From IMG/VR virus record IMGVR_UViG_3300007539_000108, positions 1-31,638 of that record: DNA of 31,638 nucleotides. One strand, given 5' to 3'. Source of the DNA: a virus. Made by a program: the position numbers and the translations under genes. The notes under the pieces are model-generated. The model had not been told where the DNA came from and made no database searches. It worked only from the letters and a program-made list of their open reading frames with translations. This document shows positions 1 to 31,638 of this stretch, piece by piece (position 1 is the first letter of the stretch; the number at the start of each line of letters is the position of its first letter).

Positions 1-637
1 TGGAGTAACTGTAAGTTCTACGGATGGAATTACAACACCATCTATTAGAATTTTGGGACCATTAACAGCAGAGTCTTTAAATATAAGTGGTGTTTCAACT
101 CTTGCCTCTGCTGGTGGAATTACTACTACTGGAGGAGATCTTTTTGTCGGTAAAAATTTATATGTAGAAGGAACATCTGAATTTATTGGAGTTGCCACTT
201 TTAGGGGTGGAACAATAAGCATAGGTGATTCAATAGGAGATGATATTAATATTGGTGGTGAATTTATATCAAATCTAAATCCAAATGATGATGCAACATA
301 TGATATTGGTATAGATTCAAAAAGATGGAGAGATGCTAGATTTTCTGGATTAGTAACAACAAACAATTTATTTGTATCTGGAGTTTCTACATTTACAAAT
401 AATCTAGATATTAATGGTGATGTAAAAATAACTGGATTTGCATCAGTAACTGAAGGACTATACTACGATTCTAATGATTATAATGGTCCAAATGGCATTG
501 CATATTTTGATAATACTGGAAGATTGATTGGGGCAGCAAGTACTGAAAATGCATTAACTGAAACATATTTTATTCTTACAACTAATGCAGTAGGAATACC
601 TACTTGGACATCGGTTATTGATGGAGGAGAATTCTAA
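1..637 (+). CDS. Virion structural / tail-fibre-like protein, 5' truncated
   Basis: The reading frame is open from base 2 to the stop at 635-637, so the true start lies upstream; the TTG at 53 is internal. The visible 211 or so residues are rich in Gly, Ser, Thr, Ile and Val and contain degenerate beta repeats of the type GVSTL..., GVATF..., GVSTFTNNLDINGD. There is also a DATYDIGIDSKRWRDARFSG segment, which resembles the repeat found before the end of many phage fibre and structural proteins. The protein ends IPTWTSVIDGGEF, an ending I associate with cyanophage structural proteins. The stop overlaps the gp13 start by one base (TAATG). It is probably part of a long fibre or other appendage of the virion; which appendage cannot be told from the C-terminus alone. 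Confidence 0.75.
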   Translation, partial: GVTVSSTDGITTPSIRILGPLTAESLNISGVSTLASAGGITTTGGDLFVGKNLYVEGTSEFIGVATFRGGTISIGDSIGDDINIGGEFISNLNPNDDATYDIGIDSKRWRDARFSGLVTTNNLFVSGVSTFTNNLDINGDVKITGFASVTEGLYYDSNDYNGPNGIAYFDNTGRLIGAASTENALTETYFILTTNAVGIPTWTSVIDGGEF

Positions 638-1479
638 TGGCAAAACCAACTACCAGACAAGAATTAATAGATTATTGTTTAAGAAAATTGGGAGCACCTG
701 TACTAGAAATTAATGTTGCAGATGAGCAAATTGATGATTTAGTTGATGATGCATTGCAATATTTTAATGAAAGGCATTATGATGGCGTTGAAAGAATGTA
801 CTTAAAATATAAAATAACTCAAGATGATATTGATAGAGGTAAAGCAGGTGGAACTGATGGTGTTGGAATAGTAACAACTACAGGATCTTCCAGCATTCCT
901 GGATATGGTACAACAACTTTTAATTTTTACGAATCTTCAAACTATATCCAGGTTCCAGATTCTGTTATTGGTATTGAAAAAATATTTAAGATTGATACTA
1001 GTTCAATTTCAGGAGGAATGTTTAATATAAAATATCAATTATTTTTAAATGATCTTTATTATTTCAATTCTGTAGAACTATTACAATATTCTATGGTAAA
1101 ATCATATCTTGAAGATATTAACTTTTTATTAACAACAGATAAACAAATAAGATTCAATAAGAGACAAAATAGGCTTTACTTGGATATTGACTGGTCTTCA
1201 GAAACTGCAGATACTTTTTTTGTTATTGATTGTTATAGAGCATTGGATCCATCTGATTTTTCTAAAGTTTATAGTGATAGTTTTGTTAAAAAATATTTAA
1301 CGGCATTAATTAAAAAACAATGGGGGCAAAATTTAATAAAGTTTCAAGGAGTAAAGCTTCCTGGTGGAATTGAATTAAATGGCAGACAAATGTATGAAGA
1401 TGGTGAAAAAGAACTTGAAGATATTAAACAAAGAATGTCTTTAGAATACGAAATTCCTCCTCTTGATATGATTGGATAA
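637..1479 (+). CDS. 13: Neck protein gp13
   Basis: 280 residues, slightly shorter than T4 gp13 (about 309). The N-terminus PTTRQELIDYCLRKLGAPV and the following acidic helix (DEQIDDLVDDALQYFNERHYDG) are characteristic of cyanophage gp13. The family forms, with gp14, the neck that closes the DNA-filled head and receives the tail. The gene is followed after five bases by gp14, then gp15, gp16 and gp17, the standard T4-like order, which supports the call strongly. The start is fixed by the TAATG overlap with the preceding gene. Nothing looks damaged. Confidence 0.9.
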   Translation: MAKPTTRQELIDYCLRKLGAPVLEINVADEQIDDLVDDALQYFNERHYDGVERMYLKYKITQDDIDRGKAGGTDGVGIVTTTGSSSIPGYGTTTFNFYESSNYIQVPDSVIGIEKIFKIDTSSISGGMFNIKYQLFLNDLYYFNSVELLQYSMVKSYLEDINFLLTTDKQIRFNKRQNRLYLDIDWSSETADTFFVIDCYRALDPSDFSKVYSDSFVKKYLTALIKKQWGQNLIKFQGVKLPGGIELNGRQMYEDGEKELEDIKQRMSLEYEIPPLDMIG

Positions 1480-1484
1480 TAAAA

Positions 1485-2909
1485 ATGACATTAAATCCAT
1501 TTTTTCTACAGGGATCCACAAATGAACAATTTCTTGTTCAAGATCTTATCAATGAGCAATTAAAAATTTATGGAGTAGAAGTTTATTATCTGCCAAGAAA
1601 AATTTTTAAAACAGATGATATTATCCGAGAAATACAATCATCTAAATTTGATGATTCTTTTTTAATAGAAGCATATGTTAATAACTATGATGGATATTCT
1701 CCAGATAGTGATATAATGACTAAATTTGGACTTAGACTTAAAAATGAAGTAAATTTAATAATATCTAGGGAGAGATATGAAGAATTTATTGTACCATTTT
1801 TGGAAGGAATAAGTTCTGGAATTAGAGATGGTGTAATTTTAGATTATAATTTTGCAGATTTAATTACCCGCCCAAAAGAAGGAGATTTAATTTATTTCCC
1901 ACTTGGAGAAAGACTTTTTGAAATTAAAAGAGTTGAATCAGAAAAACCATTCTACCAATTGGGGAAAAATTATGTATATGAACTAAGCTGCGAACTTTAT
2001 GAATATGAAAATGAACTTATTGATACTGCAATAGAAGAAGTTGATAATACTGTTGAAGATGAAGGATATATTACAACATTAGTCCTCACAGGTCTTGCTG
2101 TTACTGCTACTGCATCTGCAGTTATAAGAAGCGGATCAGTTAGTGAAATATTTTTAAATAATGATGGAAGTGGATATGCTTCACAACCTACAGTTACTTT
2201 TTCAGAATCTCCAACTGGAATTACTGCTACAGCTGTTGCAATAACTACAACAAAAGGGAACGTGCAATCTATTGAAAGAATTGAATTAATTAATGCAGGT
2301 TCTGGTTATACAACGCCACCAACAATTACATTTTCTGGTGGTAATGGAACTGGAGCAGCAGCTACTTGCTCTATTGGGGGAACTCAATTTAGTGTTAGTT
2401 CTCTTAATATTACAAATCCTGGAACTGGATATGCAACTGTTCCTGAAGTTATTATTGATGGTCCTGGAGTTGGAGTTACTGCAACAGGAATTGCAGGAAT
2501 AAATACTGATAATGAAATTGATTATTTAAGAATTATAAAACCTGGAATAGGTTATACCCAAGCACCTGAAGTATCATTTACTGGATTTTCTACTATTGGA
2601 ATTGGAACATTTATTTACAATGAAGAAGTTATCGGACAAACATCCGGAGTAACTGCAAGAGTTAAAAATTTTAGAAGAGATTTTACTTTTAATACTATAA
2701 ATCCAATAGTCAATCTTAGAGTATCACTAAATACTGGTAAGTTTAGTGCTGGTGAAATTATTGTGGGATCTATTTCCAATTCTAAATATGTAGTTAAGTC
2801 TCACGATTTGGAAAGTTATGATAATCCATATGATACCAATGAAGAAATTGAGACACAAGCAGATAGTATATTAGATTTTTCAGAATCTAATCCATTTGGA
2901 GAGTATTAA
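1485..2909 (+). CDS. 14: Neck protein gp14 with inserted beta-repeat domain
   Basis: 474 residues, far longer than T4 gp14 (about 256). Residues 1-185 are recognisable gp14: NPFFLQGSTNEQFLVQDLIN at the start, then YGVEVYYLPRKI and the YNFADLITRPKEGD segment. Between about residues 200 and 370 there are four copies of a motif of the form G-x-G-Y-x-x-x-P-x-V/I-x-F at residues 228, 272, 313 and 354, spaced 41-44 residues apart. A further beta-rich stretch (IGQTSGVTARV) leads to an acidic tail ending FGEY. The repeats look like a surface-exposed beta domain carried on the neck. The stop overlaps the gp15 start (TAATG). gp14 works with gp13 at the head-tail junction. Confidence 0.88.
   Translation: MTLNPFFLQGSTNEQFLVQDLINEQLKIYGVEVYYLPRKIFKTDDIIREIQSSKFDDSFLIEAYVNNYDGYSPDSDIMTKFGLRLKNEVNLIISRERYEEFIVPFLEGISSGIRDGVILDYNFADLITRPKEGDLIYFPLGERLFEIKRVESEKPFYQLGKNYVYELSCELYEYENELIDTAIEEVDNTVEDEGYITTLVLTGLAVTATASAVIRSGSVSEIFLNNDGSGYASQPTVTFSESPTGITATAVAITTTKGNVQSIERIELINAGSGYTTPPTITFSGGNGTGAAATCSIGGTQFSVSSLNITNPGTGYATVPEVIIDGPGVGVTATGIAGINTDNEIDYLRIIKPGIGYTQAPEVSFTGFSTIGIGTFIYNEEVIGQTSGVTARVKNFRRDFTFNTINPIVNLRVSLNTGKFSAGEIIVGSISNSKYVVKSHDLESYDNPYDTNEEIETQADSILDFSESNPFGEY
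2166..2579 (+). repeat. Four GxGYxxxPxVxF repeats inside gp14
   Basis: Protein-level tandem repeats: GSGYASQPTVTF, GSGYTTPPTITF, GTGYATVPEVII and GIGYTQAPEVSF begin at gp14 residues 228, 272, 313 and 354. The copies are diverged at the DNA level. I read them as strand-turn-strand units of a beta domain. Confidence 0.8.
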
Positions 2910-3952
2910 TGTTAGGAACTTACTTTTATCACGAAATAATAAGAAAAACAATTATTTCTTTTGGAACTTTGTTTAATAATATTTACATAAGACACACTAA
3001 AAGTGATGGAAGTATATTGGACGAAACAAAAGTAGGTATTTCTTATGGTCCAATGCAAAAGTTTTTGGCAAAGATACAAGAACAAGAACAGTTGACAAAA
3101 CCAATTGCAACTACTCTTCCAAGAATGTCTTTTGAAATGATTAATATACAATATGACCAAAGTAGAAAAACTGGAGTTACCCAAACTTTTAAAGCATCTG
3201 ATGGAAGTAATTTAAAAAAAGTTTTTATGCCAGTTCCATATAATATTGGATTTGAGCTTAATATTTTTAGTAAATTGAATGATGATGCATTACAAATTAT
3301 AGAACAAATATTACCATTTTTTCAACCTTCTTTTAATGTGACTGTAAACTTAGTAGATTCAATTGGAGAAAAAAGAGATATTCCAATAGTTCTTAATAGC
3401 ATATCATTCAATGATGAATATGAGGGATCTTTTCAAACGAGAAGGGCACTAATTTATACACTAAGATTTACTGCAAAATCTTATCTCTTTGGTCCAATTT
3501 CTAATGATTCTGAAGGACTCATTAAAAAAGTGCAGGTTGATTATTATAGTAATAATAATACTGTAAACGCATCTAGACAAAAAAGATACATTTCTGAGCC
3601 AAAAGCCATAAAAGATTATAATAATGATTCATCTACAATATTAACCAAAGAAGTAAATAAAGAAGATTCTTTTATATTAGTTCAAAATAGCAGTTCAATA
3701 AGTCCCAATTCTTATATACAAATAGATAATGAAGTTTTATTTGTTAAAAAAATTGAAAATAATAGATTATTAGTAGAAAGATCTCAATATAATACATTTC
3801 CAGATTTTCATCCTAATGATTCAATTATAAATGTTATAAATGAATCTGATGATGATTTGTTGATTCCCGGTGATGATTTTGGTTTTAGTGAATATCGTTA
3901 TGATTTTAATGATGGAAAAATATATAGTCCGAGTAGGGATATTGATATATGA
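2909..3952 (+). CDS. 15: Tail sheath stabiliser / tail completion protein gp15
   Basis: 347 residues; T4 gp15 is about 272. The N-terminus MLGTYFYHEIIRKTIISFGT, followed by LFNNIYIRH, is diagnostic of T4-like gp15, the hexameric terminator that caps the tail and binds the neck. The central part (PRMSFEMINIQYDQSRKTG, then VPYNIGFELNIFSKLNDD and QILPFFQPSFNVTVNL) is the conserved beta core. The C-terminal 100 or so residues (LTKEVNKEDSFILVQNSS and beyond) are extra relative to T4. The start overlaps the gp14 stop and the stop overlaps the gp16 start (ATGA), so translation is probably coupled. Confidence 0.9.
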   Translation: MLGTYFYHEIIRKTIISFGTLFNNIYIRHTKSDGSILDETKVGISYGPMQKFLAKIQEQEQLTKPIATTLPRMSFEMINIQYDQSRKTGVTQTFKASDGSNLKKVFMPVPYNIGFELNIFSKLNDDALQIIEQILPFFQPSFNVTVNLVDSIGEKRDIPIVLNSISFNDEYEGSFQTRRALIYTLRFTAKSYLFGPISNDSEGLIKKVQVDYYSNNNTVNASRQKRYISEPKAIKDYNNDSSTILTKEVNKEDSFILVQNSSSISPNSYIQIDNEVLFVKKIENNRLLVERSQYNTFPDFHPNDSIINVINESDDDLLIPGDDFGFSEYRYDFNDGKIYSPSRDIDI

Positions 3953-4389
3953 ACAAAGATTTTGAAAAAATAAATGAAACTTTAGATATTGAACCAACTT
4001 CAGTAGTAAAAGAAATTATTAAAGATACAAAAAAAGAAATTAAAAAAATTGAAAATTTAAAAAATAAAGAAGAACCGGAAATTGATTATGAATATGTTAG
4101 GGGAACACTTTATAGTTTAATTGAAAAAGGTCAAGAGGCTGCATCTAGTTTATTGGAACTTGCACAAGATGGTCAACAACCAAGAGCTTATGAAGTATTT
4201 GGACAATTAATAAAAAATGTTGCAGATTCTACTGATAAATTAATGGATATACACCAAAAAATGAAAGAATTGAAAAAAGAAGATTCAAACAATCCAAAAA
4301 ACGTCACAAATGCTCTTTTTGTTGGATCAACAGCAGAACTTCAAAAACTTTTAAAAAATGGACTCCCATCTTCAGATAATTCTAAATAG
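3949..4389 (+). CDS. 16: Terminase small subunit gp16
   Basis: 146 residues (T4 gp16 about 164), helical and charged. The pattern YEYVRGTLYSLIEKGQEAA...QPRAYEVFGQLIKNVADSTDKL matches the oligomerising coiled-coil core of T4 gp16, and the C-terminal NALFVGSTAELQKLL matches the T4 segment NATVFMGSPTELM. Small terminase forms a ring that stimulates the gp17 packaging motor. ATGA overlap with gp15. In this genome gp16 is separated from gp17 by the DUF5872 gene. Confidence 0.9.
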   Translation: MNKDFEKINETLDIEPTSVVKEIIKDTKKEIKKIENLKNKEEPEIDYEYVRGTLYSLIEKGQEAASSLLELAQDGQQPRAYEVFGQLIKNVADSTDKLMDIHQKMKELKKEDSNNPKNVTNALFVGSTAELQKLLKNGLPSSDNSK

Positions 4390-4404
4390 TTTAAAAAAGA
4401 AAAA

Positions 4405-5457
4405 ATGAAAACTTTTAAGTCTTTTTTATTAGAAGCAAGAAAATCTGGAGATTATTCTCTTCATGATTGGTTTTCTAAAAGTAAATCTTCGGATGGAACT
4501 CCTGGTTGGGTGCAACTAGGAGGAAAGTATGCAGGAAAACCTTGCGCTAAACAACCAGGACAAACCACAAAGCCAAAATGTGGTAGTTCAAAAATGGCTT
4601 CAGAAATGAGTAAAGAAGAAGAAGATTCTGCAGCAAGAAGAAAAAGAAAAAAAGATCCAAACCCAGAAAGATCAGGAAAAGCAAAATTTGTAGCAACTGA
4701 AGAAAAGAAAGATCATGAGTACTCTATGGCTCGTTCTGAATTGAAAACAATTGACAATGCAAGTAAGCGTCTCAAGAAAAAAATGGGTAAATCTGGTGAG
4801 GGTAATTTGAGATCTTGGGTACAATCAAAAATAACTAAAGCAGCGGATTATATAGATACTGCTGCAGATTATGTAACCAATGAAGAAAAGGATGCTTGCT
4901 ACCATAAAGTAAAATCTCGTTACAAAATTTGGCCAAGTGCTTATGCTTCTGGTGCTCTTGTTAAATGCCGTAAAGTTGGCGCAGCAAATTGGGGAACAAA
5001 ATCCGAAAGCACCAATTCGCTTGATGGTGATTGGCATACTCCAATTCGAGAAAGACCAGATAGATATTGCCCAAAATGCGAAAAACTTGAAAAAAGAAGT
5101 GAATGTAAATACGGTTCAAGATATTGGGATATGTTTTCTTTACCAGCAGAGATAATTAGTTCAAAAAAAGATTATAATATAACAATGCCATATCCCGCAA
5201 ATGAGGAAATAAATATAGATGAAAAATATTTAAGAATTCAAACTCGTGGAACTACATATACAATAATTTTGAATTGGAGAGGAAAAAATATAACATCTCA
5301 GATGTTTTTTCAACAATTTACTAGACCAACAAAAGAAGAAGTAAGAAAAGAAATTAATAAAATTTATCCTGGATCTATAGTTTTATATTATTACCCATCA
5401 GCACAGGATCCAACTAAACCATTACTTTTTACTGGAGATGCTAACGGACTTAAATAA
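4405..5457 (+). CDS. DUF5872-type protein with a capsid-targeting-like leader; putative internal head protein
   Basis: 350 residues of unknown function. The first 11 residues, MKTFKSFLLEA, closely resemble the capsid-targeting leader of the T4 internal proteins (MKTYQEFIAEA), which the gp21 protease removes after the Glu; here the matching cut would be after E10. Residues 16-95 resemble the DUF5872 family (SSDGTPGWVQLGGKYAGKPC, then QPGQTTKPKCGSS and a basic ARRKRKKDPN). Residues 160-197 carry a second conserved module (YKIWPSAYASGALVKCRKVG). A CPKC pair with a later Cys (222-234) suggests bound zinc. The C-terminal 80 residues (YLRIQTRGTTYTIILNWRGK; RPTKEEVRKEINKIYPGS) form a third module. 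Its position between the terminase genes fits a late protein. Packaging and injection are inference. Confidence 0.7.
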   Translation: MKTFKSFLLEARKSGDYSLHDWFSKSKSSDGTPGWVQLGGKYAGKPCAKQPGQTTKPKCGSSKMASEMSKEEEDSAARRKRKKDPNPERSGKAKFVATEEKKDHEYSMARSELKTIDNASKRLKKKMGKSGEGNLRSWVQSKITKAADYIDTAADYVTNEEKDACYHKVKSRYKIWPSAYASGALVKCRKVGAANWGTKSESTNSLDGDWHTPIRERPDRYCPKCEKLEKRSECKYGSRYWDMFSLPAEIISSKKDYNITMPYPANEEINIDEKYLRIQTRGTTYTIILNWRGKNITSQMFFQQFTRPTKEEVRKEINKIYPGSIVLYYYPSAQDPTKPLLFTGDANGLK

Positions 5458-5489
5458 TTTTAGTTTAGATTTGGTTAAGGAAAATAAAT

Positions 5490-7139
5490 ATGAGTAGTGA
5501 TCAGTATCTTGGGAACCCTTTGCTTAAAAAAGCAAATACCCCCATAGAATTTACAGAAGAACAAATAAAACAATTTATATTATGTAAGAATGATCCTGTA
5601 TATTTTGCCAAAAATTATATAAAAATTGTTTCGCTTGATCATGGTTTAGTGCCATTTAAAATGTATAAGTTCCAAGAAAAACTTATCAATAATTTCCATG
5701 ATCACAGATTCAACATTTGTAAAATGCCCCGACAGTCTGGTAAATCTACCACTGTCGTTGCTTATTTGTTACATTATGCGCTATTTAATGATAATGTCAA
5801 TATTGCGATTCTTGCTAATAAAGCATCTACTGCTAGAGACCTTCTTGGAAGACTTCAATTAGCTTATGAAAATTTACCAAAGTGGATGCAGCAAGGTGTT
5901 TTAATATGGAATAAAGGGTCTTTAGAGTTAGAAAATGGATCAAGAATATTAGCAGCATCTACTTCAGCTTCTGCAGTTCGTGGTGGATCTTATAATGTAA
6001 TATTTCTTGATGAGTTTGCATTTGTACCAAATCATATTGCTGATGAATTTTTTAGCTCAGTTTATCCGACAATATCATCTGGACAATCTACAAAACTAAT
6101 AATTGTTTCAACCCCACACGGGATGAATCATTTTTATAAAATTTGGCATGATGCAGAAAGAAAAAAGAATCAATATATTCCAACAGATGTTCATTGGTCT
6201 GAAGTTCCAGGAAGGGATGAAGAATGGAAAAAACAAACCATAGAAAATACAAGCGAACAACAATTTCAGGTAGAATTTGAATGTGAATTTCTTGGGTCTG
6301 TAGGAACTTTAATAAATCCATCAAAATTAAAATCTTTAGTGTATGATGAACCATTAAGAAAAAATGCTGGTTTGGATGTATATGAAAATCCAATGGATGA
6401 TCATACTTACATCATGACTGTAGATGTTTCTAGAGGAACAAATAACGACTATTCTGCTTTTATTGTATTTGATATTTCATCATTTCCTTATAAAATAGTA
6501 GCAAAATATAGAAACAATGAAATAAAACCAATGCTTTTTCCAAATATAATAATGGATGTTGCTAATGCATATCATAAAGCATTTGTTTTAGCAGAAGTAA
6601 ATGATATAGGTGAACAAGTAACTAGCATTCTTCATTTTGATTTAGAATATGATAATATTTTAATGTGTGCTATGAGGGGAAGAGCTGGACAACTTGTTGG
6701 TCAAGGGTTTTCTGGTAAAAAAACCCAACTTGGAGTAAAAATGTCAAAGACTGTTAAAAAAATTGGATGTTCAAATTTAAAAACAATAATTGAAGATGAT
6801 AAGCTAATCTTCAATGATTATGAAATTATTAGTGAGCTTACTACTTTTATTCAAAAAAATCATTCATTTGAAGCAGAAGAGGGTTGCAATGACGACCTTG
6901 TTATGTGTTTGGTCATATTTTCTTGGTTAATTGTTCAAGATTATTTCAAAGAAATGACCGATAATGATGTAAGAAAAAGAATATATGAGGACCAAAAAGA
7001 ACAAATAGAACAAGATATGTCTCCATTTGGATTTATCGTTGATGGAATGGATGAGGAAAGAACGTTTGTTGATATGGATGGAGACAGATGGTTTACTGAT
7101 GAATACGGAGATGTTTCTTACATGTGGGAATATAGATAA
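5490..7139 (+). CDS. 17: Terminase large subunit gp17, DNA packaging ATPase/nuclease
   Basis: 549 residues (T4 about 610). The N-terminal ATPase has a Walker A-like loop MPRQSGKST at residues 79-87, a Walker B with catalytic Glu in IFLDEFAF at 171-178, and a coupling motif near IIVSTPHGMN. The C-terminal RNase H-like nuclease shows MTVDVSRGTNNDYSAF with D312, E369 in VLAEVNDIG and the Asp pair in CNDDLVMC (468-469), matching the T4 catalytic triad. The enzyme cuts concatemeric DNA and pumps it through the portal gp20. The C-terminus is acidic and aromatic. The ORF is intact. ATG at 5490 directly follows an A-rich leader. Confidence 0.97.
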   Translation: MSSDQYLGNPLLKKANTPIEFTEEQIKQFILCKNDPVYFAKNYIKIVSLDHGLVPFKMYKFQEKLINNFHDHRFNICKMPRQSGKSTTVVAYLLHYALFNDNVNIAILANKASTARDLLGRLQLAYENLPKWMQQGVLIWNKGSLELENGSRILAASTSASAVRGGSYNVIFLDEFAFVPNHIADEFFSSVYPTISSGQSTKLIIVSTPHGMNHFYKIWHDAERKKNQYIPTDVHWSEVPGRDEEWKKQTIENTSEQQFQVEFECEFLGSVGTLINPSKLKSLVYDEPLRKNAGLDVYENPMDDHTYIMTVDVSRGTNNDYSAFIVFDISSFPYKIVAKYRNNEIKPMLFPNIIMDVANAYHKAFVLAEVNDIGEQVTSILHFDLEYDNILMCAMRGRAGQLVGQGFSGKKTQLGVKMSKTVKKIGCSNLKTIIEDDKLIFNDYEIISELTTFIQKNHSFEAEEGCNDDLVMCLVIFSWLIVQDYFKEMTDNDVRKRIYEDQKEQIEQDMSPFGFIVDGMDEERTFVDMDGDRWFTDEYGDVSYMWEYR

Positions 7140-7150
7140 AAATAGTATTT

Positions 7151-7158
7151 TATAAATA
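7151..7158 (+). promoter_or_regulatory. T4-type late promoter (TATAAATA) for gp18
   Basis: Exact match to the T4 late -10 box TATAAATA, 37 bases upstream of the gp18 ATG, in the 56-base gap after gp17. A purine-rich Shine-Dalgarno (TAGAGGGAAAG) lies between it and the start. Late promoters of this kind are recognised by gp55-containing RNA polymerase, and gp55 is encoded in this window. Confidence 0.75.
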
Positions 7159-7195
7159 ATATTAGACTAAATGAAACTTCTTTAGAGGGAAAGAC

Positions 7196-9583
7196 ATGTC
7201 GCTAAATTTAGTATCTCCGGGAGTCAAAACAAGAGAAGTTGACTTAACAATTGGAGGAGTAACTGCATCTAATGAGCAAATCGGTGCAATTGCTGGCCCA
7301 TTTGAAAAGGGGCCTATCAATTCTCCAATTTTGATAGAAAATGAGCAAGATTTATTAAGAGTTTTCGGAAAACCAATATCTACAGATGCACAATACGAAT
7401 ATTGGATGAGTGCATCATCCTTTCTCTCTTATGGTGGTATTTTAAGAGTTATTAGATGTGATGGAGATACTCTTAATAATGCAAACTCCGGAGTTGCATC
7501 ATCTTCAACTACTGTTCAAATTAATTCTTACGAAGATTACGTAAATAATCACCGAACATCAACTGATTGGTATTATTCTGCAAAAAATCCAGGAAGATGG
7601 GCAAATGAATTAAAAGTATGTGTTATTGATAATTTTGCAGACCAAACAATATCTGGTATTTCTACTACTGGATTATCTGTTGGTTTGGGAGTAACACAAT
7701 CAATTAGCGGAAGAGTTGTTGCTGGTTCCGGAACTACATCTTCGTCTGAAGGATTTATTAGAGGTATTATTACTGGAGTTGGTGTAAGTGAAATATATGT
7801 AAAAGTTACTGATAGAGTATCTACAGCAGGAACTTCATATTCTACTGATTATATTGAAGGTGGTGCATATGAATTTAAAGTTCCAGAGGTAACTTCATCA
7901 ACAACCACTGTTGGGGTTGCTACAACATCTGGTTTCCTTAGTGAAATATATGACGTTTCAATTACTGGAATTGTTACCACAGGAATTCAACTTGGAGACA
8001 TAGTTTCTGGAACAAGTGTTTCTGCTGGAACAACTGTTGTATCTATTGGTGCAAGTACAATTTATGTTGATAAGACAATTACTGCTGGAATAGGAACAAC
8101 AACTTTCACATTTACTAGAAGTACAAGCACAACTTCAATCTCAAATCCAATTGGAGTTGTAACAACTTCTGGATTAGGAATATCAACTATTGGTTCTTCT
8201 TCAGTTGTTATTAGAGATTGGTACAATCAACAAACTCTAGGATTAACAAACACTACAATATATTGGAAATCTATTGCAGAAAAACCAAAAACATCAGAGT
8301 ATGCATCTCAAAGAAATTCTAAAAATGATGAAATTCACATTGTCGTTGTAGATGATACTGGATCAGTAACTGGAATTTCTGGAAATATCGTAGAAAAGCA
8401 TACATATCTATCTAAATCTTTAGATGGAAAACTTTCACCATCAGAATCTGTTTATTATAAAGATTATATTGCAAGAAATTCTGAATATGTTTTCGCTGGA
8501 TATGCTTCAACTGGTAAGTCCTCTGGAATTGTCGGTACTTCTTCAAGTTTTGCATTTACAAAAACTGGTGTTGGAAACTGGGGACAAAATGCACAAAATG
8601 TTACTTTTTCTGTTTTAGGAAATCAAATTTATATTTTAAAAGGTGGTGAAAATTATACTTCTTCTGGTGGTTATTCTGCTAGTAATTCAGATGTACTATC
8701 ATCTTATGAGTATGTAAGAAATCCAACAGAATATCAAATTAATTTCTTGATTAATGGTCCTTCTGGCGGAAATGCTATTTATGATGCACAAGCAAAAGCT
8801 AATAAGTTAATTGAAATTGCAAATGAAAGAAAAGATTGCATTGCTTGCATTTCTCCTTACAGACAAGGGGTAGTAAATGTAACAAATTCTGATACTCAAA
8901 CTACAAATGTTATTAGTTTCTTTGATCCTCTAACATCTTCTTCTTATGCAGTTTTTGATACTGGATACAAATACACATTTGATAGATTTAATAATGAGTT
9001 TAGATATATTCCCTGCAATGCTGATATTGCAGGTCTAATGGCTAGAACATCAATAAATCAATTCTCTTGGTTTTCCCCTGCAGGTTCTGCAAGAGGAGCA
9101 ATAAATGGGGCAATAAAACTAGCATATAATCCTTCACAAGGACAAAGAGATCTTTTATATCCAAAGAGAATTAATCCTATTATATTCTCACCTGGTTCTG
9201 GAATTATTTTATTTGGAGACAAAACAGCTCTTGGCTATACATCTGCATTTGATAGAATCAACGTTCGTCGTTTATTCTTAACAATTGAATCTACAGTTGA
9301 AAGAGCAGCAAGAGCACAGTTATTTGAATTTAATGATGTAATAACAAGAACAAACTTTATTAATATTATTGAACCATATCTTCGTGACATTAAATCAAAA
9401 AGAGGTATTACCGATTTCTTAGTAATTTGTGATGAAACAAATAATACTGCAGATATTATTGACTCTAATCAATTTAGAGCTGATATTTTTGTTAAACCTG
9501 CAAGATCCATTAACTTCATAGGACTTACCTTTGTCGCAACTCGTACAGGAGTAAGTTTTGAAGAAGTTGTTGGAAACGTTTAA
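7196..9583 (+). CDS. 18: Contractile tail sheath protein gp18
   Basis: 795 residues, larger than T4 gp18 (about 659). The N-terminus SLNLVSPGVKTREVDLTIGG and following GAIAGPFEKGPINSPILI are the conserved sheath start. The C-terminal third (VRRLFLTIESTVERAARAQL and FEFNDVITRTNF) is the conserved sheath core that interlocks neighbouring subunits. The middle, roughly residues 100-400, is a Gly/Ser/Thr/Val-rich beta region with phrases such as GVATTSGFLS and GVVTTSGLGIS. It is the part that varies between T4-like phages and accounts for the extra length. The gene is preceded by a late promoter and a good Shine-Dalgarno and is followed 19 bases later by the tube gene. Confidence 0.96.
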   Translation: MSLNLVSPGVKTREVDLTIGGVTASNEQIGAIAGPFEKGPINSPILIENEQDLLRVFGKPISTDAQYEYWMSASSFLSYGGILRVIRCDGDTLNNANSGVASSSTTVQINSYEDYVNNHRTSTDWYYSAKNPGRWANELKVCVIDNFADQTISGISTTGLSVGLGVTQSISGRVVAGSGTTSSSEGFIRGIITGVGVSEIYVKVTDRVSTAGTSYSTDYIEGGAYEFKVPEVTSSTTTVGVATTSGFLSEIYDVSITGIVTTGIQLGDIVSGTSVSAGTTVVSIGASTIYVDKTITAGIGTTTFTFTRSTSTTSISNPIGVVTTSGLGISTIGSSSVVIRDWYNQQTLGLTNTTIYWKSIAEKPKTSEYASQRNSKNDEIHIVVVDDTGSVTGISGNIVEKHTYLSKSLDGKLSPSESVYYKDYIARNSEYVFAGYASTGKSSGIVGTSSSFAFTKTGVGNWGQNAQNVTFSVLGNQIYILKGGENYTSSGGYSASNSDVLSSYEYVRNPTEYQINFLINGPSGGNAIYDAQAKANKLIEIANERKDCIACISPYRQGVVNVTNSDTQTTNVISFFDPLTSSSYAVFDTGYKYTFDRFNNEFRYIPCNADIAGLMARTSINQFSWFSPAGSARGAINGAIKLAYNPSQGQRDLLYPKRINPIIFSPGSGIILFGDKTALGYTSAFDRINVRRLFLTIESTVERAARAQLFEFNDVITRTNFINIIEPYLRDIKSKRGITDFLVICDETNNTADIIDSNQFRADIFVKPARSINFIGLTFVATRTGVSFEEVVGNV

Positions 9584-9602
9584 TTCCTAGAGGTAATCCA
9601 AA

Positions 9603-10244
9603 ATGGCTAACATCAACCCAATAAAAACAAATCAAAGAACATTAGATACCTTTAAAGGTAAAATGATTGGAGGTGGGGCAAGATCAAATCTATTTGAATG
9701 TGAATTATTTTTTCCAGATGATGTATTTTCTGCAGGAGTAACAAAAGATCAAATTTCCGACAAAACTAGATTTTTAGTAAAGTCTGCAAACCTTCCAGCT
9801 TCTAATATTAATGTAATTAGTGTTCCATTTAGAGGAAGAAATTTAAAGATTGCTGGGGACAGAACTTTTGATCCTTGGACAATCACTGTCATTAATGACA
9901 CTGATTTTTCGATAAGAACTGCATTTGAAAGATGGATGAATTTAATTAATAAGCACGAAGATAATGCAGGTAAAACAAATCCAAATGATTATCAACAAGA
10001 TGTTTTCGTAAGACAACTTGGTAGAGCTCAAACTAATGGAGCATCACCAACATCAGATACTGATTTACCAGTTCTTAAGCAGTATAAGTTTTATGGTGTT
10101 TTCCCAACAGCAGTAAGTGCTATTGATATTTCTTATGATCTTGCTGATACAATTGAAGAATTTACTGTAGATCTTCAAGTTCAGTGGTGGGATGCTCTTG
10201 ATTCTAATGGATCTACTCAACTTGGTACAAATCAAACAGCATAA
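9603..10244 (+). CDS. 19: Tail tube protein gp19
   Basis: 213 residues (T4 gp19 about 163). It has the tube-protein pattern: GGARSNLFECELFFPDD near the start, FLVKSANLPASNINVISVPF, RTFDPWTITVINDTDFSIRT, FERWMNLINKHEDNAG and a C-terminal strand TVDLQVQWWDAL. It polymerises into the rigid tube inside the sheath through which DNA passes. It follows gp18 directly and shares with gp23 a nine-base Shine-Dalgarno region AGAGGTAAT (9589-9597), as expected for a very highly expressed product. Start ATG at 9603 is the only sensible one. Confidence 0.95.
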   Translation: MANINPIKTNQRTLDTFKGKMIGGGARSNLFECELFFPDDVFSAGVTKDQISDKTRFLVKSANLPASNINVISVPFRGRNLKIAGDRTFDPWTITVINDTDFSIRTAFERWMNLINKHEDNAGKTNPNDYQQDVFVRQLGRAQTNGASPTSDTDLPVLKQYKFYGVFPTAVSAIDISYDLADTIEEFTVDLQVQWWDALDSNGSTQLGTNQTA

Positions 10245-10247
10245 ATA
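10240..10247 (+). promoter_or_regulatory. Possible late promoter variant (CATAAATA) before gp20
   Basis: One mismatch to TATAAATA, overlapping the gp19 stop codon and 23 bases upstream of the gp20 ATG. In DNA this AT-rich, one-mismatch matches are common, so this is weaker than the exact sites. Confidence 0.4.
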
Positions 10248-10270
10248 GTAGAAAGTTTATTATTTTATTG

Positions 10271-11935
10271 ATGGCTAAATTATTTGGTTTTAAAATACAA
10301 AAAACTGGAGATGATAAATCCAAAAAAGATTTTATATCTCCAGTTCCTCCCAATGATGAAGATAAATCAAATTTTTATGTAGAAAGTGGTTTTTTTGGCC
10401 AATATGTTGATATTGAAGGAGTATATAAAAACGAACAAGAATTAGTAAGAAGATATAGAGAAATGTCACTCCATCCGGAGTGTGATAGTGCTATAGAAGA
10501 CGTTGTAAATGAAGCAATAGTATCAGATTTAAATGATTCTCCAGTAGAAATAGAACTTTCAAATTTACCTGCTACAGACAAATTAAAAAGTATAATAAGA
10601 GAAGAATTTAAGACAATAAAAGAAATTATGGACTTTGATAGAAAGTCCCACGAAATTTTTAGAAACTGGTATGTTGATGGTAGAATTTATTATCACAAAG
10701 TAATTGATTTAAAAGATCCATCATCTGGAATTCAAGATATAAGATATATTGACCCACTAAAAATTAAATTTATTAGAAAAGTAGAAAAAGATAAATTAGA
10801 TCAAAAATATTTTATATCTAATAAATTATCTAATAGTATTGAAAATTACGATCATCCAGATATTGAAGAATACTATCTTTATGATCCAAGTCCAACTGTT
10901 AATATTGGTGCAACTTTTTCTAAAAGTAAAAAAACAGTTAAATTAACAAAAGATTCTATAACTTATGTAACTTCTGGTCTTGTAGATAGAAATAGGCAAA
11001 CTGTTTTATCATACTTACATAAAGCAATTAAAGCACTCAATCAACTTCGTATGATTGAGGATTCTCTAGTTATCTATAGATTGTCCAGAGCTCCTGAGCG
11101 TAGAATTTTCTACATTGATGTTGGTAATCTTCCCAAAATTAAGGCGGAGCAATATCTTCGTGATGTTATGAATCGTTATAGAAATAAGTTAGTCTATAAC
11201 GCAGATACGGGAGAAATTCGTGATGATAAAAAATATATGGCGATGTTAGAAGATTTTTGGCTTCCTAGACGTGAAGGAGGAAGAGGAACAGAAATTACAA
11301 CATTACCTGGCGGCCAAAATCTCGGAGAATTAGCAGATATTGAGTATTTTCAGAAAAAACTTTACAAATCTTTAAATGTTCCATCTAGTAGAATTGATGT
11401 TGGTGGTGGTGGATTTAACCTTGGACGTTCTTCAGAAATTTTAAGAGATGAACTAAAATTCACTAAGTTTGTTGGAAGACTTAGAAAAAGATTTTCTGAA
11501 GTTTTTAATGATATGTTAAAAACTCAACTTATATTAAAAAATATAGTAACTCCAGAAGACTGGGAAAAATTAAAAGAACATATTCAATATGATTATGTTT
11601 ATGATAATCATTTTTCAAATTTGAAAGAAAATGAATTACTAAATGACCAACTTGGAGTTGTTGCTGCAATGGAACCATACATTGGTAGATATTTTTCTGC
11701 AAAATATGTAAGAGAAAAGGTATTAAGACAATCAGATACAGAAATGATTGAAATAGATAAACAAATAGAAAAAGAAATAAAAGAAGGTATTATTTCAGAC
11801 CCAAATCAGAAAATGGATATGACTGGAGAAACTGGTTCTAATGGATTTGATCTAGGGAAACCAATTATGGAACCAGATATTGAAAAAGATGGAGATTCTA
11901 CTCAGGCTGAAATGCCTAAAGGTGGAGAAATATAA
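10271..11935 (+). CDS. 20: Portal vertex protein gp20
   Basis: 554 residues (T4 about 524). The ATG at 10271 (MAKLFGFKIQK) is preferred to the TTG one codon earlier. Hallmarks of T4-like portals: YREMSLHPECDSAIEDVVNE near residue 65, WYVDGRIYYHKVID, YIDPLKIKFIRKV, and the highly conserved block RAPERRIFYIDVGNLPKIKA followed by DFWLPRREGGRGTEITTLPG and SSRIDVGGGGFNLGRSSEI. This is the region used as a cyanomyovirus marker. Twelve subunits form the channel through which gp17 pumps DNA and which nucleates head assembly. The C-terminus is polar and acidic. The stop codon overlaps the late promoter of gp67. Confidence 0.97.
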   Translation: MAKLFGFKIQKTGDDKSKKDFISPVPPNDEDKSNFYVESGFFGQYVDIEGVYKNEQELVRRYREMSLHPECDSAIEDVVNEAIVSDLNDSPVEIELSNLPATDKLKSIIREEFKTIKEIMDFDRKSHEIFRNWYVDGRIYYHKVIDLKDPSSGIQDIRYIDPLKIKFIRKVEKDKLDQKYFISNKLSNSIENYDHPDIEEYYLYDPSPTVNIGATFSKSKKTVKLTKDSITYVTSGLVDRNRQTVLSYLHKAIKALNQLRMIEDSLVIYRLSRAPERRIFYIDVGNLPKIKAEQYLRDVMNRYRNKLVYNADTGEIRDDKKYMAMLEDFWLPRREGGRGTEITTLPGGQNLGELADIEYFQKKLYKSLNVPSSRIDVGGGGFNLGRSSEILRDELKFTKFVGRLRKRFSEVFNDMLKTQLILKNIVTPEDWEKLKEHIQYDYVYDNHFSNLKENELLNDQLGVVAAMEPYIGRYFSAKYVREKVLRQSDTEMIEIDKQIEKEIKEGIISDPNQKMDMTGETGSNGFDLGKPIMEPDIEKDGDSTQAEMPKGGEI

Positions 11936-11938
11936 ATA
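11931..11938 (+). promoter_or_regulatory. T4-type late promoter (TATAAATA) for gp67 and downstream head genes
   Basis: Exact TATAAATA overlapping the gp20 stop codon, 26 bases before the gp67 ATG at 11965. It would drive gp67, the 88-aa protein and gp21. Confidence 0.7.
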
Positions 11939-11964
11939 ATATATAGTTGTTATATTTTATTAAA

Positions 11965-12162
11965 ATGGACGAATTAGTAGATATGATGGTTTCTGATGAA
12001 TCACCAACAAAAATATCCGACAAAATTAAAGAAATTCTTTTTTCAAAGAGTGCAGAAAGTATAGATGCTGCAAGACCATATGTTTCATCAAGTCTTTTTG
12101 GTGAAAATGAGTCAGAATTTGAAGATGAAAATGAGGAAGATTTTTCCGATGAGGAAGAATAA
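11965..12162 (+). CDS. 67: Prohead core protein gp67
   Basis: 65 residues starting at the ATG 11965; an upstream TTG at 11947 would add six residues that overlap the promoter spacer and is not used. The N-terminal helix (MDELVDMMVSDESPTKIS) and the very acidic C-terminus (a run of Glu/Asp from about residue 49) are typical of gp67, a small scaffold component digested by the gp21 protease during head maturation. It sits between portal gp20 and protease gp21, exactly as in T4. The stop shares one base with the next start. Confidence 0.85.
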   Translation: MDELVDMMVSDESPTKISDKIKEILFSKSAESIDAARPYVSSSLFGENESEFEDENEEDFSDEEE

Positions 12163-12428
12163 TGCAAAGAACCAAAGTTTTAAGTACTGAAGTATCTTCT
12201 CCAACTACTGCAGGGGCTGCTTCAAGTATATCACAAGCAACTTGTGTAAGAATATGTAACGATACTGGAGGATCAGTTATTGTTGCTGTTTCTACTTTTG
12301 TTGGTGCAGCATCATCTATTTTTTTTACTGTTCCTGATTCAACAGTAGAATTTTTAGAAAAAGCACCAAACGATGTTATTTGGTCTGCTTCAGCATTAAA
12401 AGTAACAAAAGTAGGTTTTACAAACTAA
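12162..12428 (+). CDS. Small beta-rich protein at the gp68 position, unknown function
   Basis: 88 residues, no family recognised with certainty. It starts MQRTKVLSTEVSSPTTAGAA and alternates Val/Ile/Phe with Ser/Thr/Gly (VRICNDTGGSVIVAVSTFVG; TVPDSTVEFLEKAPNDVIW), so it should be nearly all beta strand. T4 has gp68, a charged helical prohead core protein of about 141 residues, in this place; the present protein lacks that charge and looks instead like a small capsid- or neck-associated structural protein. TAATG overlap with gp67 and a 5-base gap to gp21 put it in the head-assembly operon. It is too short and the wrong composition to be called gp68. Confidence 0.65.
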   Translation: MQRTKVLSTEVSSPTTAGAASSISQATCVRICNDTGGSVIVAVSTFVGAASSIFFTVPDSTVEFLEKAPNDVIWSASALKVTKVGFTN

Positions 12429-12433
12429 AAGAA

Positions 12434-13084
12434 ATGAAACTTATTACAGAAGAAATACAAAAAGTAGAATTTATCACTGAAGGAAAAGGTTCTGCAAAAA
12501 AGTTTTATATTGAGGGAACATTTCTTCAGGGTGAAACTGTTAATAGAAATGGAAGAATGTATCCAGTTTCTATTTTGGAAAAAGAAGTCAATAGATACAA
12601 TGAATCATTCATTCAGAAAGGTCGTGCTCTTGGGGAATTAGGCCATCCTGATGGTCCTACAATAAACCTTGATCGAGTTTCTCATAAAATTCTTTCCCTT
12701 GTTCGTGAAGGAAATAATTTTAGAGGTAAAGCACAACTTCTTTCCACTCCAATGGGAAAAATTGCATCTTCACTTATTGGTGAAGGAGTAACTCTTGGAG
12801 TTTCCTCTCGTGGTGTTGGTTCTCTTCGTATGACCAATGAGGGACACAAAATTGTTGGTGAAGATTTTATGCTTGCAACTGCTGCAGATATTGTAGCAGA
12901 TCCATCTGCTCCCGATGCCTTTGTTCAAGGGATTATGGAAGGTAAAGAGTGGGTTTTCGTAAATGGAGAACTTACTGAGCAATTAGTAGATAAAACATAT
13001 AAAAGAATAAATACATTAGTTGATCAAAAAATGCTCGAAGAGCATAAACTAAATCTTTTTCAAAATTTTCTTTCAAATCTCTAA
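12434..13084 (+). CDS. 21: Prohead core scaffold protease gp21
   Basis: 216 residues from the ATG at 12434 (MKLITEEIQKVEFITE), close to T4 gp21 (about 212). The upstream ORF extension lies inside the previous gene and is rejected. The herpesvirus-assemblin-like fold of this serine protease family is visible from ETVNRNGRMYPVSILEKEV, the His in GELGHPDG (H71) and the nucleophile Ser in LGVSSRGVG (S124/125), with conserved DIVADPSAP near 152-160. It cleaves the scaffold, gp67, gp23 and targeted internal proteins after Glu in L/I-x-E sites during head maturation. Lies directly before its main substrates gp22 and gp23. Confidence 0.95.
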   Translation: MKLITEEIQKVEFITEGKGSAKKFYIEGTFLQGETVNRNGRMYPVSILEKEVNRYNESFIQKGRALGELGHPDGPTINLDRVSHKILSLVREGNNFRGKAQLLSTPMGKIASSLIGEGVTLGVSSRGVGSLRMTNEGHKIVGEDFMLATAADIVADPSAPDAFVQGIMEGKEWVFVNGELTEQLVDKTYKRINTLVDQKMLEEHKLNLFQNFLSNL

Positions 13085-13086
13085 AT

Positions 13087-13094
13087 TATAAATA
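13087..13094 (+). promoter_or_regulatory. T4-type late promoter (TATAAATA) for gp22
   Basis: Exact TATAAATA just after the gp21 stop, 36 bases before the gp22 ATG. A small six-base-pair inverted repeat (GATTTA at 13101-13106, TAAATC at 13114-13119) would sit at the very 5' end of the transcript, and a GGAGAG Shine-Dalgarno follows. Confidence 0.75.
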
Positions 13095-13130
13095 AATATA
13101 GATTTAATAAAGATAAATCGGAGAGTACAA

Positions 13131-14393
13131 ATGTCCCGTGGTAAAAATTTACAAGAAATGGAAGTAGGCACTACACAATCTAAAACTGCAGTAAATGCTA
13201 ATGCATCTGCAGCAGATCCAATGCAAACTGGAAATGCCTCTGGTGTTTCAACTCCAGGTCAAACTGGTAGTTGGGAAGACTTGGGCGGGCCTACTCCCGA
13301 AAATTATCGTTCTGATGATGATTCTGCAAAATTAAAGGAACCATCTGCAACACTTAAGCAAGTTAAAGATGTTGTAAATAAAAATGCATCTGCAGCAGAT
13401 GCAATGAAAAAAATGAAAGAAGAAGTTGAAGATGAAGAAGTAGAAGAAGTAAATGAAGAGGATGAGTTTAGATCTGCATTAGAAAAGCAAAGAGCAAAAA
13501 GAAAAGCAGAAAAAGATAGTCAGAAAAAATCTCTTAAAGATAGAATGTCTGCTGCAGCAGAAAGAAACAAATTAGGAGAAGAAGCAGAAGAAGAATATGA
13601 TGAAGAATATGATGAAGAAGATGAAGCAGAAGGTGAAGATGAATTTGTAGAAGAAGAAAATAATTTAAACTTAAATATCGAAGAAGATGTAAATGCTCTT
13701 CTTGAAGGTGAAGATCTTTCTGAAGAGTTTAAAGAAAAGGCAAAATTAATTTTTGAAACTGCAATTAATGCAAAAATTGAAGAAATTCACGAATCTCTAG
13801 AAAGGCATTATGAGCAACAACTTCTAGAAGAAGTTGAAGCAATGAAAGAACAACTTGTTGAAAGAGTTGATTCTTACTTAGAATATGTTTCTGAAGAATG
13901 GTTAAATGAAAATGCTCTAGTTGTAGAGCAAGGTCTTAAGTCTGAAATGACTGAATCCTTCCTCTCAGGAATGAAGGATCTTTTTGAAGCACATTATGTA
14001 TCAATCCCTGAAGATAAATATGATGTACTTGAAAGTATGGTAGAAAAACTTGATGATATGGAGACTAAACTCAACGAGCAAATTGACAAAAATATTGCTC
14101 TAAATAGAAGATTAGCAGAATCAGTTTCTGATGTAATTTTTTCAGAAGTAACTGAAGGTTTAGCACTTTCACAGAAAGATAAACTTGCTTCTCTTGTTGA
14201 AAATGTTGAGTTTGATGGTGAAGAAGACTATCGTGAGAAGCTAGTAACCCTGAGGGAATCTTATTTCCCCAAAAATACTAAATCTCCAAGAGATTTTTCT
14301 GAGACTCCTCTTGAAGGACAAAACATCCAGGAAGAAGTTTCTGGAGTAATGAGTACTTATCTTCAAAGTCTAAGAAGAGTTTCTAATAAGTGA
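13131..14393 (+). CDS. 22: Prohead core scaffold protein gp22
   Basis: 420 residues, longer than T4 gp22 (about 269). The first 100 residues are low-complexity, with the phrase NASAADPM/NASAADAM used twice. An extremely acidic block follows (residues 100-190, mostly Glu, Asp and Lys), then the conserved helical scaffold core: LNIEEDVNALLEGEDLSEEF, KAKLIFETAINAKIEEIHES, and the LEEVEAMKEQLVERVDSYLE coiled coil. The near-terminal SPRDFSETPLEGQNIQEE contains Glu-terminated sites of the kind cut by gp21. It forms the core around which gp23 assembles and is then degraded. Strong late promoter upstream. Confidence 0.92.
   Translation: MSRGKNLQEMEVGTTQSKTAVNANASAADPMQTGNASGVSTPGQTGSWEDLGGPTPENYRSDDDSAKLKEPSATLKQVKDVVNKNASAADAMKKMKEEVEDEEVEEVNEEDEFRSALEKQRAKRKAEKDSQKKSLKDRMSAAAERNKLGEEAEEEYDEEYDEEDEAEGEDEFVEEENNLNLNIEEDVNALLEGEDLSEEFKEKAKLIFETAINAKIEEIHESLERHYEQQLLEEVEAMKEQLVERVDSYLEYVSEEWLNENALVVEQGLKSEMTESFLSGMKDLFEAHYVSIPEDKYDVLESMVEKLDDMETKLNEQIDKNIALNRRLAESVSDVIFSEVTEGLALSQKDKLASLVENVEFDGEEDYREKLVTLRESYFPKNTKSPRDFSETPLEGQNIQEEVSGVMSTYLQSLRRVSNK
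13200..13400 (+). repeat. Direct repeat of 18 bases within gp22
   Basis: An identical 18-base stretch occurs at 13200-13217 and 13383-13400, in the same reading frame, encoding NASAAD both times. It looks like a local duplication in the unstructured N-terminus of the scaffold. Confidence 0.7.
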
Positions 14394-14402
14394 TTTTTAC
14401 GT

Positions 14403-14410
14403 TATAAATC
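14403..14410 (+). promoter_or_regulatory. Late promoter (TATAAATC) for major capsid gene gp23
   Basis: Seven of eight bases match the T4 late box, 30 bases before the gp23 ATG. The Shine-Dalgarno region AGAGGTAAT (14428-14436) is identical to that of gp19. Position and the need for very high gp23 expression support it. Confidence 0.6.
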
Positions 14411-14440
14411 AAACTAACAATTTCAAAAGAGGTAATTCAA

Positions 14441-15838
14441 ATGCAAATGTTCAATGCAGAGCATCTGCAGGAAAAGTGGGCACCACTTCTAGACTACGAG
14501 GGTCTTGATAACATTAAAGATTCCCATCGTAGAATGGTGACTGCCGTCCTGCTAGAAAATCAAGAAAAGTTTTTAAGAGAAGAAAGTCAGTTTCTTTCTG
14601 AAACACCAACCAACGCTGCTAACGCTTCTGGTGCTTCTGGTGGTTTCAGTGGTTCTGCAACTGCTACTGGTCCAGTTGCTGGTTTTGATCCCGTTCTAAT
14701 TTCCCTAATTAGACGTTCAATGCCCAACTTGGTCGCATATGACCTTGCTGGTGTTCAACCAATGAATGGTCCTACTGGACTTATCTTCGCAATGCGCTCT
14801 CGCTACACCAATCAGAGTGGAACTGAAGCACTATTCGACGAAGCAGATAGTGCATTCTCTGGACAAGACTCTGGACGCGATGAAACTGCAGGATTTACCG
14901 ATACCGCTGCTGGTATGGGTACAACTTCACAGTCTGGAAGTAATCCTGGTCTTCTTAATCCTGTTGGTACTGCATCCTCTACCGGATATAATGTCGGTCA
15001 GGGTATGGTTACTGGAGATGCCGAGAATCTCGGATCTGGTACAGGTGATCAATTCAACGAGATGGCTTTCTCAATTGAGAAAGTTACTGTAACTGCAAAG
15101 TCTAGAGCACTCAAAGCAGAATACAGTTTAGAACTTGCACAGGACCTTAAGGCAATTCACGGTCTAAATGCTGAAGCTGAACTCGCAAATATTCTCTCTA
15201 CAGAGATTCTTGCTGAGATTAACCGTGAAGTAATCAGAACCATCTATAAGGTTGCTGAGCAAGGTGCTACTGCTAACACTGCAACTTCTGGTATTTTTGA
15301 CCTTGATATTGATTCTAATGGTCGTTGGTCTGTTGAGAAGTTCAAAGGTCTTCTTTTCCAAATCGAGCGTGATGCTAACGCAATCGCACAAAGAACTCGT
15401 AGAGGGAAGGGCAATATGATCCTTTGCTCCGCTGATGTTGCTTCTGCACTAACAATGGCTGGAGTTTTGGATTATACCCCTGCACTTAATGCTAACCTTA
15501 ACGTTGATGATACTGGAAATACCTTTGCTGGTGTTCTCCAAGGTAAGTATCGTGTTTATATCGATCCTTATTCTGCTAACGTATCTGCTAACCAGTATTA
15601 CGTTGTTGGTTATAAAGGTTCTTCACCTTATGACGCAGGTATCTTCTACTGCCCCTATGTTCCTCTCCAAATGGTTCGTGCCGTTGGTGAGAACACCTTC
15701 CAGCCAAAAATTGGATTTAAGACTCGCTACGGAATGGTAGCTAATCCATTTGCTGAAGGTACTGCTCAAGGTTCTGGCGGTCTTCGCATCAATGCAAACC
15801 GTTATTACAGAAGAGTTCGTGTTGATAACCTAATGTGA
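14441..15838 (+). CDS. 23: Major capsid protein precursor gp23
   Basis: 465 residues (T4 about 521). The N-terminal propeptide (MFNAEHLQEKWAPLLDYEG; RRMVTAVLLENQEKFL) ends in QFLSE, an L-x-E site, so gp21 probably cuts after E54 to give the mature protein beginning TPTNAANASG. The body shows the T4-like capsid signatures LISLIRRSMPNLVAYDLAGV, QPMNGPTGLIFAMRSRY, MAFSIEKVTVTAKSRALKAE, YSLELAQDLKAIHGL and the C-terminal FQPKIGFKTRYGMVANPFAE. This is the gene used as a marine myovirus marker. Base use differs from its neighbours, with many C-ending codons. A second in-frame ATG two codons downstream is an equally possible start. Confidence 0.98.
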   Translation: MQMFNAEHLQEKWAPLLDYEGLDNIKDSHRRMVTAVLLENQEKFLREESQFLSETPTNAANASGASGGFSGSATATGPVAGFDPVLISLIRRSMPNLVAYDLAGVQPMNGPTGLIFAMRSRYTNQSGTEALFDEADSAFSGQDSGRDETAGFTDTAAGMGTTSQSGSNPGLLNPVGTASSTGYNVGQGMVTGDAENLGSGTGDQFNEMAFSIEKVTVTAKSRALKAEYSLELAQDLKAIHGLNAEAELANILSTEILAEINREVIRTIYKVAEQGATANTATSGIFDLDIDSNGRWSVEKFKGLLFQIERDANAIAQRTRRGKGNMILCSADVASALTMAGVLDYTPALNANLNVDDTGNTFAGVLQGKYRVYIDPYSANVSANQYYVVGYKGSSPYDAGIFYCPYVPLQMVRAVGENTFQPKIGFKTRYGMVANPFAEGTAQGSGGLRINANRYYRRVRVDNLM

Positions 15839-15859
15839 TTTAGGGTTACAACTCATTAT

Positions 15860-15886
15860 AAAAGACCCCAAATGGGGTCTTTTTTT
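15860..15886 (+). terminator. Rho-independent terminator after gp23
   Basis: Perfect stem of about ten pairs (arms 15860-15869 and 15874-15883, core AGACCCC/GGGGTCT) with a four-base loop, running into a T tract to 15886. It closes the head operon 22 bases after the gp23 stop. Confidence 0.93.
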
Positions 15887-15910
15887 GTAATAAATAAAAA
15901 TAAAACCACA

Positions 15911-16462
15911 ATGGCGAGCAATTCACCTTGGTCAAAACAATTATCAAATAGAAATTATCTTTCTCCAGTAGGATTTAAATTTTTAATTACAAAAATACCA
16001 AAGGTTGAATTTTTTTCAAACTCTGCTGAGATACCTGGAATTAATTTGGGTATTTCTGCTCAACCTTCTTATTTAAAAAGTATTCCAGTTCCTGGTGATA
16101 ATATTACATATGAAGATCTTTCTCTTGAGTTTTTTGTTGATGAAAATTTAGAAAACTATATAGAAGTTCATAATTGGATAAGAGGTCTTGGATTTCCATA
16201 TAGTGTTCAAGAATTTATGGATTTAAAAAAAGATGATGAATATTATCCAGATAATGATTCTAGAAATCCATACAATGAATATTCTGATGCTTCTTTATTA
16301 ATATACAATAGTAATTTTAATATTATATCAAAAATTAACTTTAAAGATGTTTTCCCTATAAGTTTATCTCCAGTAAGATTTAATGCAAAAGAGGAAGATA
16401 TAACTTATGTAACTGCTAATATCACTTTTAAATATACAATTTATGATATAGAAGTTTATTAA
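15911..16462 (+). CDS. 3: Tail-tube-fold protein at the gp3 position (tail completion)
   Basis: 183 residues from ATG 15911; the in-frame extension back to 15872 would start inside the terminator and is rejected. The layout (NYLSPVGFKFLITKIPKVEFF, SAEIPGINLG, TYEDLSLEFFVDENLENYIE, then VHNWIRGLGFP) has the same order of elements as the tube protein gp19: an N-terminal strand pair, the 'sANIPG' loop, a long strand, then the 'W..GLGFP' segment. T4-like cyanophages usually annotate the gene between 23 and uvsY as gp3, the protein that ends the tube and stabilises the sheath. gp54 would be an alternative tube-like tail protein. The fold is well supported; which of the two is less sure. Confidence 0.65.
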   Translation: MASNSPWSKQLSNRNYLSPVGFKFLITKIPKVEFFSNSAEIPGINLGISAQPSYLKSIPVPGDNITYEDLSLEFFVDENLENYIEVHNWIRGLGFPYSVQEFMDLKKDDEYYPDNDSRNPYNEYSDASLLIYNSNFNIISKINFKDVFPISLSPVRFNAKEEDITYVTANITFKYTIYDIEVY

Positions 16463-16464
16463 TT

Positions 16465-16893
16465 ATGAATCTTGACGAAATACAATCATTATGGGAAAAG
16501 GACTCAATAATTGACCAAGACAACTTGCATAAAGAGTCAATTAAAATACCAGTTCTTCACTCAAAATATTATAAAATTTATAACAATATCTTATTACTAA
16601 AAAAAGTAGAAGAAAATAAATTTAATATATTAAAAAAAGAAAAATGGTTATATTATTCTGGAAAATCGGATCCAGAAGTATATAAAGAAAATCCTTTTGA
16701 TTATAAGGTATTAAGACAAGACATAGATAAGTATATGGATGCAGACGAAGAAATTATCAAGTCTCTATCTAAACTTGAATATTATCAAACTATGTTAAAT
16801 TATCTTGATAGTATTTTAAAAACAATATTAAACAGAACATATCAAATAAAAAACTCAATTGAGTTTATAAAATTTACTGCTGGTTATGGCTGA
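16465..16893 (+). CDS. uvsY: Recombination mediator UvsY
   Basis: 142 residues (T4 UvsY about 137), helical and lysine-rich. The start MNLDEIQSLWEKDSIIDQDN with the following ESIKIPVLHSKYYKIYNN matches UvsY closely, as does the later WLYYSGKSDPEVYKENPF. UvsY is the hexameric mediator that loads UvsX onto gp32-coated single-stranded DNA. It overlaps uvsW by eight bases, and uvsX lies at the end of the window, so both partners are present. Very AT-rich coding sequence. Confidence 0.93.
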   Translation: MNLDEIQSLWEKDSIIDQDNLHKESIKIPVLHSKYYKIYNNILLLKKVEENKFNILKKEKWLYYSGKSDPEVYKENPFDYKVLRQDIDKYMDADEEIIKSLSKLEYYQTMLNYLDSILKTILNRTYQIKNSIEFIKFTAGYG

Positions 16894-18349
16894 TATTACT
16901 ATACAAAAGAAAAACGAAGTCTATTTAAAAGTTCAAACTGAGCCACATATTCACCAAGAGTTGTCTGAATATTTTACTTTTGAGGTTCCTGGTGCAAAGT
17001 TTATGCCTCAATACAGAAACAAATATTGGGACGGAAAGATAAGACTTTATAGTAACTATAATGGAGAAATATATGTTGGTCTTTTAGATAAAATCATATC
17101 TTGGGCGAAAAAAGCAAACTATACAGTTGAGTTTAAACATAATAAGTTTTATGGAGATCCTTTTGAACAAAATGAACTAATTTCATTTGAAGGTGTTTCA
17201 GATTATATGAAAAGAATATGCAAATATGAACCAAGAGATTATCAATTAAATGCAGTTTATGATGCATTAAAGTATAACAGAAAACTTTTAATATCTCCCA
17301 CTGCTTCTGGCAAATCTTTGATGATTTATACTATAGTACGATATTTTACAGAAAAGGATAAAAAAATACTTTTAGTAGTACCAACAACCTCTCTTGTAGA
17401 GCAAATGTACAAAGACTTTGAAGACTATGGATGGGACTCTGATTTTTATTGTCATAAAATATATTCAGGAAAGGATAAAGAAACAAATAAAAATGTAGTA
17501 ATTACAACTTGGCAGTCAATTTATAACTTAAACAAAAGTTTTTTTGAAGATTATGATGTTGTAATTGGGGATGAAGCGCATCAGTTTAAGTCAAAGTCCT
17601 TAATAGGGATTATGACCAAGCTACATAGTACAAAGTACCGTTATGGATTTACTGGAACTTTAGACGGGTCACAGACGCATAAATGGGTGCTTGAAGGTCT
17701 TTTTGGCCCATCATATAAAGTAACCCAAACAAAAGAATTAATTGATAAAGGTCATTTATCAAAATTAAATATAAAAATTTTACTTCTTAAACATAATGAA
17801 CATAAATTTGATGAATATGAAGAAGAAATACAATATCTAATCAATCATAATAAAAGAAATAAATTTATAAAAAATTTAGTTATAGATTTAAAAGGAAATA
17901 GTTTGGTATTGTTTAATAGAGTAGAGTCTCACGGATATCCACTATATGAACTTATAAATAATTCAGTTGAAGACAAAAGAAAAGTATTTTTTGTCTATGG
18001 TGGTGTAAAAACAGAAGAAAGAGAAAAAGTAAGAGAAATTACAGAAAAAGAAAATAATGCAATTATTGTTGCATCTTATGGAACTTTTTCCACAGGTATT
18101 AATATTAAAAACTTACATAATGTAATCTTCGCTTCTCCATCTAAATCAAAAATTAGAAATCTTCAATCTATTGGTAGAGTTCTTAGAAAAGGAAAAGATA
18201 AAACAAAAGCAGTATTGTATGATATAGCAGATGATATTACATATAAATCTAGAAAAAATTATACTCTTAATCATTTAATAGAAAGAATAAAAATATATAA
18301 TGAAGAAAATTTTAATTATGATATTATTCAAATAAATTTTAAAGAATAA
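16886..18349 (+). CDS. uvsW: UvsW helicase
   Basis: 487 residues (T4 about 503). Superfamily 2 helicase with Q-motif-like PRDYQLNAV (116-124), Walker A SPTASGKSLM (137-146), DEAH box in IGDEAHQF (229-232), motif III FTGTLDG and motif VI QSIGRVLRKGKDK. The N-terminal domain includes FEVPGAKFMPQYRNKYWDGK, typical of UvsW. It unwinds R-loops and branched recombination intermediates, switching replication from origin- to recombination-dependent initiation. The start overlaps uvsY by eight bases. Intact. Confidence 0.95.
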   Translation: MADITIQKKNEVYLKVQTEPHIHQELSEYFTFEVPGAKFMPQYRNKYWDGKIRLYSNYNGEIYVGLLDKIISWAKKANYTVEFKHNKFYGDPFEQNELISFEGVSDYMKRICKYEPRDYQLNAVYDALKYNRKLLISPTASGKSLMIYTIVRYFTEKDKKILLVVPTTSLVEQMYKDFEDYGWDSDFYCHKIYSGKDKETNKNVVITTWQSIYNLNKSFFEDYDVVIGDEAHQFKSKSLIGIMTKLHSTKYRYGFTGTLDGSQTHKWVLEGLFGPSYKVTQTKELIDKGHLSKLNIKILLLKHNEHKFDEYEEEIQYLINHNKRNKFIKNLVIDLKGNSLVLFNRVESHGYPLYELINNSVEDKRKVFFVYGGVKTEEREKVREITEKENNAIIVASYGTFSTGINIKNLHNVIFASPSKSKIRNLQSIGRVLRKGKDKTKAVLYDIADDITYKSRKNYTLNHLIERIKIYNEENFNYDIIQINFKE

Positions 18350-18350
18350 A

Positions 18351-18743
18351 ATGGAAAAAGATTTTTATGCATCAATAAAAATAATTTCTGGTGAAGAAAT
18401 ATTTTCAAAAGTCTGTTCTTATGATGAGAATGACAGTAATGTTTTAATGATTGAAAATCCTGTAGTAATTGAAGAAATAAGTATAAAAGAGTTTAAAAAA
18501 ACTGCACTTAGATTTGAACCTTGGTTTAAATTTTCTACTGAATCCATTTTTATTTTAGATATGGATAAAATTGTAACAATAACAGAAGTTGATGAGCCTA
18601 TATTAATAAATCTTTATAATAAATATCTTAGAGAAAAAGATAGAGTTACAACTAAATCTGAATTGAACCCTGATATGGGATACATTTCTTCAGTATCTAA
18701 AGCAAGAGATATTTTAGAAAAGCTCTATAACTCTAGTTCCTAA
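18351..18743 (+). CDS. Small Sm-like beta protein, paralogue 1
   Basis: 130 residues, function unknown. The pattern is IKIISGEEIFSKV, then a strand, ENPVVI, a loop, FEPWFKFSTESIFILD, and MDKIVTITEVDEPILINLYNKYL. It aligns by eye with the two small proteins at 26916 and 27208: 'sGEEi...V', 'NP', 'W', 'D.I.tITEp....i..Y'. The five-strand layout with a closing 'I-T-I-T-E' strand is like an Sm/Lsm barrel, a family that often binds RNA; that is inference. This copy adds a C-terminal tail (KSELNPDMGYISSVSKARDI). It starts one base after the uvsW stop and is followed by the gp55 promoter. Confidence 0.75.
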   Translation: MEKDFYASIKIISGEEIFSKVCSYDENDSNVLMIENPVVIEEISIKEFKKTALRFEPWFKFSTESIFILDMDKIVTITEVDEPILINLYNKYLREKDRVTTKSELNPDMGYISSVSKARDILEKLYNSSS

Positions 18744-18791
18744 AATATATCTTGAAAACCCACAGAGTTATTTTAGTCATTATTTGAGGAC

Positions 18792-18821
18792 TTGTCAAGT
18801 ATTTAATTTATGTGGTATAAT
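18792..18821 (+). promoter_or_regulatory. Sigma70-like promoter for gp55/gp47/gp46
   Basis: TTGTCA (18792-18797), 18-base spacer, TATAAT (18816-18821) with an extended -10 TG at 18813-18814. It lies in the 101-base gap before gp55. The -35 is the core of an 11-base palindrome, ACTTGTCAAGT (18790-18800). A host-sigma promoter makes sense for the gene that encodes the late sigma factor. Confidence 0.8.
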
Positions 18822-18844
18822 CTTAACAAAGTAAAATATAAAAG

Positions 18845-19312
18845 ATGAGTAAATCAAAAAAGAATCCACATTATGTAAATAATAAAGATTTTCACGATGC
18901 ATTAGTTGCATATAAAAAGAAAGTTGATAGAGCAAAAGAAAAAGGAGAGAAAAAACCAAGAATTACTAACTATCTTGGTGATTGTTTTTTAAAAATTGCT
19001 ACACACCTTTCATATAGACCAAATTTTGTTAATTATATGTTTAGGGAAGATATGATTAGCGACGGTGTTGAAAATTGTGTTCAATACATAGATAGGTTTG
19101 ATGTAAATAGAACAAATCCTTTTGCATACTTTACTCAAATTGTTTATTATGCATTTTTGCGTAGAATACAAAGAGAGAAAAGACAGATGGAGATAAAAGA
19201 AAAAATTATTGAGCGTAGTGGTTTTGAAGAAGTTTTTTCTTCTGATGAAAGTGGATTTAATTCTGACTATAATACAATCAAAGAAAACGTTCATATTAAA
19301 CTTTATCAATGA
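18845..19312 (+). CDS. 55: Late-transcription sigma factor gp55
   Basis: 155 residues (T4 gp55 about 185). Conserved features: NPHYVNNKDFHDALVAYKKK near the start, PRITNYLGDCFLKIATHLSY, and a sigma region-2-like stretch NPFAYFTQIVYYAFLRRIQR (91-110) followed by EKRQ. It reprograms host RNA polymerase to TATAAATA late promoters, several of which are in this window. From memory, T4 gp55 ends in a hydrophobic clamp-binding motif (LDFLFE-like); no such motif is evident at this C-terminus. A sigma70-like promoter sits just upstream. ATGA overlap with gp47. Confidence 0.93.
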   Translation: MSKSKKNPHYVNNKDFHDALVAYKKKVDRAKEKGEKKPRITNYLGDCFLKIATHLSYRPNFVNYMFREDMISDGVENCVQYIDRFDVNRTNPFAYFTQIVYYAFLRRIQREKRQMEIKEKIIERSGFEEVFSSDESGFNSDYNTIKENVHIKLYQ

Positions 19313-20352
19313 AACTTGGGTTAATTACAGATACTCATTATAATTTTAAAAAAGCTAATAAATCTTTTCACGAATATTTTGCAAAGTTTTACAGTGAAAT
19401 ATTTTTTCCTATTTTAGAAGAAAGAAATATTGAAACTGTTATTCATCTTGGAGATGCTTTTGATAATAGAAAAGGTATTGACTATTGGGCTCTTGAATGG
19501 GCGCAAAGAAATGTATATGATAAATTTAATGAATTGGGAATTACTGTTTATAATATAGTTGGAAATCACGATGCATATCATAAAAATACAAATTTCATCA
19601 ATTCTGTAGATTTATTACTTCAAGAATATAAGAATGTAATACCAATATCCAAACCAAAAGAAATATGTATTGATGGTTTAGATACTTTAATGTTACCTTG
19701 GATATGTGAAGATAACCAAAAAGAAATAGACAATTTAATTAAAAACTCACAAGCAAAGGTTGTTTTTGGACATTTAGAGCTTTCTGGGTTTGCTGCTTAT
19801 CCAGGACACATCCAAATCGAAGGAATGGATCCTTCTGGGCTTAAAAAATTTGATAGAGTATTTTCTGGACATTATCATACAAAGAGCAATATCGGATCTA
19901 TTCATTATCTTGGAAACCCATATCAAATGTTTTGGAATGATGTTAATGATACTAGAGGGTTTCATATATTTGACACTTCAACTTATGAGTTAGAATACTT
20001 TAAAAATTATTTTAATATGTTTGAAAAAATATATTATGATGAAGATAAAGTATTTGGTGTTGATTATTCTTATGTTCGGGGAAAAATTATTAAAGTAGTT
20101 GTTCATAAAAAAACAAAACAAATTTTATTTGATAAGTTTATTGATGATCTTTTAAAGATTGGACCTTTGGATTTAAAGGTGGTTGAAGTTATTGATATTG
20201 ATGATGGTACGGTGGATGTTAGTGAAATCACATCAGAGGACACTATTTCTATTTTAGATAAATATGTAGAAGAATCTGATTTTGATCTAAATAAAGATAT
20301 GGTAAAAAAAGTACTTAGAGAAGTTTATAAAGAAGCTTTAGAATTGGGATAA
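19309..20352 (+). CDS. 47: Recombination endonuclease subunit gp47 (Mre11-like)
   Basis: 347 residues (T4 about 339). Calcineurin-type phosphoesterase motifs in order: I ITDTHYNF (D8, H10), II VIHLGDAFDNRK, III VGNHDAY (N86, H87, D88), IV FGHLELSGFAAYPG, V SGHYHTKS. With gp46 it forms the SbcCD/Mre11-Rad50-type nuclease that resects DNA ends for recombination and host DNA breakdown. The start overlaps gp55 (ATGA) and the stop overlaps the next gene (TAATG). Its partner gp46 follows after one small inserted gene. Confidence 0.96.
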   Translation: MKLGLITDTHYNFKKANKSFHEYFAKFYSEIFFPILEERNIETVIHLGDAFDNRKGIDYWALEWAQRNVYDKFNELGITVYNIVGNHDAYHKNTNFINSVDLLLQEYKNVIPISKPKEICIDGLDTLMLPWICEDNQKEIDNLIKNSQAKVVFGHLELSGFAAYPGHIQIEGMDPSGLKKFDRVFSGHYHTKSNIGSIHYLGNPYQMFWNDVNDTRGFHIFDTSTYELEYFKNYFNMFEKIYYDEDKVFGVDYSYVRGKIIKVVVHKKTKQILFDKFIDDLLKIGPLDLKVVEVIDIDDGTVDVSEITSEDTISILDKYVEESDFDLNKDMVKKVLREVYKEALELG

Positions 20353-20639
20353 TGTATATACTTGCAATAAAAGGAAAGGAAGAGGAAGGTGCTTATGCAG
20401 TAACAGATGCGGACGGAGAGAAAGCTTTGTATCTATTTGAAGAGGAGGATGATGCTGTAAGGTATGCTGGACTATTAGAAGCAGAAGATTATCCTTTAAT
20501 GTCGGTTGTAGAGGTTGAAGATGAAGTTGCAATAAAGACTTGTGAAATGTATGGATATCATTATGTTATAATTAATCAAGATGAACTTGTAATACCTCCT
20601 AGAGAATATGATTTTATTCAAACGAATAGCTTATCGTAA
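20352..20639 (+). CDS. DUF3110-type small protein between gp47 and gp46
   Basis: 95 residues. MYILAIKGKEEEGAYAVTD, followed by KALYLFEEEDDAVRYAGLLE and AEDYPLMSVVEVEDE, resembles the DUF3110 family, which I know mainly from cyanobacteria and their phages; members share the 'l.F..edDA.RYA.lLea.d.P' core. The function is unknown. It is embedded in the recombination operon: its start shares one base with the gp47 stop and its end overlaps the gp46 start by 32 bases, so all three are likely translated together. It is one of the better clues to a cyanobacterial host. Confidence 0.75.
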   Translation: MYILAIKGKEEEGAYAVTDADGEKALYLFEEEDDAVRYAGLLEAEDYPLMSVVEVEDEVAIKTCEMYGYHYVIINQDELVIPPREYDFIQTNSLS

Positions 20640-22323
20640 CTTTTTATCTTCTGGAAATACTCCAACGGAAATTTTCTTGAATGTAAGCGAAAATACATTA
20701 ATTGTTGGTCACAATGGATCTGGTAAAAGCACTTTACTTGATGCATTATGTTTTGTTTTATTTAATAAAGCATTTCGTAAAATTAACAAATCCCAATTAG
20801 TTAATACTATTAATGAAAAAGATTGTGTAGTAGAAGTTGAGTTTTCAATATCAAATAAAGAATATAAAGTTATTCGTGGTATTAAACCAACTATCTTTGA
20901 GATATGGATTGATGGTGTCCTTCAAAATCAAAGTGCTTCATCAATGGATCAACAAAAATATCTTGAAGATATAGTACTTAAACTTAACTACCGATCATTC
21001 ACTCAAATTGTTATTTTGGGAAGTGCATCTTTTGTTCCATTTATGCAATTATCAACTTCTCATAGAAGAGAAGTTGTTGAAGATTTATTGGATATTAAAA
21101 TCTTTTCTTCAATGAATGTTATATTAAAGGAAAAAATTAAGAAGGTAAATGAAAAGATAAAAGAATTAGAAATTATTGATACCTCAATTGAAGAAAAAAT
21201 TTCAATGCAAGAAAAATTCATTGAAGAATTGGAAAAACGAGGCAAAAATGATATAGATCAAAATAACAAAAAAATTAAAACATTATTAGATGAAATTGAT
21301 TCATTCATTAATATTAATTTAGACTTGGATGAAAATATTAAAAATATAACAGAAGAACAAAAGAAAATTTCTGACGCATCAAATAAACTTAAAAAGTTAA
21401 ATAATCTGAAGGGAAAAATTACACAAAAAGCATCACAAGTATCAGAGCAATGTAATTTTTTTGCCAATAATACGGTTTGCCCTACTTGCACCCAAAATAT
21501 TGATGAAAAAACTAAATTAAATAAAATTGAAGAACTTAATGTTAAAAAGAATGAATTTGAAAATGGAATTCGGGATATAGAAACAACGATTATAGAAGAA
21601 GAAAAAAATCAAAAAAAGTTTTTAAACCTCTCTGATACTATTATAAAAATAAGTAATGAAATTGCTCAAAACAATACTAAAATATCATTTAGCCAAAGAC
21701 ATATCAAAGAACTTGAATATGAAATTCAAAAGACTTCCGAAAAACTTAAAAATAAAAATATTGAACACGAAAATTTAGAAAAATTAAAAAAAGAAAAAGA
21801 ACTTCTATTTAAGAAAAAATCAAAATATAAAGAAGCAATTAATTACTTGGATTTTTCTCAATTTTTAATGAAAGATGGTGGAGTTAAGGCAAAGATAATT
21901 AAAAAATATATTCCATTAATGAATCAGCAGGTCAATAAGTATTTGCAAATGATGGATTTTTATATTAATTTTACCTTTGATGAAGAGTTTAAAGAAAATA
22001 TAAAATCTCCAATGCACGATGACTTTAGTTATGATAGTTTTAGTGAGGGTGAGAAAATGAGAATTAATCTTGCAATACTTTTTACTTGGAGAGAAATTGC
22101 AAAAATGAAAAATTCTATCAATACAAATCTTTTAATTATGGATGAAGTTTTTGATAGTTCTCTTGATATGAGTGGGACTGATTATTTTACTAAAATTATA
22201 AAATATGTAGTAAAGGATTCTAATGTATTTGTAATATCTCACAAAGTTGATGAATTGACTGATAAATTTGATTCCGTTATACAATTTAAAAAAGTTAAAG
22301 GTTTTAGTAAAATTATATCTTGA
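20608..22323 (+). CDS. 46: Recombination endonuclease subunit gp46 (Rad50-like)
   Basis: 571 residues (T4 about 560). SMC-type ATPase: Walker A VGHNGSGKST (34-42), a long heptad-rich coiled coil (about 160-410) interrupted by a zinc hook CPTC (291-294), ABC signature FSEGEKMRI (478-486) and Walker B NLLIMDEVFDSS with D512/E513. It pairs with gp47. The start at 20608 lies 32 bases inside the preceding DUF3110 gene, giving the standard beginning ILFKRIAYRNFLSSGN. Intact from end to end. Its stop codon overlaps the -35 box of the next promoter. Confidence 0.96.
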   Translation: MILFKRIAYRNFLSSGNTPTEIFLNVSENTLIVGHNGSGKSTLLDALCFVLFNKAFRKINKSQLVNTINEKDCVVEVEFSISNKEYKVIRGIKPTIFEIWIDGVLQNQSASSMDQQKYLEDIVLKLNYRSFTQIVILGSASFVPFMQLSTSHRREVVEDLLDIKIFSSMNVILKEKIKKVNEKIKELEIIDTSIEEKISMQEKFIEELEKRGKNDIDQNNKKIKTLLDEIDSFININLDLDENIKNITEEQKKISDASNKLKKLNNLKGKITQKASQVSEQCNFFANNTVCPTCTQNIDEKTKLNKIEELNVKKNEFENGIRDIETTIIEEEKNQKKFLNLSDTIIKISNEIAQNNTKISFSQRHIKELEYEIQKTSEKLKNKNIEHENLEKLKKEKELLFKKKSKYKEAINYLDFSQFLMKDGGVKAKIIKKYIPLMNQQVNKYLQMMDFYINFTFDEEFKENIKSPMHDDFSYDSFSEGEKMRINLAILFTWREIAKMKNSINTNLLIMDEVFDSSLDMSGTDYFTKIIKYVVKDSNVFVISHKVDELTDKFDSVIQFKKVKGFSKIIS

Positions 22324-22348
22324 CCTTTTTGCTGAAAGATGCTATTCT
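22320..22348 (+). promoter_or_regulatory. Sigma70-like promoter for the DUF3310-gp45-gp44 block
   Basis: TTGACC (22320-22325), 17-base spacer, TATTCT (22343-22348), with an extended -10 TG at 22340-22341. The -35 overlaps the gp46 stop codon. It lies 30 bases before the DUF3310 ATG and upstream of the clamp and clamp loader. Confidence 0.75.
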
Positions 22349-22378
22349 AGTTTTGAGAGTTTATTGTTTTTGATTAAA

Positions 22379-22789
22379 ATGGATGAATATCCTTATAGCG
22401 GAGTAGAATATACATTCTCTGTAAATGAGAATGATATGATCAATATAGATAAAAAAAATATTTCAAAAAAATATGAAATAACAAATCAAAATGGATTTTG
22501 GAAATATAATGAAGATAAAATCCTAAAAGAAATCAAAGAATATCTTGGAAGTACTTATAAATCTCATTATACTTCTCAAGAATCTAAAACTCAAACTCTT
22601 GATCTGATTGAGAGTATTGGCGATGCAGAACCATTTTGTCGCAGTAATGCAATTAAATATCTTTCTCGTTTTGGGAAGAAGAATGGTAAATCAAAGATGG
22701 ACATTCTGAAGGCAATCCATTATTGTATTCTTCTTTACCATTTTGCTGGACTTTGTAATGAAACTAAGAACCCCTATGAAACTTTCTGA
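22379..22789 (+). CDS. DUF3310-containing small protein
   Basis: 136 residues from ATG 22379; the longer frame back to 22268 overlaps gp46 and the promoter and is rejected. Residues 74-125 match the DUF3310 core: LIESIGDAEPFCRSNAIKYL, SRFGKKNGKSKMDILKAIHY, then hydrophobic residues. The domain is common in phages, including within the T7 gene 1.7 nucleotide kinase, but its own activity is not established. The N-terminal 70 residues are acidic and poorly conserved. The gene overlaps the gp45 start by 14 bases and so is linked to the replisome genes. Confidence 0.78.
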   Translation: MDEYPYSGVEYTFSVNENDMINIDKKNISKKYEITNQNGFWKYNEDKILKEIKEYLGSTYKSHYTSQESKTQTLDLIESIGDAEPFCRSNAIKYLSRFGKKNGKSKMDILKAIHYCILLYHFAGLCNETKNPYETF

Positions 22790-23438
22790 TAAAACACTTT
22801 CCATTTTAAAAAACTTTTCTAGTATTAATCAGTCAATTTTGGTTAAATCTGGAAATAAAATTCGTACAATGTCTATAATGAAGACTATTCTTGCAGAAGC
22901 AGAAGTTGATGAGTATTTCCCAAAAGATTTTGCTGTTTATGATTTGAATCAATTTTTAAATGGTCTTTCTCTTCATCAAGATCCAGATTTAGATTTTGAT
23001 AACGATAAGTATGTAATTATTAGAGAAGGAAAAAGAAAAGTAAAATATTTCTTTGCAGATCCTGAAGTTATTGTTTCTCCACCCGATAAAGAAATTTCAC
23101 TTCCAAGTAAAGATATTTGTTTTCAACTTGAACACTCACAATTAGATAAAATTAAAAAAGCTGCAGCGGTATATCAATTAGACGATTTTTCTGCTATTGG
23201 TGAGAATGGAACAATTCGTTTGGTTGTTCGTGATAAAAAGAATGACTCATCTACTGAATATTCAATTGATGTAGGAGAAACTGATAGAGATTTTATTTTC
23301 AATTTTAAAGTTGAAAATTTGAAAATTATTCCTTCTTCTTATGATGTTGTAATGTCTTCAAAGTTGATTTCTCAATTTACAAACGAAAATTACAAATTAA
23401 ACTATTTTATTCCAATGGAGCCAGATTCAACTATTTGA
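22776..23438 (+). CDS. 45: Sliding clamp gp45
   Basis: 220 residues (T4 gp45 about 228). The start at 22776 gives MKLSDKTLSILKNFSSINQS, which lines up with T4 MKLSKDTTALLKNFATINSG. Upstream starts at 22758 (ATG) and 22743 (TTG) would add residues absent from the family. Further matches: VKSGNKIRTMSIMKTILAEA, PKDFAVYDLNQFLNGLSL and the C-terminal FTNENYKLNYFIPMEPDST. It forms the trimeric processivity ring for polymerase gp43 and, in T4, the mobile activator of late transcription with gp55. It overlaps the DUF3310 gene by 14 bases. Confidence 0.95.
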   Translation: MKLSDKTLSILKNFSSINQSILVKSGNKIRTMSIMKTILAEAEVDEYFPKDFAVYDLNQFLNGLSLHQDPDLDFDNDKYVIIREGKRKVKYFFADPEVIVSPPDKEISLPSKDICFQLEHSQLDKIKKAAAVYQLDDFSAIGENGTIRLVVRDKKNDSSTEYSIDVGETDRDFIFNFKVENLKIIPSSYDVVMSSKLISQFTNENYKLNYFIPMEPDSTI

Positions 23439-23482
23439 TATTGTTATTTGTTTCATAATAATAAAATTATATTTACTTTGCT

Positions 23483-24442
23483 ATGGAAATTACTGAAAAT
23501 AAGCCTTTTTTATGGGTAGAGGAGTGGGCACCAAAATCTGTTGAAGATTTGGTATTAAATAAAAACATTAAAGAATTTTTTCTCAAGGTTGAAAGAGATG
23601 GACAACTCAATCAAAATTTGATCCTTCAAGGAAGCCAAGGATGCGGTAAAACACAAACAATTAAAACATTATGTAATATTACCAAACAAGATGTTTTGTT
23701 CCTTAATGGTTCTTCCGAGGGTAGATATCTTGATACTATTCGTAATCAAGTTATTAATTTTGGAACAACTGTTTCAATGTTTAGTGATAAAAAGAAAGTT
23801 ATATTCTTTGATGAGTTTGATGGAACAACAAATGATGTAATGCTTTGTCTTCGTGGAGTTATAGAGCAACTTCATAAAAATGTTTGTTTTATTTTTACTT
23901 GCAATAATCTTAATAAAATTATTGATCCAATTAAGTCTAGATGTGCTGTTTTAAAATATACTCCGATTTCAAAAGAAGAAAAACCTCAAATGATGTCGGA
24001 TATTTTTAAAAGAGTTTGTTATATATTAGATCAAGAAAAAGTAGATTATGAAAAAAAAGTAATTCTTGAATTAGTTAAAAACCATTTTCCTGATATTAGA
24101 AGTTTATTAAATGTTTTACAACACTATTCTACTATTGGTAAGATTGATACTGGTATTCTTTCTACTATTTCTGATATTAGGATTGAGCCTTTAATTAAAA
24201 ATCTTAAAGATAAAAACTTTTCAGAAGTTAGAAGTTGGGTAGCATCTAATATTGATAATGACCCAGAAAAAATGTTAAGGTTGGTTTATGATTCTCTTTA
24301 CAAATATTTGGATGGACCAAGCATTGCTGCTTGTGTTTTGATTATTGCAAAATATCAATATCAGTCTGCATTTGTTTGTGATCAAGAAATTAACCTCTTA
24401 GCAGCATTAACAGAGTTAATGGTTGAGTGTAAATTTAAATGA
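23483..24442 (+). CDS. 44: Clamp loader large subunit gp44
   Basis: 319 residues, the same length as T4 gp44. AAA+ ATPase with Walker A LQGSQGCGKTQT (GCGKT around 53-57), Walker B VIFFDEFD (106-113), sensor-1 FTCNN (138-142) and the arginine-finger SRC motif (152-154). Four copies plus one gp62 load gp45 onto primer ends. The gap from gp45 is 44 bases with no clear Shine-Dalgarno, which is typical of genes subject to RegA translational control in T4; that control is inference here. ATGA overlap with the next small gene. Confidence 0.96.
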   Translation: MEITENKPFLWVEEWAPKSVEDLVLNKNIKEFFLKVERDGQLNQNLILQGSQGCGKTQTIKTLCNITKQDVLFLNGSSEGRYLDTIRNQVINFGTTVSMFSDKKKVIFFDEFDGTTNDVMLCLRGVIEQLHKNVCFIFTCNNLNKIIDPIKSRCAVLKYTPISKEEKPQMMSDIFKRVCYILDQEKVDYEKKVILELVKNHFPDIRSLLNVLQHYSTIGKIDTGILSTISDIRIEPLIKNLKDKNFSEVRSWVASNIDNDPEKMLRLVYDSLYKYLDGPSIAACVLIIAKYQYQSAFVCDQEINLLAALTELMVECKFK

Positions 24443-24642
24443 TTAGACCAAATTACGAAAAACTAAAACTTAATAAAAAAAGAACAACTCCAGAAAACGT
24501 TAAAGAAGCAAATGAAGGTCTTTTTAGAGCAACTATGAATCTCCCAGAAGCTGCTTTTCATTGTGGGATGACTCAAAAAGAAATGAAAATGACTTTTCTT
24601 GAATACTTAAAATATAATAAATCTGATTATGAGCAAACTTAA
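24439..24642 (+). CDS. 67-residue helical protein between gp44 and the methylase
   Basis: Family not recognised. The protein starts MIRPNYEKLKLNKKRTTPEN and its second half, LPEAAFHCGMTQKEMKMTF, looks like a helix-turn-helix: a helix ending in Cys-Gly, a Gly-Met turn and a second amphipathic helix. It is strictly packed, with an ATGA overlap with gp44 and a 14-base overlap with the methylase start, so it is very probably translated. It is not gp62, which is found further on. A small DNA-binding or regulatory protein is one possibility, with no direct evidence. Confidence 0.65.
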   Translation: MIRPNYEKLKLNKKRTTPENVKEANEGLFRATMNLPEAAFHCGMTQKEMKMTFLEYLKYNKSDYEQT

Positions 24643-25465
24643 AACTCCTCTGAGATATGCTGGAGGTAAAACAAGAGCAATATTAAAAATGAGTAAGTAT
24701 TTTCCAAATCTTGATAACTGTGAGTATTTTTATGAACCTTTTTTGGGTGGTGGAAGTGTTTCAATTTTTATATCTCAAAATTATCCAAACTTAAAAATAA
24801 AAGTAAGTGATTTATATAAACCCTTAATAAATTTTTGGAAAGTACTTCAATGTAATGGTAAAGAACTATCATCTAAAATTTTAGATCTTAAACAAAAAAA
24901 TTCAACACCCGATAAAGCAAAAGTTATTTTTAATGATGCAAAACTTGTTATTAATGATGCTAATCAAAATGATTTTGAAAGAGCAATTGCTTTTTATGTA
25001 GTTAATAAGTGTTCTTTTTCTGGACTTACTGAAGCATCAAGTTTTTCTTCGCAAGCATCAGATCATAATTTTACCGAAAGATCTATAGGATTTCTTTCAG
25101 AATATTCAAACATTATTAGTAATTGGGAAATATCTTGTACTTCTTATGAAGATGTTTTAAAAAATTGCTTTAATAATTCTTTTATTTATTTGGATCCTCC
25201 ATACGACATTAAGGATAATCTCTATGGAAAAAATGGAGAAATGCATAAACATTTTGATCACGATAAATTTTCTGAAAATTGTAACTTGTCTGAATTGAAT
25301 ATGATGATTAGTTATAATTCAAATCAATTGGTAAAAAATAGATTTTCTTTAGATAAGTGGAAAGCATATGAATATACTCACACATACACAATGAGATCAG
25401 TTGGGGATTACATGAGAAATCAACAAGAAAGAAAGGAACTTTTACTTTTGAATTATGATGTATGA
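24629..25465 (+). CDS. dam: Dam-type D12-class adenine-N6 DNA methyltransferase
   Basis: 278 residues. Motif order of the D12/Dam class: PLRYAGGKTRAI (7-18) for the AdoMet/X region, FYEPFLGGGSVSIF (motif I, about 34-47), VSDLYKPLINFW with the acidic AdoMet contact, NKCSFSGLTEAS, and the catalytic DPPYD (189-193). It transfers a methyl group from AdoMet to adenine N6; GATC is the usual Dam target but cannot be read from the sequence. It is lodged between the two clamp-loader genes, overlapping the 67-aa gene by 14 bases and gp62 by about 11, so it is expressed with the replisome. Intact; it may protect phage DNA or mark new strands (inference). Confidence 0.92.
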   Translation: MSKLKTPLRYAGGKTRAILKMSKYFPNLDNCEYFYEPFLGGGSVSIFISQNYPNLKIKVSDLYKPLINFWKVLQCNGKELSSKILDLKQKNSTPDKAKVIFNDAKLVINDANQNDFERAIAFYVVNKCSFSGLTEASSFSSQASDHNFTERSIGFLSEYSNIISNWEISCTSYEDVLKNCFNNSFIYLDPPYDIKDNLYGKNGEMHKHFDHDKFSENCNLSELNMMISYNSNQLVKNRFSLDKWKAYEYTHTYTMRSVGDYMRNQQERKELLLLNYDV

Positions 25466-25841
25466 ATTGAAAGATTGGTTAAATTCAATCAATAACACAA
25501 AAAAAAATTTAATTAATGAAAATCCCTCATCAGAAAAAAATTATCCTCCGTATATTATTAATCGTTGTCTTTCTGGACATATTGATGCAATTATGTTTGC
25601 AAATGAAATGAATATGTTTTATTTTTTACCAAAAAAGATGCAATATGATTTCTTTATAAATAGTTTGCGAAAAAGAAAAAGATTTTCTCCTTGGATTCGT
25701 CAAGAGTCAATTAAAGATCTTGATTATGTCAAAAAATATTATGGTTATAATAATGAAAAGGCAAAACAAGCTCTGAAAATTCTTACAAAAGAACAACTTA
25801 ATTTTATTAAATCTAAATTTGATGTCGGAGGACAAAAATGA
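25455..25841 (+). CDS. 62: Clamp loader small subunit gp62
   Basis: 128 residues, or 127 if the second ATG (25458) is used; T4 gp62 is larger (about 187). The segment YPPYIINRCLSGHIDAIMFA, the later LRKRKRFSPWIRQ and the terminal NNEKAKQALKILTKEQLNFI correspond by eye to T4 gp62 (a 'NALSQFPECM', 'RGKRYGKWAK' pattern). It is the single subunit that completes the gp44/62 loader. It is separated from gp44 by two inserted genes. The stop overlaps the regA start (ATGA). Confidence 0.88.
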   Translation: MMYELKDWLNSINNTKKNLINENPSSEKNYPPYIINRCLSGHIDAIMFANEMNMFYFLPKKMQYDFFINSLRKRKRFSPWIRQESIKDLDYVKKYYGYNNEKAKQALKILTKEQLNFIKSKFDVGGQK

Positions 25842-26272
25842 GTACAATTAAAGAACCTGAAATTAAATGGACACCAGAGCAAATGGTTGAAGTGATTTTA
25901 AATGAACCTGATGATTTTCTTAAAGTTCGTGAAACATTAACTAGAATTGGAGTTGCTTCAAGAAAGGAAAAGAAAATATATCAATCCTGTCATATTTTAC
26001 ACAAAAGGGGAAAATACTATCTTGTCCATTTTAAAGAATTATTTGCTTTAGATGGAAAACACGCAAATCTTACACTTAATGACATTCAAAGAAGAAATAG
26101 AATCATTCAGTTAATTTCTGATTGGGGTCTTATTAGTGTTGTTTCTCCAGATAAAATTACTGATATAGCTCCATTAAATCAAATAAAAGTATTGTCTTAT
26201 AAAGAAAAAAATGATTGGGTTTTAGAAACAAAATATAACATTGGAAAAAAAGAAATCCAAAAAGAAAGTTAA
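25838..26272 (+). CDS. regA: Translational repressor RegA
   Basis: 144 residues (T4 about 122). The core DDFLKVRETLTRIGVASRKE, followed by KKIYQSCHILHKRGKYYLVH and FKELFALDGKHANLTLND, is nearly T4 RegA. The extra length is an N-terminal stretch (EPEIKWTPEQMVEVILNEP) and a short tail. RegA binds AU-rich sites over the start codons of early mRNAs, including clamp and clamp-loader genes in T4, and its own. It is co-located with those genes here and overlaps gp62 by four bases. Confidence 0.96.
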   Translation: MSTIKEPEIKWTPEQMVEVILNEPDDFLKVRETLTRIGVASRKEKKIYQSCHILHKRGKYYLVHFKELFALDGKHANLTLNDIQRRNRIIQLISDWGLISVVSPDKITDIAPLNQIKVLSYKEKNDWVLETKYNIGKKEIQKES

Positions 26273-26291
26273 TAAGTAGAGAATGCCGAAC

Positions 26292-26321
26292 TTTACTAAA
26301 TTTTATTGATTGATATATAAT
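26292..26321 (+). promoter_or_regulatory. Sigma70-like promoter for hsp20
   Basis: TTTACT (26292-26297), 18-base spacer, TATAAT (26316-26321), in the 110-base gap between regA and hsp20. A start near 26328 gives a leader of about 55 bases. The octamer ATGCCGAA occurs on both sides of the promoter (26283-26290 and 26331-26338). Confidence 0.65.
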
Positions 26322-26330
26322 TAATGATGG

Positions 26331-26347
26331 ATGCCGAAAGGGTTCAT
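26331..26347 (+). promoter_or_regulatory. Small GNRA-tetraloop hairpin in hsp20 leader
   Basis: ATGCC and GG...CAT arms close a GAAA tetraloop at 26336-26339 (CC/GG at 334-335 and 340-341, ATG/CAT at 331-333 and 345-347, three-base bulge GTT). Short, so only suggestive. Confidence 0.35.
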
Positions 26348-26358
26348 TATTAATCAAA

Positions 26359-26376
26359 TCTCGCTTACAAAGGAGA
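26359..26376 (+). promoter_or_regulatory. ROSE-like RNA thermometer hairpin masking the hsp20 Shine-Dalgarno
   Basis: TCTCGCTT (26359-26366) pairs with AAGGAGA (26370-26376) across a three-base loop. All seven Shine-Dalgarno bases are paired, and a single G (26363) is bulged opposite AGGA. The anti-Shine-Dalgarno strand contains UCGCU, matching the UYGCU signature and bulged G of ROSE thermometers, which also control small heat-shock genes. The start codon follows at 26383. Confidence 0.6.
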
Positions 26377-26382
26377 AGCAAA

Positions 26383-26817
26383 ATGACTAATCTCACAAGA
26401 TATTCTCATAGAGAACTTCCTGACCTTATGGATAAAATTGTTCGTAATGGTATTGGAATGGAAGATTATTTTGATCGTTTATTTAATATTCACGAAACAA
26501 CTTCTAATTATCCTCCATACAATCTTGTACAAGTAAGTAATGTAGAATCTCGTTTAGAAATTGCACTTGCAGGATTCAAAAAGAAAGAAGTCTTTGTCTA
26601 TACTCAAGACGGAAAACTCTTTGTGGAAGGACAAAAAGAAGACAAAGAAACCGAAACTGACTACTTACATAAAGGTCTTGCTCAACGGTCATTTACACGT
26701 ACTTGGACACTCTCTGATGAAACGGAAGTTAGATCAGTTGATTTTGAGGATGGGCTTTTGACAATTGTTCTTGGTAAGGTTATTCCAGAAAAACATAAAA
26801 GGAAAGATTATCTCTAA
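26383..26817 (+). CDS. hsp20: Small heat shock protein Hsp20
   Basis: 144 residues, the usual length for IbpA-type proteins. The N-terminus SHRELPDLMDKIVRNGIGME, then YFDRLFN, resembles bacterial Hsp20. The alpha-crystallin domain spans about 45-140: RLEIALAGFKKKEVFVYTQD, KLFVEGQKEDK, GLAQRSFTRTWTLSDETEVR, and FEDGLLTIVLGKVIPE with the I/L-x-I/V region. These are ATP-independent holdases that keep unfolding proteins soluble; Hsp20 is commonly carried by cyanomyoviruses. It has its own promoter, the best Shine-Dalgarno in the window (AGGAG) inside a hairpin, and its own terminator, so it forms a separate transcription unit. Confidence 0.95.
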   Translation: MTNLTRYSHRELPDLMDKIVRNGIGMEDYFDRLFNIHETTSNYPPYNLVQVSNVESRLEIALAGFKKKEVFVYTQDGKLFVEGQKEDKETETDYLHKGLAQRSFTRTWTLSDETEVRSVDFEDGLLTIVLGKVIPEKHKRKDYL

Positions 26818-26840
26818 ATAACTAAGTATCGTCGCCGCAA

Positions 26841-26878
26841 AGGGGAGAATGGCAAAAACCATTGACTCCCCTCTTTTT
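26841..26878 (+). terminator. Rho-independent terminator after hsp20
   Basis: Stem of AGGGGAG (26841-26847) with CTCCCCT (26866-26872), continued after a two-base bulge by AATGG/CCATT around a CAAAAA loop, then TTTTT at 26874-26878. Strong G+C-rich hairpin in AT-rich DNA. Confidence 0.92.
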
Positions 26879-26890
26879 ATGTCTTATAAT
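26862..26890 (+). promoter_or_regulatory. Sigma70-like promoter embedded in the hsp20 terminator
   Basis: TTGACT (26862-26867), exactly 17 bases, TATAAT (26885-26890), the best promoter match in the window. The -35 lies in the 3' arm of the terminator hairpin and the spacer is the T tract. It would drive the two Sm-like genes, gp43 and perhaps uvsX. Confidence 0.82.
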
Positions 26891-26915
26891 ATAAGAGGGA
26901 AAATATTTATTAAAA

Positions 26916-27278
26916 ATGACGGTAAAACTTATTTTATTAAAGTCTGGTGAAGAAGTAATTTCTGATGTAAAAGAATTTAGAGATTCCGAAGATAATCTTG
27001 TTTCTTATCTTTTTAAAGATCCTTATTGTCTAAAAATTAAAAAATCAGAAGTTCTCTTGGAAGAAAAAGAAAATACAAAGCACGAGGTTATTTTCTATAA
27101 ATGGATATCATTATCAAAAGATGATGATGTCATTGTTGATAAAGATTGGATTGTTGCAATTACAGAACCAATTGATTCTATTAAAAAATCTTATGAGGAA
27201 AAAATAAATGGAAGAAACCACAATGTCTATAGACCAGATGATCGAGGAACCGACAATTCAAGTAATTTTATTGACTAA
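26916..27278 (+). CDS. Small Sm-like beta protein, paralogue 2
   Basis: 120 residues, function unknown. VKLILLKSGEEVISDVKEF, KDPYCLKI, FYKWISLSKDDDVIVDKDWI and VAITEPIDSIKKSYEE repeat the pattern of the proteins at 18351 and 27208. The order of short strands ending in a 'VAITEP' strand suggests a small barrel of the Sm/Lsm type (inference). The C-terminus (GRNHNVYRPDDRGTDNSS) is polar and overlaps the next gene. It is the first gene after the promoter embedded in the hsp20 terminator. It could be a small replication- or RNA-associated factor, given its place before gp43. Confidence 0.72.
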   Translation: MTVKLILLKSGEEVISDVKEFRDSEDNLVSYLFKDPYCLKIKKSEVLLEEKENTKHEVIFYKWISLSKDDDVIVDKDWIVAITEPIDSIKKSYEEKINGRNHNVYRPDDRGTDNSSNFID

Positions 27279-27516
27279 TAATAAAATTTTAGTTGGAGAA
27301 ATTTCTGAAGTTGTTGCAGATATTGGGCAACCTGATTGTAGAATTACAAATCCATATGAAGTATTATCTGTATCTGGATCTGGAAATTATGAAATGAAAA
27401 AATGGATAAGAGAATATACTGACGAGAGCGAATTTATGATTATGTCAGATAAAATTCTTACAATTACTGAACCAAGTAAAAATCTTTTAGATGAATATTT
27501 GAAATTGATTAAATGA
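27208..27516 (+). CDS. Small Sm-like beta protein, paralogue 3
   Basis: 102 residues from ATG 27208; in-frame ATGs at 27223 and 27238 are also possible and would shorten the 71-base overlap with the previous gene. The family pattern is clear: IQVILLTNNKILVGEISEVV, RITNPYEVLSV, MKKWIREYTDESEFMIM and SDKILTITEPSKNLLDEYLK. It is shorter than paralogue 1, with no C-terminal tail. The stop overlaps the gp43 start (ATGA), so it is translationally linked to the DNA polymerase. Confidence 0.72.
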   Translation: MEETTMSIDQMIEEPTIQVILLTNNKILVGEISEVVADIGQPDCRITNPYEVLSVSGSGNYEMKKWIREYTDESEFMIMSDKILTITEPSKNLLDEYLKLIK

Positions 27517-30008
27517 GATTTTATACCAATGTTTATGAAAAATTTAATAAAATATTTGTTAGAGGGTATGAAAATGGAGAGTATTTTTCATTAGAGGAAG
27601 AATACTCTCCAACACTTTATGTTCCAACTAAAAAAGAAAGTAAATATAAAACATTGGATGGAAAAAATGTAGAGCCAATAAAACCTGGAAAAATATCAGA
27701 CTGCAAAGAATTTTTTAAAAAATATGAATTTGTTGATGGATTTCCAATTTATGGTAATGATAACTACAAAGCACAATACATTTCTGAAAAATATCCAGAA
27801 GATGAAATAAAATTTGATATTAATAAAATAAGATTAGTTACTATTGATATTGAGGTTGCATCTGAAGGTGGATTTCCTAATGTTTTTGACTGTGCAGAAG
27901 AACTCTTAGCTATTACCATTCAGAATTATGCGACAAAAAGAATTGTTTGCTTTGGATCTAGACCATATAACAATACTCGTAAAGATGTTGCATATTATCA
28001 ATGTTCAGATGAAATTGATTTAATACATAAGTTCCTCTCTTTTTGGGAAGAATATACTCCAGATGTTGTTACTGGATGGAACTGCGAACTTTACGATATA
28101 CCATATATTGCTGGGAGGATAGAAAGAGTTCTTGGTGAAAAAGAAGCTTATCGTTTGTCTCCTTGGAGAAGCATTTTCAAAAAAGAAATGGTCATAGCTG
28201 GAAGAAATCAAATTTCTTATAAAATAGCAGGAATATCTGTGATTGATTATTTGGATTTGTATAAGAAATTTACTTACACAAATCAAGAAAGTTATCGTCT
28301 TGATCATATTGCTTTTGTTGAACTTGGAGAGAAAAAACTTGACCACTCTGAATATGAAACATTTAAAGACTTTTATACGCAAAACTGGCAAAAATTTATA
28401 GACTATAACATAAAAGACGTAGAGCTTGTAGATAGACTTGAAGATAAAATGAAGTTAATAGAACTTTGTTTTACTATGGCGTATGATGCTAAAGTTAATT
28501 ATGAAGATGTTTTTTATCAGGTTCGTATGTGGGATTGTATTATTTTTAATTACTTAAAGAAAAAAAATATTGTAATTCCAAAAAAAGATAGGTCCATAAA
28601 AAATGATAAGTATGCTGGTGCTTATGTAAAAGAACCTATACCTGGAAAATATGAGTATGTTGTAAGTTTTGATCTTAATTCTCTATATCCACATTTGATT
28701 ATGATGTATAATGTCTCTCCAGAAACATTGATGGAAAATAAACATCCATCTGTTTCTGTAGAAAAAATTCTTAACAATCAAATTGATTTTAGTGAATATA
28801 AGGAATACGCAGTATGTCCTAATGGGGCAATGTATCGTAAAGATGTTCGTGGATTTCTTCCAGAATTAATGGAAAAGATGTATGGGGAACGTAAAATCTT
28901 TAAGAAGAAAATGCTTGAAGCAAAGCAAAAATACGAGAAGACTCCCACCAAAGCACTAGAAAAGGAAATTGCTAGATGTAATAATATTCAGATGGCAAAA
29001 AAGATTTCTTTGAATTCTGCTTATGGTGCTATTGGCAATCAATATTTTAGATACTACAAACTTGCAAATGCAGAAGCAATTACATTATCTGGACAAGTAT
29101 CTATTAGATGGATTGAAAACAAAATGAATGATTATCTAAATAATCTTTTAAAAACAAAAGATGTAGATTATGTCATTGCATCTGACACTGATTCAATTTA
29201 TCTTAATCTTGGACCTCTTGTTACTAAATTTTTTAGTAATAAATCTGACAATAAAGCAGCAATTGTGGATATACTTGATAAGATCTGCAAAGATAAATTG
29301 GAACCGTTTATCGACGCTAGTTATCAGGAACTTGCAGAGTATGTTTCGGCATATGAACAAAAAATGCAAATGAAAAGAGAGAATATTGCTGATAGTGGTA
29401 TTTGGACTGCAAAGAAGCGTTATATTCTTAATGTGTGGGATAGTGAAGGCGTTAGATATGAAAGTCCTAAACTTAAAATTATGGGTATCGAAGCTGTTAA
29501 ATCTTCTACTCCAGCACCTTGTCGTAAGATGATTAAAGATGGATTGGAAATTGTAATGAGTAAAACTGAAGATGAAGTAATTTCTTACATAGATAATTGT
29601 AGAGCAATTTTTAATAGTCTTTCTCCTGAAGAAATTTCATTTCCCCGTACAGTTTCTGATGTTTCTAAGCATAAATCGTCTTCTACAATTTATGGAAAAG
29701 GAACACCAATTCACGCTAGAGGAGCACTTATATATAATTACTTAATTAAACAAAAAAAATTAGACAAGAAGTATGCATCTATACAAAATGGAGAAAAAAT
29801 TAAGTTTTGTTATTTGAAAGTTCCAAATCCAATAGGTGAAAATGTAATTTCATTTATTCAAGATTTTCCAAAAGAACTTAATCTCGACAAATATATTGAT
29901 TATGAGTTACAATTTGAAAAAGCATTTCTCGATCCAATGAAAGTTATTTTGGATTCAATTGGTTGGAGAGTGGAAAAAACAATTACTTTGGAGGACTTTT
30001 TCGTATAA
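27513..30008 (+). CDS. 43: DNA polymerase gp43
   Basis: 831 residues (T4 about 898). Family B polymerase with proofreading exonuclease: Exo I VTIDIEVASEGG (D112, E114, the same numbers as T4), Exo II TGWNCELYDIPY (D195), Exo III YNIKDVELVDRL (D302). Polymerase motifs A FDLNSLYPHL (386-395), B KKISLNSAYGAIG (496-508) and C ASDTDSIY (556-563) are all intact. The C-terminus carries a FLDPMKVILDSIGW segment and ends in TLEDFFV, a plausible clamp-binding tail. It is not interrupted, unlike the neighbouring uvsX. The stop shares one base with the uvsX start. Confidence 0.98.
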   Translation: MRFYTNVYEKFNKIFVRGYENGEYFSLEEEYSPTLYVPTKKESKYKTLDGKNVEPIKPGKISDCKEFFKKYEFVDGFPIYGNDNYKAQYISEKYPEDEIKFDINKIRLVTIDIEVASEGGFPNVFDCAEELLAITIQNYATKRIVCFGSRPYNNTRKDVAYYQCSDEIDLIHKFLSFWEEYTPDVVTGWNCELYDIPYIAGRIERVLGEKEAYRLSPWRSIFKKEMVIAGRNQISYKIAGISVIDYLDLYKKFTYTNQESYRLDHIAFVELGEKKLDHSEYETFKDFYTQNWQKFIDYNIKDVELVDRLEDKMKLIELCFTMAYDAKVNYEDVFYQVRMWDCIIFNYLKKKNIVIPKKDRSIKNDKYAGAYVKEPIPGKYEYVVSFDLNSLYPHLIMMYNVSPETLMENKHPSVSVEKILNNQIDFSEYKEYAVCPNGAMYRKDVRGFLPELMEKMYGERKIFKKKMLEAKQKYEKTPTKALEKEIARCNNIQMAKKISLNSAYGAIGNQYFRYYKLANAEAITLSGQVSIRWIENKMNDYLNNLLKTKDVDYVIASDTDSIYLNLGPLVTKFFSNKSDNKAAIVDILDKICKDKLEPFIDASYQELAEYVSAYEQKMQMKRENIADSGIWTAKKRYILNVWDSEGVRYESPKLKIMGIEAVKSSTPAPCRKMIKDGLEIVMSKTEDEVISYIDNCRAIFNSLSPEEISFPRTVSDVSKHKSSSTIYGKGTPIHARGALIYNYLIKQKKLDKKYASIQNGEKIKFCYLKVPNPIGENVISFIQDFPKELNLDKYIDYELQFEKAFLDPMKVILDSIGWRVEKTITLEDFFV

Positions 30009-30925
30009 TGGATTTTTTAAAAGATATTGTAAAAGAAATTGGAGGAGATTATACTAAAATCGCATCAGATATCGATGAAACTGAGACTTATGTTGATACA
30101 GGTTCGTACATTTTTAATGCATTGGTTTCAGGTAGTATATTTGGTGGTGTATCTGGGAATAAGATTACTGCCATTGCTGGGGAGTCTTCTACTGGCAAAA
30201 CTTTCTTCTCTCTCGCTGTTGTTAAAAATTTTCTTGATAGTAATCCAGATAGTTACTGTCTATATTTTGATACTGAGGCTGCCATCACTAAATCTCTTTT
30301 GGAAAGTCGTGGAGTTGATACATCAAGAACTGTCGTTGTTAATGTAGTTACGATTGAAGAGTTTCGTAGTAAAGCACTAAAAGCAGTTGATATTTATTTA
30401 AAGAAACCTGTAGAAGAACGCAAACCCTGTATGTTTGTGTTAGACTCTTTGGGTATGCTTTCTACAGATAAAGAAATTAAAGATGCATTAGATGATAAGC
30501 AAGTTCGTGATATGACCAAATCACAACTTGTAAAGGGTGCTTTCAGAATGCTAACTTTGAAGTTGGGTCAAGCAAACATTCCTATGATTGTGACTAACCA
30601 CGTATATTCCGTAATTGGACAATATGTTCCTATGCAGGAAATGGGTGGGGGTTGTTTAGTTGCGGGAACTAAGATACAAACAGAAAATGGTTCTATTCCT
30701 ATTGAATCTATTCAAGTTGGTGACAAAGTGAGAACTATGTTTGGTTATTCATCAGTTACTCACACTTTCCATTTTACCGACAAAGATGTTTATGAATTGG
30801 AATTGGAGGATGGAGAAACTATTAGATGTTCTGGTGAACATAAGTTTTTAGTAGATACTGAAGATGGTTATGAATGGAAATCCGTTACTGAGTTATTACC
30901 TTCAGATACTATCAAATCTATGTGA
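30008..30925 (+). CDS. uvsX: UvsX N-terminal half fused to a split-intein N-fragment
   Basis: 305 residues from ATG 30008; the TTG frame back to 29963 overlaps gp43 and is rejected. Residues 1-215 are UvsX, the RecA-like strand-exchange protein: Walker A AGESSTGKT (57-65), CLYFDTEAAI, Walker B CMFVLDSLG (141-149), VTNHVYSVIGQY, ending QEMGGG. At C216 the sequence switches to an intein: CLVAGTKIQTENG (block A), IQVGDKVRTMFGY, GETIRCSGEHKFLV (block B, His63 of the intein), and stops after 90 intein residues. The rest of UvsX (roughly 130-170 residues by family length) and the intein C-half are absent from the window. The product should be inactive alone and become UvsX by protein trans-splicing. 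Comparable to the gp41-1 class of split inteins, whose N-half is 88 residues and has 'CSEEH' at block B. Confidence 0.93.
   Translation: MDFLKDIVKEIGGDYTKIASDIDETETYVDTGSYIFNALVSGSIFGGVSGNKITAIAGESSTGKTFFSLAVVKNFLDSNPDSYCLYFDTEAAITKSLLESRGVDTSRTVVVNVVTIEEFRSKALKAVDIYLKKPVEERKPCMFVLDSLGMLSTDKEIKDALDDKQVRDMTKSQLVKGAFRMLTLKLGQANIPMIVTNHVYSVIGQYVPMQEMGGGCLVAGTKIQTENGSIPIESIQVGDKVRTMFGYSSVTHTFHFTDKDVYELELEDGETIRCSGEHKFLVDTEDGYEWKSVTELLPSDTIKSM
30653..30922 (+). other. Split intein N-fragment (IntN) coding segment
   Basis: Ninety codons from the catalytic Cys1 (TGT 30653-30655) to the last codon before TGA. Block A CLVAGTKI; block B with the C-S-G-E-H variant of TxxH; no block F/G (no terminal His-Asn) and no endonuclease domain in frame. 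Length and end point match known split-intein N-halves rather than a truncated cis-intein. Confidence 0.9.
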
Positions 30926-30930
30926 AAGTT

Positions 30931-30975
30931 GGTTCTGGACTAAATAATAATAGTTTAGTCCAGAACCTTGTTTTT
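30931..30975 (+). terminator. Perfect 14-bp hairpin with T-rich tail between IntN and HNH gene
   Basis: Arms 30931-30944 and 30954-30967 are perfectly complementary (GGTTCTGGACTAAA and its complement) around a nine-base loop that contains stop triplets. TTGTTTTT follows (30968-30975). It can act as a terminator just past the IntN stop, or as a structure that limits HNH translation, since the likely HNH start TTG is the first base after the stem. Confidence 0.8.
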
Positions 30976-31638
30976 ATCCAATAAGTATACTGATTGTTAT
31001 TTCCGTATTATTAATAAGGCAAATCTTAGGAAACTTCCTCAAATTACTGAATGTCATCATATTATACCTAAATCATTAGGTGGAGGAGAAGAACCAGAAA
31101 ACAAAGTATATTTAACACCAAGAGAACATTTTGTCTGTCACCATCTTCTTCTGAAAATGTTGGAGGGAAAATTAAAGCAGAAAATGTGTTATGCCTTTTA
31201 TAATATGAAACGTAGTAATGGTAATGGTGTTAGATGTAAAAATGTCAATTCTTATGATAGAATAAGATCACACTACTCACATCTTACTTCAGGTGAAAAC
31301 AATCCATTTTATGGTAAAGGACATTATGGATTTTCTAACCCGATGTCAAACCCTGAAGTTCGGGAGAAACATAAACAAATCGTTTCTTCACCTGAACATA
31401 GAAAGAAGATGAGTGATAAAATGTCTGGTGAAAATAATCCATTTTACGGAAGAACTCATTCAGATGAAACCAAAAAACATCTTTCTGAGTTGGCGTCTCA
31501 GAGAATAGGTAAAAACTCTCCCCGTTATGGGAAGAAACACAAACAAGTTGTTTGTGAACACTGCCAAAAACAAATCACTTACCCAATGTACAAGAGGTGG
31601 CATGGAACGAACTGTAAAATCTATAAAGAAAATAAAAA
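30968..31638 (+). CDS. Free-standing HNH homing endonuclease with NUMOD3 repeats, 3' end cut by window
   Basis: Open for at least 223 codons to the window edge. There is no ATG in the N-terminal 60 codons; TTG at 30968 gives the usual family start (SNKYTDCYFRIINKANLRKL). The HNH domain is clear: ITECHHIIPKSLGGGEEPEN, KVYLTPREHFVCHHLLLKM, with H30/H31, N45/N46 and H54/H58-59. Two NUMOD3-type DNA-binding repeats follow (GENNPFYGKGHYGF at 109-122; SGENNPFYGRTHSDETKKHL at 153-172) with a third weaker copy (GKNSPRYGKKHK). The end has a zinc-finger-like CEHC...RWHGTNC (196-216), so the gene is nearly complete. It shares the uvsX frame but three stop codons separate them. It is expected to cut intein-less uvsX alleles. 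Confidence 0.88.
   Translation, partial: MFLSNKYTDCYFRIINKANLRKLPQITECHHIIPKSLGGGEEPENKVYLTPREHFVCHHLLLKMLEGKLKQKMCYAFYNMKRSNGNGVRCKNVNSYDRIRSHYSHLTSGENNPFYGKGHYGFSNPMSNPEVREKHKQIVSSPEHRKKMSDKMSGENNPFYGRTHSDETKKHLSELASQRIGKNSPRYGKKHKQVVCEHCQKQITYPMYKRWHGTNCKIYKENK

Follow-up and report, generated by a model that had tools for sequence, protein, structure and literature searches.

A probable two-hairpin, ROSE-like RNA thermometer in the leader of phage hsp20 genes

A two-hairpin RNA thermometer in the leader of Pseudomonas ibpA has been demonstrated by probing, toeprinting and reporters, and a transcript-stabilising role has been proposed for hairpin I of that element (PMC3669281). In E. coli, Cedecea and Vibrio, IbpA binds its own leader and represses its own 5'UTR via arginine 93, for which, as tested in E. 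coli, it also needs an aromatic residue at position 34 (PMC10474464). RNA thermometers known from phages are those of lambda cIII, SPbeta blyA (fourU) and Caudoviricetes sigma70 (fourU) (PMC11182007). In oceanic cyanophages hsp20 is a core gene whose role has been guessed at (PMC3037559). No report linking phage or cyanophage hsp20 to RNA thermometers was found in the open-access literature and, as far as was searched, a ROSE-like thermometer is previously unreported in phages. The phage hsp20 leader described below is read as a short two-hairpin ROSE-like RNA thermometer, with a probability of roughly 80%.

The DNA analysed, hereafter the window, is a 31,638-nt stretch of IMG/VR record IMGVR_UViG_3300007539_000108 (positions 1 to 31,638). 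It is part of a T4-like phage and encodes Gp23 (major capsid protein), clamp loader subunits, RegA, Hsp20 and a family B DNA polymerase; its gene order around hsp20 is identical to that of Synechococcus phage S-T4 (gp62-regA-hsp20-two ORFs-gp43). Two further ORFs of the window were noted: a D12-class adenine methyltransferase gene (24629-25465) is flanked by both clamp-loader genes, and a RecA/UvsX-like ORF (29963-30925) has a C-terminal part matching intein splicing (Hint) domains. The hsp20 leader, from the end of regA (26272) to the hsp20 start (26383), is 110 nt long, and its features are collected in Table 1. The promoter-like site in the leader scores at roughly chance level given the AT-rich region; in relatives, boxes resembling TATAAT or TATAAATA lie at the equivalent place, immediately 5' of hairpin I. 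Transcription from the TATAAT box would give an mRNA whose predicted first nucleotides coincide approximately with the base of hairpin I.

Table 1. Features of the hsp20 leader in the window, and loci in other viral records at which the element precedes other genes.
Feature	Record	Coordinates	Strand	Remarks
hsp20	window	26383-26817	+	IbpA-like small heat-shock protein of 144 aa; start codon ATG at 26383; PF00011, E=2e-14
regA (translational repressor)	window	25838-26272	+	upstream neighbour of hsp20; PF01818, E=4e-45
Promoter-like site, TTTACT-18-TATAAT	window	26292-26321	+	-10 at 26316-26321; 10/12 matches
Hairpin I, AUGGAU[G]CC-GAAA-GGGUUCAU	window	26327-26347	+	bulged G26333; loop 26336-26339
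Hairpin II (ROSE hairpin), UCUC[G]CUU-ACA-AAGGAGA	window	26359-26376	+	sequesters the Shine-Dalgarno; sequence read and MFE
Anti-SD arm, UCUCGCUU	window	26359-26366	+	contains UCGCU (UYGCU motif); G26363 bulged
Shine-Dalgarno, AAGGAGA	window	26370-26376	+	sequence read
ROSE-like two-hairpin leader before dnaK (Hsp70)	L426; L427; L452; L522; L456; L436	L427 15422-15479; L452 722-777; L522 5596-5654	- (L427)	usually beside hsp20 with its own copy
ROSE-like leader before groES, then groEL	L530; L584; 58.6 kb viral record	L530 10726-11061; L584 8343-9968		beside ROSE-led hsp20 and heme oxygenase
Element before helical, phasin-like ORFs	L106; L117; L163; L180; L210; L442; L500; L573; L575			

Hairpin II is built from the pairs U26359-A26376, C26360-G26375, U26361-A26374, C26362-G26373, C26364-G26372, U26365-A26371 and U26366-A26370 around a 3-nt loop (A26367-C26368-A26369), and an unpaired linker separates it from hairpin I. 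The original prediction had paired the complete Shine-Dalgarno (SD) with the anti-SD arm across a three-base loop with one G bulged; direct reading confirmed this, as did the MFE structure, which contains the hairpin II pairing with bulged G26363. The UCGCU said to lie in the anti-SD strand is present at 26361-26365, opposite AGGA, and the small upstream hairpin with a GAAA loop was likewise recovered as hairpin I, in which the bulged G26333 had gone unmentioned. A further claim, that other strong SD sites looked at in the window (gp18, gp19, gp22, gp23) are not obviously sequestered in this way, held as far as the ROSE motif is concerned, the window having a single copy of it (pattern CTCGCTTN{2,9}AGGAG, one occurrence against 0.01 expected), and did not hold for predicted pairing generally, as several other start regions fold over their own SD in silico (e.g. 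the ORFs at 12162 and 13131).

The original prediction had made itself depend on conservation and covariation of the hairpin in related phages, and both were found. Leaders were located via protein similarity: to Hsp20 relatives in IMG/VR were added those found with divergent Hsp20s as queries and those of named phages. CUYGCU...AGGAG was present in 248 of the 250 phage hsp20 leaders so collected, which are related and do not represent 250 independent events (motif-positive leaders numbered 38 at 85% dereplication). The two exceptions are near-variants: UUCGCU in one viral record (L359), and a degenerate CUUGCG in the Pseudomonas jumbo phage Ettore. Vibrio phage IBT_VpB-34 carries hsp20 without the element. 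Among the best 80 Hsp20 relatives in IMG/VR, CTCGCTT-N(2-9)-AGGAG was found in all 80, once per locus and directly before hsp20, and the rest of the leader sequence diverges widely. Protein-independent scans of DNA only, both of which were samples of viral contigs, pointed to the same gene: CTCGCTTN{2,9}AAGGAGN{3,12}ATG matched at least 120 viral stretches, the great majority of them before hsp20 genes, very divergent ones included, and the UUGCU version (CTTGCTT) was found in at least 123 instances, with 99 of 123 among the matches listed lying before hsp20. In each of 21 large phage records the motif was present at hsp20; additional copies were few, and a backward control pattern gave one occurrence in total; cyanobacterial host genomes were sampled by one control genome. 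Two matches fell in cellular genomes: cyanophage-like hsp20 genes were observed in CP070751.1 (L395) and JALQTA010000024.1 (L396), from Thermoplasmata and Paceibacterota MAGs, and are probably phage contamination of the bins.

A covariance model was trained on 21 leaders, that of the window included. Run on 100 sources totalling 651 kb, it picked out the leader of hsp20 in nearly every one and gave hardly any matches elsewhere, and it aligned to the window at 26327-26385 with 59.7 bits, the window being one of the 21 training sequences. In the covariance-model alignment 90.9% of cells were paired, a share that fell to 44-56% when the partners were slid. Covariation is strong in hairpin I, where six of the eight pairs have two-sided changes. 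Of 94 dereplicated leaders, 64 contain its strict form with the bulged G, compared with 0.9 for shuffled sequences; in a regular-expression count of hairpin I, pairs 1-3 are paired by construction, hence the shuffle control and the covariance model. Hairpin II is nearly invariant: UYGCU is kept and two-sided changes are confined to the end pairs. The third core pair is C-G in 94 rows and U-G in 8, which is the Y of UYGCU; the apical pair is U-A in 94 rows and A-U in 2; and the outer pair is unpaired in most rows, with U-A or C-G in the others. Covariation at the core of hairpin II is thin owing to this high conservation, and the anti-SD side can hardly covary because the ribosome fixes the SD side; conservation of the anti-SD arm is, on these alignments, a signal in itself. 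RNAalifold recovered both hairpins unaided on the covariance-model alignment, which leans towards the model.

The features of sequence, structure and gene context that characterise ROSE-like elements were found at this locus. The leader is the 5'UTR of a small heat-shock gene, with PF00011 encoded immediately downstream; it has two hairpins (the range being 2-4) with the SD inside the last one; a U(U/C)GCU anti-SD is imperfectly paired with the SD, the Y being C or U in relatives; and the anti-SD strand carries a bulged G, present via the motif in 248 of 250 leaders. At permissive settings the Rfam ROSE_3 model (RF02523) aligned over positions 1-69 of its 69 to 26325-26388, with 23.7 bits and E=0.0028 for the 131 bases searched, and other phage leaders gave 34.9-36.6 bits (E as low as 2e-7). 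The gathering score of 43 bits was not reached in any phage record tested (23.7 in the window, 36.6 at best); at gathering threshold Rfam returned nothing in the window, and tRNAs only in 20 relatives. The phage element is not a member of RF02523 as curated. In the opposite direction, the phage covariance model found the leaders of E. coli ibpB (E=2e-6) and ibpA (E=0.002), a region annotated as ROSE. A fourU thermometer was ruled out, the anti-SD strand being UCUCGCUU and not four U, and a cyanobacterial hsp17-type thermometer was ruled out by the two hairpins and by an AUG outside the SD stem. Two ROSE elements in 'Campylobacter phage A18a' (MG065686.1, L223, unverified) were rejected: they belong to a stretch of E. 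coli ibpAB that matches E. coli chromosomes without differences and is evidently a contaminant, and that region was kept as a positive control only.

The leader is called ROSE-like by architecture, because the two-hairpin layout, the UYGCU motif and the combination of a stable first hairpin with a melting second one match Pseudomonas ibpA; heat-dependent melting and a heat response are what we infer from that class. The mechanism proposed for this element is that hairpin I would stably cap the transcript at its 5' end, and that in a cool or unstressed cell CUCGCUU would be paired with AAGGAG around the bulged G, hiding the SD. A rise in temperature would open this stem, which the bulged G makes less stable; ribosomes would bind and Hsp20 would be made, so that phage hsp20 would be translated mainly at raised temperature. 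Hsp20 would then hold host and virion proteins, presumably to the benefit of infection.

Folding calculations bear on parts of this scheme. The folding energy of the single sequence against shuffles was unexceptional (z = -0.01 for 26328-26390, z = -1.39 for the whole leader). Deletion of G26363 in silico took hairpin II from -3.8 to -7.6 kcal/mol with the SD fully closed, a stabilisation in the same direction as that of the repressed Pseudomonas mutants (PMC3669281). SD opening with temperature in ViennaRNA was shallow and did not separate hsp20 from ordinary genes, and the E. coli ibpA control was also not reproduced by this calculation. Predicted hairpin stabilities were -2.6 to -3.8 kcal/mol in several cyanophages and -4.6 and -5.1 kcal/mol in E. 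coli, while a divergent phage group (L295) has a hairpin as stable as those of E. coli (-5.5 kcal/mol); weaker cyanophage hairpins would fit cooler water, which in view of the divergent group is only suggestive. In some relatives, such as S-CRM01, other local pairings were preferred in silico.

The element also precedes other phage chaperone genes, being present two or three times in several large phage records. One 215-kb record with a terminase (G015) has it before hsp20, before dnaK and before a 73-aa ORF, and in four further records, among them one with a terminase (G040), dnaK and hsp20 each have their own copy. In another (G044) it stands before groES, with groEL directly after, and again before hsp20. 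A loose set of helical ORFs of 63-92 aa, without profile match and phasin-like to the eye, has the element upstream in at least seven records. The phage status of these multi-element records is based on IMG/VR classification and, for some, on terminase matches. Separately, a weaker copy (24.4 bits) was observed upstream of an AhpC/TSA peroxiredoxin gene in one record (L093, 2468-2524, minus strand). The ROSE-like leaders on hsp20, dnaK, groES-groEL and the small helical ORFs are a candidate chaperone regulon.

The most serious rival, or partner, of the thermometer is an autogenous sensor of aggregates, in which free phage Hsp20 would bind its own ROSE leader and block translation until denatured or over-produced proteins titrate it away, so that the hairpin would read folding load instead of, or besides, temperature. 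Such a role is compatible with a thermometer and would suit lytic infection, during which large amounts of newly made protein fill the cell; we consider it possible, at clearly less than even odds. The window Hsp20 keeps the arginine equivalent to R93 of E. coli IbpA (AQRSF) and an aromatic residue equivalent to Y34, and among phage Hsp20s these were present in 259/260 proteins with the element and in 268/268, respectively, with R97 in 247/260. K98 is not conserved among the aligned phage proteins, the arginine may be retained for chaperone reasons, and the copies before dnaK, groES and small ORFs would need control in trans. The conserved arginine and aromatic residues are compatible with a sensor that would act through hairpin II and are not proof of it. 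Extended to whole genomes, the two or three ROSE-like leaders of a phage might form a heat-shock regulon opened jointly by warming and closed by free Hsp20, with folding load read at the mRNA and without a sigma factor; this is proposed as tentatively as the sensor itself.

A hairpin that occludes the SD irrespective of temperature, setting a low or delayed level of Hsp20 synthesis while hairpin I stabilises the mRNA, would agree with the weak temperature dependence seen in nearest-neighbour folding and with the stabilising role proposed for the Pseudomonas hairpin I (PMC3669281). A perfect stem would suffice for that function, but leaders that lack the bulged G or UYGCU are very rare; the element is mostly absent from other genes of the same genomes, and ROSE-annotated leaders of E. 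coli have this core as well. This explanation is judged unlikely. Still less probable is that RegA, the translational repressor of the phage, uses the leader as an operator: regA adjoins hsp20 in the window, S-T4, P-HM2 and ACG-2014f, but the element is retained without an adjacent regA in P-SSM3, Syn30, S-RIM8 and Melnitz-1, and the same motif is found in bacterial ibpAB. That CTCGCTT is a DNA element, the putative Pho box ATTCAAACTCGCTTAAATA published for S-PM2d hsp20 (PMC10976474), can be given almost no weight, as PhoB did not bind that promoter in gel shifts and the gene did not respond to low phosphate (PMC10976474), the site is the anti-SD arm within the leader, which ATTCAAACTCGCTTAAATA contains, and phages of other hosts, Methylophilales phage Melnitz for example, have it too, the UUGCU variant included.

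The ROSE-like thermometer remains the preferred reading. The anti-SD arm accounts for the published Pho-box prediction that failed (PMC10976474). A leader so nearly universal suggests that many viruses tune chaperone output directly at the mRNA, and a conserved ROSE-like leader leads one to expect that hsp20 responds to heat or to misfolded proteins; the purpose of the chaperone in cyanophages thereby becomes directly testable. With this element, ROSE would join the phage RNA thermometers of PMC11182007, in viruses of abundant aquatic bacteria, and the copies before dnaK and groES would be, as far as is known to us, the first ROSE-type control of those genes.

Compared with the described systems, the known phage thermometers differ from the phage hsp20 leader in being of fourU or lambda types and single cases, with no chaperone genes and no ROSE among them (PMC11182007). 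The cyanobacterial hsp17 thermometer likewise hides the ribosome-binding site of a small heat-shock gene, and in the likely host group; it differs in consisting of one hairpin only, with a 1x3 internal loop and a stem that includes the start codon (PMC4477652). With Pseudomonas ibpA and ROSE_3 the phage leader shares two hairpins, a UYGCU anti-SD, an AUG outside the stem and a small heat-shock gene, and the ROSE_3 consensus hairpin I, GAUGCC...GGGUC, has a bulged G as in the phage, within a full-length model alignment; unlike these, it belongs to a lytic phage, its hairpin II is shorter and AU-rich, and its score is below the Rfam gathering threshold. The E. coli ibpA and ibpB leaders are longer, belong to cellular genes and have an SD hairpin that is more stable in silico, but the ibpB core, ACUCGCUU-cuuag-AAGGAGA, matches the phage hairpin II nearly letter for letter and, as in the phage, has a hairpin-I-like stem (AUGCUCGCCGUCAGGGAGCAU) upstream.
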